A stretch of DNA of 53,958 bases from Chitinophaga pinensis (GTDB lineage: Bacteria > Bacteroidota > Bacteroidia > Chitinophagales > CAMDFR01), in assembly GCA_945860705.1 (NCBI GenBank), contig CAMART010000019.1:1-53958 (forward strand), given 5' to 3'. A program made the translations under genes and the position numbers. Under the pieces are notes generated by a model. The model did no database searches and had not been told where the DNA came from. It was given only the letters and a program-made list of their open reading frames with translations. This document shows, piece after piece, positions 1 through 53,958 of the stretch. How positions within the stretch are numbered: the first letter of the stretch is position 1; each line of letters starts with the position of its first letter.

Positions 1-298
1 TTTTTGAATTTTTTTTTGAATTTTTATCTTAAATAAAGTTCTTATCTATCTATTTCTAGTGTCTTTTAGAGTGAATACCATTGAAAAATAAAAAAATATT
101 TTTCCAATTATCAACAAGAGTTTTAGTAACTACACTTTTGTTTACTCTAGTATACACTTTATATACTACTCTCTGAACATATAGTTAAATAAGTACTTGT
201 AGAGGTTTCTGATTTTGTTTTTTAATTATTAATCTATTTTTTTTATTGCCATTATCCACAAAATACACATGTATATTTAGTATGTTGCTTCACATACA
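1..298. other. AT-rich stretch without a recognisable gene
   Basis: I see no coding region, RNA gene or clear repeat here. The sequence is very AT-rich with several T-runs, and the first bases contain two near-identical T-run/GAA segments. It may be the downstream flank of a gene outside the window and the upstream flank of the small H1-like gene. Confidence 0.5.
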
Positions 299-331
299 TT
301 TGTATTTATTCAATTTATATTATTAAATTTG
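299..331 (+). promoter_or_regulatory. Bacteroidota-type promoter of the H1-like gene
   Basis: A -33 TTTG at 299-302, a 21-base spacer, and an exact -7 box TAAATTTG (TAnnTTTG) at 324-331. This fits the major sigma factor consensus known in Bacteroidota. The predicted transcript would start near 336-338, giving a leader of about 30 nt before the ATG at 367. Confidence 0.65.
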
Positions 332-366
332 ATGTATCATTTTTAACCATAAATTAATTTAAAAAA

Positions 367-495
367 ATGGCAACAACAAAAAAAGCGGCTCCGAAAAAAG
401 CGGTAGCAAAAAAAGCGGCTCCGAAAAAAGCGGCAGCAAAAAAAGCAGCTCCTAAAAAAGCAGCAGCAAAAAAAGCGGCTCCTAAAAAAAAGTAG
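367..495 (+). CDS. tiny histone H1-like Lys/Ala/Pro-repeat peptide
   Basis: This 42-residue reading frame starts at ATG 367 and ends TAG. After MATT it consists of four near-perfect 10-residue repeats of the type KKAAPKKAAA, closing with KKK. It contains only M, A, T, K, P and V, so it is strongly basic and should be disordered. That composition is the hallmark of the C-terminal tails of bacterial H1-like proteins (Hc1/Hc2 type), which bind and compact DNA non-specifically; there is no separate folded domain. A clean promoter (299-331) and a 12-bp hairpin terminator (532-560) frame it as a single-gene transcript, the best evidence that it is real. At DNA level the repeat is a 30-base unit, so copy number could change by slippage. 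Function in chromosome organisation is inference from composition; RNA binding is equally possible. Confidence 0.75.
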   Translation: MATTKKAAPKKAVAKKAAPKKAAAKKAAPKKAAAKKAAPKKK

Positions 496-531
496 TAGCT
501 TAAAAAAAATAATAGTTGTAAAACTATTACT

Positions 532-560
532 AATAAAGCCCCGCAAGTCGGGGCTTTATT
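532..560 (+). terminator. Rho-independent terminator after the H1-like gene
   Basis: A perfect 12-bp stem (532-543 with 549-560; core AAAGCCCCG/CGGGGCTTT) with a five-base loop CAAGT, followed by an AT-rich tract. It separates the H1-like gene from mazG. Confidence 0.85.
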
Positions 561-601
561 ATTTTATAGGCTTTTTATAGTTTTTTTTGTACATTCGAAT
601 T

Positions 602-1399
602 ATGAATACAGATTCAAGACTTATAGCCTTTAGTAGACTACTCCAAATCATGGATGAGCTTAGAGAAAAATGCCCTTGGGATCAAAAACAAACTAACGAG
701 ACACTCAGACAATTGACCATAGAGGAAACTTATGAGTTGTCTGATGCGATACTAAAAAACGAATCAAATTCTATCAAAGAAGAACTTGGAGACGTGCTAC
801 TCCATATTGTATTTTATGCAAAAATAGGAAGTGAAAAAAATGAATTTGATATTACGAGTATCATTAATTCACTTTGTGATAAATTAGTTTTCAGACATCC
901 ACATATATATGGAGATACTTCTGATGATAAAGACTTACTAAAAGTAAATTCTGAAGAAGACGTAAAAAAGAATTGGGAAACACTAAAACTAAAAGAGGGA
1001 AGAAAATCTATATTAGGAGGTGTGCCACGTTCGCTTCCATCTATGAATAAAGCATATAGAATACAAGAGAAAGCAAAACAAGTAGGTTTTGAATGGGAGA
1101 CCAAAGAAGAGGTATGGACTAAAGTAGAAGAAGAAATAAATGAACTAAAAGAAGCTATACATACCAGTACCAACATAGAAGAAGAAATAGGAGATGTACT
1201 ATTTTCTTTGGTCAACTATGCAAGATTTACTAATATAGATCCAGATGCTGCACTTGAAAAATGCAATAATAAATTTATTACTAGATTTAATTTTATAGAA
1301 GAAAAGGCAAAACAAAATAACTTGAATATAGCTGAAATGAGTCTAGATGAAATGGATAAGTATTGGAATGAGGCTAAACTTTATGAAAGAAAAAATTAA
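602..1399 (+). CDS. mazG: nucleoside triphosphate pyrophosphohydrolase MazG
   Basis: MazG hydrolyses (d)NTPs to the monophosphate and pyrophosphate, and is linked to house-cleaning of abnormal nucleotides and to ppGpp levels. The 265-residue product has the two-domain MazG layout: the N-terminal signature LREKCPWDQKQT followed by the metal-binding helix TIEETYELSDAI and the EELGDVLLHIVFYA helix, then a second copy with EEEINELKEAI and EEIGDVLFSLVNYARF. I chose ATG 602 because the protein then begins MNTDSRLIAFSRLLQIMDEL as usual for the family; an in-frame TTG at 587 would add five residues. The stop overlaps the sensor kinase start by 17 bases, so the genes are probably co-transcribed. The coupling of MazG to a sensor kinase is a local observation, not a known functional link. 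Confidence 0.93.
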   Translation: MNTDSRLIAFSRLLQIMDELREKCPWDQKQTNETLRQLTIEETYELSDAILKNESNSIKEELGDVLLHIVFYAKIGSEKNEFDITSIINSLCDKLVFRHPHIYGDTSDDKDLLKVNSEEDVKKNWETLKLKEGRKSILGGVPRSLPSMNKAYRIQEKAKQVGFEWETKEEVWTKVEEEINELKEAIHTSTNIEEEIGDVLFSLVNYARFTNIDPDAALEKCNNKFITRFNFIEEKAKQNNLNIAEMSLDEMDKYWNEAKLYERKN

Positions 1400-4300
1400 A
1401 AGTAAATTTAGTATAGCAGGTATCTTATTATTGATATTAGGTATAATATCAATAATAGGTAAATATAATATTGCTAATAATGATGGAAATCTTTCTCAAA
1501 GTATTTATCATTTAGAAAAGTATATTGCCGACTTTGATACAAAATTTGAAATACTAGCGAATAACAATACTATTGATTCATTTGATTTTGTTAAAAACAA
1601 TAAATTTATTGATGACAATAACAAAGAATATATTTTGTTATTATATAAAAATGATGAACCCATATTTTGGACCAGCAATAAAGTAAGCTTTCCTGTCAAT
1701 ACTAATTTAAAAAATGAAAAGTACAGTATACAAAAACTAAAAAATGTATGGTGCTATGTGATCAATCATGAATATGACAAAAACTATTCATTAGTAGGTG
1801 TCTTGCCTATAAAATATACTCAAGACATCAAGAATAACTATCTCACTGATGAATTTATAGTAAAAAATGTAGATGAAAGCTATGATATAAGTAAAAATGT
1901 AAGTTATGAAAATAGTAGAGTTAATAATAAGAATCATCAGGCCATTTTTGGATTACTGAAAAAACAGATTATAAAAAAATATAATAGTACACTGTTTTAT
2001 ACATTGATTAATCTATTATTTTTATTTGTATTATTTTATTTGATCTATAATATATGTGATAAACTGGCTAACTATACCAAAGAATGGGTAGCATTTCTAG
2101 TATTATGTATTTTAGTATTGGCAGTTAGGTTATTATTTTTTAGTAATTTTTGGATGTATCACCTTCAAAACTCTTCTTTGTTTGACCCTACTTTATTAGG
2201 TTCACCTATTTTTAATACCTCTCTAGGTATTTTTATAGTAAATACAATTATTTTCGGTTTAGTATCTCTATATTTTTATACTCATATCAGATTTAAGAAA
2301 GTAGCATTTGGCAATAATCTAGCTCATATATTATATGTCTTTATTTTTATTCTACTTTACTTATCCCATTTTATTCTTATATATACTTATAAAGATATAA
2401 TCTTAAACTCTACAATACCACTCGACTTAACCAATATTCTAAAATTGAACCAGTACTCAATTATAGTATATATTATGTTTTCTATTATATCTATATCATA
2501 TGTTATGATTAGTTATAATTTTTATAAGTCACTCAAAAAGTTAAAAGCAATAACAAATAGATCCTTTATAATATACAATTCAATTGCTATTATAGTCTAT
2601 TTAATAGTGATTTTCATATTCCATTTAGATTTGATATGCTATGCAGGTATTGTAGTGATGCTTGTGTGGAATGTACTTCTTCATTTGTATTTTTCAAACA
2701 ACAAACCTTTTGATAGTATATATAGTATGCTTATCATTCTAAGTTTTACTTCGTTAATCACAGCGGTATATTCAAATTATTTTCATTTTGAAAAAAACAG
2801 AAAACTCACCGAAGATGTCATTCATAAATTATCAGATGATAGAGACTATATCACAGAGTTTTCTTTCACAGATATACATTGTAGAGTTACGGAAGACCCA
2901 TTTGTAAAAAGAATATTTACAAGTAAACTTGAAGGAGATAACACAAGTACTATTATCAATAGAATTTCTCAATTGTATTTTAGAGGATATTTAGTAAAGT
3001 ATGATTTAGATCTACATCTTTTTGATATAAATGGAAAATCACTTATAGAGTCCGATTCAACTAACGCAAATTATTACGAATCAGAAATCAAAAAGTATGG
3101 ATTTGAAACTTCTGATTTTTATCTTCACTTTATTGAAAAATCTACAGAGAATTATTATTATTCGGCATTGATACCTGTATATAATGATACCACTCAGGTA
3201 GGTAATATTTTATTCAATCTGAAACCTAAAACCTCAGCTACTGACAATTTATATCCAGAACTGCTCTTATCAAAAAACATACAAAAATCAGATGGTCTCA
3301 ATGATGTAAATTATTTAGTAATAAATAATAAAAGAATACTCAAATCAAAAGGTAGTATTCCTTATGAATTTACCAATAAACTAAATTTAAATATTCCATT
3401 AGATACATTTATATGGCTTAGTGACAATGCTATGGACTATGTGGTGTATAAAACCAACGAAAGGAAATCTATTATTCTCAGTCAAGATAAAATATCATTT
3501 TTTAAATACATTACGTCGTATTCATATGTTTTAATATTATTTATTACTGTTTTTTTATGTGTTTTTCTACTTTTTGCTATTCACAATCTACTCGAAAATT
3601 TTGAGAAAAAACCTTGGCTCAATAATTCATTAGCCTTTTATGATAAAATCAATATCACGTTATTTTCTCTATTACTATTTTCATTCTTTGCTATTGCTAT
3701 TATTACTACTTTATTTATCAGCAATCAGTACGAGACATCTAATAAACAGAATCTTACTGAAATAAGCACTAGTATTAGCAATCGACTTCAAGATTTTATT
3801 GTAAAAAACAATATTAATAATCCGAATAGTATTACTCTAAAAGAAGATTTCTCCTACATTATACCACAAATTTCAAATGATGAGAAGGTAGATATAAATA
3901 TATATGACGATAAAGGGACACTTGCTATCAGCTCACAATTTTCGATTTTTGAAAAAGGACTTCAAGCTACTAAAATAAATCCTAGAGCTTATTCTATATT
4001 GAAAAATAAAGTGACCAATCAAGAACTACAGTCAGAATCTATAGGTAAGCTTGACTATCTTTCTTTGTACATGCCCTTGTATGACGAAAAAAATCAGTTG
4101 ATTGCTTATATGAATATCCCTTATTTCTCTCAAACAAAAATGCTCAAAGATGAAATATCTAGATTTTTAGTTGCGCTCATCAATGTATATGTTCCGCTTT
4201 TATTGATTACTGGTTTACTCGCATTATTTATATCCAATTCACTTACAAAACCTCTATCACAAATAGGTAATCAGTTACGTAAAATAAGATTGGGTAAAGT

Positions 4301-5102
4301 AAACGAATCTATAAAATGGAATCAAAAAGACGAAATAGGTTTGCTAGTAGAAGAATACAATAAAATGATTTTGAAGCTAGATGAAAGTGCCAATGTGCTC
4401 AAGAAAAGCGAAAGAGAAGGCGCATGGAGAGAAATGGCGAAACAGATAGCACACGAAATAAAAAATCCACTCACTCCTATGAGACTGAGTATACAATATT
4501 TGCAGAGAGCTATCAATGAAAATAACCCAAATGCTCCTCAACTTACATTGAATATGACGCACACGTTTTTGGAGCAAATAGACAATCTATCAGAGATAGC
4601 TACTGCTTTCTCTTCTTTTGCTCAAATGCCTGTTGCCAGTAATGAAAAACTAGATTTAGATCATTATCTAAATTCTATTATTAATTTATTTTCAGATGAA
4701 CATAATGTAACGATCAATTATCAATGCTACTCAAAACCAGCATGGATATTTGCAGATAAAAATCAGATGGTAAGCTTGTTTAATAACCTTATTAAAAATG
4801 CTATTCAGGCCTTGACTGAAGATAGGCCTGGGGTAATAGATATCTATCTAATAGAAGAATATGGCACTATCAAAACCATAATAATCGATAACGGAAAAGG
4901 AATTCCTGACGAAATTCAAGACAGAATATTTACTCCTAATTTCACTACAAAAAATTCTGGTTCAGGTTTGGGATTGGCTATCTCTAAACAGATAATAGAA
5001 AATGCTGGAGGGTCTATTTGGTTTGAATCACAAGAAAATATAGGCACCACTTTTTATGTAGTTTTACCAAAATATGAAGATATAAATAATGCTACTATAT
5101 AA
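1383..5102 (+). CDS. NtrY-like multi-pass membrane sensor histidine kinase
   Basis: A 1239-residue sensor kinase. It has one N-terminal membrane segment (about residues 9-30), a loop, then a block of about seven hydrophobic helices (roughly 200-480), a large extracytoplasmic region, two more helices (about 710-790), a second sensor region, and a last helix leading into a HAMP domain (LTKPLSQIGNQL). The catalytic part follows: the H-box AHEIKNPLTPMRLSIQ with phospho-acceptor His1024, the N-box NNLIKNAIQAL, and the G-boxes DNGKGIP and GSGLGLAI. The H-box with PLTP is typical of NtrY-type kinases, whose partner is a sigma-54 response regulator; such a regulator lies on the other strand at 14250-15605. 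ATG 1383 gives a normal membrane start (MKEKIKSKFSIAGILLLILG); a longer frame from 1347 is entirely inside mazG. The 3' end overlaps the next gene by 14 bases. The long multi-helix sensor part is larger than in classical NtrY; its ligand is unknown. Confidence 0.88.
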   Translation: MKEKIKSKFSIAGILLLILGIISIIGKYNIANNDGNLSQSIYHLEKYIADFDTKFEILANNNTIDSFDFVKNNKFIDDNNKEYILLLYKNDEPIFWTSNKVSFPVNTNLKNEKYSIQKLKNVWCYVINHEYDKNYSLVGVLPIKYTQDIKNNYLTDEFIVKNVDESYDISKNVSYENSRVNNKNHQAIFGLLKKQIIKKYNSTLFYTLINLLFLFVLFYLIYNICDKLANYTKEWVAFLVLCILVLAVRLLFFSNFWMYHLQNSSLFDPTLLGSPIFNTSLGIFIVNTIIFGLVSLYFYTHIRFKKVAFGNNLAHILYVFIFILLYLSHFILIYTYKDIILNSTIPLDLTNILKLNQYSIIVYIMFSIISISYVMISYNFYKSLKKLKAITNRSFIIYNSIAIIVYLIVIFIFHLDLICYAGIVVMLVWNVLLHLYFSNNKPFDSIYSMLIILSFTSLITAVYSNYFHFEKNRKLTEDVIHKLSDDRDYITEFSFTDIHCRVTEDPFVKRIFTSKLEGDNTSTIINRISQLYFRGYLVKYDLDLHLFDINGKSLIESDSTNANYYESEIKKYGFETSDFYLHFIEKSTENYYYSALIPVYNDTTQVGNILFNLKPKTSATDNLYPELLLSKNIQKSDGLNDVNYLVINNKRILKSKGSIPYEFTNKLNLNIPLDTFIWLSDNAMDYVVYKTNERKSIILSQDKISFFKYITSYSYVLILFITVFLCVFLLFAIHNLLENFEKKPWLNNSLAFYDKINITLFSLLLFSFFAIAIITTLFISNQYETSNKQNLTEISTSISNRLQDFIVKNNINNPNSITLKEDFSYIIPQISNDEKVDINIYDDKGTLAISSQFSIFEKGLQATKINPRAYSILKNKVTNQELQSESIGKLDYLSLYMPLYDEKNQLIAYMNIPYFSQTKMLKDEISRFLVALINVYVPLLLITGLLALFISNSLTKPLSQIGNQLRKIRLGKVNESIKWNQKDEIGLLVEEYNKMILKLDESANVLKKSEREGAWREMAKQIAHEIKNPLTPMRLSIQYLQRAINENNPNAPQLTLNMTHTFLEQIDNLSEIATAFSSFAQMPVASNEKLDLDHYLNSIINLFSDEHNVTINYQCYSKPAWIFADKNQMVSLFNNLIKNAIQALTEDRPGVIDIYLIEEYGTIKTIIIDNGKGIPDEIQDRIFTPNFTTKNSGSGLGLAISKQIIENAGGSIWFESQENIGTTFYVVLPKYEDINNATI

Positions 5103-5727
5103 TAAAGAAACAGAATTTCACTCTAGAATCATTGTAAATAAAATTACAGAATCTGCAGCGTTTTATCTCTCAAATCTTCAACTAACAGAGTTTGATAAAA
5201 CAGAGCTTAGCAAATATGTAGTAGAAAAAAGAAAACTACAATGGTATGCAAGTAGATATACCATAAGGCTTTTGCTCAATCAAGATGAAATTATCCATTT
5301 AAATAAAGATGAATTTGGTAGACCATTTATACTTAATCACGATATTCATATTTCGCTGTCACATACCAACTCTATGGTGGTAGCAATATCTAATAATATG
5401 TATAAAGTAGGAGTGGATTTAGAGCAGATAAGAGATAAAGTAAAACGAATAGCTCATAAATTTACTACAGAAAAAGAGTGTAAATACATCACTATTGAGA
5501 ACGAAAATGCTACACTTATTACAATTTGGAGTGCCAAAGAAAGTATTTATAAAATGTATAGTCAAAAACAACTCGATTTTAAAGAGCATATTCTTCTTGA
5601 ACCTTTTGAATATAAAGGGTCAGGAAGCTTTAAAGCCTGGCTTTCAAAAGAAAATTTACATAAAGAATTGACGGTACATTATGTCACTCTAGATGATCAT
5701 GTACTTACTTATGTAGAAGATTTGTAA
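5089..5727 (+). CDS. 4'-phosphopantetheinyl transferase (Sfp/AcpT type)
   Basis: The enzyme transfers the phosphopantetheine arm of CoA to a serine of a carrier protein. The 212-residue length fits the Sfp/Gsp class (fused pseudo-dimer), not the short AcpS class. Visible motifs are GRPF followed by ISLSHT (substrate region), the metal-binding GVDLEQI (Asp110, Glu112) and WSAKESIYK (Lys150/Glu151). The start ATG 5089 overlaps the kinase stop, so translation is probably coupled. No carrier protein, PKS or NRPS gene is in the window, so its target may be the housekeeping acyl carrier protein or a carrier elsewhere. An isolated Sfp-type gene beside a sensor kinase is common in Bacteroidota and need not imply a secondary-metabolite role. 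Confidence 0.9.
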   Translation: MLLYNKETEFHSRIIVNKITESAAFYLSNLQLTEFDKTELSKYVVEKRKLQWYASRYTIRLLLNQDEIIHLNKDEFGRPFILNHDIHISLSHTNSMVVAISNNMYKVGVDLEQIRDKVKRIAHKFTTEKECKYITIENENATLITIWSAKESIYKMYSQKQLDFKEHILLEPFEYKGSGSFKAWLSKENLHKELTVHYVTLDDHVLTYVEDL

Positions 5728-5799
5728 TTTTACATAAACAATATTACTTATTTTTTGTTAAATAAATCATCGTTAAAAATCAATAACTTACCCAATAAT

Positions 5800-8181
5800 A
5801 TGAAATCATTTTTACTTGCTATTAGTATTTTTATATGTTTTACTACTAATGCTCAAACAGGCAATATTACAGGCCGTGTTTTTGATGCTGTAACCAATGA
5901 ATCAGTGCCATTTGCCACAGTGACTATTCAAAATACCACTACTGCTGTAAATACAGATACAGGAGGAGTTTATATACTAAAAGATTTAAAACCAGGATTG
6001 TACAATCTTGAAGTAAAATATATTGGATACCAAACCAAAGTACAATACGAAGTAGAAGTAACCAATGTAAAACAAGTTCAAATAGATTTTGCTCTCGAAA
6101 CAGAATCAAAAAACATCACTGAAGTGACTATCACTGGCAAACAACAATTTATAAAAACAGAAGAAAGTCCATTGTCTGTAAGGTCTCTAGGACTGAATGA
6201 AATACAAAGATATCCGGGTGGAAACAGAGATATCAGTAAAGTGATACAAGCACTTCCGGGCGTAGCACCAACAGCAGTGAATAGAAATGACATCATAATC
6301 AGAGGAGGTTCGCCATCAGAAAATAAATTTCATATAGATGGTATAGAAGTACCTACTATCAATCACTTCTCTACTCAAGGAGCTTCTGGAGGTCCAACAG
6401 GTATAATCAATGTAGATTTAATAAAAGAAGTAGATTTCTACAGCTCTGCTTTTGCTACTAATAGAAATAATGGATTGAGTTCTAATATGGAGTTAAAACT
6501 TCGTGATGGAAGAACAGATAAACATGGTTTTAATTTTACTATCGGTGCAAGTGAGGCCGCTTTATCTGTAGAAGGTCCATTAAACAAAAAGAAAACGGCA
6601 TCCTATATTGTATCTGCTCGTCAGTCTTATTTACAGTTTTTATTTCAAGCTCTAAAGCTTCCATTCCTTCCAACATTTAATGATTTTCAGATAAAAGTAA
6701 AAAGAAGAATCGGAGATAAACATGAGCTTACTTTTATAGGTATAGGTACATATGATAGATCTCGACTCAACTTAAAAGCAAATGAAACAGAAAACCAACG
6801 TTATTTATTAAATATTTTGCCAGAACAAAAACAAGTATTTTATACACTAGGACTTAAGTATAGATATTTCAGACCAAATGGAAGTTGGACTTTTGTGGCT
6901 AGCAGAAATATGATGATCAATGAAGCAACTAAATATGTAGATAATGATAAAACAAAAGCAAAAACAACAGATTACCTTTCACAAGAAATAGAAAATAAAG
7001 TTCGTGTAGAAAATTTGACAAGATATAAAGGATTTAAAATCACAAGTGGTTTTTCATATGAATATAGTAAATATACCAATGATTCAAAACTAAACTATAC
7101 TACTGCTCAAGGACAATTTACAGCCAATGTAAAATCGCTTGTTGACCTTCATAGATTTGGATTGTTTGTACAAGCTAGTAGATCTTTTGCTCAAGATAGA
7201 TTGGCTCTATCACTAGGAGTGAGAGCAGATGGAAATACATACAACAAAGATATGGTGCAGTTGTACAAACAACTTTCACCACGTTTTTCATTAGCTTATA
7301 AGTTTGCTAAAGACTTGGCATTCAATTTTAATACGGGTCATTATTATCAAACTCCACAGTATACGCTGATGGGTTATAGAGATAATGCAGGAACCTTAGT
7401 CAATAAAAATACATTGAAATATATTTCTTGTACACACGTAGTAGCAGGCTTTGAGTACAATACAAAAGTCAATTCAAAATTGAGTGTAGAAGGATTTTTT
7501 AAATACTATAATAATTATCCATTCCTCACAAGAGATTCTATTTCTTTTGCCAATCAAGGTGGAGGTTTTGGTGTGGTGGGCAACGAACCAGCTGTATCAA
7601 ACGGACAAGGTAGAGCTTATGGTGTGGAGTTTTTATACCAACAAAGATTATTTAAAGGATTTTTTGGTTCTATATCGTATACACTATTTTGGAGCGAATT
7701 TAAAAATAAAAATGGCAAATACTCTCCAAGTGCTTGGGACAACAGACATATTATCAGTGCTACATTTGGTAAAAAATTCAAACGCAATTATGAAATCGGT
7801 ACCGTATTTCGTTTAGCAGGTGGCACACCATATACACCAGTAGATTCAGCATATTCATCACAAAAACCAGTTTGGAATATTACTCAATCTGGAGTGCCCA
7901 ACTACAACTTGTTGAATACAGAGAGAATTGGTGTTTTCTATCAATTAGATATTCGTGCTACTAAAAAATGGTTCTTCAAGAAATGGAATTTTGAGTTGTA
8001 TATAGATATTCAAAATATTACCAATGCAAAACAAAGAGCCAACCCATCACTCAGATTGGTGACAGATGAAGCAGGCAATCCATTGACAAATCCAAGCAAT
8101 CCAGCATACTACCAAACCAATTTTATTCAAACTACGAATGGTACACTGTTGCCTAGTATAGGAATTATTATTGGGTTGTAG
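5800..8181 (+). CDS. TonB-dependent outer-membrane receptor
   Basis: The 793-residue product starts at ATG 5800 with a clear signal peptide (MKSFLLAISIFICFTTNAQ). It then has a carboxypeptidase-regulatory-like beta-sandwich (TGNITGRVFDAVTNESVPFA..., about 20-105), a plug domain (GGNRDISKVIQALPGVA and RGGSPSENKFHIDGIEVP, about 130-240) and a 22-strand-type barrel ending in LLPSIGIIIGL. Energy from TonB-ExbBD would drive import of a bulky substrate across the outer membrane. No SusD partner, sugar-degrading enzyme or siderophore gene is nearby, so the substrate cannot be named; the 'seen in RGGSPSENKF' plug type is also found in orphan receptors. A longer in-frame start (TTG 5755) would push the signal peptide inside the protein and was rejected. 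The downstream spacer has hairpins that may end this transcript. Confidence 0.93.
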   Translation: MKSFLLAISIFICFTTNAQTGNITGRVFDAVTNESVPFATVTIQNTTTAVNTDTGGVYILKDLKPGLYNLEVKYIGYQTKVQYEVEVTNVKQVQIDFALETESKNITEVTITGKQQFIKTEESPLSVRSLGLNEIQRYPGGNRDISKVIQALPGVAPTAVNRNDIIIRGGSPSENKFHIDGIEVPTINHFSTQGASGGPTGIINVDLIKEVDFYSSAFATNRNNGLSSNMELKLRDGRTDKHGFNFTIGASEAALSVEGPLNKKKTASYIVSARQSYLQFLFQALKLPFLPTFNDFQIKVKRRIGDKHELTFIGIGTYDRSRLNLKANETENQRYLLNILPEQKQVFYTLGLKYRYFRPNGSWTFVASRNMMINEATKYVDNDKTKAKTTDYLSQEIENKVRVENLTRYKGFKITSGFSYEYSKYTNDSKLNYTTAQGQFTANVKSLVDLHRFGLFVQASRSFAQDRLALSLGVRADGNTYNKDMVQLYKQLSPRFSLAYKFAKDLAFNFNTGHYYQTPQYTLMGYRDNAGTLVNKNTLKYISCTHVVAGFEYNTKVNSKLSVEGFFKYYNNYPFLTRDSISFANQGGGFGVVGNEPAVSNGQGRAYGVEFLYQQRLFKGFFGSISYTLFWSEFKNKNGKYSPSAWDNRHIISATFGKKFKRNYEIGTVFRLAGGTPYTPVDSAYSSQKPVWNITQSGVPNYNLLNTERIGVFYQLDIRATKKWFFKKWNFELYIDIQNITNAKQRANPSLRLVTDEAGNPLTNPSNPAYYQTNFIQTTNGTLLPSIGIIIGL

Positions 8182-8426
8182 AGATAGGTTATATGCTAAG
8201 GTGGTTTAAAGCAATACCTTATTTATGGGGATATGCCAAGGGGTTTAAACCCCTTGGAAAAAGCAAACTATCGCTCGTCTCGTCTCGTCTCGTCAAAAGA
8301 CGAGACGAGACGAGACAAACGATTTTTATTTATTAGTCTTTAGCTTCATTTATATAGTTATAAAAGCAATTTTTTTTATCATTAAAACTTGTATTTTTTG
8401 CAAGTTTTAATAATTTATGCATTATC
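8182..8426. repeat. palindrome-rich spacer after the TonB receptor
   Basis: Two strong inverted repeats lie here. One is a perfect 22-bp palindrome at 8236-8257 (half site CCAAGGGGTTT), preceded by an imperfect relative at about 8195-8220 (AAGGTGGTTTAAAG...ACCTT). The other is a perfect 18-bp stem at 8277-8294/8299-8316 with an AAAA loop, whose arms are themselves a five-base microsatellite (GTCTC units). The second could serve as a bidirectional terminator for the receptor gene and the minus-strand operon. A shorter relative (CTCGT...ACGAG) lies at 13266-13284. Confidence 0.7.
8277..8316. terminator. 18-bp microsatellite hairpin, probable terminator
   Basis: A perfect stem of 18 bp with an AAAA loop, both arms made of tandem GTCTC/GAGAC units, followed within ten bases by an ATTTTTATT tract on the plus strand. 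It lies 96 bases past the receptor stop, so the terminator role is probable but not certain. Confidence 0.5.
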
Positions 8427-8806
8427 TATCCCATGGCGGGTGGCACACCCGACATATACTATTTCGCCATATTAATACAAATACGATTTTTATTATAATA
8501 AATCTATAATATATTAATAGCCTAAAGCTATTTAATATTAATCACTCGTCAGAGCCGAGCGATAGAAGTTGTTACTCCACCACTATATCATACTTGCTCA
8601 AAAGTCCGAGCAAGCCTATCCCAAGGCGGGTGGCACACCCGACAAATATTATTTAGCTATATTTATACAAATACGATGTTGTGATAATAAATCTATAATA
8701 TATTAATAGCCTAAATCTATATAATATTAATCACTCGTCAGAGCCGAGCTATAGAAGTTGTTACTCCACCACTATATCATATTTGCTCAATAGTCCGAGC
8801 AATCCA
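8427..8806. repeat. 190-bp tandem duplication that includes a copied gene end
   Basis: Two direct copies, 8427-8616 and 8617-8806, share period 189-190 with scattered substitutions and single-base indels. Each begins with CTATCCCA(T/A)GGCGGG and the short hairpin GGGTGGCACACCC. Each ends with the sequence that, in the second copy, encodes the last 11 residues and stop of the minus-strand pentapeptide protein. The first copy therefore carries a detached relic of that coding end (about 8572-8613, reading GLLSKYDIVVE in reverse). Similarity stops just after TCCGAGCAA, at the gene body on one side and at the palindrome of the next unit on the other. Confidence 0.9.
8572..8613 (-). pseudogene. detached copy of the pentapeptide gene's 3' end
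   Basis: On the minus strand these bases still read GLLSKYDIVVE-stop, matching the true C-terminus at 8761-8803. The copy has no start and is followed upstream by a palindrome instead of the rest of the gene. It is a by-product of the 190-bp duplication. Confidence 0.8.
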
Positions 8807-9333
8807 TTCAAAGCAAATTTTGCTTTTTTGATCTTGTTTTTTTCTGGGTCAATGATATAATTATAGGATGTATTCAAGTCTACTTTTTCTAGATTGGTAT
8901 TTTCAAAAATACTATTAGATAAATCACATTCACTAAATACTGATGCACTCAAATCCACTTCTGTAAAATCTACTTCATGAATGATACAATTAGTAAACGT
9001 TGTTTTCTTCATGTTTCGTTTGTAAAATGAAGAAAGATTCAATGTGCAATTTGTAAAACTTACAGCAAACAAAAAATCATTGCATTGTTCAAAATGCAAT
9101 CCTAATAGTTTACAGTTGATAAAATCAACCGTTTTAAAAGAGCTTAGGTTGATTTTAGCGGTGCTTAGATTACAAGTATCAAAAGTACATTCTGTAAATG
9201 AAATATGAGATAAATCGCTAGAGCTGAAATTACAATCTTTAAAAGTGCAATTTTCATATTCGGCTTTTTCTATATTTTTTATAGTGAAATCGATTTTTTC
9301 AAATACTTCATCTTCTATATATTTTTTGCTCAT
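8761..9333 (-). CDS. pentapeptide-repeat protein
   Basis: A 190-residue protein built largely of pentapeptide repeats (pattern A/C-D/N-L/F-x-x), for example CTFKDCNFSSSDLSHISFTECTF and later VDLSASVFSECDLSNSIFENTNL. Such repeats form a right-handed quadrilateral beta-helix; known members include DNA-mimic gyrase protectors (Qnr, McbG), but most have no assigned role. There is no signal peptide, so it should be cytoplasmic. The start codon lies two bases after the bshC stop, so the two are almost certainly one transcript. The unusually high cysteine content of the repeats, next to a low-molecular-weight-thiol gene, is worth noting but unproven as a functional link. The 3' end is duplicated downstream. 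Confidence 0.88.
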   Translation of the reverse strand: MSKKYIEDEVFEKIDFTIKNIEKAEYENCTFKDCNFSSSDLSHISFTECTFDTCNLSTAKINLSSFKTVDFINCKLLGLHFEQCNDFLFAVSFTNCTLNLSSFYKRNMKKTTFTNCIIHEVDFTEVDLSASVFSECDLSNSIFENTNLEKVDLNTSYNYIIDPEKNKIKKAKFALNGLLGLLSKYDIVVE

Positions 9334-9335
9334 GT

Positions 9336-10919
9336 TTAATAAATAAATAAATGGATTTCTAGATTAAATGGATTCATTTCGTCTATCAACATAGGTATAT
9401 ATTCTTTACCAAAATGTAAATAATACATCATGAAATTATCATATCGTTCTTGTAAAGTATCATTAGGGAATAGTTTGTTTTTAGCTTTATGTATTTGAAC
9501 TAAATCATCATCACTTTTTTTCTTAAAAGCTTTATAGGTTTTTGCTTCAAGCATCGAGATGCTATTCAATATTTTTTGTTTTTCGGCTTGTACAGTAGTA
9601 GCAAGTGTTTTGTCGAGCTCACTCATTTTACTCGCTATGATATCATATTCTTCTATGATTTTATTTTTTTCAGTTTGAAAAATATTTTCTGTAGCATGAC
9701 TCTTTGCAATAAATATTTTTTCTAGCTCTTGAATATTTTTAAAGATATCTTCTTTTTCAAATCCTTTTTGAGTAAATCGATTCCAGGTTTTTTCATCTAT
9801 AAATAAGGTCATATCACGCATCACCAGCATAGGGAAGCTCGTATTATATGCATCAAAAATAGGTCTCAGTTGGAGCCAATAAGCTATCTCTCCAGCACCT
9901 CCTACAAAAGCGATATTTGGTAAAATTGTCTCTTGAAAAAAGGGTCTCAATATTACATTCGGACTGAAATTTTCTGGATGAGCATTTATCAAATCTATAA
10001 GAGCCTCTTTTGTAAAAGATAGCTCCGTATTATTTACTTTATAAACTCCATCCACTTCAATGATTCTTTCTCTAATACTATCCGTCAAATAAAACATATT
10101 TATTTCTCTAGGATTAGCTTGTATCGCATAATTCGATTCAAGAAATTTTAAGTTGTCTGCTATAAGTTTTGATGAAGTATTGTTTTCTATTTCTTCTATA
10201 AATACAGGGATTATTTGCTTTTTGAATGCAATATCATTTTGATCGAGCACTACAATACCATGTTTTTCAAATAAGGCATATACTAATTTTTTAGTTGCCT
10301 CAGCTAAGCTAAATCCTGATTGATAACACGTATCTATGATATCAAAAATTTCTTGGGCATTTGAAGAATCGCCCAATTGGGTTTTTAATTGTACTTTAAG
10401 TTCGTCAACTGAACTATCTAATATCTTTTTACCTACAGGTCCACCTTTTGGTGTATCCCATTCATATTTTTTATTATACAAGTAAAAATGATTTACTTCC
10501 TCTATATCATGGTCTTCGCTACCTATCCAATAAATAGGAATGTAATTATATTGTGGATTTTTTTCTTTAGCGATCTTGCAAAGCTTAATGCAGGAAGCAA
10601 TTTTATGAATAAAATACATTGGACCACCCATCAATAATGGTTGATGTGCAGTACAGACCGTAAATGTATTTTCATCCTGAAGCAATTCTATCTGATTTTT
10701 TGTGATTTCAGATATATTAGTATGTTGTTTTAGCAAAGTTTCTACTAAAACGCTTCTTTGTTTTTTACTAAATAATTTATTCTTGGTAGTTTGTTCTAGA
10801 TATTCTATGCTACTATCCAAAGTATATAAATTTTTCAATTTTTCGCTTTCATACAGATAATCTTGTAGAAGCTTTGAAAACAAATGTGTATTTTTATAAG
10901 CTATTTTTTCTTTAAGCAT
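9336..10919 (-). CDS. bshC: bacillithiol biosynthesis cysteine-adding enzyme BshC
   Basis: BshC adds cysteine to GlcN-malate in the last step of bacillithiol synthesis. The 527-residue length matches the family (about 530-540). Recognisable family sequence includes CTAHQPLLMGGPMYFIHKI, the segment YIPIYWIGSEDHDIEEVNHF, GPVGK, and a central coiled-coil arm (about residues 370-450) before the C-terminal EIHLFIY. The first two steps (BshA, BshB) are not in the window. An exact -7 box (TAAATTTG on the minus strand, 10931-10924) ends four bases before the ATG, with ATTG 21 bases further up, which predicts an almost leaderless message. It is followed immediately by the pentapeptide gene and is divergent from the kinase-RapZ fusion. 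Confidence 0.93.
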   Translation of the reverse strand: MLKEKIAYKNTHLFSKLLQDYLYESEKLKNLYTLDSSIEYLEQTTKNKLFSKKQRSVLVETLLKQHTNISEITKNQIELLQDENTFTVCTAHQPLLMGGPMYFIHKIASCIKLCKIAKEKNPQYNYIPIYWIGSEDHDIEEVNHFYLYNKKYEWDTPKGGPVGKKILDSSVDELKVQLKTQLGDSSNAQEIFDIIDTCYQSGFSLAEATKKLVYALFEKHGIVVLDQNDIAFKKQIIPVFIEEIENNTSSKLIADNLKFLESNYAIQANPREINMFYLTDSIRERIIEVDGVYKVNNTELSFTKEALIDLINAHPENFSPNVILRPFFQETILPNIAFVGGAGEIAYWLQLRPIFDAYNTSFPMLVMRDMTLFIDEKTWNRFTQKGFEKEDIFKNIQELEKIFIAKSHATENIFQTEKNKIIEEYDIIASKMSELDKTLATTVQAEKQKILNSISMLEAKTYKAFKKKSDDDLVQIHKAKNKLFPNDTLQERYDNFMMYYLHFGKEYIPMLIDEMNPFNLEIHLFIY

Positions 10920-10923
10920 AAGA

Positions 10924-10956
10924 CAAATTTACTATAGATATGATTGCAAACCCAAT
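10924..10956 (-). promoter_or_regulatory. bshC promoter, nearly leaderless
   Basis: Minus-strand ATTG (10956-10953), 21-base spacer, TAAATTTG (10931-10924), then only four bases before the bshC ATG at 10919. With the usual distance from -7 box to start site, transcription would begin at or inside the start codon. Confidence 0.55.
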
Positions 10957-11041
10957 TCCGTACAAAATAGTTTCAGAAAAAATTAGTTTTATAAACAATT
11001 CAAATTAGAATTACTTCAGTTATAATCCTAACAAAGTTTCT

Positions 11042-11049
11042 TAGTTTTG
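11042..11049 (+). promoter_or_regulatory. -7 box TAGTTTTG next to the fusion kinase start
   Basis: Exact TAnnTTTG match ending three bases before the ATG at 11053. No good -33 element is visible at the usual distance, so the assignment rests on the -7 box alone. Confidence 0.4.
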
Positions 11050-11052
11050 TAA

Positions 11053-12489
11053 ATGCAACAAATCTTACAACAAATAACATCGCTTTGTAAATCACATAAT
11101 ATAGATGTAAAATCTATTGATATACTTCCTGCAAGTGGCAGTGATAGAAGGTATTTTAGAATTCATACATCAGATAAAACATTAATAGCTACTTATAATG
11201 ATAATAAAGTTGAAAATCATACTTTTTTTGAATTTACAAAACACTTTCAAAGTAAAGGTATCAATACACCAAAGTTGATTGCAGTATCAGAAGATAGTTT
11301 AATTTATATTCAAGAAGATTTAGGAAATGAGTCACTTCTTAATGTGTTGGAGAAAAAAGGTCATACAGACGAAACTTATATTCTGTTTCAAAAAACACTA
11401 AAAGAGTTAGCAAAACTACAAATCAAAGGCAACGAAGATTTAGATTATAATCTTTGTCTTACATCTAAAGAATTTGATAAGCAAACCATTTTTACTGATT
11501 TATTATATTTCAAATATTACTTTTTGCGTACACTCAAACTAAGTTATAATAAACAAAAACTATTTGATGATTTTGATGCACTAGCAAATTATCTTACACA
11601 TACCGATGCTAAATATTTCCTAATGCGAGATTGCCAGAGTAGAAATGTAATGGTGAAAGGAGAGGAGGTTTATTTTATCGATTATCAAGGTGGTATGCAA
11701 GGGGCATTGCAGTATGATGTGGCATCGCTTCTATGGCAAGCCAAAGCAGAGCTTTCAGAAGAATGGAAAAATTCTTTATTGGAATATTATATAGATGAAG
11801 CCAATAAATTATTACCGAAACCATTAGATAAAAACATTTTCACTGCACAATACAATGGTTATGTTCTTATCAGATTATTACAAGTTTTAGGAGCGTATGG
11901 ATTTAGAGGATTATTTGAACGAAAAGCTCATTTTCTTACCAGTATTCCATTAGCATTAAAAAATTTAAAATGGTTTGTAGCTAATAAAAATATCGGAATC
12001 AGCTTGAAAGAGTTTTCTCGTGTACTTGAGCTCATCACACAAGATGAAATTATCAGTCGTTTTGAAAATATAAAAGCGGATGAACAAACACCTTTAGAAA
12101 TAAAAATTACGAGCTTTTCATTTTTGAAAACTGGCTATCCAGCAGATGAAACTAAAAATGGTGGTGGATTTGTTTTTGATTGTAGAGGTATACTCAATCC
12201 TGGCAGATTTGAGCCATACAAAGCACTTACAGGTAGAGATAAAGAAGTAAAAGATTTTCTTGAACAACAAACGCTGATGCCAGATTTTTTGAATAATGTT
12301 TACAATATCGTTGATATATCTGTAGAAGATTATATCAAAAGAGGATTTGATAGTTTGTGCATCAATTTTGGTTGTACTGGCGGGCAACATAGAAGTGTAT
12401 ATGCTGCAGAAGAAACTGCAAGACATCTAAGAAATAAATATAAAGTGAAAGTGAAAGTTCATCATATAGAACAAAAAATTTATAGTTAA
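11053..12489 (+). CDS. sugar kinase fused to a RapZ C-terminal domain
   Basis: A 478-residue two-domain protein. Residues 1-330 form an aminoglycoside-phosphotransferase-type kinase: LPASGSDRRYFRI (phosphate loop region), IYIQEDLGNESL, the catalytic loop MRDCQSRNVMV (Asp193, Asn198) and FIDYQGG (Asp210). This is the family of AmgK, which phosphorylates the anomeric position of MurNAc/GlcNAc in peptidoglycan recycling. Residues about 348-478 match the C-terminal domain of RapZ: GGFVFDCRGILNPGR, TGRDKEV and GCTGGQHRSVYAAEETARHL. In E. coli that domain binds GlcN6P and small RNAs and controls GlmS synthesis. The gene following 14 bases later is a MurU-like uridylyltransferase, the known next step after AmgK. 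MurNAc or GlcNAc as substrate is inference from this pairing; the function of the RapZ part here is unknown. Confidence 0.88.
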   Translation: MQQILQQITSLCKSHNIDVKSIDILPASGSDRRYFRIHTSDKTLIATYNDNKVENHTFFEFTKHFQSKGINTPKLIAVSEDSLIYIQEDLGNESLLNVLEKKGHTDETYILFQKTLKELAKLQIKGNEDLDYNLCLTSKEFDKQTIFTDLLYFKYYFLRTLKLSYNKQKLFDDFDALANYLTHTDAKYFLMRDCQSRNVMVKGEEVYFIDYQGGMQGALQYDVASLLWQAKAELSEEWKNSLLEYYIDEANKLLPKPLDKNIFTAQYNGYVLIRLLQVLGAYGFRGLFERKAHFLTSIPLALKNLKWFVANKNIGISLKEFSRVLELITQDEIISRFENIKADEQTPLEIKITSFSFLKTGYPADETKNGGGFVFDCRGILNPGRFEPYKALTGRDKEVKDFLEQQTLMPDFLNNVYNIVDISVEDYIKRGFDSLCINFGCTGGQHRSVYAAEETARHLRNKYKVKVKVHHIEQKIYS

Positions 12490-12503
12490 AAAATTATACT
12501 AAG

Positions 12504-13223
12504 ATGAAAGCAATGATATTAGCTGCGGGGTTTGGCACACGACTAAAACCATTTACAGACCATCATCCCAAAGCATTAGCTCCAGTGAATGGAAAATCTT
12601 TACTCCAAAGAAATATTGAGTATCTAGTTAGTTATGGATTTGATGAGATCATTATAAACGTTCATCATTTTGCTGAACAAATAATAGAAATAATAAAACT
12701 CAATAATGGATGGGGTGCCAAAGTTTCATTTAGTGATGAAATAGATGCAATACTAGAAACTGGTGGAGGGCTCAAACGAGCAAAACATTTTTTTGAAAAT
12801 AGCAATGAAGCATTTGTATTGATGAATGTAGATATACTCACAGATTTGAATTTAACAGAAATGCTTCACTATCATCAACAACATAAAGCCCTTGCTACAC
12901 TTGCCGTAAGAAAAAGAGACACATCTAGATATCTATTATTCAATGAAGAAAATATATTGGTAGGTTGGAGAAATGCAAATACCAATGAAGAAAAGATAGT
13001 ACATGAGTCTGCTACATATTATCAAAAAGCATTTAGTGGAGTTCATATTATAGAGCCAAAAATCTTATCGCTTATTACTCAAGAAGGAAAATTCTCTATG
13101 ATAGATTTGTATCTAGAATTAGCCAAAAATAATATTATAGTTGCATATGACCATAGCCATACAAAAATGATTGATGTAGGCAAACCAGAAAGCATAGAAA
13201 AAGCTGAGGATTTATTTGAGTGA
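12504..13223 (+). CDS. murU: MurU-like sugar-1-phosphate nucleotidyltransferase
   Basis: A 239-residue nucleotidyltransferase with the classic signature LAAGFGTRLKPFTDHHPKAL, the sugar-binding ETGGGLK and the metal-binding NVDILTD. In Pseudomonas MurU converts MurNAc-alpha-1-P plus UTP to UDP-MurNAc, bypassing de novo MurA/MurB. Its position 14 bases after an AmgK-type kinase, the same order as amgK-murU, supports this role over the closely similar glucose-1-P or mannose-1-P transferases, which are usually longer or sit with polysaccharide genes. Substrate specificity cannot be read directly from the sequence. Confidence 0.78.
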   Translation: MKAMILAAGFGTRLKPFTDHHPKALAPVNGKSLLQRNIEYLVSYGFDEIIINVHHFAEQIIEIIKLNNGWGAKVSFSDEIDAILETGGGLKRAKHFFENSNEAFVLMNVDILTDLNLTEMLHYHQQHKALATLAVRKRDTSRYLLFNEENILVGWRNANTNEEKIVHESATYYQKAFSGVHIIEPKILSLITQEGKFSMIDLYLELAKNNIIVAYDHSHTKMIDVGKPESIEKAEDLFE

Positions 13224-13310
13224 TAGTTAATTTTTAAAAGCCTTATTTTCTTAATTCAAAATTCATCTCGTCCTAAAACGAGACAAAATTATCTAACGCC
13301 TAGCGTCTAA

Positions 13311-14234
13311 TTATTTTCCCCTCCGCTGCAATACTTTTGCCCTTTTATCTTCGCCAGTATCATTCCAGCCTGGAGCTAGAAATAAATATTTTAGCTTATT
13401 AGAAATTCCTTTTGTTCTAAAAAAATCTTTACTCACTGCTATCAATTCATGTGTCGCTATTTTCAATGGATTATGAGTATGTATATTTTCAGTGATACCA
13501 TATTTTGGTGTATGTTCTTCTTCTTGAAAACTTCCAAAAAGTCTATCCCATATTATAAAAATACCTGCATAATTTTTATCTAGATATTTTAGTTCAGAGC
13601 TATGATGCACTCTGTGATGAGAAGGCGTATTCATAAATCCTTCTAAAAATCCTAATCTATTTATCAATTCAGTATGTATCCAATATTGATAGATCAAACT
13701 AAACTGCATCATCATAAAAATCATATATGGATGAAATCCTATAAAAACTAAGGGTATCCAAAAAACATATTTATAGATATCTTCCCACCAACCTTGTCGA
13801 AGCGCAGTAGCTAGATTATACTCTTGAGAAGAGTGATGGTTTACATGTCCTGCCCAGAGTATGCGCACTTCATGTGCCGCTCTATGAAACCAATAAAAAG
13901 TGAAATCATCTGCAAAAAGTAATAGCAACCAAACCCACCAATGAGACTGATGCCATTGTATTTGTAGAATATCATTTAAGTTTTCAGTACCTAAACTATC
14001 AACTATTCTGAATTGATAGATATAAAAAAATAAAGTAAGGTAAAGCGTTTTTGAAATAATATTGACCACCAATACACCTAAGCCCATTGAAATACTAGCC
14101 ATAGCTTCTTTGAAATCATAAGCCTTGTGATAATGCTTGATGATAATAAATGTTTCTATGATAAGTGTAAGTACAAAAAAAGGTATAGCATACAATGCAG
14201 GATCTGGCACATCAAAAGGATTTAGTAGATGCAT
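13311..14234 (-). CDS. sterol desaturase / fatty acid hydroxylase family membrane enzyme
   Basis: A 307-residue integral membrane di-iron enzyme. Three histidine clusters that bind the two irons are visible: HRAAHE, HVNHHSS and HHRVHH. About four hydrophobic helices precede and surround them (for example FFVLTLIIETFIII near the N-terminus). Family members use O2 to hydroxylate or desaturate lipids, sterols or carotenoids; which lipid is modified here is unknown. It begins 15 bases after the stop of the sigma-54 regulator, so it is probably the second gene of that transcript. This is the only gene obviously co-transcribed with the regulator, which makes lipid or envelope modification a candidate output. 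Confidence 0.88.
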   Translation of the reverse strand: MHLLNPFDVPDPALYAIPFFVLTLIIETFIIIKHYHKAYDFKEAMASISMGLGVLVVNIISKTLYLTLFFYIYQFRIVDSLGTENLNDILQIQWHQSHWWVWLLLLFADDFTFYWFHRAAHEVRILWAGHVNHHSSQEYNLATALRQGWWEDIYKYVFWIPLVFIGFHPYMIFMMMQFSLIYQYWIHTELINRLGFLEGFMNTPSHHRVHHSSELKYLDKNYAGIFIIWDRLFGSFQEEEHTPKYGITENIHTHNPLKIATHELIAVSKDFFRTKGISNKLKYLFLAPGWNDTGEDKRAKVLQRRGK

Positions 14235-14249
14235 TGTATGTTTTTTTTA

Positions 14250-15605
14250 TTAACCTCTTTTCAATTCAAACTTTTCAATTTTATTATACAAATGACTTCT
14301 TTGTATATTCAATTCATCAGCTGTTTTAGATATATTCCAGTCATTTGCTTTTAGTCTGTGCTGTATAAACAAACGCTCAAAATGCTCTTTGAATTCATGA
14401 AAATCTTTAAACTGTTCGAAAATATCTGTAGTAGATTTTTTTGTGATAGGCATAGTCACGTATTGTTGCACATCCTCTTCAGTGATTTTGTCTGCACAAA
14501 GTATCACCAATCTTTCGCACACGTTTCTAAGCTCACGTATATTTCCAGTCCAGTTATAGTTCTCTAATTCGGTAAGTGCTTTAGGCAAAATATTTTTTTT
14601 GTTTGCACCATACTCTTCACATATTTCTCTTATAAATTTTTCTGCAAGCAATGGAATATCGCTACGTCTATTATTAAGTGAAGGAACATGTATCAATATG
14701 ACACTAAGTCTATGATACAAATCCAGTCTGAATTTTTTATTATCTACTTCTTCTAATAAATCTTTATTAGTAGCAGCTACTACTCGCACATCTACACTGA
14801 TATCTTTTTCGCCACCTACTCGAGTTATTTTACCTTCTTGAAGTGCACGAAGCATTTTGGCTTGAGCCTCCATACTCATATCACCTATTTCATCTAGAAA
14901 TAAAGTACCACCACTTGCTTGTTCAAATTTTCCTAGCTTTTGTTTTAGCGCAGAAGTGAATGCCCCTTTTTCATGTCCAAAAAGTTCGCTTTCTATTAGT
15001 TCAGAAGGAATAGCAGCACAATTTACTTCTATCATTGGTCCTTTGTTTCTGTTGCTGCGCTCATGTATCCAACGTGCCACTAGTTCTTTACCAGTTCCAT
15101 TTTCACCAGTGATAAGCACACGAGCATCTGTAGGTGCTACACGCTCTATGGTGTCTTTTATTTTTTGTATAGATTCAGATTCTCCTATTATTTCTCTAGT
15201 ATTACTTACTTTTCTTTTTAATATTTTCGTTTCAGTGACTAGATTGGTTTTCTCAGTTGCATTACGCACAGTGATAAGTAGTCTATTCAAATCTGGTGGC
15301 TTAGATATAAAATCAAAAGCTCCTTTTTTGGTGGCTTCTATAGCAGTTTCTATATTCCCATGTCCAGATATCATTATAAACGAAGTATCAGGTGCATGCT
15401 CTTTGGCTTTCTCAAGCACTTCCATACCATCCATTTTTGGCATTTTTATATCTAGAAGTACTACATCATAGTTATTATTCTGAATTTTTTCAAGTGCAGT
15501 AGCACCATCTTCAGCCTCATCTACTTTATAGTTTTCATATTCGAGTATTTCTTTCAGCGTCTTACGTATAGCTTTTTCGTCGTCTACGAGTAATATAGTT
15601 GGCAT
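14250..15605 (-). CDS. NtrC/NtrX-type sigma-54 response regulator
   Basis: A 451-residue activator with three parts. The receiver domain (1-120) has LLVDDE (Asp8/Asp9), phospho-acceptor Asp52 in LLDIKMP and Lys102 in SKPP. The AAA+ domain (about 140-370) has Walker A GENGTGKE (167-174), the sigma-54 contact loop at 214-219 and Walker B LFLDEIGD (235-242). The C-terminal Fis-type helix-turn-helix ends NISKTADELNIQRSHLYNKI. The contact loop reads GAFTSA rather than the common GAFTGA; I believe this variant occurs in Bacteroidota regulators, but it is worth noting. The likely partner kinase is the NtrY-like protein at 1383-5102, coded about 9 kb away on the other strand. The gene lies just 3' of the RNase P RNA and before the sterol-desaturase-family gene. 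Confidence 0.93.
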   Translation of the reverse strand: MPTILLVDDEKAIRKTLKEILEYENYKVDEAEDGATALEKIQNNNYDVVLLDIKMPKMDGMEVLEKAKEHAPDTSFIMISGHGNIETAIEATKKGAFDFISKPPDLNRLLITVRNATEKTNLVTETKILKRKVSNTREIIGESESIQKIKDTIERVAPTDARVLITGENGTGKELVARWIHERSNRNKGPMIEVNCAAIPSELIESELFGHEKGAFTSALKQKLGKFEQASGGTLFLDEIGDMSMEAQAKMLRALQEGKITRVGGEKDISVDVRVVAATNKDLLEEVDNKKFRLDLYHRLSVILIHVPSLNNRRSDIPLLAEKFIREICEEYGANKKNILPKALTELENYNWTGNIRELRNVCERLVILCADKITEEDVQQYVTMPITKKSTTDIFEQFKDFHEFKEHFERLFIQHRLKANDWNISKTADELNIQRSHLYNKIEKFELKRG

Positions 15606-15645
15606 TTCTGTATGTTTTTAGTTAGCATTAGTTTTTTAAGTTCAC

Positions 15646-16050
15646 TGAAAATAGTATAATATATATAAGCCGGGTTCTGTTCGTATACCGAGGTATACGC
15701 TCTGTCATTTATCTACTCTTATCATCACTGATAAGCTCTAACGACCTACCCTTCATAGTCATCAAACCTAGGCTTGATATAGGACGAACAGCCCCAAAAC
15801 TATGATATATTTGGTCTTTCAACACACCAGGTTTATCCCTCTAGTATATCACTATACTACAGCGGGAGCTCTTACCTCCCGTTTTCACCTTTATCAGACC
15901 GAAGTATGAAAGTTATTTTCTGTGACACTCTCTCCACATATGCTAGCATATATGAGTAGCCGTTAGCTACGGTGTTGTTCTATGTTGCCCGGACTTTCCT
16001 CTAGATATTATTTAAAATACCTAGCGACAAAGAATATTATACTATTTTCA
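15646..16050 (-). ncRNA. rnpB: RNase P RNA (bacterial type A)
   Basis: Catalytic RNA of RNase P, which makes the mature 5' ends of tRNAs. Read on the minus strand, the universal 5' core GAGGAAAGTCCGGGC is at 16001-15987 and the universal 3' core ACAGAACCCGGCTTA at 15680-15666. The ends are set by a long P1 helix: 15646-15662 is the exact reverse complement of 16034-16050. Next to it CTAGGTATT...AATATCTAG forms P3. The total of about 405 nt fits the class. An exact minus-strand TAATTTTG box at 16082-16075 lies 25 bases before the RNA start. Confidence 0.95.
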
Positions 16051-16074
16051 ATGAACTATTTTTTGTTATTACCA

Positions 16075-16082
16075 CAAAATTA
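16075..16082 (-). promoter_or_regulatory. -7 box of rnpB
   Basis: Exact TAATTTTG (TAnnTTTG) on the minus strand upstream of the RNase P RNA. No clear TTG -33 element is visible at 20-22 bases. Confidence 0.45.
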
Positions 16083-16141
16083 ATCATTATTGCATAATAA
16101 AATATACAGTTTTAAACAATTAACAATAAGTTCACATTATT

Positions 16142-16807
16142 TTGAAAATAAGATGGCGTATAGCTCAAGCCTTTGAATTGCTCTGGTGGCAAAGATATTT
16201 GCATACTAAAGATGAAAAAAGCTATTTGATTTGGAAGAAAAACTACTGGATAAATTTCTTAAATGAGATAAAAGATTTTTGTCAGACGGATGAAAATTCT
16301 AAAATTTTAGATTTAGGTTGTGGTCCTGCGGGTATTTATTTAGTATTTGATAAAAATGAAATAGATGCAGTAGACCCACTAATAAATTTGTATGAAGAAA
16401 AAATACCTCATTTCAAAAAAGCTAATTTCCCTCAGGTGCATTTTTTTTGTGATAGTATAGAAAATTTTACTTCATCAAAAAATTATGCAACTATATTTTG
16501 TATCAATGCAATCAATCATGTCAGTGATATAGAACAGGCTGTAAAAAACCTATCTACTTTAGCTGATGCAAATACTAAAATAATAGTGAGTATAGATAGC
16601 CATAAGTATACGCTACTACAAAAAATATTTTCGTGGATTCCAGGAGATATATTGCATCCGCATCAATATACTTTAGAAGGTTACAAAAATTTATTTCAAA
16701 AACACGGATTCGAAATTCATTTTGAAAAAAAGTTAAAATCAGAAATGATTTTTGATTATTGGGTTTTGGGTATGCGAAAAAGTAATTACTCCCCTAAAAA
16801 TAAATAA
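16142..16807 (+). CDS. class I SAM-dependent methyltransferase
   Basis: A 221-residue protein with the SAM-binding motif I ILDLGCGPAG (about residues 54-63), an acidic end of strand 2 (AVDPL) and the post-motif FCINAINHVSD typical of small-molecule methyltransferases. The C-terminal part carries the IDSHKYTLLQKIFSWIPGDILHPHQYT segment. There is no in-frame ATG near the 5' end; TTG 16142 gives MKIRWRIAQAFELLWWQRYL, the most complete product, and I take it as the start. It stands alone between rnpB and convergent genes, so the substrate is unknown. Confidence 0.82.
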   Translation: MKIRWRIAQAFELLWWQRYLHTKDEKSYLIWKKNYWINFLNEIKDFCQTDENSKILDLGCGPAGIYLVFDKNEIDAVDPLINLYEEKIPHFKKANFPQVHFFCDSIENFTSSKNYATIFCINAINHVSDIEQAVKNLSTLADANTKIIVSIDSHKYTLLQKIFSWIPGDILHPHQYTLEGYKNLFQKHGFEIHFEKKLKSEMIFDYWVLGMRKSNYSPKNK

Positions 16808-16952
16808 TTAGTTAATTCTAAAACTCTATTTCTTGTGATTTCTGTTTGGTATCTAGCACTTATAAATTTCCAAATTAAACCATTCTAAAAACTTAAAACC
16901 TGAAGCCGTTAGACAGGCTTTGAACTTACAACTTTATAAACTCATCATTCAA

Positions 16953-16968
16953 TCACGCCTTGGCGTGA
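16953..16968. repeat. 16-bp palindrome TCACGCCTTGGCGTGA
   Basis: A palindrome with one central mismatch, near-identical to the one embedded in the tRNA-Arg remnant at 19167-19182 (TCACGCCATGGCGTGA). It lies just beyond the end of the GNAT gene and shows that this palindrome is dispersed. Confidence 0.8.
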
Positions 16969-16974
16969 CAACAT

Positions 16975-17463
16975 TTATAATTCAAAATTCATAACATAGT
17001 CTTCCAATAAAAATTTATCCAATGGAATATCTATAGTTTCTATAATTTGAAATCCTAATTTTTTGTAAAATGCAATTGACTCTGTGTTGAATCTATTTAC
17101 ATTTAATTGTACCGATATTGCATGCTGTGATTTTGCTTCTGATATTATTTTTTCAACCAGTTTTTTACCAATTCCTTTTCCTTGAGCTTCTATACTCACG
17201 TAGAGTTTTGGTATCTTCACTATATCTTTATCTAATTTCATAGACACAAAACCAAGTGGCATTTCATTTTCTTCATATATAAAAAAACTATGTCCATCCT
17301 GCATTTGCTGTGAGAGTGCATTAGCACTATACATCAGCGCATACATATATTCTATTTGTTCTTGAGATATTATTTTCGAATAATGAGCTACCCATACTTT
17401 ATCGGCTATTGCTATTATTTTTGGTATATCAGCTATCGTAGCTTTATATATATTAGCTGACAT
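16975..17463 (-). CDS. GNAT-family N-acetyltransferase
   Basis: A 162-residue acetyltransferase of the GNAT fold, using acetyl-CoA to modify an amine of an unknown small molecule or protein. The acetyl-CoA-binding motif A is clear in VSIEAQGKGIGKKLVEKII, with motif B in NRFNTESIAFYKKLGFQ. The start codon lies six bases after the DUF423 gene stop, so the two are probably one transcript. Nothing in the context names the substrate. Confidence 0.88.
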   Translation of the reverse strand: MSANIYKATIADIPKIIAIADKVWVAHYSKIISQEQIEYMYALMYSANALSQQMQDGHSFFIYEENEMPLGFVSMKLDKDIVKIPKLYVSIEAQGKGIGKKLVEKIISEAKSQHAISVQLNVNRFNTESIAFYKKLGFQIIETIDIPLDKFLLEDYVMNFEL

Positions 17464-17469
17464 CGGTGC

Positions 17470-17883
17470 TTAGATTCCGTGTAGATTTTTATGACCAAAG
17501 AAATTTCTTAGTGCATAAACAGATAGTAAAATCCACCCAGTAATAAAAAGTAAACCACCTATCGGTGTGATAGGTCCTAAGATACTTACAGGCATATCTA
17601 TAGCTGGACTCAAAGCTAGCAAGTACAAAGAGCCAGAAAAACAAATGATACCAGAAAAAAACATCCAAAATGCCCATTTGATCATACGAGAAGGTTTTTG
17701 AGAGGCGAGCAGGTGACAAGCTACCAATGCAAAAACATGATAAAATTGATACGTAACCCCTTTATTAAATATTTCTACATAGTAAGGTTCTACCAATCCT
17801 TTTAGACCATGAGCACCAAAAGCACCTATGGCTACTGCTAGAGCACCCATTACACAAGCGATAAATAAAAATATTTTTTGCAC
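17470..17883 (-). CDS. DUF423 small membrane protein
   Basis: A 137-residue protein of the DUF423 (YgdD/YwdK) family with four hydrophobic helices; recognisable parts are AVAIGAFGAHGLK near the N-terminus, YQFYHVFALVACHLL, FSGSLYLLAL and the closing GPITPIGGLLFITGWILL. Members are conserved inner-membrane proteins of unknown function. A minus-strand TAAATTTG box at 17947-17940 could drive it together with the following GNAT gene. Confidence 0.88.
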   Translation of the reverse strand: MQKIFLFIACVMGALAVAIGAFGAHGLKGLVEPYYVEIFNKGVTYQFYHVFALVACHLLASQKPSRMIKWAFWMFFSGIICFSGSLYLLALSPAIDMPVSILGPITPIGGLLFITGWILLSVYALRNFFGHKNLHGI

Positions 17884-18064
17884 TATATAAAGTTTATGTT
17901 GTTACTTAAAATTGAAAAGAATTCAGCTCTTTTCATTTACAAATTTAAGATATCTAAAATGAATAAGGCATGAATAAATATTAACTTATTGAATTATCTA
18001 TTTAATCCAAAATGATCTCTGCGAATTAGGATATTGTCATTGAATAGTTTTATCTACAAAACAA

Positions 18065-18172
18065 GCATACTTATATGCTTGGAATAATGCTTCATTAAAA
18101 TGGTGTGGCAGATAAATTGACTAAATAGATAAATAATGACGCCACACCTTATTTTAATGGGCATAAGTATGT
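18065..18172. repeat. imperfect inverted repeat, MITE-like
   Basis: Arms 18066-18109 and 18141-18171 pair in two blocks around a 31-base centre (CATTAAAATGGTGTGGC inside, CATACTTAT outside), with small insertions in the arms. No transposase is near and no flanking direct repeat is obvious. Confidence 0.5.
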
Positions 18173-18213
18173 GTAGCTTTTGTGATAAAAGGATTCAAAG
18201 ACTTGATTTTTTC

Positions 18214-18239
18214 CTTCTTTTTTATCAAGAAAAAAGAAG
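18214..18239. terminator. A/T-rich hairpin beyond ung
   Basis: Perfect 10-bp stem CTTCTTTTTT/AAAAAAGAAG with a six-base loop, about 150 bases past the ung stop. It could be a weak terminator for either strand; the role is a guess. Confidence 0.3.
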
Positions 18240-18391
18240 TCGCCAAAGGCAAAAATGCGTATATCCTATTGTATTTTCTTATTTGCAAGTAAATTATAGT
18301 CTAAATGCGTAATCTAGTAAAAAGATTTATTCAATTGCAATAATTATAGATAAAATGTAGTTTAAATGGATATTATAATTACTAAAATATT

Positions 18392-19066
18392 CTACCATTC
18401 GATAGCCTTCATATTATTTTTTATCAAATATTCATTGCACAATAAAAAATGTTTATTACCAAACCACAAACCTCTATTGGCACTCATTGGAGAAGGGTGT
18501 CCGCTAGCTAGCACAAAGTGTTTAGTACTATGGATAAGTTTGCTTTTTTGCTTTGCATAGTTGCCCCAAAGCATAAAAACCACTTGAGTTTTTGATTGGC
18601 TGATGGTTTTGATAATTCTATCTGTAAAAATCTCCCAACCTTTGCCCTGATGCGAACCCGCTCGATGCGCTTCTACAGTAAGCACCGCATTGAGCAAAAG
18701 CACACCTTGCAAAGCCCATCTCTCCAGATTGCCTGATAAGGGAATCGGAGCATGTGTATCTGTAGCTATTTCTTTATATATATTTTGGAGGGAGGGTGGT
18801 ATGGCTATACCATCATTTACAGAAAAAGCCAATCCGTGTGCCTGACCCACATCGTGATAAGGGTCTTGCCCTATGATAACTACTTTTAGTTTACTAAGTG
18901 GACAAAGCTCAAATGCGTTAAAAATCTGATTTTCAGGAGGGAATATACTTTTTCCTAGTGTTTTTTCAGTATCTAAAAAATGCTGTAAATTTCGATAATA
19001 CGCCTGCTCAAACTCTTTGTCTAGAGCATCTGACCACGATTTATCTTTTATTTTTATGATTGACAT
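18392..19066 (-). CDS. ung: uracil-DNA glycosylase, family 1
   Basis: Ung cuts uracil from DNA and starts base excision repair. The 224-residue length fits the family. The water-activating loop GQDPYH (Asp68, His71) and the minor-groove loop HPSPMSANRG (His190) are both present, as are GVLLLNAVLTVE and the uracil-recognition Asn in that strand. A minus-strand promoter is visible: TTTG at 19112-19109, an 18-base spacer and TAAATTTG at 19090-19083, 16 bases before the ATG. It is divergent from tRNA-Arg. Confidence 0.96.
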   Translation of the reverse strand: MSIIKIKDKSWSDALDKEFEQAYYRNLQHFLDTEKTLGKSIFPPENQIFNAFELCPLSKLKVVIIGQDPYHDVGQAHGLAFSVNDGIAIPPSLQNIYKEIATDTHAPIPLSGNLERWALQGVLLLNAVLTVEAHRAGSHQGKGWEIFTDRIIKTISQSKTQVVFMLWGNYAKQKSKLIHSTKHFVLASGHPSPMSANRGLWFGNKHFLLCNEYLIKNNMKAIEW

Positions 19067-19082
19067 CCATGATAATTTTTAT

Positions 19083-19112
19083 CAAATTTAAATTTAATAC
19101 ATGCAATTCAAA
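19083..19112 (-). promoter_or_regulatory. ung promoter
   Basis: Minus-strand TTTG (19112-19109), 18-base spacer, exact TAAATTTG (19090-19083), then 16 bases to the ung ATG. Confidence 0.5.
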
Positions 19113-19122
19113 TTTTTTTTTA

Positions 19123-19130
19123 TAATTTTG
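19123..19130 (+). promoter_or_regulatory. -7 box upstream of the tRNA-Arg locus
   Basis: Exact TAATTTTG. Transcription from about 19137 would read first through the tRNA remnant (19154-19194) and then the intact tRNA-Arg. No clear -33 TTG is visible. Confidence 0.45.
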
Positions 19131-19153
19131 CACTCCGTTCAAATAAAAAATAT

Positions 19154-19194
19154 GTTCTCTTAGCTCTCACGCCATGGCGTGAGGATAGAGCAAC
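19154..19194 (+). pseudogene. tRNA-Arg 5' remnant with a palindrome in the D-loop
   Basis: The bases GTTCTCTTAGCTC and GGATAGAGCAAC are identical to the 5' part of the intact tRNA-Arg 47 bases downstream. Between them the four D-loop bases AGCT are replaced by the 16-bp palindrome TCACGCCATGGCGTGA (19167-19182). The D-stem (GCTC/GAGC) could still form, with the palindrome extending it as a hairpin. The rest of the tRNA is missing. Confidence 0.88.
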
Positions 19195-19200
19195 GAAAAT

Positions 19201-19274
19201 GTTCTCTTAGCTCAGCTGGATAGAGCAACTGCCTTCTAAGTAGTAGGTCAAAGGTTCGAATCCTTTAGGGAACG
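19201..19274 (+). tRNA. tRNA-Arg (anticodon TCT)
   Basis: A complete cloverleaf: acceptor GTTCTCT with AGGGAAC, D-arm GCTC...GAGC, anticodon arm ACTGC-CTTCTAA-GTAGT with anticodon TCT reading AGA, and T-arm AAAGG-TTCGAAT-CCTTT; discriminator G. CCA is not encoded. AGA is a frequent arginine codon in this AT-rich window. A terminator follows at 19286-19320. Confidence 0.95.
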
Positions 19275-19285
19275 CTTACAAATCC

Positions 19286-19320
19286 AAAGCCTTTATTGTG
19301 TAAACAATGAAGGCTTTTTT
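19286..19320 (+). terminator. terminator of tRNA-Arg
   Basis: AAAGCCTTTATTGT pairs with ACAATGAAGGCTTT (one internal T/G mismatch) around a short loop, and ends in a T-run. Confidence 0.85.
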
Positions 19321-19753
19321 GTTTTTACTAAAAATATTTTTATTAATTTTACTAAAATGGAAATTGACACCTATATAAAAAAAATAATCACACAAGCACC
19401 GCTTTGCTAATGCTTGCGCGAGAGCGGGCTAGATAAAAAAACATTTGTAATGTTTTTAAATATAGTAATTTAGATTTTTGATACTTGAATTTATAAAATT
19501 CAAAAATATTTGTGGTTCGACATGCGCAAGCTAACATGTCGAACAGCGTTAGTTTATAACTCGTACCAAAAATAAACGCACCAATAATCAATGCAAATTT
19601 CTGCTCCATGGTTTGTGGTACACAAACAAATATTATACTTCCATTTTTCTTTAACATATTTTAAATATTTCAACTTATGGAATAAGTGTTTTTTATAATC
19701 TAGATAGAGTTCTCCCAATTACAATTATTAATTAATTAAAAACTCTATTTATT
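19321..19753. other. spacer with a 10-bp inverted repeat, no convincing gene
   Basis: About 430 bases between tRNA-Arg and the toroid gene. GTTCGACATG at 19515-19524 is the exact inverse of 19535-19544 around a ten-base loop. A minus-strand frame of 89 codons covers it but looks non-coding. The last stretch before 19754 is the leader of the toroid gene. Confidence 0.55.
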
Positions 19754-21103
19754 ATGAAAATTAGAAACTTCATTATTGTTTGCTTATTTCTTGCTATCAG
19801 TATTCCATCAGCATTAGCTATTATTTATTATTCAAAGACAGGTTTTTCAAAAGCTATCTTCTCTAAAATCCCAATAAAAACAACAACTCCACCTAAAGCA
19901 GTACCACTGCCAAAACCAAAAGTTTGTGTTTTTAAAACCATAATGGGTGAAGAAAATTCCGATTCGTTTTTTATATATAAGACTCCTGAATCTGCTACCA
20001 GTGCTATGACGAACGGACTAGCTTGGATGGTGAAGGCACAAAATAATGATGGTGGTTGGGGTGCAGGCTCTCACTACAGCCAAGATATAAGAGACCCACA
20101 TGCAGTGAGCAGTGACCCTGCTACTACAGCTATGGTTTGTATGGCATTGCTACGTTGCGACAATCAATACAAAGCAGGAAAGCACGCCACTCAACTTCAA
20201 AAAGGCACAGAGTTTTTGATAGCTCAAGTAAATGCTACTCCAGACAATCAAATGAACATCACTACACTTACAGGTACACAACCACAAATAAAACTTGGCG
20301 CAAATATAGACGTGGTGCTTACTTCACAATATCTGACCAATCTACTCGATCATATACAAGGCGATGCACAACTCAACCAACGAGTGAAAACTAGTATAGA
20401 TAAATGTGTGAAAAAAATACAAAACAATCAAGATGTAGCTGGTAAAACTAATGGTGGTGGATGGGCAGGTGTATTGCAGTCTTCTTTTGCTACCAATGCG
20501 GTAGAGACTGCAAAAGCAAAAGGTATCAGTGTAGATGATGTAAAATTGGATAAAGCACGCGACTATCAAAAACAAAATATGGACGCAAGTACTGGAACTA
20601 GCAAAACCGAAGATGCTGCAGGAGTAGTTTTATACTCTGTATCTAGCTCTGTAAGAAGTAGCGCAAAAGAAACTAAAGAAGTGAATCAAGCTATGGCCAA
20701 AGCAATCAACGAAGGGAAAATATCTAAGGATGCGGAAGTAAATAATAAAACGCTTCAACAACTTGGCTATAGTGATAGTGAATCTGAAAAATATGTAGCA
20801 GCATATAAAATAAATGAAGCAGCAAAAAATCAAGTGATGAGAGAAGATGTAATGAATGGGTTTGGAAATAATGGTGGTGAAGAATATTTGAGTCACTTGC
20901 AAACAGGCGAATCATTTGTGATGGGTAGAGATAATGGTTGGAAAAAATGGTATGACAATGTAAGCGGAAAGCTCATCAGTGCACAAACACAAGATGGAAG
21001 CTGGCAAGGACATCACTGTATTACAAGTCCTGTATTTTGTACAGCTACTTGTTTATTGATACTTTCTATTCAAAATGATTTAGACAAATTAGCAAAATTG
21101 TAG
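19754..21103 (+). CDS. membrane-anchored toroid (prenyltransferase/squalene-cyclase-like) protein
   Basis: A 449-residue protein with an N-terminal membrane anchor (about residues 5-28), then a Pro/Lys linker (TTTPPKAVPLPKPK). The rest resembles the alpha/alpha-toroid of prenyltransferase/squalene-oxidase-repeat proteins: QW-like motifs AQNNDGGWGAG (about 95-105) and AQTQDGSWQG (about 410-420), each followed by a buried helix (DPATTAMVCMALLR and CTATCLLILSIQ), plus a middle GKTNGGGWAG. The acidic DxDD motif of triterpene cyclases is not seen, so I do not call it an enzyme; the toroid may bind a ligand or peptide. Several cysteines are paired with these motifs. It is followed by a terminator hairpin and then the Cys/His protein at 21248, which has the same one-helix anchor. 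Function unknown. Confidence 0.72.
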   Translation: MKIRNFIIVCLFLAISIPSALAIIYYSKTGFSKAIFSKIPIKTTTPPKAVPLPKPKVCVFKTIMGEENSDSFFIYKTPESATSAMTNGLAWMVKAQNNDGGWGAGSHYSQDIRDPHAVSSDPATTAMVCMALLRCDNQYKAGKHATQLQKGTEFLIAQVNATPDNQMNITTLTGTQPQIKLGANIDVVLTSQYLTNLLDHIQGDAQLNQRVKTSIDKCVKKIQNNQDVAGKTNGGGWAGVLQSSFATNAVETAKAKGISVDDVKLDKARDYQKQNMDASTGTSKTEDAAGVVLYSVSSSVRSSAKETKEVNQAMAKAINEGKISKDAEVNNKTLQQLGYSDSESEKYVAAYKINEAAKNQVMREDVMNGFGNNGGEEYLSHLQTGESFVMGRDNGWKKWYDNVSGKLISAQTQDGSWQGHHCITSPVFCTATCLLILSIQNDLDKLAKL

Positions 21104-21127
21104 TTTAGGTTTTTTCATAGGTAGTTT

Positions 21128-21156
21128 ACACCAAGTACGAAAGTGCTTGGTGTTTT
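21128..21156 (+). terminator. hairpin after the toroid gene
   Basis: ACACCAAGTAC / GTGCTTGGTGT with a GAAA tetraloop (21128-21153; one G-T pair), followed by TTTTA. Confidence 0.75.
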
Positions 21157-21247
21157 ACTATTAATTATTGTTAAATAAATATCCTGATATATTATTACTA
21201 CTAAATAGTTCGTTAATTGAAAATCCAAAACCATCAAACCAAATATA

Positions 21248-21871
21248 ATGACACGTTCTAAAATTATCATTACCATTTTAGTTTTTACCATACTTAGTGT
21301 ATTAGCCACTTTACCTTTTACTAGATTAAAAGGACTCATGCCCGGCTATCATACTTTTGTTTATACTCCTGAAAAATATGAGGATGTAAAAACATCGGTA
21401 CAAAGCCAAAACAAAAAAGATTTAGCATATATCATTGATAAAAAACTATTGCCTTATTGGCTGGGCACTACATGGAATTTTAATGGCACTACTCAAGTAC
21501 CAGGTGAAGGAAGTATTGCCTGTGGCTATTTTGTAACAACACTTTTGAGAGATGCAGGTGTGAAACTAGAGAGAGTAAAACTAGCTCAAATGGCTAGTGA
21601 AGACATGATAAAAATTCTTTGTAAAAAAGAGCATATAAAAAGATATCACAATACTGGAATTAATGATTTTGTAAGTAGTGTAAAAAAACAAGGTTATGGT
21701 TTGTATGTTGTAGGATTAGACTTGCATACTGGCTTTGTACTTTGCGATAGTGCTTCAGATGTATATTTTATACATTCGAGTGGTATACCTCCCTATTGTG
21801 TAGTGAAAGAAGCGGGACTCACATCACCTTTACTTATCAATTCGGCTTATAGAGTTTTAGGCAAATTATAA
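21248..21871 (+). CDS. membrane-anchored NlpC/P60-like Cys/His protein
   Basis: A 207-residue protein with an N-terminal membrane helix (about residues 5-24) and an extracytoplasmic domain. Catalytic-type residues are visible in the order of NlpC/P60 peptidases: Cys92 in SIACGYFVTTLL, His160 in LDLHTGFVL, and a third His176 in FIHSSG. The same order appears in the true NlpC/P60 protein at 47932-48483 (DCSGF, THVAM, HCASS). The strict D-C-S-G-F motif is changed to A-C-G-Y-F, so it is a divergent member or a papain-fold relative. The likely role is hydrolysis of a peptide or amide bond outside the cytoplasmic membrane. It follows the toroid gene at 144 bases with a terminator between them, and is convergent with tsaD. 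Confidence 0.62.
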   Translation: MTRSKIIITILVFTILSVLATLPFTRLKGLMPGYHTFVYTPEKYEDVKTSVQSQNKKDLAYIIDKKLLPYWLGTTWNFNGTTQVPGEGSIACGYFVTTLLRDAGVKLERVKLAQMASEDMIKILCKKEHIKRYHNTGINDFVSSVKKQGYGLYVVGLDLHTGFVLCDSASDVYFIHSSGIPPYCVVKEAGLTSPLLINSAYRVLGKL

Positions 21872-21875
21872 GTTG

Positions 21876-22889
21876 TTATTTTACATCTACTCCCCAGCGA
21901 GCTATAGGTTCTGCTTGTTGATGGCTAAAATCTTTTTGTAAAAATTTGTGATATGCAGCTATTGCTATCATGCCTGCATTGTCTGTACAATATTGAAACG
22001 CAGGAATGTAGGTTTTGAGTTGATGTTTTTCTCCAGTTTCTTCAAGCATAGCTCGCAGACCACTATTGGCAGATACTCCACCTGCTATAGCTATATGTTT
22101 TATCTTTAATTCTTTGGAAGCTCTTAGTAGTTTTGATATCAAAATAGAATTGATTCTATACTGAATAGAAGCACATAAGTCTAGTAGATTTTCTTCTATG
22201 AAATTTGCATTTTTAGCAACTTCTTTCTGAATAAAATAAAGCACGTTAGTCTTCAAGCCGCTAAAACTAAAATTGTATGATTCGGTAGCTGGGAAAGGAA
22301 AAACGAATTTATCTTTATTACCTTCTTTTGCATATTTGTCTATCAGCGGGCCTCCAGGATAGGGCAACCCAAATATTTTGGCTATTTTGTCATATGCTTC
22401 ACCAGCAGCATCGTCTTGTGTTTCGCCTAGCAACTCAAAATCTAAATAATCTTTTACTAAGACCATCTGTGTATGACCACCAGATACCGTCAAACATAAA
22501 AAAGGAAATGCAGGTTTGGGTTCGTCTATAAAATGAGCAAGTATATGTGCTTGCATATGATTTACTTCTATGAGTGGGAGTTTTTTGGGCAATGCAAAAG
22601 CCTTTGCAAAACTAACTCCAACATGAAGCGAACCAATAAGACCAGGACCTCTAGTAAACGCTACTACATTGATATCGTCTTTGTTAATACCTGCTTTTTT
22701 GATAGTAGCTTCTACTACAGGCAGAATATGTTGCATATGTGCCCTAGATGCAAACTCTGGAAATACACCACCATAAGCAGCATGTACAGTCTGCGAAGCA
22801 GTGATATTGGCAAGAATATTGCCATCTATACAAATAGCGGCAGAAGTATCATCACAAGATGATTCTATAGCAAGTATACAAGTTTTCAT
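21876..22889 (-). CDS. tsaD: tRNA A37 threonylcarbamoyltransferase TsaD
   Basis: TsaD transfers the threonylcarbamoyl group to A37 of tRNAs that read ANN codons (with TsaB/TsaE). The 337-residue length is standard. The family signature begins CILAIESSCDDTSAAI; the metal-binding pair His111/His115 lies in NHMQAHILAHF; TVSGGHTQMVLV and the C-terminal CTDNAGMIA are also clear. It ends only five bases from the stop of the convergent Cys/His gene and is divergent from tamB, a neighbour arrangement I recall as common in Bacteroidota. Confidence 0.97.
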   Translation of the reverse strand: MKTCILAIESSCDDTSAAICIDGNILANITASQTVHAAYGGVFPEFASRAHMQHILPVVEATIKKAGINKDDINVVAFTRGPGLIGSLHVGVSFAKAFALPKKLPLIEVNHMQAHILAHFIDEPKPAFPFLCLTVSGGHTQMVLVKDYLDFELLGETQDDAAGEAYDKIAKIFGLPYPGGPLIDKYAKEGNKDKFVFPFPATESYNFSFSGLKTNVLYFIQKEVAKNANFIEENLLDLCASIQYRINSILISKLLRASKELKIKHIAIAGGVSANSGLRAMLEETGEKHQLKTYIPAFQYCTDNAGMIAIAAYHKFLQKDFSHQQAEPIARWGVDVK

Positions 22890-22930
22890 AATCAGGGTAT
22901 AAAAGTAGAAAAAATAGTTTGTATTACTAA

Positions 22931-22964
22931 TTTGTATAGCTTAGATACTTATTTAGTAACTTTG
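22931..22964 (+). promoter_or_regulatory. tamB promoter
   Basis: TTTG at 22931-22934, 22-base spacer, exact TAACTTTG at 22957-22964, then 13 bases to the ATG. One of the two best-formed promoters in the window. Confidence 0.6.
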
Positions 22965-22977
22965 GTGTTTATATTTT

Positions 22978-25900
22978 ATGGCAAAAAAAGTAAAAAGAAA
23001 AATATTGGGATATGGTGCTTTGAGTATCGTATTGCTTTTTATTGCCTTTTTGATATTGATTCAGTTTTCTAGTTTTCAAAGTTTTTTGGTAAAACAAGCT
23101 ACGAGTATTTTGTCTGACAAGCTCAATACCGAAGTAAAAGTGCGAAAGGTTGAATTATCGTTCTTTAGTCATTTTATACTTAGAGATGTATATATAGCAG
23201 ATGACAATAAAGATACGCTTGTCTATATAGAAAAAATAGATGCCAATCTCAACAATTTTCAATTGCTGAATAAAAAGATAGGTATAAAAAATGTAAAGCT
23301 ATACAACACACAAATAAGCATCGGATTAAAAGAAGACGGATTTGTTTCTATCACCAATCTTTTAACAAAACTAAAATCGCCCAATAACACCGCCAGAACA
23401 AACGCAACTAATAAAGAAACTTGGGATTTTTCGTTTGGTGATTTAGATATAGAAAAACTAAAAGTAAATTACAAAGACAATTATAACAAACAATATTTAA
23501 CAGTTCAATTACCAAAAGCAAATTTTTCTGTAAATAGTTTAGATTTAAAAAATAAAAAATGCGACATCAATGAAGCAGTACTCAATAATGCAACTATCAG
23601 TTATGTAAAAGAAATAAACCCTCGCAAAACTGATTCTATTACTTCACATAACATACATTTTTTAGGAGAGTTTTTATTGTCTTATAGCAAAATACAAATC
23701 ACCAATTTTACATTTACCTATAACGATAAAAACAAAGCAATCAGTAATGAAGGAATTGATTTCTTTCATATGGGAGTAAGTGATATAAATATTTTAGTAG
23801 AAAAAGGAAGAATAGACCATGATACTATTTTTGGTCAAATTCAAAAATTAGCTTGTTCAGAAAAAAGTGGTTTTAAATTGAATAACTTGAAAGGTGATGC
23901 ACGTGTATCTACTTCAGATATTACTATAAACAACATGTTGCTTACAACACCTAATAGTGAGTTGAAAGATTTTTTGCAGATGCGATACGATTCATTTCCA
24001 GATTTTAAAAATTTTATTGAAAAGGTAAAACTCAGTGTATCCTTAAATGAAAGTAAACTAAGTTTGATTGATTTAAATTATTTTGCAAAAAATAAAATGG
24101 ATAAAATCAAACATAATATTTTCAATATAAGTGGTACAATACAAGGCAAAGTAAAAAATATTAAAGGAAAAGATTTGAAATTTACTACTGGCTCAAACAC
24201 TATGTATGAGGGCAATATAGCAATGACTGGTTTGCCCAACATAAAAGAAACAGTAATAAGTGCGGATATCAAAAATCTAAAAACCAATGCAATTGATATA
24301 AAGCGAATCTATCCAAATTTTACGTATCCTCCTCAATTGCAAAAACTAGGCAATGTAACTTATAGAGGTGAGTTTGATGGATTTGTATCCGATTTTGTAA
24401 GCAATGGATATATCACTACTGCTATCGGTAATGCACAGACAGATATAAATGTAAAGCTTCCTCAAGGCGCACCAATAAATTACAGTGGCCATATCATCAC
24501 AGAATCATTTGATATAGGTGAATTGATTGATAAAAAAGAACTACTCGGCACTATATCATTAGATGCAAAAATAAAAGGAAGTGGAGTCAAATTAAATGAC
24601 TTAGATGCTAGATTTGATGGGATAGTACAGCAATTAGAATTTAAAAATTACAACTATAAAGATATCAATATTGATGGCACCTTCAAACAAAGAGAATTTA
24701 AAGGAAACTTAACTATCAATGATAAAAATGTAGATTTAGAATTTAAAGGAAAATTAAATTTAGATGGAGCTACACCTTCCTACAATTTTGATGCAGACAT
24801 AAAAACTATAGACCTTCAAGCACTTAATATTTCCAAGAAAAAAATCATATTAACAACTAAAACATCTATAAATTTTAAAGGTAAAAAATTAGATGATTTT
24901 AATGGAGATATTTATCTCAATGATTTGATAGTGCAAACAGATAGTTATACGATTCCATTAAATAATGTACATTTAAATACCTATACGGACAATGTTGGGG
25001 TGCGATTTTTTGATATTACATCAGATATTTTGAAAGCTAATATTAGTGGAACTTTTAGTTATGCTCAGTTGCCTACTATGGCTCGTGCTTTTATCAATAG
25101 ATATAGCCTAGAACCCAATGAAAGATATAGAGATTCTATAGGGAATGCCAATCTTGCTTTTAGTGTAATTATTTATGACCCAGGTTCGTTGACTACTATC
25201 ATCAATAAAAATTTTAAACTAATAAGAAATACTGCTATTTCAGGGACTATAGATGCAAGAAACTATAAAGTAAATATAGATGCTACTGTTCCAGAACTGA
25301 CCTATGGTAAAATAAACTTAAAGCAGATAAAACTAAAATTGAATAGCAATGGTGACCAATTGACAATAGATGCATCGCTGGGAAGATTGAACAATAAAGA
25401 TAGTCTGCTATTAAAGAATACAATATTTGCGGCACAATACAATGATGCAAATAAATTTAATTTCACACTCACATCGAGTACAGATACACTTGCAAATAGA
25501 GCAGACTTAAATGGGAAGCTTGGATATACCCTGAAGAGAGTGGAATTAGAACTGGAAAATTCTAATCTTTTTGTAAATAACAAACAATGGACTTTTCTAC
25601 CAAACAATAAAATAGTTTACTCAAAAAATTATTTGCAAACTACTAATATCATTCTTCATCAAGATGATAAAGATATTTACTTCACTACTACACATCCAAA
25701 TGACAGCACAACAAATATAGAAGTAGATTTGAATAATATCAGTATGAAAGATGTATCTAAACTCTTTGATAAATCTAAAAATAATTATTTTGGTAAAGCT
25801 GATGGCGGTATAGAAATAAAAAATATTTTCAAAGTTCCTACTTATTTATTTAATATTTATATCGCTAATTTAGGTGTGAACAATGATACAATCGGCAATC

Positions 25901-27732
25901 TTTCTGTATATAGTAATATATTAGATTTTAAGAGCAAAATTCCAATAGAAGCTAAGTTGGTAGGTAAGAAAAATGATATAAGTGTCACTGGATTTTATGA
26001 ACCCAAACCAAAAGAAAGTAATATAGATTTAGATGTAAAAATTGCAAAATTTGATGTACCAATAATTAACAACTATTTACAACTTTATGTGACTGAAGCT
26101 AAAGGAATGATGTGGGGTAAAATAAAAGTAAGTGGTACAGATAAGAAACCAGTTTTAAATGGGTTTATTAATTTATTAGATTGTGAAGCTACCGCAGCTT
26201 ATATCAATACTCGATATAAATTGAAAAATGAAATGGTGCGATTTAAAGAGAATGAGATAAATTTAGATAACGTCACGCTTAGAGATGAAAATGATAGTAC
26301 TGCATTGGTAGGTGGAGGTATCAGACACAATTATTTTAAAGATTTCTTTTTTGATATAAATATCACTTCCGATCAAATAAAAATGCTGAGTACGACCGAA
26401 AAAATAAATCCAATATACTGGGGAGATATTTATCTTTCAAAAGCTACAGCACTATTTCAAGGACCGCTTAAAAATATAGCAATAAAAGTAAATGGCGCTA
26501 CTGCAAAGAACTCTAAACTTACTATACCAATTCGTACCACAGCAGAGACTAATTCATATAGCTTTTATCGATTTATAAATTTTGAGGATACTACTACAGG
26601 TATAATTAAAAAACCAAAACCAAAAGCTTTGGTAAATGTAAATATAGATGTAGATGTGACTGAAGATGGTGAACTCACACTAATACTAGACCCTACTAGT
26701 GGTGATAAAATAAATGTGCGTGGTAATGGAAATATGAAAATAGGATTTAATGATAATGATCAACTGATAGTTCGTGGAGATTATACTATTTCTCAAGGTA
26801 GTTATTTATTTACTTTGCAGAATATAATCAATAAATCTTTTGCAATAGATAAAGGAAGTAAAATCACTTTTAACGGAAGTGTATATGATGCAATGCTAGA
26901 TGTAGATGCTGTATACAGCATTCGTACTTCTACATATGAGTTGATACAGGATATCATAGCAGGAAGTGATGCTAAAAAAAATGTAGCAAGTAGAAGAATT
27001 CCAACTAATCTTTATCTATTACTAAATGGGCCTTTGAGCAAACCATATATTGGCTTTGATATAAAAATGCAAAATGTAGATAATAGTATACTACAAGATG
27101 TGGAAACTAAACTAAATATACTTAGAACCAATCAGCTAGAAATGAACAAACAAGCAGCTTCATTAATAGTAATAAATGGATTTACTAATAATACTGGAAC
27201 TAATACAGCATTGGTTTCAGAAGGAGCAAAAAGTACTATTACTGAGTTTTTATCTACTCAAATATCTAGTATTTTCAGTAGACTACTAGGTAATTTTGTT
27301 AATGGAATAGATGTAAGTCTGCAGTACAAAAACTATAACAATAGTGATAATGCCACTACACTTAATGGAAATGATGTAGCCTTTGCTGTAAGGAAAGGAT
27401 TTTTAAATAATAAGCTTTCTTTAAACGTAGGAGGCAATTTAGATATTGGACAAAGAAATACACAACGAGTAAATAATTTTAATAGCGACTTTACTCTTGA
27501 ATACCAACTTACCAATGACGGACGTCTTAGACTAAAAGCCTACAACAGAGCTACTCTAGGTACACAGCTTGCAGATCAATCTTTACAAAGTGGGAATTTC
27601 AATAGTACCGGAGCCGGTATTAGTTATAGGGAAGAATTTGATAATTTTGCTGACCTAGCAGAGCAATGGAGAATCAGAAAAGAACAAAGGAAATCTAGAA
27701 AACAATTCAAAAAGTACAATACTTCCAAATAA
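22978..27732 (+). CDS. tamB: translocation/assembly module TamB (AsmA-like, DUF490)
   Basis: A 1584-residue protein with an N-terminal membrane helix (about 12-31, SIVLLFIAFLILIQF) and then a very long repetitive beta-rich body, as in TamB/AsmA-like bridge proteins that span the periplasm and move lipids or help outer-membrane protein assembly. The C-terminal DUF490 part (about 1180-1500) is recognisable by RGDYTISQGSYLFTLQNIINKSF and ASRRIPTNLYLLLNGPLSKP. The last segment is basic (RIRKEQRKSRKQFKKY). No TamA gene is adjacent; in Bacteroidota a BamA-family protein elsewhere usually plays that part. Confidence 0.93.
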   Translation: MAKKVKRKILGYGALSIVLLFIAFLILIQFSSFQSFLVKQATSILSDKLNTEVKVRKVELSFFSHFILRDVYIADDNKDTLVYIEKIDANLNNFQLLNKKIGIKNVKLYNTQISIGLKEDGFVSITNLLTKLKSPNNTARTNATNKETWDFSFGDLDIEKLKVNYKDNYNKQYLTVQLPKANFSVNSLDLKNKKCDINEAVLNNATISYVKEINPRKTDSITSHNIHFLGEFLLSYSKIQITNFTFTYNDKNKAISNEGIDFFHMGVSDINILVEKGRIDHDTIFGQIQKLACSEKSGFKLNNLKGDARVSTSDITINNMLLTTPNSELKDFLQMRYDSFPDFKNFIEKVKLSVSLNESKLSLIDLNYFAKNKMDKIKHNIFNISGTIQGKVKNIKGKDLKFTTGSNTMYEGNIAMTGLPNIKETVISADIKNLKTNAIDIKRIYPNFTYPPQLQKLGNVTYRGEFDGFVSDFVSNGYITTAIGNAQTDINVKLPQGAPINYSGHIITESFDIGELIDKKELLGTISLDAKIKGSGVKLNDLDARFDGIVQQLEFKNYNYKDINIDGTFKQREFKGNLTINDKNVDLEFKGKLNLDGATPSYNFDADIKTIDLQALNISKKKIILTTKTSINFKGKKLDDFNGDIYLNDLIVQTDSYTIPLNNVHLNTYTDNVGVRFFDITSDILKANISGTFSYAQLPTMARAFINRYSLEPNERYRDSIGNANLAFSVIIYDPGSLTTIINKNFKLIRNTAISGTIDARNYKVNIDATVPELTYGKINLKQIKLKLNSNGDQLTIDASLGRLNNKDSLLLKNTIFAAQYNDANKFNFTLTSSTDTLANRADLNGKLGYTLKRVELELENSNLFVNNKQWTFLPNNKIVYSKNYLQTTNIILHQDDKDIYFTTTHPNDSTTNIEVDLNNISMKDVSKLFDKSKNNYFGKADGGIEIKNIFKVPTYLFNIYIANLGVNNDTIGNLSVYSNILDFKSKIPIEAKLVGKKNDISVTGFYEPKPKESNIDLDVKIAKFDVPIINNYLQLYVTEAKGMMWGKIKVSGTDKKPVLNGFINLLDCEATAAYINTRYKLKNEMVRFKENEINLDNVTLRDENDSTALVGGGIRHNYFKDFFFDINITSDQIKMLSTTEKINPIYWGDIYLSKATALFQGPLKNIAIKVNGATAKNSKLTIPIRTTAETNSYSFYRFINFEDTTTGIIKKPKPKALVNVNIDVDVTEDGELTLILDPTSGDKINVRGNGNMKIGFNDNDQLIVRGDYTISQGSYLFTLQNIINKSFAIDKGSKITFNGSVYDAMLDVDAVYSIRTSTYELIQDIIAGSDAKKNVASRRIPTNLYLLLNGPLSKPYIGFDIKMQNVDNSILQDVETKLNILRTNQLEMNKQAASLIVINGFTNNTGTNTALVSEGAKSTITEFLSTQISSIFSRLLGNFVNGIDVSLQYKNYNNSDNATTLNGNDVAFAVRKGFLNNKLSLNVGGNLDIGQRNTQRVNNFNSDFTLEYQLTNDGRLRLKAYNRATLGTQLADQSLQSGNFNSTGAGISYREEFDNFADLAEQWRIRKEQRKSRKQFKKYNTSK

Positions 27733-27745
27733 ATAATACTAGTTC

Positions 27746-28504
27746 CTATAAAAATTGTTCAACTATATAAATAAATTCTTTTGGTTTTTGTGCATGTAGC
27801 CAATGACCTGCACCAGCCATTGTTTCTAGTTTTGCTCTTGGAAATAGCTCGTGTATATACTCCCAATCTTTATTTTGTATATACTTAGAAAGCTCACCAC
27901 GTATAAATAAGGTTTCTCCTTCAAATACTTTGTTATTGATATCAAAACTTAAAATATTTGTATAAGATTTTTCTATGCTTGAGATATTATATCTCCAGCC
28001 AAATGAATTATCCTCTTTTCTATAAAGACCTTTCATCAAAAACTGAACTACATTATTTTCCTTCACATGCTGTGCTATTATATTTTCAGCATCAGTTCTA
28101 TTTTCAATCGACTCTATAGGCACAGCATTGAGTGCACTGAAAACATCATCATGATGTGCCGTATAATTTATCGGTGCTATATCAGCTACGATTAATTTCT
28201 CTACCATTGCTGGATGATTTAGTGCCATGTACATCACTATTTTTCCTCCCATACTATGACCTATAAAATTCGCTTTTGATATAGATAAATGTTGCATCGT
28301 ATCTACTACATCTTGCACCATAGCATCATAAGTAAAATTATCATCATGCTCAGAACGTCCATGATTACGCATATCAAGAGTGATTACTTGATGTTTTTGT
28401 CCAAGATATTTTGCTATACTTTGCCAATTATCCAATGAACCTAATAAGCCATGAATAATAATTAATGGAAAACCTTCTCCATATATTTTTGAATTTAATA
28501 CCAT
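27746..28504 (-). CDS. alpha/beta hydrolase (YbfF-like esterase)
   Basis: A 252-residue alpha/beta hydrolase. The oxyanion region IIHGLLGSLDNW, the nucleophile elbow GHSMGG (Ser84), MRNHGRSEHD and the catalytic His in GAGHWLHAQKP are present. The overall length and the HGLLGSLDNW/DMRNHGRS pair match the YbfF group of short-chain acyl esterases. A minus-strand TAGTTTTG box (28516-28509) ends four bases before the ATG, so the message may be leaderless. It is convergent with tamB (13 bases apart). The natural substrate is unknown. Confidence 0.92.
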   Translation of the reverse strand: MVLNSKIYGEGFPLIIIHGLLGSLDNWQSIAKYLGQKHQVITLDMRNHGRSEHDDNFTYDAMVQDVVDTMQHLSISKANFIGHSMGGKIVMYMALNHPAMVEKLIVADIAPINYTAHHDDVFSALNAVPIESIENRTDAENIIAQHVKENNVVQFLMKGLYRKEDNSFGWRYNISSIEKSYTNILSFDINNKVFEGETLFIRGELSKYIQNKDWEYIHELFPRAKLETMAGAGHWLHAQKPKEFIYIVEQFL

Positions 28505-28508
28505 AGTG

Positions 28509-28516
28509 CAAAACTA
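28509..28516 (-). promoter_or_regulatory. -7 box touching the hydrolase start
   Basis: Exact minus-strand TAGTTTTG, four bases upstream of the ATG at 28504. Confidence 0.45.
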
Positions 28517-28600
28517 TTATTTACATTTTAAATTTATTAAGTAAATATTATGAATCTGATATTATGTATCAGAATATTTTAAATTCTCATAAATTCATCT

Positions 28601-28608
28601 TATTTTTG
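28601..28608 (+). promoter_or_regulatory. -7 box of the PorV-like/HhH-barrel genes
   Basis: Exact TATTTTTG, 28 bases upstream of the TTG start at 28637; an ATTT/TTTT segment lies about 21 bases further up at the -33 position. Confidence 0.45.
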
Positions 28609-28636
28609 ATACATCACATTTTAGAAATAAGAAGCA

Positions 28637-29479
28637 TTGAAAAAACTATACTTTATTTTATCATTATTGATTATACTTTCAAATTCATCATTTGGTAGTG
28701 GTGAATACCAAAGTGTAGGAGCAAGACATATGGGATTGGGCAATGCATCTGTTACGTTTAGTGATGTTTTTGCTACTAATTATAATCAAGCAGGTTTAGG
28801 TTTTTTAGAAACTATTTCTATCGGAGCAAGCACAGAATTGAGATTTGCAAATGCAGGCATATACAATAGCAATTTATCTGTGGCTATTCCTACCAAAAAA
28901 TTTGGAACTTTTGCATATGCATGCAATTTTTTTGGAGATAAAAATTACAACGAAATACGCACAGGAATTGCTTATGGAAAAGCATTTGGCAAAAAATTTT
29001 CTATCGGTCTTAGATTTGATTATATGCGAGCTGGTATAGCTACACTTGGCAGTAAAAACGCATTTTCATTTGATTTTGGAGTGCAGTATAAAGTATTGCA
29101 AAACCTTACACTAGGAGCTCATATTGCCAACCCTTCTCGTTTCAAACTAGACGCACAAAAATATAACGAACGATTTGCTACTGTGATGCAAATAGGAGCT
29201 AGATATACAGCCTTCAAAAAGGTAAGTGTTTGTGCTGAGTTTGAAAAAGATTTAGAGCATAAACCAAATTTTAAATTCGGTGTAGAATACAATCCTATAT
29301 CTATTTTGTATCTCAGAGCAGGGGTAAATACACAAGCGCTTCAAGCTTCCTTTGGAGTAGGTATTCAAACAAAAGGACTGAACATAGATATAGCAAGTAT
29401 GTATCATCCTCAACTTGGATTCTCCCCAAGTATTTCTTTATCATATAATATAAAGAAGCTTGAAAAATCTAAAGAATAA
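28637..29479 (+). CDS. PorV/PorQ-like outer-membrane barrel protein
   Basis: A 280-residue outer-membrane protein with a signal peptide (MKKLYFILSLLIILSNSSFG) and the start pattern SVGARHMGLGNASVTFSDVFATNYNQAGLG, typical of the FadL-like PorV/PorQ/UPF0164 barrels of Bacteroidota. PorV and PorQ shuttle or anchor cargo in type IX secretion; this protein lacks features that would separate the subgroups. TTG 28637 is the only start that keeps the complete signal peptide. The 3' end overlaps the next gene by 20 bases, so translation is probably coupled. Confidence 0.75.
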   Translation: MKKLYFILSLLIILSNSSFGSGEYQSVGARHMGLGNASVTFSDVFATNYNQAGLGFLETISIGASTELRFANAGIYNSNLSVAIPTKKFGTFAYACNFFGDKNYNEIRTGIAYGKAFGKKFSIGLRFDYMRAGIATLGSKNAFSFDFGVQYKVLQNLTLGAHIANPSRFKLDAQKYNERFATVMQIGARYTAFKKVSVCAEFEKDLEHKPNFKFGVEYNPISILYLRAGVNTQALQASFGVGIQTKGLNIDIASMYHPQLGFSPSISLSYNIKKLEKSKE

Positions 29480-31553
29480 TATTATTTTTTCATTAGTAAT
29501 GTTTTTACTTCTAGTAAAAGCAAATCAAACTCATGCACAATCAGATAATATTGATGAAGATGATATCAAACAGACTATTGAAAATACTACATCACAAAGT
29601 GATAATAGTGATTTTGATTACAATACAGTATTAGAAGAGCTCAAAGAGTTTGCAAAAAAACCAATCAATCTAAATAAAACTGATGCTCAAGAATTGTCAG
29701 ATTTAGGTCTATTGACTCAAGTACAAATTGACAATCTATTGCTATATATAGAAAAATATGGTAAACTTATCTCTATATATGAATTGCAGGTGATACCCAA
29801 TTTAGATGTATTCTCCATCAAAAAAATCCTTCCATTTATCAAAGTAAATAATGAGCTCGATGATGTTCATGTAAAAACAAAAAACTTAATATTCAAAGGA
29901 GATTATCAGTTATTTGTAAAGTACCAACAAGTATTAGAAAAGGCCAAAGGCTATATGAAACCTGAAGAGGGTGGGAGTGAAAACGGATACTTAGGTAGTA
30001 GATATAAATTGTATACTCGATTTAGATATAATTATGGTTCAAAGCTTTCTTATGGCTTTACAGCAGAAAAAGATGCTGGAGAACAATTTTTCAAAGGCAC
30101 TCAAAAAAGAGGGTTTGATTTTTATAGTGGACATTTATTTTTGAGAGATGTAAGTGTTTTCAAAGCAATCGCACTAGGAGACTATACCATCAATATGGGA
30201 CAAGGATTGATCATGTGGACTGGATTTGGTTTTGGTAAGAGCCCTATAGTGATGAATGTAAAAAGGCAAAGTAGAGTAGTGAGACCATATACTTCTGTAA
30301 GCGAATTTAATTTTTTGAGAGGTGGAGCTTTTACAATAGGAATCAAAAAAAATATAGCTATCACTGCTTTTGCATCATATAAAAAAGTAGATGCAAATAT
30401 TTCTCAATTCGATTCTACTCAGTCACAAATTTTTGAAGTGAGTTCATTACAGTTGAGTGGATTTCATCGCACCCTATCAGAAGTGGCAGATAGAGTAGCT
30501 ATAGGTCAACTCACTACTGGCGGCACTTTTGCATTTACAAAAAGAAAATACCATATCAATGCAAATGTTGTCTATACAAGGTTAAGTGCACCACTTACAT
30601 CAAGAGTTTCTTTATACAATCAATTCGATTTTAGAGGCAGAACATTACTTAATGCATCTATAGATTATCACTTTATAGTTAAAAATTTTCACTTTTTTGG
30701 AGAGGAAGCTATCAGTCAAAATGGAGGATTTGGATTGCTCAATGGAGTTTTGATAGGTCTTGGTCCGAGTGTAGAAATGAGTGTAGTACATAGATATTTT
30801 TCAAAAAACTATCAAACAATTTATGCTAGAACTTTTAGTGAAAGCACTACACCACAAAACGAACATGGAACCTATGTAGGTATTTCTATAAAGCCAAGTA
30901 GAACGATAAAAATAGATGGTTTTTTTGATTGCTTTAAATTTCCTTGGCTACGATTTTTGGTGGACAAACCTACTTCAGGATATGAAGCATTTGTGCAGCT
31001 CAATTATATACCTTCAAAAAAAGCATCGATGTATGTAAGGTATAGACACACTCATAAAGAAGTAAACTTGAGCAACAATACTGGATATTTCAATGAGCTC
31101 GTGCCTAGAAAACAAGACGCCCTTCGTTTTCAATTTGATGCCAAAGTGACCGATGCTATTAGTTTAAGTACTAGAGCAGAAGTCAGTTTTTTCAAATTAG
31201 CAAATTCACCCCTAGAAAAAGGTTTTTTAATCTACCAAGATATTAATTATAAAGCATTGAGTTTTCCAGTTTCATTTGGTGGAAGATTTGCGCTGTTTCA
31301 AACACAAGGATTCAACACTAGAATCTATGCATACGAAGATGATGTGCTATATTCTTTCTCTATACCGGCATATCAAGGCAGAGGAATGAGATATTATATC
31401 AATGCTCGATGGACTATCTACAAAGGAATTGACCTTTGGCTCCGTTTTTCTCAAACATATATCAATGATAGCAAAACAATTGGCACGGGATTGGATGAAT
31501 TACCTAAAGGAACTAGATCTGAAATAAAAGCACAAATAAGATTTAAGTTTTAG
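29460..31553 (+). CDS. outer-membrane barrel with ComEA-like helix-hairpin-helix motifs
   Basis: A 697-residue protein. It begins with a signal peptide (MKNLKNNIIFSLVMFLLLVKANQTHAQ) from TTG 29460, overlapping the previous gene. Residues about 68-130 contain helix-hairpin-helix segments: PINLNKTDAQELSDLGLLTQ, then GKLISIYELQVIPNLDVFSIKKI, closely resembling the INLNTA...-type HhH of ComEA, the periplasmic DNA receptor of transformation. The remaining about 560 residues alternate like an outer-membrane beta-barrel and end in IRFKF, a normal barrel C-terminus. DNA binding by the HhH part and a pore function are inference. A link to DNA uptake would fit with dprA in the window, but other roles are possible; the protein family is widespread in Bacteroidota as 'helix-hairpin-helix domain-containing protein'. 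Confidence 0.78.
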   Translation: MKNLKNNIIFSLVMFLLLVKANQTHAQSDNIDEDDIKQTIENTTSQSDNSDFDYNTVLEELKEFAKKPINLNKTDAQELSDLGLLTQVQIDNLLLYIEKYGKLISIYELQVIPNLDVFSIKKILPFIKVNNELDDVHVKTKNLIFKGDYQLFVKYQQVLEKAKGYMKPEEGGSENGYLGSRYKLYTRFRYNYGSKLSYGFTAEKDAGEQFFKGTQKRGFDFYSGHLFLRDVSVFKAIALGDYTINMGQGLIMWTGFGFGKSPIVMNVKRQSRVVRPYTSVSEFNFLRGGAFTIGIKKNIAITAFASYKKVDANISQFDSTQSQIFEVSSLQLSGFHRTLSEVADRVAIGQLTTGGTFAFTKRKYHINANVVYTRLSAPLTSRVSLYNQFDFRGRTLLNASIDYHFIVKNFHFFGEEAISQNGGFGLLNGVLIGLGPSVEMSVVHRYFSKNYQTIYARTFSESTTPQNEHGTYVGISIKPSRTIKIDGFFDCFKFPWLRFLVDKPTSGYEAFVQLNYIPSKKASMYVRYRHTHKEVNLSNNTGYFNELVPRKQDALRFQFDAKVTDAISLSTRAEVSFFKLANSPLEKGFLIYQDINYKALSFPVSFGGRFALFQTQGFNTRIYAYEDDVLYSFSIPAYQGRGMRYYINARWTIYKGIDLWLRFSQTYINDSKTIGTGLDELPKGTRSEIKAQIRFKF

Positions 31554-31588
31554 TAATTTTATAACAAGTAAAAAAAAGTAAAAACAGA

Positions 31589-31852
31589 ATGGCAGATACA
31601 GCACCAAAAAAACGTAGTGGTAAATTATTATTAATCATAGGAGTATTGGCATTTATCTATATGTTTATACCAGAACCTACAGATGTTATTCCGGGGTTTG
31701 GATGGATAGATGAGTTGTTTGCTGGTGGAGTGAGTTTCTCTACTATACTAGCATGGTTAGTAAAAAACTATTTTAACAAAAGAGCAGAAAAAAAAGCTGA
31801 AGAAGAAGAAGTGAAAAAACAAACTATCATAATCGAAGATAAAAGCAAATAA
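31589..31852 (+). CDS. DUF1232-like small membrane protein
   Basis: An 87-residue protein with a membrane segment (LLLIIGVLAFIYMFIPEP), the signature PTDVIPGFGWIDEL close to the DUF1232/YkvA motif, a second hydrophobic stretch and a charged tail (KRAEKKAEEEEVKKQ). Function unknown. It lies 35 bases after the HhH-barrel gene and is closed by a terminator, so it is probably the last gene of that transcript. Confidence 0.78.
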   Translation: MADTAPKKRSGKLLLIIGVLAFIYMFIPEPTDVIPGFGWIDELFAGGVSFSTILAWLVKNYFNKRAEKKAEEEEVKKQTIIIEDKSK

Positions 31853-31873
31853 GGTTTTCCAAAGATTATATCT

Positions 31874-31901
31874 AAAGCTATCCAATTTGGGTAGCTTTTT
31901 T
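31874..31901 (+). terminator. terminator after the DUF1232 gene
   Basis: AAAGCTATCC / GGGTAGCTTT stem (one G-T pair) with an AATTT loop and a T-run. Confidence 0.85.
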
Positions 31902-31977
31902 TGTACAATAATATTGATAACATAGCCAATATGGATAAATTAATCAATAAGTATTAGGCAAGATTGAATAATTTTCT

Positions 31978-31985
31978 TATTTTTG
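31978..31985 (+). promoter_or_regulatory. -7 box upstream of the secreted 269-residue protein
   Basis: Exact TATTTTTG 31 bases before the ATG at 32017; the -33 region is poor. Confidence 0.4.
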
Positions 31986-32016
31986 AGTATTAGTATAAAA
32001 ACTTAAAACTTAACAT

Positions 32017-32826
32017 ATGAAAAGAAGCTTACTATTACTCAGTTTTTTATTGTCATTCAGTGCAATAATTTTTGCACAAAGTAATACAGTTCCAGATAAA
32101 TGGTTGGCATTAGTCAATTATGCCAATTTGAAATATAGCGAAGTAAAGACACAATGTCCTCATTTCCCATTCTATGACATTAATACAAAAGATGTAGATT
32201 TTACAAGCCTTAGACAAGCATGGCAAAATAAATATAGCAAAGAAGTGAGTGCTTTTTTGGCTATACCAAAAATCAAAAATTTAAATCCTTCATTAGTAGA
32301 TTTAGAAATAAAAAAACTTGGAGAAGAAAATACTACAGTCAAATTTGAACATACTTACTGGAATATGTTTTTGAAAAGTGGACTATCGGCTGATGAAATT
32401 AGCAAATTTGCACCTCACTTCCCTTTTCCAAAAAACACTAATGATATCAATTCAGATGTGATATTATATGATAAAGTATTTACAGATTTCACTGTGCTTT
32501 TTCCAAAAGAATTTATAGCTTTTATGAATAATGAAAAAGTAAGAACCGGTTCAAAAATCTATGGAGAAGCGTTTAATATGGATTTAGCATATGAAGGAGA
32601 CGCATACAAATCTATGTATATAGAAAAAGTGGAAAACAAACCAGAACGTACAAATTTTGATAGTGGAAATCCACTTTTAGATCAAGCTAGATATGATGCT
32701 ACTCTTAAAAACTGGTATTTTACATACTACAGAAAAGATTACTATAAAATATATGACCCAAGTGGATATGATGCCTATATGAAAGCACTTGAAGATGCTG
32801 GTACTCATCCAGAAGCTGGTCATTAA
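32017..32826 (+). CDS. secreted protein with an internal PHFPF duplication, function unknown
   Basis: I do not recognise this 269-residue protein. It has a signal peptide (MKRSLLLLSFLLSFSAIIFAQ). Two internal segments repeat: PHFPFYDINTKD...WQNKYSKEVSAFLAIPKI (about 48-86) and PHFPFPKNTNDI...LFPKEFIAFMNNEKV (about 133-175), suggesting an old duplication of a domain starting with Pro-His-Phe-Pro-Phe. The C-terminal part is rich in Tyr (YFTYYRKDYYKIYDPSGYDAY). It ends 48 bases before the first T9SS adhesin and reads the same way, so they may be co-transcribed. It has no T9SS C-terminal domain, so it is probably periplasmic or anchored in the envelope. Confidence 0.7.
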   Translation: MKRSLLLLSFLLSFSAIIFAQSNTVPDKWLALVNYANLKYSEVKTQCPHFPFYDINTKDVDFTSLRQAWQNKYSKEVSAFLAIPKIKNLNPSLVDLEIKKLGEENTTVKFEHTYWNMFLKSGLSADEISKFAPHFPFPKNTNDINSDVILYDKVFTDFTVLFPKEFIAFMNNEKVRTGSKIYGEAFNMDLAYEGDAYKSMYIEKVENKPERTNFDSGNPLLDQARYDATLKNWYFTYYRKDYYKIYDPSGYDAYMKALEDAGTHPEAGH

Positions 32827-32874
32827 TTTTTATCAAAACCTAAACCTAATATTTAAAAACTCAATAATTTATAT

Positions 32875-35800
32875 ATGAAAAAATATATTTTACCTCTAAT
32901 TATATTTTGTTTTATTACATCTACTACAGATATCTATGCTCAAGCATTTAGAGATGGTAATATGCAAGTGAGATATAGAATGGACCAGCATTATGCAGAT
33001 TGTGGTACTGGTGAGATAGATGCTGAAGATTTTGTCACCAATTATAGAATGAGAGACTATCCAGACATAGATGGTACCAATTGGCAATACTCTGGCCCTA
33101 TAGCTTGGACAGGTCCTTTTTCAGTATGTATCGGATGTTGTACTTATACAAACTCTGCAAATCATAATAGAACTTTTACTTATGGGGCACCTAATACTCT
33201 AGGTCCAAGACCTGCACCAGCAGGTATTCAGTTTGGTTTTGAATCATGGGAAGATGATTATTTTTCTTGTGCAGGTGGTTTTATTTGCTTTGGTTCTTGT
33301 GGTCCTGGCGCTAGCGATAGAACAGTATATAATGTAGGAGGCTCTTGTGGATGTATCTCTTGCAATGATGATGATGACTATGCTAGTAGAGAACAAAACG
33401 GAACTATCTCTAATAATTTTAGAATAGCAGCTCCAAATACTTTTACCAATAGAGGTACAATGAGAGATGACAATGCCGGATTTACAGGTACTGGTCCTAC
33501 AGCAAATGGTATCAACTATGGTGCAATATATTCTTCTTTTTGGACACCTCCTTGTCCAGATACTTTTTGGGCAGATAGACCAGTGATTTGTGACCCAGGT
33601 TATGTAACAATACAAACGGGTGGTGCTGTATTTGGAGGTACATACAGATGGTATCAAATGGTCAGCGGAAGCCCAGTGTTTATTCAAGAAACTACAGATT
33701 CATTCCTTACATTATACGTTGCAGCTACTACTACATATAGAGTCTTTACAAAAAATGTAGTTTCACCTTCTGCACCAGCAGGTACTCAAGCAGAAAGTTG
33801 GAGCTATAGACAATTTACTATTTTCCAAGAGAAACCTACAATTACAGCTATCAATACAGCTAATCCATTATGTGCAGATTCTAGCAATGGTTCTATATCT
33901 ATCAGAGTTGCCTCTTCTGTTCCTTGTCAGTTTTCTATCAATAATGGAGTTACTTGGCAGACAGATAGCAATTTTATCAATCTTCCAAGAGGTCTTTATT
34001 TAGTAAAAGTAAAATCTGCTTTTTGTGAAGTGCCTCCTTATGGTTTACCAGTGCAGTTATTAGATCCTACACGTCTTACATCATACATAGGTAGAACTGA
34101 TAGCGTAAGATGCAATGGCAATAATGATGGAGCTATAGAATTATCTGTATCAGGTGGTACAGGTCCATATACTTTTGTATGGAGCAATGGCGCTACTACT
34201 GAAGATATCGTATCTCTTGCACCTGGCACATATACAGTCACTATCACAGATAACAATGGTTGTGTAAATAGAACTACAAGCGCTACTATCTATCAACCAG
34301 CACCATTATCAGCTACTACATCTACAGATTCTGTATCATGTGCAGGTAGTGCAGATGGTATGGCTAGTATTAGTGTAAGTGGTGGAAATGGAGCATACTC
34401 ATATCTTTGGAATAATGGAGCAAATACTGCTTCTATATCTAGTTTATCTGGTGGTACATACATCGTTACCGTTACAGATAGAAAAGGTTGTACTCTAGCT
34501 CGCAGTATGAATGTATACGAAGCACCTGCACTTACAGTATCATTATCAAAAACTGATGTAGATTGTTATGGTGCAAATACAGGAAGCGTAAGTGTAGATA
34601 CCAATTCTATTGGAGGAGTAGGACCATACTCATATACATGGTCACCTCCAGCTACAAACACTCCTACTATTTCTGGTTTGGGAGTTGGTACATACTCTGT
34701 AGTGGTTTCTGATAGCAGAGGTTGTACTACTACAGGTAGTATTACAGTCAATCAACCAGATTCATTGCGTATTTCATCTTTATTGTTTGATGTTGAGTGC
34801 AACGGTGGTGCAAATGGAAGAATAGATATAACCGTAAGCGGAGGTAGCACACCATATATTTATGCTTGGACAGGTGGAATCACTTCTAGTTCAGAAGATA
34901 TCAGTGGATTGAGTGGTGGAACTTATGATCTTATGGTCATTGACAATCAAGGATGTATGAAAATGCAATCATTTACTATCAATGAGCCAGCACCTTTAGC
35001 TACTACTTTTACAAATATCAATGCTAGATGCTTTGGTGAAAGTTCAGCTAGTTCTACAGTAAATATCACAGGAGGATCATCTCCATATAATATACTTTGG
35101 AATACTTTTGCTACTTCAGCTACTATCAGTGGAATCAATGCGGGTACTTATACGGTCATCATCACAGATGATAATGGATGTATACATAATAATACTACTA
35201 CTATCACACAACCTTCTCAAATGATCCTTTCAAATATTGGTATTACAAATAACAGATGTTATGGATTTGATTCGGGCACTGTATTTTTCTCAGTATTAGG
35301 AGGAATGGGCACACTCGACTATGTGTGGAATACTGGATTGCCATTTACCAATAATCATCCAAACCTAGGTGCAGGATTATATAATGTAGTCATCACTGAT
35401 GACTCCGGTTGTTTTGTTATTGAAAACTTTACTATCACCGAACCTACTGCATTTATTACTAATATCAATGGCAATAGCCCAACATGTAATGATAACAGTA
35501 CAGGTTTTGCAGTTGTTACTGCATTGGGATCTACGCCACCATATAACTATACTTGGAACACTTCACCACCACAATCTGGCATCATGGCTACTAATCTTGG
35601 AGCTGGTACGTATACAGTTACAATTACAGATTTGAATAGCTGTACGGTGAGTGATACTGTCACCATCACAGCACCAGCACCTATCAATGTCACTACTGTA
35701 CCACTGAGTGTAAAATGTTTTGGAGCTAGCGATGGAAAAGTAACGGTGAGTGCTACTGGAGGTACTATGCCTTATAAATACATTTTGAACGGAATACTAC

Positions 35801-36468
35801 AAACAGATAGTATGTTCACTGGATTAACAGCAGGCAACTATATCATAGTAGTGGAAGACAATAATGACTGTGTAGGTAATACTACTTTTAGTATAGCACA
35901 ACCAAGCAACTATTCTATGAATCCTACAGCAACACCTGCTGTGATACAAAGAGGAATGACTACACAACTCAATGCAAATATCACCTCACCACTACCTATC
36001 GTATCGGTAGCTTGGAACGCATATCCTAGTGGAAATCCTCTAGACTTTAGTGCATGTGGAGTAGCGAGCAATTGTCAAACACCTACTGCATCGCCTATAG
36101 AAAATACCACTTATGAAATCATCAGTACAGATTCAAATAGTTGTGTGCTAGTAGATTCTATATCTGTAGTCGTGCTTCAAGAAAAAGCCGTATTTATACC
36201 TACTGCATTTTCTCCAAATGGAGATGGCAAAAATGAAACATTTGATTTTCAAATCTTAGGTGCAAAAGAAGTAGCAGTAAGTATCTGGAATAGATGGGGA
36301 GAAATAGTATATACCAATCCGGCACAAATAAATGGAGCAGGTAATGGATGGGATGGAAAATCTAAAGGTCAGAATGTATCATTAGACACGTATGTTTATC
36401 AGTTTGAAGTAGAGTACTATGATGGTACAAAAGAAACACTCAGTGGCACGGTGAATGTATTGAAATAA
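32875..36468 (+). CDS. T9SS-exported adhesin with SprB repeats
   Basis: A 1197-residue cell-surface protein. It has a signal peptide (MKKYILPLIIFCFITSTTDIYAQ) and an N-terminal Cys-rich region. It then carries about nine tandem SprB repeats (about residues 335-1020, pattern CxGxxDGxxxxxVSGGxxPYxYxWxxG...LxxGTYxVxxxDxxGC), as in the SprB adhesin of gliding Flavobacterium. A linker and a type B T9SS C-terminal domain follow (FIPTAFSPNGDGKNETF, WNRWGEIVY, GWDGKSKGQ, YVYQFEVEYYDGTKE; about 1105-1197). The C-terminal domain targets it to the type IX secretion machine, which is not encoded in the window apart from the PorV-like barrel. A role in attachment or gliding is inferred from the family. 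A non-coding tRNA-repeat region follows, then a second adhesin. Confidence 0.92.
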   Translation: MKKYILPLIIFCFITSTTDIYAQAFRDGNMQVRYRMDQHYADCGTGEIDAEDFVTNYRMRDYPDIDGTNWQYSGPIAWTGPFSVCIGCCTYTNSANHNRTFTYGAPNTLGPRPAPAGIQFGFESWEDDYFSCAGGFICFGSCGPGASDRTVYNVGGSCGCISCNDDDDYASREQNGTISNNFRIAAPNTFTNRGTMRDDNAGFTGTGPTANGINYGAIYSSFWTPPCPDTFWADRPVICDPGYVTIQTGGAVFGGTYRWYQMVSGSPVFIQETTDSFLTLYVAATTTYRVFTKNVVSPSAPAGTQAESWSYRQFTIFQEKPTITAINTANPLCADSSNGSISIRVASSVPCQFSINNGVTWQTDSNFINLPRGLYLVKVKSAFCEVPPYGLPVQLLDPTRLTSYIGRTDSVRCNGNNDGAIELSVSGGTGPYTFVWSNGATTEDIVSLAPGTYTVTITDNNGCVNRTTSATIYQPAPLSATTSTDSVSCAGSADGMASISVSGGNGAYSYLWNNGANTASISSLSGGTYIVTVTDRKGCTLARSMNVYEAPALTVSLSKTDVDCYGANTGSVSVDTNSIGGVGPYSYTWSPPATNTPTISGLGVGTYSVVVSDSRGCTTTGSITVNQPDSLRISSLLFDVECNGGANGRIDITVSGGSTPYIYAWTGGITSSSEDISGLSGGTYDLMVIDNQGCMKMQSFTINEPAPLATTFTNINARCFGESSASSTVNITGGSSPYNILWNTFATSATISGINAGTYTVIITDDNGCIHNNTTTITQPSQMILSNIGITNNRCYGFDSGTVFFSVLGGMGTLDYVWNTGLPFTNNHPNLGAGLYNVVITDDSGCFVIENFTITEPTAFITNINGNSPTCNDNSTGFAVVTALGSTPPYNYTWNTSPPQSGIMATNLGAGTYTVTITDLNSCTVSDTVTITAPAPINVTTVPLSVKCFGASDGKVTVSATGGTMPYKYILNGILQTDSMFTGLTAGNYIIVVEDNNDCVGNTTFSIAQPSNYSMNPTATPAVIQRGMTTQLNANITSPLPIVSVAWNAYPSGNPLDFSACGVASNCQTPTASPIENTTYEIISTDSNSCVLVDSISVVVLQEKAVFIPTAFSPNGDGKNETFDFQILGAKEVAVSIWNRWGEIVYTNPAQINGAGNGWDGKSKGQNVSLDTYVYQFEVEYYDGTKETLSGTVNVLK

Positions 36469-36588
36469 TTAGTTATTCTCTAATTCATCTGATAGTTTGT
36501 AGATTTTGCCAGCTAATAGAATATGGTCGGTGATCACTCCAAGGCTTGACAAAACCGACCATGATATAAAGGCTTTCATTTTATAAGT
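36469..36588. other. spacer with a hairpin at the outer edge of the tRNA repeat
   Basis: After the adhesin stop there is an inverted repeat ATGGTCGGT (36523-36531) / ACCGACCAT (36554-36562). Immediately after it the sequence joins the tRNA repeat unit (AAAGGCTTTCATTTTATAAG). The hairpin thus stands at the outer boundary of the tandem duplication, in place of the left arm of the tRNA terminator found in the complete units. Confidence 0.75.
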
Positions 36589-36668
36589 GGTCCCACTTGG
36601 GCTCGAACCAAGGACTCTCCCGCTATCAGCGGGATGCTACTTTCCTTAATTAATCTTATTAGTTATGA
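36589..36668 (-). pseudogene. tRNA remnant 1, with an Ile(GAT)-like palindromic arm
   Basis: On the minus strand the T-arm and 3' acceptor (CTTGG-TTCGAGC-CCAAG-TGGGACC) are identical to the intact tRNA(CAT). The anticodon arm is replaced by TCCCG-CTGATAG-CGGGA, itself a 17-base palindromic hairpin whose loop would read GAT. The 5' acceptor strand and D-arm no longer pair. The alignment to the intact gene keeps the same length across the anticodon arm. Confidence 0.82.
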
Positions 36669-36714
36669 AATAAAAAAGCCTTTCAATTACTTGAAAGGCT
36701 TTCATTTTATAAGT

Positions 36715-36794
36715 GGTCCCACTTGGGCTCGAACCAAGGACTCTCCCGCTATCAGCGGGATGCTACTTTCCTTAATTAATCTTATTAGTTATGA
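36715..36794 (-). pseudogene. tRNA remnant 2, identical in design to remnant 1
   Basis: The second 126-bp copy, with the same T-arm, acceptor 3' strand and TCCCGCTGATAGCGGGA arm as remnant 1. The near-identity of the two remnants implies a recent second duplication. Confidence 0.82.
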
Positions 36795-36797
36795 TAT

Positions 36798-36828
36798 AAA
36801 AAAGCCTTTCAATTACTTGAAAGGCTTT
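36798..36828 (-). terminator. terminator of the tRNA(CAT) gene
   Basis: Perfect 12-bp stem (36801-36812 with 36817-36828; AAAGCCTTTCAA/TTGAAAGGCTTT), loop TTAC, with a T-run on the minus strand. The same hairpin recurs 126 bases to the left. Confidence 0.85.
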
Positions 36829-36839
36829 CATTTTGTATG

Positions 36840-36914
36840 TGGTCCCACTTGGGCTCGAACCAAGGACCCCCTGATTATGAGTCAGGTGCTACTAACCAAC
36901 TGAGCTATAGGACC
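36840..36914 (-). tRNA. tRNA with CAT anticodon (Met elongator or Ile2)
   Basis: Minus-strand cloverleaf: acceptor GGTCCTA with TGGGACC, anticodon arm CCTGA-CTCATAA-TCAGG with CAT, T-arm CTTGG-TTCGAGC-CCAAG, discriminator A, no encoded CCA. A CAT anticodon may belong to elongator tRNA-Met or to the tRNA-Ile that TilS modifies with lysidine; I cannot settle this from the sequence. A minus-strand TATATTTG box lies at 36952-36945. Confidence 0.92.
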
Positions 36915-36944
36915 ATTGTTTTAAATACTCTTCAAAACGGGTTG

Positions 36945-36952
36945 CAAATATA
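36945..36952 (-). promoter_or_regulatory. -7 box of the tRNA(CAT) gene
   Basis: Exact minus-strand TATATTTG about 30 bases upstream of the tRNA 5' end. Confidence 0.45.
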
Positions 36953-37179
36953 ATAACTTTTCATTGAAGAAAATAGATTATCAATAAAAAATATTATTTT
37001 ATATATCTTATTTTCACATATTTCGTCTCAATATAATGGTGTTTTTAGAAAAATATACAATGCTATAAATTTAATAAATTGAAAATCAATACATTTAAAC
37101 ATTTTGAATTTGTTATTTTTTTTGTATTTTTATAGTCAATTTATAACAATATAATTAACTAATTTTTTAAATAAGGCCA
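36953..37179. other. AT-rich leader of the giant adhesin gene
   Basis: No gene is visible. A weak promoter candidate for the adhesin is TTTG (37103-37106) with TATTTTTA (37125-37132), one base off the -7 consensus. The predicted leader would be about 40 nt. Confidence 0.35.
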
Positions 37180-40100
37180 ATGAAAAAAAGTTACAATTTA
37201 TTTATTAAATACTTTTTATTAATTATTGCAGTAGCATTTAGTTTTAATGAAGCTAAAGCATCACATATCATGGGATCTGATTTAAGCTTTAGATGTATAG
37301 GTCCTAATCAATACAGAATCAGATTAAGCTTGTATAGAGACTGTAGCGGTATATCTTTAGGTGCTACACAAACTGTAAGAGTTGCATCTGCTTCATGCGG
37401 TTCAACTATAAATGTCACATTAACTAGATTAGCAGGATGGCCTATAGAAGTTTCACCAATATGTGCTTCACGTATTTCTAGTAGTACATGTAGAGGTGGT
37501 ACTATACCAGGAGTAGAAGAACATATTTATGAAGGTACGGTCACTCTTCCATCACGATGTACAGATTGGGTTTTTAGCTGGACAACCTGTTGTCGAAATC
37601 CTGCTATTACTACCATTAGTACACCTGATGCGATTGGTACTTACATACAAGCAACTATGAATAACGTGCTAGTACCATGTGATAATTCACCAGATTTTAC
37701 CACATTACCAGTTCCATATGTATGTAATAATATGCCATACATATATAATCACGGTGCTGTAGATGCAGATGGTGATTCCTTGTATTATACGATAGTGTCA
37801 TGTTTAGATGGAGGACCTACAGATCCAGTTCCATATATACCACCAAGAACAGCTTTAAGTCCTTTAGCTACTTCTTCAGGTGTAGCTATAGATCCTGCAA
37901 ATGGTAACGTAAGTTTTACACCCAATGCACTTCAAGTAGCCGTAATGGCTATACTTGTGCAAGAGTTTAGAGATGGAGTGCTCATAGGTAGTACCATGAG
38001 AGATATACAAGTGACTGTACTTGCATGTACTAATAATCCTCCAATTCTCGACTCTATTTCTAATGCGGTAGGAGGGAATAGGCTTACTCCATATAGATAC
38101 GAAGTATGTATAGGTGATAGTATTAGATTTGATGTATATGGAAGAGATAGTAATAGAACCGATACTTTGATCATGACAAATAATGTTGCTACTGCTATAC
38201 CAGGTGCAATTTTCACAAATCCAATAGCTGATACTCCTAGTGTATATGGTACATTTTCATGGGTGCCAACTGATTTAGATGCAGGTATAAACTCGTTTGT
38301 AGTACTACTAAGAGATAATGCATGTCCAGTATATGGAAGTACCGTAAGAGCATATGATATCGTAGTAGTCGGTGTCGCCATACTAGCACCTGATTCACAG
38401 TTTATCTGTTATCCACCTGGAGATACTTTTACACTTTTAGCAAGAGGTAGCGCAACCACATATAGGTGGTCAGTACTTAGAGGTGATAGTGCATCTTTGA
38501 CATGTACTACCTGCAATCCTCTAGTTGTATTTCCTACTAGAACTACAACCTATATTGTAGAAGGAACATCACCGTCTGGTTGTCAGAATAGTGATACTAC
38601 TACAGTAGTTATTATTCCTGCATTTGATATCAATGAAAATAATGATACTACAATATGTATGGGGCAAAGTGTGCGGCTTAGTGCCACACCTACTATACCA
38701 GGTAGTTATCTTTATAGTTGGTCACCACGAACTGGATTAAGCGATTCTACATCGTCAAATCCAATAGCTACACCTACAGTCAATACAACTTATGTTGTGC
38801 ATGTAATAGGGGGAGGTATAGGTGGATGTGACGACTGGGATACTGTAAGAGTAAATGTAGTAAATGGGGGTCTGTTTACAAAAAATGTAATGATTTGTAG
38901 AGGTGCTTCGTATACATATGGTGGTAGAACTTATACAAGTGCTGGTATATATAGAGATACTTTTGGTACTTCATTAGCTGGCTGTGATTCTATTTTTCAA
39001 CTAACTGTAAGTTATGATACATCAGTTACATTTTTGCGAAGACAAGCAGATACTTCTATATGTGTTGGAAGGCCTGTTCTTATAAACAATATAATACGAT
39101 ATGACACTATCGTAAAAATGGATACTACACCTATCTGTGACTCGTATTTTGTAGCAAGTATTCCTTTTGCACCTATTGTAGGTGGCACACCTTTAAATCT
39201 ATTAACTACAGGTGATGATGTAGTAAGCGTAGCTACAGCTATAGGATTTTCGTTTAATTTTTATTGCACCAACTTCACTCAGTTTTATGCCAGTTCCAAT
39301 GGATTTGTCACATTTACTGGGGGCTCTGGATCTGGTTGTTGTACAGGACAGCTCTTACCAAATGTTACGGCACCAAATAATTTAATAGCCTGTGGATGGA
39401 ATGACTATAATGTAACTGGAGGAGCCACTGTTCAATATTTTTTAAGTGGAGTTGCGCCAAATAGAATATTAACTGTAAGATATAATAGTTTGCCACATTT
39501 TACTGCCGGTGACGGAACTCCACTTACTACCCAAGTGCAATTGTATGAAACATCAAATATGATAGAAATACATACTACAGCATTAACAGCAAATGCATTA
39601 GGTGGCAACGGTCATACATTTGGAATTGAAAATATACCAGGTACTCGAGCTAAACCCGTGCCAGGCAGAAATCAAGCGGAAGGTTTTACAATGACAAACG
39701 AATCTTGGAGATTTACTAAAGGATATACCTTATTAGCTAGAAAGAATCCATTGACTATTTCGTGGTCACCAACTACAGCTTTAGTTCCTACAAATAGAGT
39801 AAATCCAACTGCTACACCAACTTCAACTACTACATATATTTTATCTGTATTTGATAGTTTATGTTATTTCTATGATACTGTTACGATAACTATTAGAAAT
39901 AAAGATACCGTAAATCAAACGTTTAGTTTATGTGGAGGAAGTATAGTAAGAGTAGGAACACGCTCATATACTACATCAGGATTTTATAGAGATACTTTAC
40001 TGAATTCAGCAGGATGCGACTCATTTGTAAATACCACTTTAGTTATTATTCCTAGTGATTCATTAAATCAAATTATTAGTATTTGTGATGATAGTTCTTT

Positions 40101-42990
40101 TACATATAATGGAAGAACTCATACTATATCTGGAATTTATAGCGACACCTTCATAAATAGAAATGGGTGTGATTCTATAATGTATACATACCTAAATATT
40201 AGACCACGAAGTTTTGTTACACAAAATATTCGTTTCTGTATAGGTAATAGTATCAATGTAGGTGTAAACACTTATAGTACTTCTGGTACATATCGAGATA
40301 CACTAACAAATATTTTATCTTGTGATAGTATTATTACAACAAACTTAATAGTAGATACCTTCCCTGTCGGAAGACAAACTATTCATATTTGTCCTAGCTC
40401 TTCATATACTGTAGGTTCAAATACATATACTAGTGCAGGAGTTTACACAGATACTTTATTAAACCCAGGTAGATGTGATACTATAGTTATTACAAATTTA
40501 ATAATAGATACTTTACCATTCAGCTATCAAACTATAGCTATTTGCCCAGATGCATCTTATACAATAGGATCTCGTACATATTCAGTTCCAGGTAGCTATA
40601 ATGATACTTTCCCTAAACCTGGTTTTTGTGATACAATCATAGTAACGACTATTATTTATAAACCTATAAGTAGTTCTACTATCACACCATCATTTTGTGA
40701 TGGAGATACCCTACGAGTAGGGACAAGCAGATATACTACTTCAGGCACTAGATATGACACACTTGTAAATTATGTAGGGTGCGATAGTATAGTTACATCG
40801 ATACTTACAGTTTATCCAAATGTTGTAACTATAATACCAGTTACTATTTGTTATGATCAATTCTATTTTGCTGCAGGGGCTAATAGAAATACAACAAATA
40901 CCTATTATGATTCTTTACTCTCTATAAACGGATGTGATAGCGTTATAAGAACTAATCTTACAGTAATTCCACTAGTTACTACTACAAGAACAATCAGTAT
41001 TTGTTTTGGAGATTCATTATTTGTACAAGGAGCTAACAGAGGTAGTTCAGGTACCTACTATGATACATTAGTAGCAATAAGTGGATGCGATAGTTTATTG
41101 ATTACAAATTTAATATTCAAGAGCCATAGTTACACTACACAAAATCCTCGAATTTGCAATGGAGCTAGTTTTACTGTGGGTATCAATACTTATACTTCAG
41201 GTGGAACCTACCAAGATACATTAGTAAATTATTTAGGTTGCGATAGTGTGATTACTACTAATTTAACAATAGATACAGTTATCCTCAATAAAACCACTCG
41301 TAACATACGATGTTTTTCGGGCAATGATGGACAGATAGTAGGAAGCGCATTAGGCGGAGTAGGACCATATGAGTTCAATATAGGAGGAGCATGGCAAGCC
41401 TCAGGTACCTTCAATAGTTTAGTAGCAGGCACTTATACACTTACAGTAAGAGACTTTAATGGTTGTACTACAAATACAAGTATCACACTTACACAACCAC
41501 TTCGTATCATACCAACTATACTAGTAAATACACCACCACTCTGTAATGGAGGAAATGATGGAAGTATGCAAATAGGCACCACCAATGGCACAGCACCATT
41601 CCAGTATTCATTAAATAATATTAGCTATCAAGTAAGCAATACATTGTCAGGATTGAGTGCAGGAAACTATAGAGCCTATGTACAAGATTCATTGGGTTGT
41701 ATAGATTCTATAAACTTTACGATTACAGAACCAGCACCAATAGTGATAGATGTAGTAACTACACAAAACAAATGTAATAATGATGCTACAGGAGTTATTA
41801 CTTTATCTCCTAGAGGAGGAAGAACTCCATATGACTATTCAATAGATGGAGGCACTAGCTTTGTAGGTACCAATACATTTGCAGGACTAGTAGCAGGAGT
41901 ATATAATATAGTAGTTAGAGATAGAAATAACTGTACTGCATCAGCTACTACTACCTTGAATAATCCTACTTTATTTACAATAGATGCAAGTGGAGTAGAT
42001 GTGTTATGTTGGGATAGTGACAATGGTAAGATAAACATACTACCAAATGGAGGTACTACACCATACCAAAGTTATGGCATCTCACAAAATAATGTAGTAT
42101 TTAGCACCTCCAATGTTCCAAAATTTGCAAATCTTACATCAGGCTTCTATTATGTAGAAGGCTATGACGCTAATGGATGTAGAGCCACTGACACTGCGAG
42201 TATAGGCAGACCACCAGTAGATACCTTTGCATTTGATATAGATAGTACAAGTTGCTATGGAGCACAATATCTAGATGGAAGTATCATAGTAAGCGCACTA
42301 GCCAATCCACCATATACATGGACTATAGATGGAGGAGCAAGTCAAAACTTTGGAATCTTCTACGGACTAGGAGCTGGCTATCATTTAATCATAGCAACCA
42401 ATGCAAATGGATGTGTCGATTCATTAATCCAATTTGTGCCATTCCCACCACCAGTGATAGTAGATGTGGTGCCAGATACGGTATATTTAGAGTTAGGCGC
42501 ATCACAGCAAATAAATGTAAACGTACAAAATGCTATCAACCCGACATATGTATGGAATACATTACAAGGTTTATCGTGCAATGATTGCCCAAATCCAATA
42601 GTAAGTCCATTCAACGATATGATATATACAATACGAGTATATGATCACTCACACCCACTCAATAGCAGTGAGTGTTATGGAGAAGCTACACTATATGTGA
42701 TGGTAGAAGAACATATCAAATCGTACGTACCTAATGCTTTTACACCAGCAAATACAGATGGAATCAATGATCAATTGATGGTATATGGAGAAGGCATTAA
42801 GAAATTACACTTTACGATATATGATAGATGGGGTGAATTATTATTTGAGAGCAATAGACAAGATATCGGCTGGGATGGAAGCTATAAAGGTAAGATACTA
42901 GGACCGGGTGTATATATCTATTATGTAGAAGCAGAATACTTAGATAGTAAGAAAGAATATTATCAAGGTAGTGTAACGCTATTGAAATAG
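37180..42990 (+). CDS. giant T9SS-exported adhesin with 51-residue Cys repeats and SprB repeats
   Basis: A 1936-residue surface protein. After a signal peptide (MKKSYNLFIKYFLLIIAVAFSFNEAKA) comes an N-terminal domain beginning SHIMGSDLSFRCIG, common at the start of Bacteroidota gliding-type proteins, and Ig-like regions. A tandem array follows at about 910-1370: nine copies of a 51-residue unit (pattern ICxGxSxTVGxxTYTxSGxYxDTLxN...GCDSxxxTNLxI), each with two cysteines; a tenth, lone copy is at about residue 570. Five SprB repeats follow (about 1375-1755), then an Ig-like segment and a type B T9SS C-terminal domain (YVPNAFTPANTDGINDQL, YDRWGELLFE, GWDGSYKGK, GVYIYYVEAEY). It should be exported by type IX secretion and displayed on the surface; adhesion or gliding is inferred. 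A strong terminator follows. Confidence 0.92.
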   Translation: MKKSYNLFIKYFLLIIAVAFSFNEAKASHIMGSDLSFRCIGPNQYRIRLSLYRDCSGISLGATQTVRVASASCGSTINVTLTRLAGWPIEVSPICASRISSSTCRGGTIPGVEEHIYEGTVTLPSRCTDWVFSWTTCCRNPAITTISTPDAIGTYIQATMNNVLVPCDNSPDFTTLPVPYVCNNMPYIYNHGAVDADGDSLYYTIVSCLDGGPTDPVPYIPPRTALSPLATSSGVAIDPANGNVSFTPNALQVAVMAILVQEFRDGVLIGSTMRDIQVTVLACTNNPPILDSISNAVGGNRLTPYRYEVCIGDSIRFDVYGRDSNRTDTLIMTNNVATAIPGAIFTNPIADTPSVYGTFSWVPTDLDAGINSFVVLLRDNACPVYGSTVRAYDIVVVGVAILAPDSQFICYPPGDTFTLLARGSATTYRWSVLRGDSASLTCTTCNPLVVFPTRTTTYIVEGTSPSGCQNSDTTTVVIIPAFDINENNDTTICMGQSVRLSATPTIPGSYLYSWSPRTGLSDSTSSNPIATPTVNTTYVVHVIGGGIGGCDDWDTVRVNVVNGGLFTKNVMICRGASYTYGGRTYTSAGIYRDTFGTSLAGCDSIFQLTVSYDTSVTFLRRQADTSICVGRPVLINNIIRYDTIVKMDTTPICDSYFVASIPFAPIVGGTPLNLLTTGDDVVSVATAIGFSFNFYCTNFTQFYASSNGFVTFTGGSGSGCCTGQLLPNVTAPNNLIACGWNDYNVTGGATVQYFLSGVAPNRILTVRYNSLPHFTAGDGTPLTTQVQLYETSNMIEIHTTALTANALGGNGHTFGIENIPGTRAKPVPGRNQAEGFTMTNESWRFTKGYTLLARKNPLTISWSPTTALVPTNRVNPTATPTSTTTYILSVFDSLCYFYDTVTITIRNKDTVNQTFSLCGGSIVRVGTRSYTTSGFYRDTLLNSAGCDSFVNTTLVIIPSDSLNQIISICDDSSFTYNGRTHTISGIYSDTFINRNGCDSIMYTYLNIRPRSFVTQNIRFCIGNSINVGVNTYSTSGTYRDTLTNILSCDSIITTNLIVDTFPVGRQTIHICPSSSYTVGSNTYTSAGVYTDTLLNPGRCDTIVITNLIIDTLPFSYQTIAICPDASYTIGSRTYSVPGSYNDTFPKPGFCDTIIVTTIIYKPISSSTITPSFCDGDTLRVGTSRYTTSGTRYDTLVNYVGCDSIVTSILTVYPNVVTIIPVTICYDQFYFAAGANRNTTNTYYDSLLSINGCDSVIRTNLTVIPLVTTTRTISICFGDSLFVQGANRGSSGTYYDTLVAISGCDSLLITNLIFKSHSYTTQNPRICNGASFTVGINTYTSGGTYQDTLVNYLGCDSVITTNLTIDTVILNKTTRNIRCFSGNDGQIVGSALGGVGPYEFNIGGAWQASGTFNSLVAGTYTLTVRDFNGCTTNTSITLTQPLRIIPTILVNTPPLCNGGNDGSMQIGTTNGTAPFQYSLNNISYQVSNTLSGLSAGNYRAYVQDSLGCIDSINFTITEPAPIVIDVVTTQNKCNNDATGVITLSPRGGRTPYDYSIDGGTSFVGTNTFAGLVAGVYNIVVRDRNNCTASATTTLNNPTLFTIDASGVDVLCWDSDNGKINILPNGGTTPYQSYGISQNNVVFSTSNVPKFANLTSGFYYVEGYDANGCRATDTASIGRPPVDTFAFDIDSTSCYGAQYLDGSIIVSALANPPYTWTIDGGASQNFGIFYGLGAGYHLIIATNANGCVDSLIQFVPFPPPVIVDVVPDTVYLELGASQQINVNVQNAINPTYVWNTLQGLSCNDCPNPIVSPFNDMIYTIRVYDHSHPLNSSECYGEATLYVMVEEHIKSYVPNAFTPANTDGINDQLMVYGEGIKKLHFTIYDRWGELLFESNRQDIGWDGSYKGKILGPGVYIYYVEAEYLDSKKEYYQGSVTLLK

Positions 42991-43007
42991 TATAATAAGT
43001 ATCAATC

Positions 43008-43042
43008 TAGATATTAGACGCTAGATTCTAGATGTTAGATAA
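43008..43042 (+). repeat. five heptamers TAGAnnn
   Basis: TAGATAT, TAGACGC, TAGATTC, TAGATGT and TAGATAA follow each other without gaps between the adhesin stop and its terminator. A 7-base short tandem repeat; no role is evident. Confidence 0.7.
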
Positions 43043-43060
43043 ATAGTAAAAAATTAAATT

Positions 43061-43106
43061 AAAAGGCTATAGATTTTTGCGGAGCAAAAATCTATAGCCT
43101 TTTTTA
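43061..43106 (+). terminator. 20-bp-stem terminator after the giant adhesin
   Basis: Perfect 20-bp stem (43061-43080 with 43084-43103; AAAAGGCTATAG/CTATAGCCTTTT) with a GGA loop and T-run. Confidence 0.92.
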
Positions 43107-43170
43107 GTTGAATTATATTCATTTGTATATTCATATTTTAACCTCATTTTTTATACTAAGCTAAATACTC

Positions 43171-43178
43171 TATTTTTG
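43171..43178 (+). promoter_or_regulatory. -7 box of pheT
   Basis: Exact TATTTTTG ending five bases before the pheT ATG; TTTT at about 43147-43150 may serve as a weak -33. A near-leaderless transcript is predicted. Confidence 0.5.
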
Positions 43179-43183
43179 CTATT

Positions 43184-45601
43184 ATGAAGATAGCATACAA
43201 TTGGTTAAAGGAATATATAGATACAGAACTATCGAGTGATGAAATAGGCAAATTACTTACTTCAGGAGGACTAGAAGTAGAAGATATAATTAAATATACT
43301 TCGATAATTGGTTCGCTAGATCATGTAGTAGTAGGAGAAGTATTGAGCAAAGAAAAACATCCAGATGCGGATAAGCTTTCACTTACTAGTGTGAATGTAG
43401 GCGATGAAACATTACAAATAGTATGCGGTGCACCTAATGTAGACAAAGGACAGAAAGTAATAGTAGCAAAAGTAGGAAGCCTACTCACAACAACTACAGG
43501 TGAAAAAATAGCAATTAAAAAATCTAAAATACGTGGTATAGAATCGAATGGAATGATCTGTGCTGAAGATGAGTTGGGTCTTGGGACTAGTCATGAAGGT
43601 ATTATGATATTGCCATCAGATACTAAAGTAGGTACATTAGCTTCAGACTATTTTGAAGTAGTAAATGACGAAATAATAGAAATAGGACTTACCCCAAATA
43701 GAGGAGATGCATATACTCATATAGGTACAGCCAGAGATTTAGTAGCATTGATGAATGTAAGAAATGATAAAGATGTACATATAAAATTTCCAGAAATAGC
43801 AAAAGAAGAAGAGTGCAAATCTTCTAATCCAATATCTGTAGATATACAACAAAAAGAAAAATGCAAAAGATATACTGGTGTTTTTATCAAAAACATAGAA
43901 GTAACTTCATCGCCTAAATGGCTTGCAAATAAGCTAAAATCAATAGGTGTAAGACCTATCAATAATATAGTTGATATTACAAATTTTATCTTGCATGAAT
44001 ATGGACAGCCTTTGCATGCTTTTGATGCAGATAAAATACAAGAGCAAAAAATAATAGTTCGTAATGCTAAAGTAGGAGAAGAATTTGTAACACTAGATAA
44101 TAAAAAAATAAATTTATTAGAAAGTGATTTGGTGATTGCTGATGTGTCTAAAGTGCTTTGCATAGCTGGTGTATATGGTAGCAATAATTCAGGTATTACA
44201 GACTCTACAAAAAATATATTTTTAGAAAGTGCATTTTTTGATGCTACTTCTTTACGTGTTTCTGGTACAAAGCATGATTTGAGAACAGATGCAAGCATGC
44301 ATTTTGAAAAAGGAACTGATATAAACATTACAAAAACTGCATTGTTGCGCGCTATTTTACTATTAAAAGAAACTTGCCCTGATATAGAATGTTCTATAAT
44401 TAATGATAATATAGTTGATGAAATTAAAGCAGTAGAAATAGCTATTTCATATAAAAATGTACGTAGATTAATAGGAGTAGATATAGCAACAGATAGTATT
44501 CATAATATTTTGAAATCTTTAGATTTTAAAATTAAAAATAATAATGATGAAGGATTTATATGTGTAGTACCATCATGCAAAACAGAAGTCACTCGTGAAG
44601 CAGATGTGATTGAAGAAATATTGAGAATCTATGGTTTTGATAAAATACCTAATTCTACAGATGTATACGCTACTTTATCTTTTAGAACAAAACCAGATAA
44701 ACAACAAGTAGAAAATAATACAGCACAATTTTTGGTTGCTAATGGTTTTTTTGAAATGATGAGTAATCCTATTTCACAATCAAAATATTATGCAGAAGAC
44801 AGTTCATTGGTAAAACTTGCAAATAGTATGACGGCTGAGTTAGATATACTTAGAAGTCATTTGATATATGGCGCATTAGAAACTATTTCGTACAATATAA
44901 ATAGAAAAAATAATAAGTTAAGACTATTTGAATGGGGCAATATTTTTGAAACTATAGAAGAAGGCTATTCACAAAAAAGTGTATTGGGAATCTATATGCT
45001 TGGAAATTTAGTAGATAATTCTTGGTCTACTCAGCTAAAGAAAATAACCTTGTTTGATTTGAAATCTTATGTAGAAGAGATATTAAATTTAAATGGAGTT
45101 GCAGATTTGACAATAGACTCAAACAATAAAGAACAGTTTTATGCGACTTCTATTAAAATATTAAAAGGAGACAAAGTAATTGCGACTTTGGGTTCAGTAA
45201 ATAAAAAATTATTGAAAAATTTTGATATAAAAGACGAAGCATTTGTAGCTTTTATAAATTGGGACTTAGTGCTCAATTATCAAAAAAAGAAACAAATCAA
45301 ATATACAGCTGTAAGCAAATTTCCTACTATAAAAAGAGATTTAGCGTTAGTAATAGACAAATCTTGTACTTATGAATCTATAAAAATAAGTAGCCAAAAA
45401 GCATTGAAAAATGTACTCAAAGAAATGGTTTTATTTGATGAATATGAAGGAGACAAAATAGCCTCTGATAAAAAATCATATGCAATTTCATATATTATTG
45501 GAGATGATAGTAAGACTTTGTCGGATACGGATATTGACAAAATGATGAATAAATTGATTGATACTTTGACAAAAGAACATCAAGCTATTTTGAGAAATTG
45601 A
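43184..45601 (+). CDS. pheT: phenylalanine-tRNA ligase beta subunit
   Basis: PheT pairs with PheS to charge tRNA-Phe. The 805-residue length is normal. The domains appear in order: N-terminal MKIAYNWLKEYIDTELSS; EMAP/OB tRNA-binding domain (VVVGEVLSKEKHPDADKLSL); IRGIESNGMICAEDELGL; B3/B4 editing region (about 200-400, RPINNIVDITNFILHEYGQPLHAFD); B5 (about 405-480); the catalytic-like core; and a C-terminal anticodon-binding domain (FPTIKRDLALVIDKSCTYESI). pheS is not in the window. It heads a tight operon: a small coiled-coil gene follows after seven bases, then zapA and rny. Confidence 0.97.
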   Translation: MKIAYNWLKEYIDTELSSDEIGKLLTSGGLEVEDIIKYTSIIGSLDHVVVGEVLSKEKHPDADKLSLTSVNVGDETLQIVCGAPNVDKGQKVIVAKVGSLLTTTTGEKIAIKKSKIRGIESNGMICAEDELGLGTSHEGIMILPSDTKVGTLASDYFEVVNDEIIEIGLTPNRGDAYTHIGTARDLVALMNVRNDKDVHIKFPEIAKEEECKSSNPISVDIQQKEKCKRYTGVFIKNIEVTSSPKWLANKLKSIGVRPINNIVDITNFILHEYGQPLHAFDADKIQEQKIIVRNAKVGEEFVTLDNKKINLLESDLVIADVSKVLCIAGVYGSNNSGITDSTKNIFLESAFFDATSLRVSGTKHDLRTDASMHFEKGTDINITKTALLRAILLLKETCPDIECSIINDNIVDEIKAVEIAISYKNVRRLIGVDIATDSIHNILKSLDFKIKNNNDEGFICVVPSCKTEVTREADVIEEILRIYGFDKIPNSTDVYATLSFRTKPDKQQVENNTAQFLVANGFFEMMSNPISQSKYYAEDSSLVKLANSMTAELDILRSHLIYGALETISYNINRKNNKLRLFEWGNIFETIEEGYSQKSVLGIYMLGNLVDNSWSTQLKKITLFDLKSYVEEILNLNGVADLTIDSNNKEQFYATSIKILKGDKVIATLGSVNKKLLKNFDIKDEAFVAFINWDLVLNYQKKKQIKYTAVSKFPTIKRDLALVIDKSCTYESIKISSQKALKNVLKEMVLFDEYEGDKIASDKKSYAISYIIGDDSKTLSDTDIDKMMNKLIDTLTKEHQAILRN

Positions 45602-45608
45602 TTATAAA

Positions 45609-45893
45609 ATGGAAAAAGATTTAGATTTAATAAAGCTTAAAATAGAAAAATTGCTAAAAGCATACGATTCGAGTATTGCTCTAAATAAGAATTTAGAGTC
45701 AAAAGTTATGAGTTTGGAGCTAGAAAAAAAGAAAATGCAAGATGAAATAAGCTTGTTAAATACTAGTACAAATGCAATAAAATTGACTACATTTGCATAT
45801 ACGCTTCCTGAAAACGAGCGTATGGAATTAAAAAAGACTATAATTGAATATATAAAAGAGATTGATTATTGCATAAAAACCCTTAATCAATAA
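45609..45893 (+). CDS. small coiled-coil protein between pheT and zapA
   Basis: A 94-residue protein, mostly coiled coil: LDLIKLKIEKLLKAYDSSIALNKNLESKVMSLELEKKKMQDEISLL (about 5-50) and a second helix ELKKTIIEYIKEIDYCIKTL at the end. I do not recognise the family with certainty. It starts seven bases after pheT and ends six bases before zapA. A small coiled-coil partner beside ZapA recalls the ZapA/ZapB pair of E. coli, where ZapB is an 80-residue coiled coil, but sequence similarity is not evident. A division-ring role is inference from context. Confidence 0.82.
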   Translation: MEKDLDLIKLKIEKLLKAYDSSIALNKNLESKVMSLELEKKKMQDEISLLNTSTNAIKLTTFAYTLPENERMELKKTIIEYIKEIDYCIKTLNQ

Positions 45894-45899
45894 AGAAAG

Positions 45900-46205
45900 A
45901 TGAAACCAACCGTCATTAATATCAATGTGATGCTAGCAGAAAGGCTATATCCACTAAGTATAGAACCTAGTGAGGAAGCTACAGTACGTCAAGCAGCCAA
46001 AATGATCAATGACAAAATAAAGTCCTATCAGCAGTTATATGCAGCAAAAGACAAGCAAGATTTCCTTGCTATGATTGCACTTACTTTTGCCGTAGATAAT
46101 AATAAAAAAGACAGTAATTATATCTCCACTAGCACCAGTGACTCTACACCACTGAGTACTTTGCAAGATATACATACACTTTTAGATAGTGCTTTAGAGA
46201 AATAA
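45900..46205 (+). CDS. zapA: cell division protein ZapA
   Basis: ZapA crosslinks FtsZ filaments at the division site. The 101-residue product has the ZapA fold: an N-terminal VININVMLAERLYPLSIEPSEEATVRQAAKMINDKI head and a helical tail with DKQDFLAMIALTFAVD. The position pheT - small coiled coil - zapA - rny matches the arrangement I recall in Bacteroidota. Confidence 0.9.
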   Translation: MKPTVININVMLAERLYPLSIEPSEEATVRQAAKMINDKIKSYQQLYAAKDKQDFLAMIALTFAVDNNKKDSNYISTSTSDSTPLSTLQDIHTLLDSALEK

Positions 46206-46284
46206 TAATTCGGTTTTCTCCTTTCAAAATCCTTTTTTTCAATGTAGTTTTTTATTATTAACGATAAAAAACAAACAATAAATT

Positions 46285-47856
46285 ATGGAAATAGCATTAA
46301 TCATTGCTTGTGTACTTCTAGCCATAGTAGGTACAGCAGTGGGTTTTACTTTAGGTAAAAAATCAATAAAAAGTCAGAATGAAGAAATAGAAGCTCTAGC
46401 TAAAAAGAACGCAGAAACTATCACAGAAAATGCAACTAAAGAGGCTGAAAGAGTAAAGAAAGAAAAAATGCTTGAAGCAAAAGAGTTTTATCTTCAAGAA
46501 AAAGCAAAACACGAACAATCTGTAAATGATAGAAATGCCAAAGTAGTAGAAAAAGAACAAAAAGCAAACCAATTACAACAATCACTCAACTCAAAAACCG
46601 AAGGACTTAACCGAAAGGAGAAAGAAGTAGATGAAATAAGAAATAATCTTGATAAACAACTAGCCTTAGTTAATACAAGGAAAGAACAGCTAGACAAAAG
46701 CCATGATGAAATGGTAAAAATGCTTGAAAAAGTATCTGGGTTGAGCAAGGATGAGGCAAAATCTCAATTAGTAGCTTCTATGAAAAAAGACGCTGAAACG
46801 GAAGCAATGTCTAGCATCAAGACTATAATGGACGAAGCTAAAATCAATGCCAATAAAGAAGCTAAAAAAATAGTAATACAAACGATACAAAGAACTGCCG
46901 CAGAACACACTATAGAAAATACAGTATCAGTATTCAACCTTGAAAGTGATGAACAAAAAGGTCAAATAATAGGTAGAGAAGGAAGAAATATACGTGCTAT
47001 TGAAAACGCAACAGGATGTGAGATAGTAGTAGATGATACTCCTGAAGCAATCATCATATCTGGCTTTGATCCTATACGTAGAGAAATCACTCGTTTGGCT
47101 CTTCAAAGATTGACTGCAGATGGTAGAATACACCCTGCAAGAATAGAAGAAGTAGTAGAAAAAACTAAAAAACAAATTGATGAGCATATCAGAGAAATCG
47201 GTGAAAGAACAGTTATAGATTTAGGTATCCAAGGGCTTCATCCAGAACTGGTTCGTTATGTAGGTAGAATGAGATTCCGTTCATCTTATGGGCAAAACTT
47301 ACTTCAGCACTCTAGAGAAGTAGCCAATCTATGTGCTACTATGGCTAGCGAATTAGGACTAAGTCCAAAATTGGCTAAAAGAGCAGGCTTGCTCCACGAT
47401 ATAGGAAAAGTGCCTGATGAAGAGAGTGAATTGAGTCATGCATTATTAGGAGCAAAACTTTGCGAAAAATATGGTGAACACCCAGCTATTGTAAATGCTG
47501 TAGGAGCTCACCATGATGAAATGGAAATGAAATTTGTAATCTCTCCTATCATCCAAGCTTGTGATGCTATCAGTGGTGCAAGACCAGGTGCACGTAGAGA
47601 GATGATGGAAGGCTACTTAAAAAGAATCGGCGAGCTAGAAACATTGGCTACAAGCTATGATGGTGTAGATAAAGCATACGCTATACAAGCAGGTAGAGAA
47701 CTAAGAGTGATAGTAGAGAGCGATAAAGTATCTGATCAAAAAGCAGATGAATTATCATTCGAGATAGCTAAAAAAATACAGGATGAAATGACTTATCCAG
47801 GTCAAATAAAAGTAACTGTAATCAGAGAAAAGAGAGCAGTGAATATAGCTCGATAG
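46285..47856 (+). CDS. rny: ribonuclease Y
   Basis: RNase Y is a membrane-bound endoribonuclease that starts mRNA decay. The 523-residue product shows the full domain order: N-terminal membrane helix ([22 protein letters not shown]), a long coiled coil (about 30-190), a KH domain ([19 protein letters not shown]) and an HD domain with LLHDIGK (about 369-375) and preceding [11 protein letters not shown]. The [10 protein letters not shown] loop is the RNA-binding GxxG region. A strong bidirectional terminator at 47871-47917 ends the operon. Confidence 0.97.
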
Positions 47857-47870
47857 TATTTGTTATTGAT

Positions 47871-47917
47871 ATAAAAAGAAAGACCGGCTCGCTATGCGAT
47901 CCGGTCTTTCTTTTTAT
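47871..47917. terminator. bidirectional terminator between rny and the NlpC gene
   Basis: Perfect 17-bp stem (47871-47887 with 47901-47917) with GACCGG/CCGGTC next to the loop and a four-base inner pairing TCGC/GCGA. A/T-rich flanks on both sides allow termination of both convergent genes. Confidence 0.92.
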
Positions 47918-47931
47918 AATAATTTAATTTT

Positions 47932-48483
47932 TTATGACCCTACTATCCTTTTGCTAAAAAGATATTTTTTGCTCCAATAGTTTTTCCAAGTATTATCATC
48001 GAAACTATTTATCGTTACTCCAGTAGAGGATGCACAATGAATTATTTTTTGAGTACCATCTTCGCTATAATAAACCATCGCTACATGAGTTACATTGCTA
48101 CCACTTCCAAAAAATAATAAATCTCCAGAAGTCAACTGATTCATATCTATAGATTTGCCCAATTTAGACATTTCTGATGCAGTACGAGGCAAATTCATAT
48201 TAAATTGTGCATACATATACTTTATAAAACCCGAACAATCCCAACCTGCTTGAGTATTACCACCCCATTTATAATCTACTGTTTTCTCATAAGGATACGC
48301 ATTGAGTGCTAATTGATCTCTAATAAATTGAAATGAATCAGTATAGCCATATCTGAGATACAGAGGAATAGTTTTGTCGTTTTTATCATATTTTACAGTA
48401 GGTATAGGCAATTCATTATTACTAGAATATACATCACTACTAAAGATATAAAGACTCAATATTAAAAGTAATACTTGTTTCAT
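47932..48483 (-). CDS. NlpC/P60-family peptidoglycan hydrolase
   Basis: A 183-residue secreted cysteine peptidase that cuts peptide stems in peptidoglycan. It has a signal peptide (MKQVLLLILSLYIFSSDVYS) and the catalytic triad of the family: Cys83 in WDCSGFIKYMY, His133 in VTHVAMVYY and His149 in IIHCASS. GDLLFFGSG is the typical strand before the catalytic His. There are no SH3 or LysM targeting domains, so it is a minimal version. It is convergent with rny. Confidence 0.93.
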   Translation of the reverse strand: MKQVLLLILSLYIFSSDVYSSNNELPIPTVKYDKNDKTIPLYLRYGYTDSFQFIRDQLALNAYPYEKTVDYKWGGNTQAGWDCSGFIKYMYAQFNMNLPRTASEMSKLGKSIDMNQLTSGDLLFFGSGSNVTHVAMVYYSEDGTQKIIHCASSTGVTINSFDDNTWKNYWSKKYLFSKRIVGS

Positions 48484-48842
48484 TGGTTTAGTTTTTAGAA
48501 TATACGTTTCACATACAAAAATGTTACCAATTTTTAGATGTATTTTCTGTTATCATTTACATTATCTGATACTTGTGTATGTTATTATAGATTTTTTCAA
48601 TATGTTTTTTGCATTTATATGTCCAGCCTCGATGCTTGTCTCCACGCATCGAAAGAATATAATCCAATCTTTCGCCTCGATGCGTGTCTCCACGCATCGA
48701 AATACTAATATTTTGTTTCTCATCACATCTAAACATTTCCATTTTTGGCATAATATTCTATTGTTTATCTATACTATTTATAACTAGCATTTTAATTATT
48801 AATACTATATTTATACATCAATTATAGACCTAAATCATCATA
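48484..48842. other. spacer with two copies of a palindrome
   Basis: No gene is supported in these 359 bases. The only structure I see is a pair of near-identical hairpins at 48629-48652 and 48677-48700. The frames that cross it are products of the palindromes. Confidence 0.6.
48629..48700. repeat. pair of hairpins, 48 bases apart
   Basis: TCGATGCTTG-TCTC-CACGCATCGA at 48629-48652 (one mismatch) and TCGATGCGTG-TCTC-CACGCATCGA at 48677-48700 (perfect 10-bp stem). The flanking CC before and AA after are also shared. This is the same style of short palindrome found near the tRNA remnants. Confidence 0.85.
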
Positions 48843-50933
48843 ATGAAAAATTTTCTCAAATCAATTCCTGGTATTATTCTTATTATTTTTTTGAGTATCA
48901 TAGCTATTTTTTGTGCATATCAGTTTGGATACAAAAACTATAAAGCCAAAAAACATGAAGCTGAGGTAAAAAAAACATTTGAACCAATATATGACCAACT
49001 CAATAAAGGTAAACAACAAGCTACTAAATCATATGACCTGCAAGAAACTGTAAGAATCATCAATGGACTAGATGTGGCTATGCAAGAAAAAAATAATTTC
49101 AATGATTTTATGCTTTATATGGCACATCAAGATTATAGCCAAGTAGCACCAGAAGTAGTAGAAGCTCGTACCAAACTACTCCAGACTCTTCAAAAACTTT
49201 ATGCCAAACAAACTACACTCGAAGAACAACAAGCACTATGGAATATTACTAAAGAAATGAGTGGAATTGTTATCAATAATATAGGTGCAGAAGATATTGT
49301 CACACATGGTATTACTTTGCCTGCTAAAGCTGTCACTGCTACTAAGCAATCATATTCTAAACTCACGCAACTAGAAAATGAAAAAAAAGTATTGAAAAAT
49401 GACATAGCAACTATCGAATCAGATTTGTTTAATCAACTTATCGATTACTCAGGTGTATATTATAAATACGTAAATGAATGGGATAAAGTGTGTGTAAATA
49501 GAGATATGGCTTACCTTGCAGCACATAGCAATAATCTACCAGCTATGAATACGGCATTGGCAAAAGTATTTGCACAGTATCCTCAAGACAAAGAAGCCCA
49601 ACTACTCAAAGCATATAGCATGGTGCAAAACATGAAAAATAATACAGCGCCTATCATCAATCCAGAAACGGGTATGAGTGAGCAAAATCAAATACTTCCA
49701 TTGCTCGATAATTATATGCAGGCACATCCTGGCGAAACAGCTCCTGCATTGCTTCTCAAAGGTGTATACTTTGCACAAATAGGTGATGCCAATAGTGCAA
49801 AACTCAATTTTGAACAAGCAGCAGTTTACTATCCAAAACAAGCCAACGAACTGAGTGATATGCTCAATCCATACAAGATGCGCAACTATCTGAAAAAATC
49901 TAAAGAAGGAAGTTATATCACCGAATTGTATAAATCTACAATGCTTGGTGCTGGTTATTTTAGTCCAGATTTGCAGATGGCAAAAATGTATTTCGATAAA
50001 GGAGATACAAAAAATGGAAAAGAAAAAGTACTCGATCATTTTTCAAGAAGAAGAAACCAAAGCCACTGGGATTATATACTCAGCGATATACATTTTTGTG
50101 AAAAAAACTTAGGAGTCAATTTCTTAAAACTCTTTCCAGAAAACCAATACCTCGATTTGAAAGCAGATGTAAAACACAGCCTAAGTGCCAATGCAGACTA
50201 TATAAAAGTAGGTGTAGACAATAGGAGCGATGTGCGTTTGCACAATGCTAGTCTTATATTATGTATCCAATATACAGAAATGAATAGAGATGACTATGTA
50301 TCTATCAAAATGGATAAAACTTTACCAGAACTTTTACCAAATAGCTATAATGATTTTGGTGAAATAGATAATAAAAAAACAGATTTTTGGTCAGGTACTT
50401 TGAATAGTACAAAATACTTATTAAGTATAGGAAATAATCTTTTTGAAAGTGGTACACAAAAACAAGAAGGCATAGTAAAAAGTAGAGCCGTGCTCATCAG
50501 CGATGAAGCTATAGCATGGATAGATGATGCAGATACCAAAGTGACCAATGAAGTAGCCAAAGACTATGTAGTGAAATTCAAACCAGAGGAGCTAGGTTTA
50601 GATGTAGCAGGAATTCAAAACTTAATCAAACAAAAACTTACCGCTACAGCCACAGAAAGTATCATAGGCAGTGATGAGGTGAAAATAAAATTGCCAGAAC
50701 AACTAGCGATACTTAAGCCAGTATTCAAACTCGTAGACCCTTCTACAGGTAAGATATACAGCCCAGAAGTAAATATGATAAAAAATGACATGATAGAACT
50801 CAATTTCAAGGTAGATGTAGAAAAACTAAAAGACTTGAAACTAGTGATGAATAGTATATCACTCAACGGCTCTATCAATCTCACTGGCGACAAAACCAAA
50901 GGCTATAAGTTTAAAGATATAAGTTTGAAATAA
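48843..50933 (+). CDS. membrane-anchored TPR-like protein, function unknown
   Basis: I do not recognise this 696-residue protein. One N-terminal membrane helix (SIPGIILIIFLSIIAIFCAYQFGY) is followed by a long mostly helical region with a coiled coil (about 177-205, LTQLENEKKVLKNDIATIESDLF) and TPR-like helices, such as NLPAMNTALAKVFAQYPQDKEAQLLKAY and PALLLKGVYFAQIGDANSAKLNFEQAAVYYP (about 290-340). The C-terminal third (about 400-696) looks like a beta-rich domain (NADYIKVGVDNRSDVRLHNASLILCIQYT; the closing SISLNGSINLTGD). It stands alone, 64 bases upstream of dprA. It is probably an envelope scaffold exposed to the periplasm. Confidence 0.65.
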   Translation: MKNFLKSIPGIILIIFLSIIAIFCAYQFGYKNYKAKKHEAEVKKTFEPIYDQLNKGKQQATKSYDLQETVRIINGLDVAMQEKNNFNDFMLYMAHQDYSQVAPEVVEARTKLLQTLQKLYAKQTTLEEQQALWNITKEMSGIVINNIGAEDIVTHGITLPAKAVTATKQSYSKLTQLENEKKVLKNDIATIESDLFNQLIDYSGVYYKYVNEWDKVCVNRDMAYLAAHSNNLPAMNTALAKVFAQYPQDKEAQLLKAYSMVQNMKNNTAPIINPETGMSEQNQILPLLDNYMQAHPGETAPALLLKGVYFAQIGDANSAKLNFEQAAVYYPKQANELSDMLNPYKMRNYLKKSKEGSYITELYKSTMLGAGYFSPDLQMAKMYFDKGDTKNGKEKVLDHFSRRRNQSHWDYILSDIHFCEKNLGVNFLKLFPENQYLDLKADVKHSLSANADYIKVGVDNRSDVRLHNASLILCIQYTEMNRDDYVSIKMDKTLPELLPNSYNDFGEIDNKKTDFWSGTLNSTKYLLSIGNNLFESGTQKQEGIVKSRAVLISDEAIAWIDDADTKVTNEVAKDYVVKFKPEELGLDVAGIQNLIKQKLTATATESIIGSDEVKIKLPEQLAILKPVFKLVDPSTGKIYSPEVNMIKNDMIELNFKVDVEKLKDLKLVMNSISLNGSINLTGDKTKGYKFKDISLK

Positions 50934-50997
50934 GTTTTTTGAATATTCTTACTCGATTCGTTCCGTTCCACAAATATTTATTATTTTCGCATACTAT

Positions 50998-52098
50998 ATG
51001 ACAGCTTCTGAATTATACTACCAAATAGCACTCACTTTTATACCCAATGTAGGGGATATCACTGCCAAGTCATTATTGGCATATTGTGGTAGTGCCGAAA
51101 AAGTTTTTAGTACTCCCAAATCTAAACTGCTCAAAGTGCCTGACGTAGGAGAGAAGACCGCTAGTGCTATCATGAGCAAATCTTTTTTTGATAGAGTAGA
51201 CGAAGAAATCAAGTTCATAGAAAAGTATAAAATCAAAACTTACTTTTTTACAGATAAAGAATACCCGGCTAGACTCAAAGAATGTGTAGATAGTCCTATT
51301 TTACTTTATTACAAAGGCACAGCAGACTTAAATACAGCTAAAATAGTAAGTATAGTTGGTACACGAAATGCCACTGAGTACGGCAAGTATTTCATTAAAA
51401 AATTGTGTGAAGATTTGTCCAATCAAAATATACTAGTAGTAAGCGGTCTAGCATATGGCATAGACACTTATGCTCACAAATATGCAGTAGAAAATCAAAT
51501 GACCACAGTAGGAGTATTGGCGCATGGTCTGCAAACTATCTATCCTGCACAAAACAAATCACTAGCCAAACAGATGCTAGAAAATGGGGGATTGCTCACA
51601 GAGTTTTCTTCACAGCATACTATGCTTCCATCCAATTTTCCTATGAGAAATAGAATAGTAGCAGGGATGTGCGATGCATTGGTGGTAGTAGAGTCTGCTA
51701 GCAAAGGAGGTGCATTGATTACAGCCAATATCGCCAATTCGTACAACAAAGATGTACTAGCACTTCCGGGCAACTATGATCAAAAATCATCAGCAGGTTG
51801 CAATTTTTTATTGAAAACTCATAAAGCAAGTATTATAGAAAATTCTAATGATTTAGTGCAATTGATGGGTTGGAATGAAGTAAGTATTCAACCAAAAAAA
51901 CAAAAAGAATTATTGCTAGATTTAAATCCGAAAGAAAAGAAAATAATAGATTTGCTCAGAGAAATAGATAATGTAGAAATAGATGTGATGCTCAAAAAAC
52001 TTCAATCATCTACTGGCGACTTGGCTACCTCATTATTAGAACTAGAATTGAGAGGACTTATATTATCTTTACCTGGCAAGAGATACAAACTCGCTTAA
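50998..52098 (+). CDS. dprA: DNA-processing protein DprA
   Basis: DprA loads RecA onto incoming single-stranded DNA during natural transformation; homologues also occur in non-competent bacteria. The 366-residue product shows an N-terminal HhH-like segment (LKVPDVGEKTASAIMSK), the Rossmann domain with VGTRNATEYGKYF, VVSGLAYGIDTYAHKYAVE, GLLTEFSSQHTMLPSNFPMRNRIVAGM and ESASKGGALITANIAN, and a C-terminal winged helix (about 300-366). TATTTTCG at 50982-50989 is one base off the -7 consensus. The next gene follows after nine bases, so they are probably co-transcribed. Confidence 0.96.
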   Translation: MTASELYYQIALTFIPNVGDITAKSLLAYCGSAEKVFSTPKSKLLKVPDVGEKTASAIMSKSFFDRVDEEIKFIEKYKIKTYFFTDKEYPARLKECVDSPILLYYKGTADLNTAKIVSIVGTRNATEYGKYFIKKLCEDLSNQNILVVSGLAYGIDTYAHKYAVENQMTTVGVLAHGLQTIYPAQNKSLAKQMLENGGLLTEFSSQHTMLPSNFPMRNRIVAGMCDALVVVESASKGGALITANIANSYNKDVLALPGNYDQKSSAGCNFLLKTHKASIIENSNDLVQLMGWNEVSIQPKKQKELLLDLNPKEKKIIDLLREIDNVEIDVMLKKLQSSTGDLATSLLELELRGLILSLPGKRYKLA

Positions 52099-52107
52099 AA
52101 TATTACT

Positions 52108-53958
52108 ATGGCAAAAAAATCATATAAAAAAAATATACAAAACGAAATAGTAGATACTGAACAAACTGAAATAGTTCCATCTACTTCTATTTCTGTTTTT
52201 GATAAATATAAAATACATTTCTTACTTTTTTTATTTGCAAGCTTGCTATATGCCAACACGCTTCAAAATCAGTATGCTTCGGATGATACTTTAGTTTATA
52301 CTTCCAATCAATTTACACAAAAAGGAATCGCTGGTCTCAAAGAAATATTTACCAATGATGCATTTGTTGGTTTTTTTGGAGAGCGAGGCAAGACGCTCGT
52401 TGCAGGTGGTAGGTATCGTCCATTGAGCATAGCTACATTTGCATTGGAGGTTCAGTTTTTTGGTAAAAATAATCCTGCTATAAGTCATGCTATCAATGCA
52501 CTTTTATATGGCTTGTGTGTAGTGATGATATATATATTGTTACTCGAATTATTTCATAAAAATAATGATGAAAAAATAAATTGGTGGTTGTGTATACCAT
52601 TTCTTATAGCATTGCTTTATGCATCGCATCCCATACATACAGAAGCTGTAGCCAATATCAAAGGAAGAGATGAAATCATGGGCATGCTTTTTAGTATGTG
52701 CGCCGTATTTTTTTCTATTAAGTATATCAAAACTTTAGAGTTTAAAAATTTAATAATCTTTTCTGTACTCTTATTTTTAGCATATCTATCAAAAGAAAAT
52801 GCTATCACTATGATAGGTGTAGTTTTTATCACCTATTATGTTTTTTATAATGCCAAGTCTAAAAACTATTTTAATATTTCTATTGCATATATCATTCCTA
52901 CAATACTTTTCTTACTGTTAAGAAATATGTTTACTACGTCTAAGCTCAGTAAATTTACCAAAGAATTATTAAACGACCCATTTGTAACAAGTAGTGTGAC
53001 ACAAAAATTTGGTACACTGTTTTATACATTTATTACCTATCTGAAATTACAAATTGTACCCTATCCACTCACACATGATTATTATCCTTACCAAGTACCT
53101 AAAGTTTCTTTTGATAATATTGTAGTGATTTTGTCTGTACTTATCAATGTAGGATTATTCATATACGCATTATACAGTATCTATAAACATAAAAGCAAAA
53201 TCGGTTATGGTTTGATGTTTTATTTTATTACGTTTTCAGTAGTTTCACAAGTCTTTTTTACTATCGGCACTGCTATGAACGAACGTTTTGTTTTTATGCC
53301 CTCATTAGGTATCATTATATCATTTGTATTGGTGCTCTATCATTTTGCATCAAAATATAATATGAATTTATTATATGCGGTTTTTCCAATAGTAGCTATC
53401 TATTCATTTATCACTATACAAAGAAATCCAGTTTGGAAAAATGATGAATCACTTTTTTTGCATGATATACATATCTCTACTAATAGTGCAAAATTAAATT
53501 TGGCTGCAGGAGGTGTTTTAATAGATAGTGCTATCACCAAAACAGATACACTCGAACGAAAAAAAATGCTGGAACAAGCTATAGTTTATTTAAAAAAAGC
53601 TACAGAAATATATGGTGATACCACATTGATAGTAGACAATGAAGAGATACATATAGGACACTCCAATGCATATAATCTTTTGGGTAATGCATATTATTTT
53701 TTAAATGGCGATTTAAAAAATGCTGAAAAAGCCTATAAAATGGCAGATTACTATAATCCAGGTCATTTTGATTCGTATCAAAATTTAGTTACTATTTTTT
53801 ATAATGAAGGAAAATATGCTGAAGCTATTCCACTTCTAAAAGCATTAATAGGAACAGATCCTAATAATGCAGGTTTTTTATATAAGCTAGGTGATGCGTA
53901 TAAAAACACAGCTAACTATGATAGCGCTATTGTTTTTTATATGCGTGCAATTGATAAA
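52108..53958 (+). CDS. TMTC-like multi-membrane protein with C-terminal TPRs (partial)
   Basis: This frame starts at ATG 52108 and stays open for 617 codons to the window end, so the 3' part is missing. After a charged N-terminus there are about ten membrane segments, including LLFLFASLLYAN first and FIALLYASHP later. Early acidic residues (YASDDTLVY) resemble the Asp pair of GT-C glycosyltransferases. The motifs YRPLSIATFALEVQFFG and HPIHTEAVANIKGRDEI match TMTC-type O-mannosyltransferase-like proteins. From about residue 480 the sequence becomes TPR repeats (HSNAYNLLGNAYYFLNGDLKNAEKAY; LYKLGDAYKNTANYDSAIVFYMRAI). Glycosyl transfer to a lipid or protein outside the membrane is inferred from the family. 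Confidence 0.82.
   Translation, partial: MAKKSYKKNIQNEIVDTEQTEIVPSTSISVFDKYKIHFLLFLFASLLYANTLQNQYASDDTLVYTSNQFTQKGIAGLKEIFTNDAFVGFFGERGKTLVAGGRYRPLSIATFALEVQFFGKNNPAISHAINALLYGLCVVMIYILLLELFHKNNDEKINWWLCIPFLIALLYASHPIHTEAVANIKGRDEIMGMLFSMCAVFFSIKYIKTLEFKNLIIFSVLLFLAYLSKENAITMIGVVFITYYVFYNAKSKNYFNISIAYIIPTILFLLLRNMFTTSKLSKFTKELLNDPFVTSSVTQKFGTLFYTFITYLKLQIVPYPLTHDYYPYQVPKVSFDNIVVILSVLINVGLFIYALYSIYKHKSKIGYGLMFYFITFSVVSQVFFTIGTAMNERFVFMPSLGIIISFVLVLYHFASKYNMNLLYAVFPIVAIYSFITIQRNPVWKNDESLFLHDIHISTNSAKLNLAAGGVLIDSAITKTDTLERKKMLEQAIVYLKKATEIYGDTTLIVDNEEIHIGHSNAYNLLGNAYYFLNGDLKNAEKAYKMADYYNPGHFDSYQNLVTIFYNEGKYAEAIPLLKALIGTDPNNAGFLYKLGDAYKNTANYDSAIVFYMRAIDK

Follow-up and report, generated by a model that had tools for sequence, protein, structure and literature searches.

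The closest described counterpart of the locus reported here is SegB of the T-even phages, a free-standing GIY-YIG homing endonuclease whose gene lies beside tRNA genes of many isotypes (PMC13096335, citing Brok-Volchanskaya 2008). SegB is reported to cleave inside tRNA genes and to cause the unit of tRNA and nuclease to multiply in tandem (PMC13096335). The nuclease described below has as its nearest solved structure, by sequence, that of BH0048, a single-domain GIY-YIG protein of the UPF0213 group (PDB 1ZG2; E 2.6e-5). We know of no tRNA-linked cassette among UPF0213 proteins. The tyrT/rtT repeats of E. coli likewise form a tandem series downstream of a tRNA gene, and each includes part of the tRNA 3' end; they are not known to have an anticodon-arm hairpin or a nuclease cassette. 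REP sequences and Rickettsia palindromic elements resemble the hairpins described here in being short palindromes, dispersed and capable of lodging within genes, but our hairpins are tied to one place in a partial tRNA copy and to a GIY-YIG open reading frame (ORF).

The window (the whole stretch of DNA analysed, 53,958 nucleotides) carries an array behind a tRNA-Met gene that probably belongs to a widespread and apparently undescribed family of small selfish cassettes on Bacteroidota tRNA genes. Like the SegB system, these cassettes join a GIY-YIG nuclease gene to tRNA genes of many isotypes, and the reported SegB motif (RAWTSGAAC; reversed, GTTCSAWTY; PMC13096335) fits, by our own reading, the tRNA T loop. 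Unlike that system, the cassettes are chromosomal, occur in Bacteroidota, carry a single-domain ORF of about 80 to 105 amino acids (aa), which by analogy would encode a cutting enzyme, and hold a half-tRNA with a hairpin for an anticodon arm. In the open-licence literature, preprints excluded, we found no linkage of a GIY-YIG gene with a tRNA gene in bacterial chromosomes.

The array behind the tRNA-Met gene

The array and its parent gene comprise the following parts, in the order in which they are read on the minus strand:

36839 to 36914, minus: intact elongator tRNA-Met(CAT), the parent gene (ARAGORN; Rfam RF00005, 60.1 bits)
36798 to 36828, minus: intrinsic terminator of the tRNA-Met gene, an inverted repeat with a T run after it
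36694 to 36819, minus: unit 1, 126 bp, 99% identical to unit 2
36767 to 36797, minus: AT-rich spacer of unit 1, in the slot of the GIY-YIG ORF in full cassettes elsewhere
36761 to 36766, minus: D-stem scrap GTAGCA of unit 1, identified by its identity with tRNA-Met
36744 to 36760, minus: hairpin TCCCG-CTGATAG-CGGGA of unit 1 in the place of the anticodon arm, with homologues elsewhere
36713 to 36743, minus: half-tRNA of unit 1, made of the variable loop, T arm and acceptor 3' strand of tRNA-Met plus the following C
36672 to 36702, minus: terminator copy after the half-tRNA of unit 1 (terminator-like score at 36674 to 36703)
36568 to 36693, minus: unit 2, 126 bp, from the repeat search
36618 to 36634, minus: hairpin of unit 2
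36587 to 36617, minus: half-tRNA of unit 2
36568 to 36586, minus: truncated terminator closing the array, recognised by sequence

The tRNA-Met gene and its terminator are thus followed by two units, which a repeat search recovered as a 126-nt pair of 99% identity, together with a 74-nt repeat present three times (at 36568, 36694 and 36820), the third copy of which lies inside the tRNA gene itself. Each unit runs through spacer, GTAGCA, TCCCGCTGATAGCGGGA, GAGTC, T arm and acceptor 3' strand. The 3' half of the window unit is 97% identical to that of tRNA-Met; from the 5' side of the tRNA, the D-stem GTAGCA alone is kept and the acceptor 5' strand is absent. An earlier note on this DNA had described tandem units at exact 126-base steps, a tRNA 3' half whose anticodon arm is altered, lying downstream of the tRNA terminator on the minus strand, an altered 5' half, and a T arm, acceptor 3' strand and terminator kept across units. 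All of this agrees with what we observe, the last terminator being truncated.

ARAGORN and Rfam place a single tRNA at the array locus, tRNA-Met(CAT). Covariance scoring, which the earlier note had proposed as a check, put the remnants below tRNA level, with no match at E<=1 in a local search with Rfam, and the remnants are missing from a genome-wide tRNA search of the source genome. Besides tRNA, known RNA families in Rfam gave only weak, sub-gathering matches at the locus, and the RtT family gave none. No GIY-YIG ORF is present in 36568 to 36838. The window array itself is most likely inert.

Two further features were observed here. Just past the array, at the start of the interval covered by the earlier note, an inverted repeat (GGTCGGT ... 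ACCGACC, 36525 to 36560) may terminate the neighbouring gene or represent a tRNA-like remnant that has collapsed. An 89-aa ORF on the plus strand (36634 to 36903), antisense across the remnants and the tRNA gene, is probably spurious.

Hairpins and half-tRNAs beside other tRNA genes

The triplet GAT in the hairpin loop had been taken for an isoleucine anticodon, with the reservation that this might be chance in a palindromic arm, and the reservation was right. Homologous arms precede Val, Arg, Lys, Pro, Asn and Thr half-tRNAs, and we rejected a tRNA-Ile(GAT) identity on this ground together with the missing covariance match and the missing 5' acceptor strand. Because the loops of the homologous arms resemble the anticodon loop of the respective parent tRNA, GAT is best read, from the sequences, as a changed CAT of the parent Met loop (CTCATAA to CTGATAG).

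In the homologous arms, the TCCCG/CGGGA stem is shared and the inner 5 to 14 nt are mostly paired. Across 75 unique units, the hairpin loop scored on average 3.47 against the anticodon loop of its own parent versus 2.55 for other parents (SD 0.10), and the anticodon triplet of the parent was kept in 27% versus 10%; the p value for this likeness is about 0.0005, from a permutation test that is inflated by kinship. Inner hairpin pairs were held in 95% and 98% versus 62% and 43% after permutation, a comparison inflated by kinship in the same way. The GTAG before the window hairpin, a tag that also marks hairpins of REP/RAYT systems, comes from the Met D stem, and GAGC or GCGC stands there at many other loci. 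Given the likeness of the loops and the covarying inner pairs, the hairpin is best interpreted as the parent's own anticodon arm, in which the stem was replaced and lengthened.

The combination of hairpin and half-tRNA recurs widely. Of the 396 genomes of the order, 45 contained the pattern GCATCCCG-N3-14-CGGGA-N6-10-GGTTCRA, and none contained the reversed pattern, which served as control. A GTDB-wide scan gave at least 118 matching stretches; among the matches listed, 115 loci were sorted by phylum, and 86 of them are Bacteroidota. At 56 loci in GTDB genomes the half-tRNA matches a nearby intact tRNA, and 50 of these are Bacteroidota, the other 6 lying elsewhere. Some pattern matches, both in and outside Bacteroidota, are ordinary tRNAs or chance. 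The parent tRNAs of the units include Val, Arg, Lys, Met, Pro, Thr, Asn, Gln, Phe and Ala. Most units (84) follow the tRNA; another 13 are found upstream of it and have a 5' half instead. Upstream-type units, in which a tRNA 5' half or a whole tRNA plus hairpin stands before an intact tRNA, were seen at L033, L037, L028, L030, L041, L046 and L169.

On an alternative view, the hairpins derive from a mobile palindrome of the REP or RPE kind, dispersed in the genome, copies of which happened to land in tRNA remnants; this reading concerns only the origin of the hairpins and is compatible with a cassette. The earlier note had suggested looking for the same palindrome elsewhere in the genome. The exact CCCGCTGATAGCGGG has no further copy within 2 mismatches in the source genome, and the wider class TCCCGN4-12CGGGA has 36 sites there versus 0 for the control, most of them in a dispersed 16-bp TCCCGAANNTTCGGGA family and some of them terminators. 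Other tRNA remnants also hold other palindromes, in the T loop or the acceptor: 16-bp palindromes interrupt both of these parts in a Phe half-copy (L271), and a second palindrome interrupts the T loop of a Val remnant (L244). The T-loop palindrome of the Phe remnant shows a compensated change between the source genome and its congener G002 (TTCCGAAGCTTCGGAA versus TCCCGAAGCTTCGGGA). What speaks against a mobile palindrome is that the hairpin occupies a single position in many lineages and that letters of the parent's anticodon loop are retained in its own loop more often than by chance. We consider this origin possible, if doubtful.

Palindromes of the TCCCGAANNTTCGGGA type are dispersed in the source genome (L245 to L258 and others). 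In L247, L248, L250 and L256 they form the apex of a longer imperfect inverted repeat, and elsewhere they stand within AAGTATCAAG-like short repeats.

A GIY-YIG nuclease in the spacer slot

A full cassette consists, in order, of an intact tRNA, a terminator, a GIY-YIG ORF, a D-arm scrap, the hairpin and the 3' half of the same tRNA, and is often closed by a second copy of the terminator. The cassette is about 300 bp long, and its ORF starts right behind the terminator and encodes a GIY-YIG domain (PF01541; E 2e-10 to 7e-20). In 69 of the 188 hairpin units counted, the end of the ORF lies no more than 150 bp upstream of the hairpin. When 25 small GIY-YIG ORFs were chosen by Pfam score only, blind to tRNA, 12 had an adjoining tRNA or T-loop motif, versus about 0.05 motifs per 450 bp. 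That about half of the sample has no tRNA neighbour counts against the cassette reading; L173 and L195, which lie outside the 12, show tRNA remnants on inspection.

In an alignment of 100 cassette ORFs, the catalytic positions (Y, Y.G, R, H and E) are conserved, and dN/dS ranges from 0.04 to 0.36 in 9 of 11 close ORF pairs. Judged from these sequences, the nuclease is mostly under purifying selection, which was not seen in the remaining two, very close pairs with few changes in each. No DNA-binding domain besides GIY-YIG was recognised in the small nuclease, and this counts against a homing reading. One cassette protein had no match among 50,697 phage records.

The source genome (G000) holds other cassettes. 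A complete one with a duplicated terminator lies at tRNA-Phe (L271; G000:C2, about 209705 to 210378, minus strand), and at L244 (G000:C7, 22200 to 23500) a frame-broken GIY-YIG cassette precedes a hairpin and the 3' half of a tRNA-Val. Another candidate for the cassette nuclease of this genome, L181, was rejected, as it is not tRNA-linked; the linked gene is the one at tRNA-Phe.

Between tRNA and half-tRNA, we saw only a GIY-YIG ORF or a spacer, and met no integrase-bearing island. This bears on the idea that the units are attachment-site remnants of integrase-borne islands inserting at tRNA 3' ends. A restored tRNA 3' half is the hallmark of such integration, but elements of about 300 bp in which GIY-YIG is the only gene seen do not look like islands, and an anticodon-arm hairpin with a D-arm scrap misfits a simple crossover. 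We regard this origin as extremely improbable.

One tRNA-Lys locus is flanked by orthologous genes on either side. Its site is empty in four species (L198, L199, L202 and L218) and filled by the cassette in two (L204 and L212), and in L223 it shows a truncated, decayed ORF and no hairpin. Within the source genus, the tRNA-Phe gene has a cassette in G000 and G002 and none in G001 and G003, the upstream flank being conserved between G000 and the two empty genomes, and the tRNA-Asp gene has one in G002 and none in G000. Units at tRNA-Met are absent from the three congeners compared, and no ORF-bearing ancestor of the window array was seen. In a tree of the nucleases, sequences group by tRNA target across host families (37 changes versus 48.4 when shuffled, 0/200); the tree is weakly resolved, with few columns and many open forks, and relatedness inflates the shuffle test. 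A Lys clade, for example, spans Chitinophagaceae, Cyclobacteriaceae and Saprospiraceae, and the tree contains some target switches.

Differences in presence and copy number among related species also argue against an expressed tRNA-like regulatory RNA, in which readthrough from the tRNA promoter would yield hairpins and half-tRNAs acting as sponges or decoys. The strongly conserved pairing of the hairpin would suit such an RNA, as would the terminator, at least partial, behind each unit, and RNA from the E. coli tyrT repeats is a precedent. The units sit behind a terminator, however, and a sigma-70 scan, a poor fit to Bacteroidota, found no promoter-like site at them. A regulatory RNA seems highly unlikely to us.

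Origin of the window units and the proposed mechanism

Short ORF-less units occur beside full cassettes elsewhere. At L032 (genome G100), the spacer of a short unit matches, at 62 of 65 bases, the ORF end of a full cassette lying at a distance of 1.2 kb, and by this stretch in common the short unit is identified as an internal deletion of the full cassette. In Chryseobacterium jejuense, one tRNA-Arg bears a tandem pair of full units and a second tRNA-Arg bears several units that lack the ORF; short-unit spacers of this species (L105) show a weak similarity to the ORF tail (p 0.033), and in another L105 spacer the match to the ORF cassette is confined to the terminator and the ORF start. The window array resembles these ORF-less units. 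Its own spacer has no significant similarity to the ORF ends tested (p 0.15 and 0.47), so that an ORF tail is not supported there, and we infer only by analogy that the window units were derived from an ORF-bearing cassette stage.

The array might instead have arisen by plain tandem duplication of the tRNA 3' half and terminator, through replication slippage or unequal crossing-over, and have decayed afterwards, no element being involved. The exact 126-bp period and 99% identity look like the product of recent unequal crossing-over, and the array has no ORF and a spacer unrelated to the ORF ends tested. Slippage, however, would not be expected to place a TCCCG/CGGGA stem at one position beside many tRNA types and in many host families, nor a GIY-YIG ORF frequently in that slot, and the short unit at L032 was demonstrably deleted from an ORF cassette. 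Duplication alone is an unlikely account.

Taken together, we consider that the array is probably what remains, without its ORF, of a GIY-YIG homing cassette that parasitises tRNA genes and corresponds in bacteria to phage SegB. Of the earlier interpretation, the structure of the array stands and the Ile arm falls, and membership in a GIY-YIG cassette family had been missed. For cutting, homing and the role of the hairpin, we infer the following scheme. The nuclease would cut those copies of its own tRNA gene that are not interrupted, and the break would be repaired from a chromosome with the cassette, which would thereby be copied in, the tRNA halves serving as homology arms. The host retains a functional tRNA, since a 3' half is supplied or duplicated by the cassette. 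Either cuts or unequal recombination across the repeated 3' halves would give rise to tandem arrays and to units that lost the ORF by deletion, like the two in the window. The hairpin most likely stops the half-copy from acting as a tRNA and as a nuclease target, the shielding being a guess. The intact tRNA beside each cassette should remain a target, which leaves self-protection unexplained and counts against homing.

More tentatively, the cassettes could represent a new Bacteroidota class of minimal selfish elements, each with a nuclease of roughly 85 aa, homing isoacceptor by isoacceptor, with a hairpin arm that shields the cassette from its own nuclease, and leaving tandem ORF-less relics behind; we find this proposal plausible and stop short of calling it probable. 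If true, many small "GIY-YIG nuclease family" genes of Bacteroidota would gain a place and a role as tRNA-gene parasites, phage SegB would have a parallel on bacterial chromosomes, and the half-tRNAs and pseudo-tRNAs found beside Bacteroidota tRNA genes would be explained. The cassettes would also offer a very small system for testing how a nuclease aimed at a vital gene spares its host.
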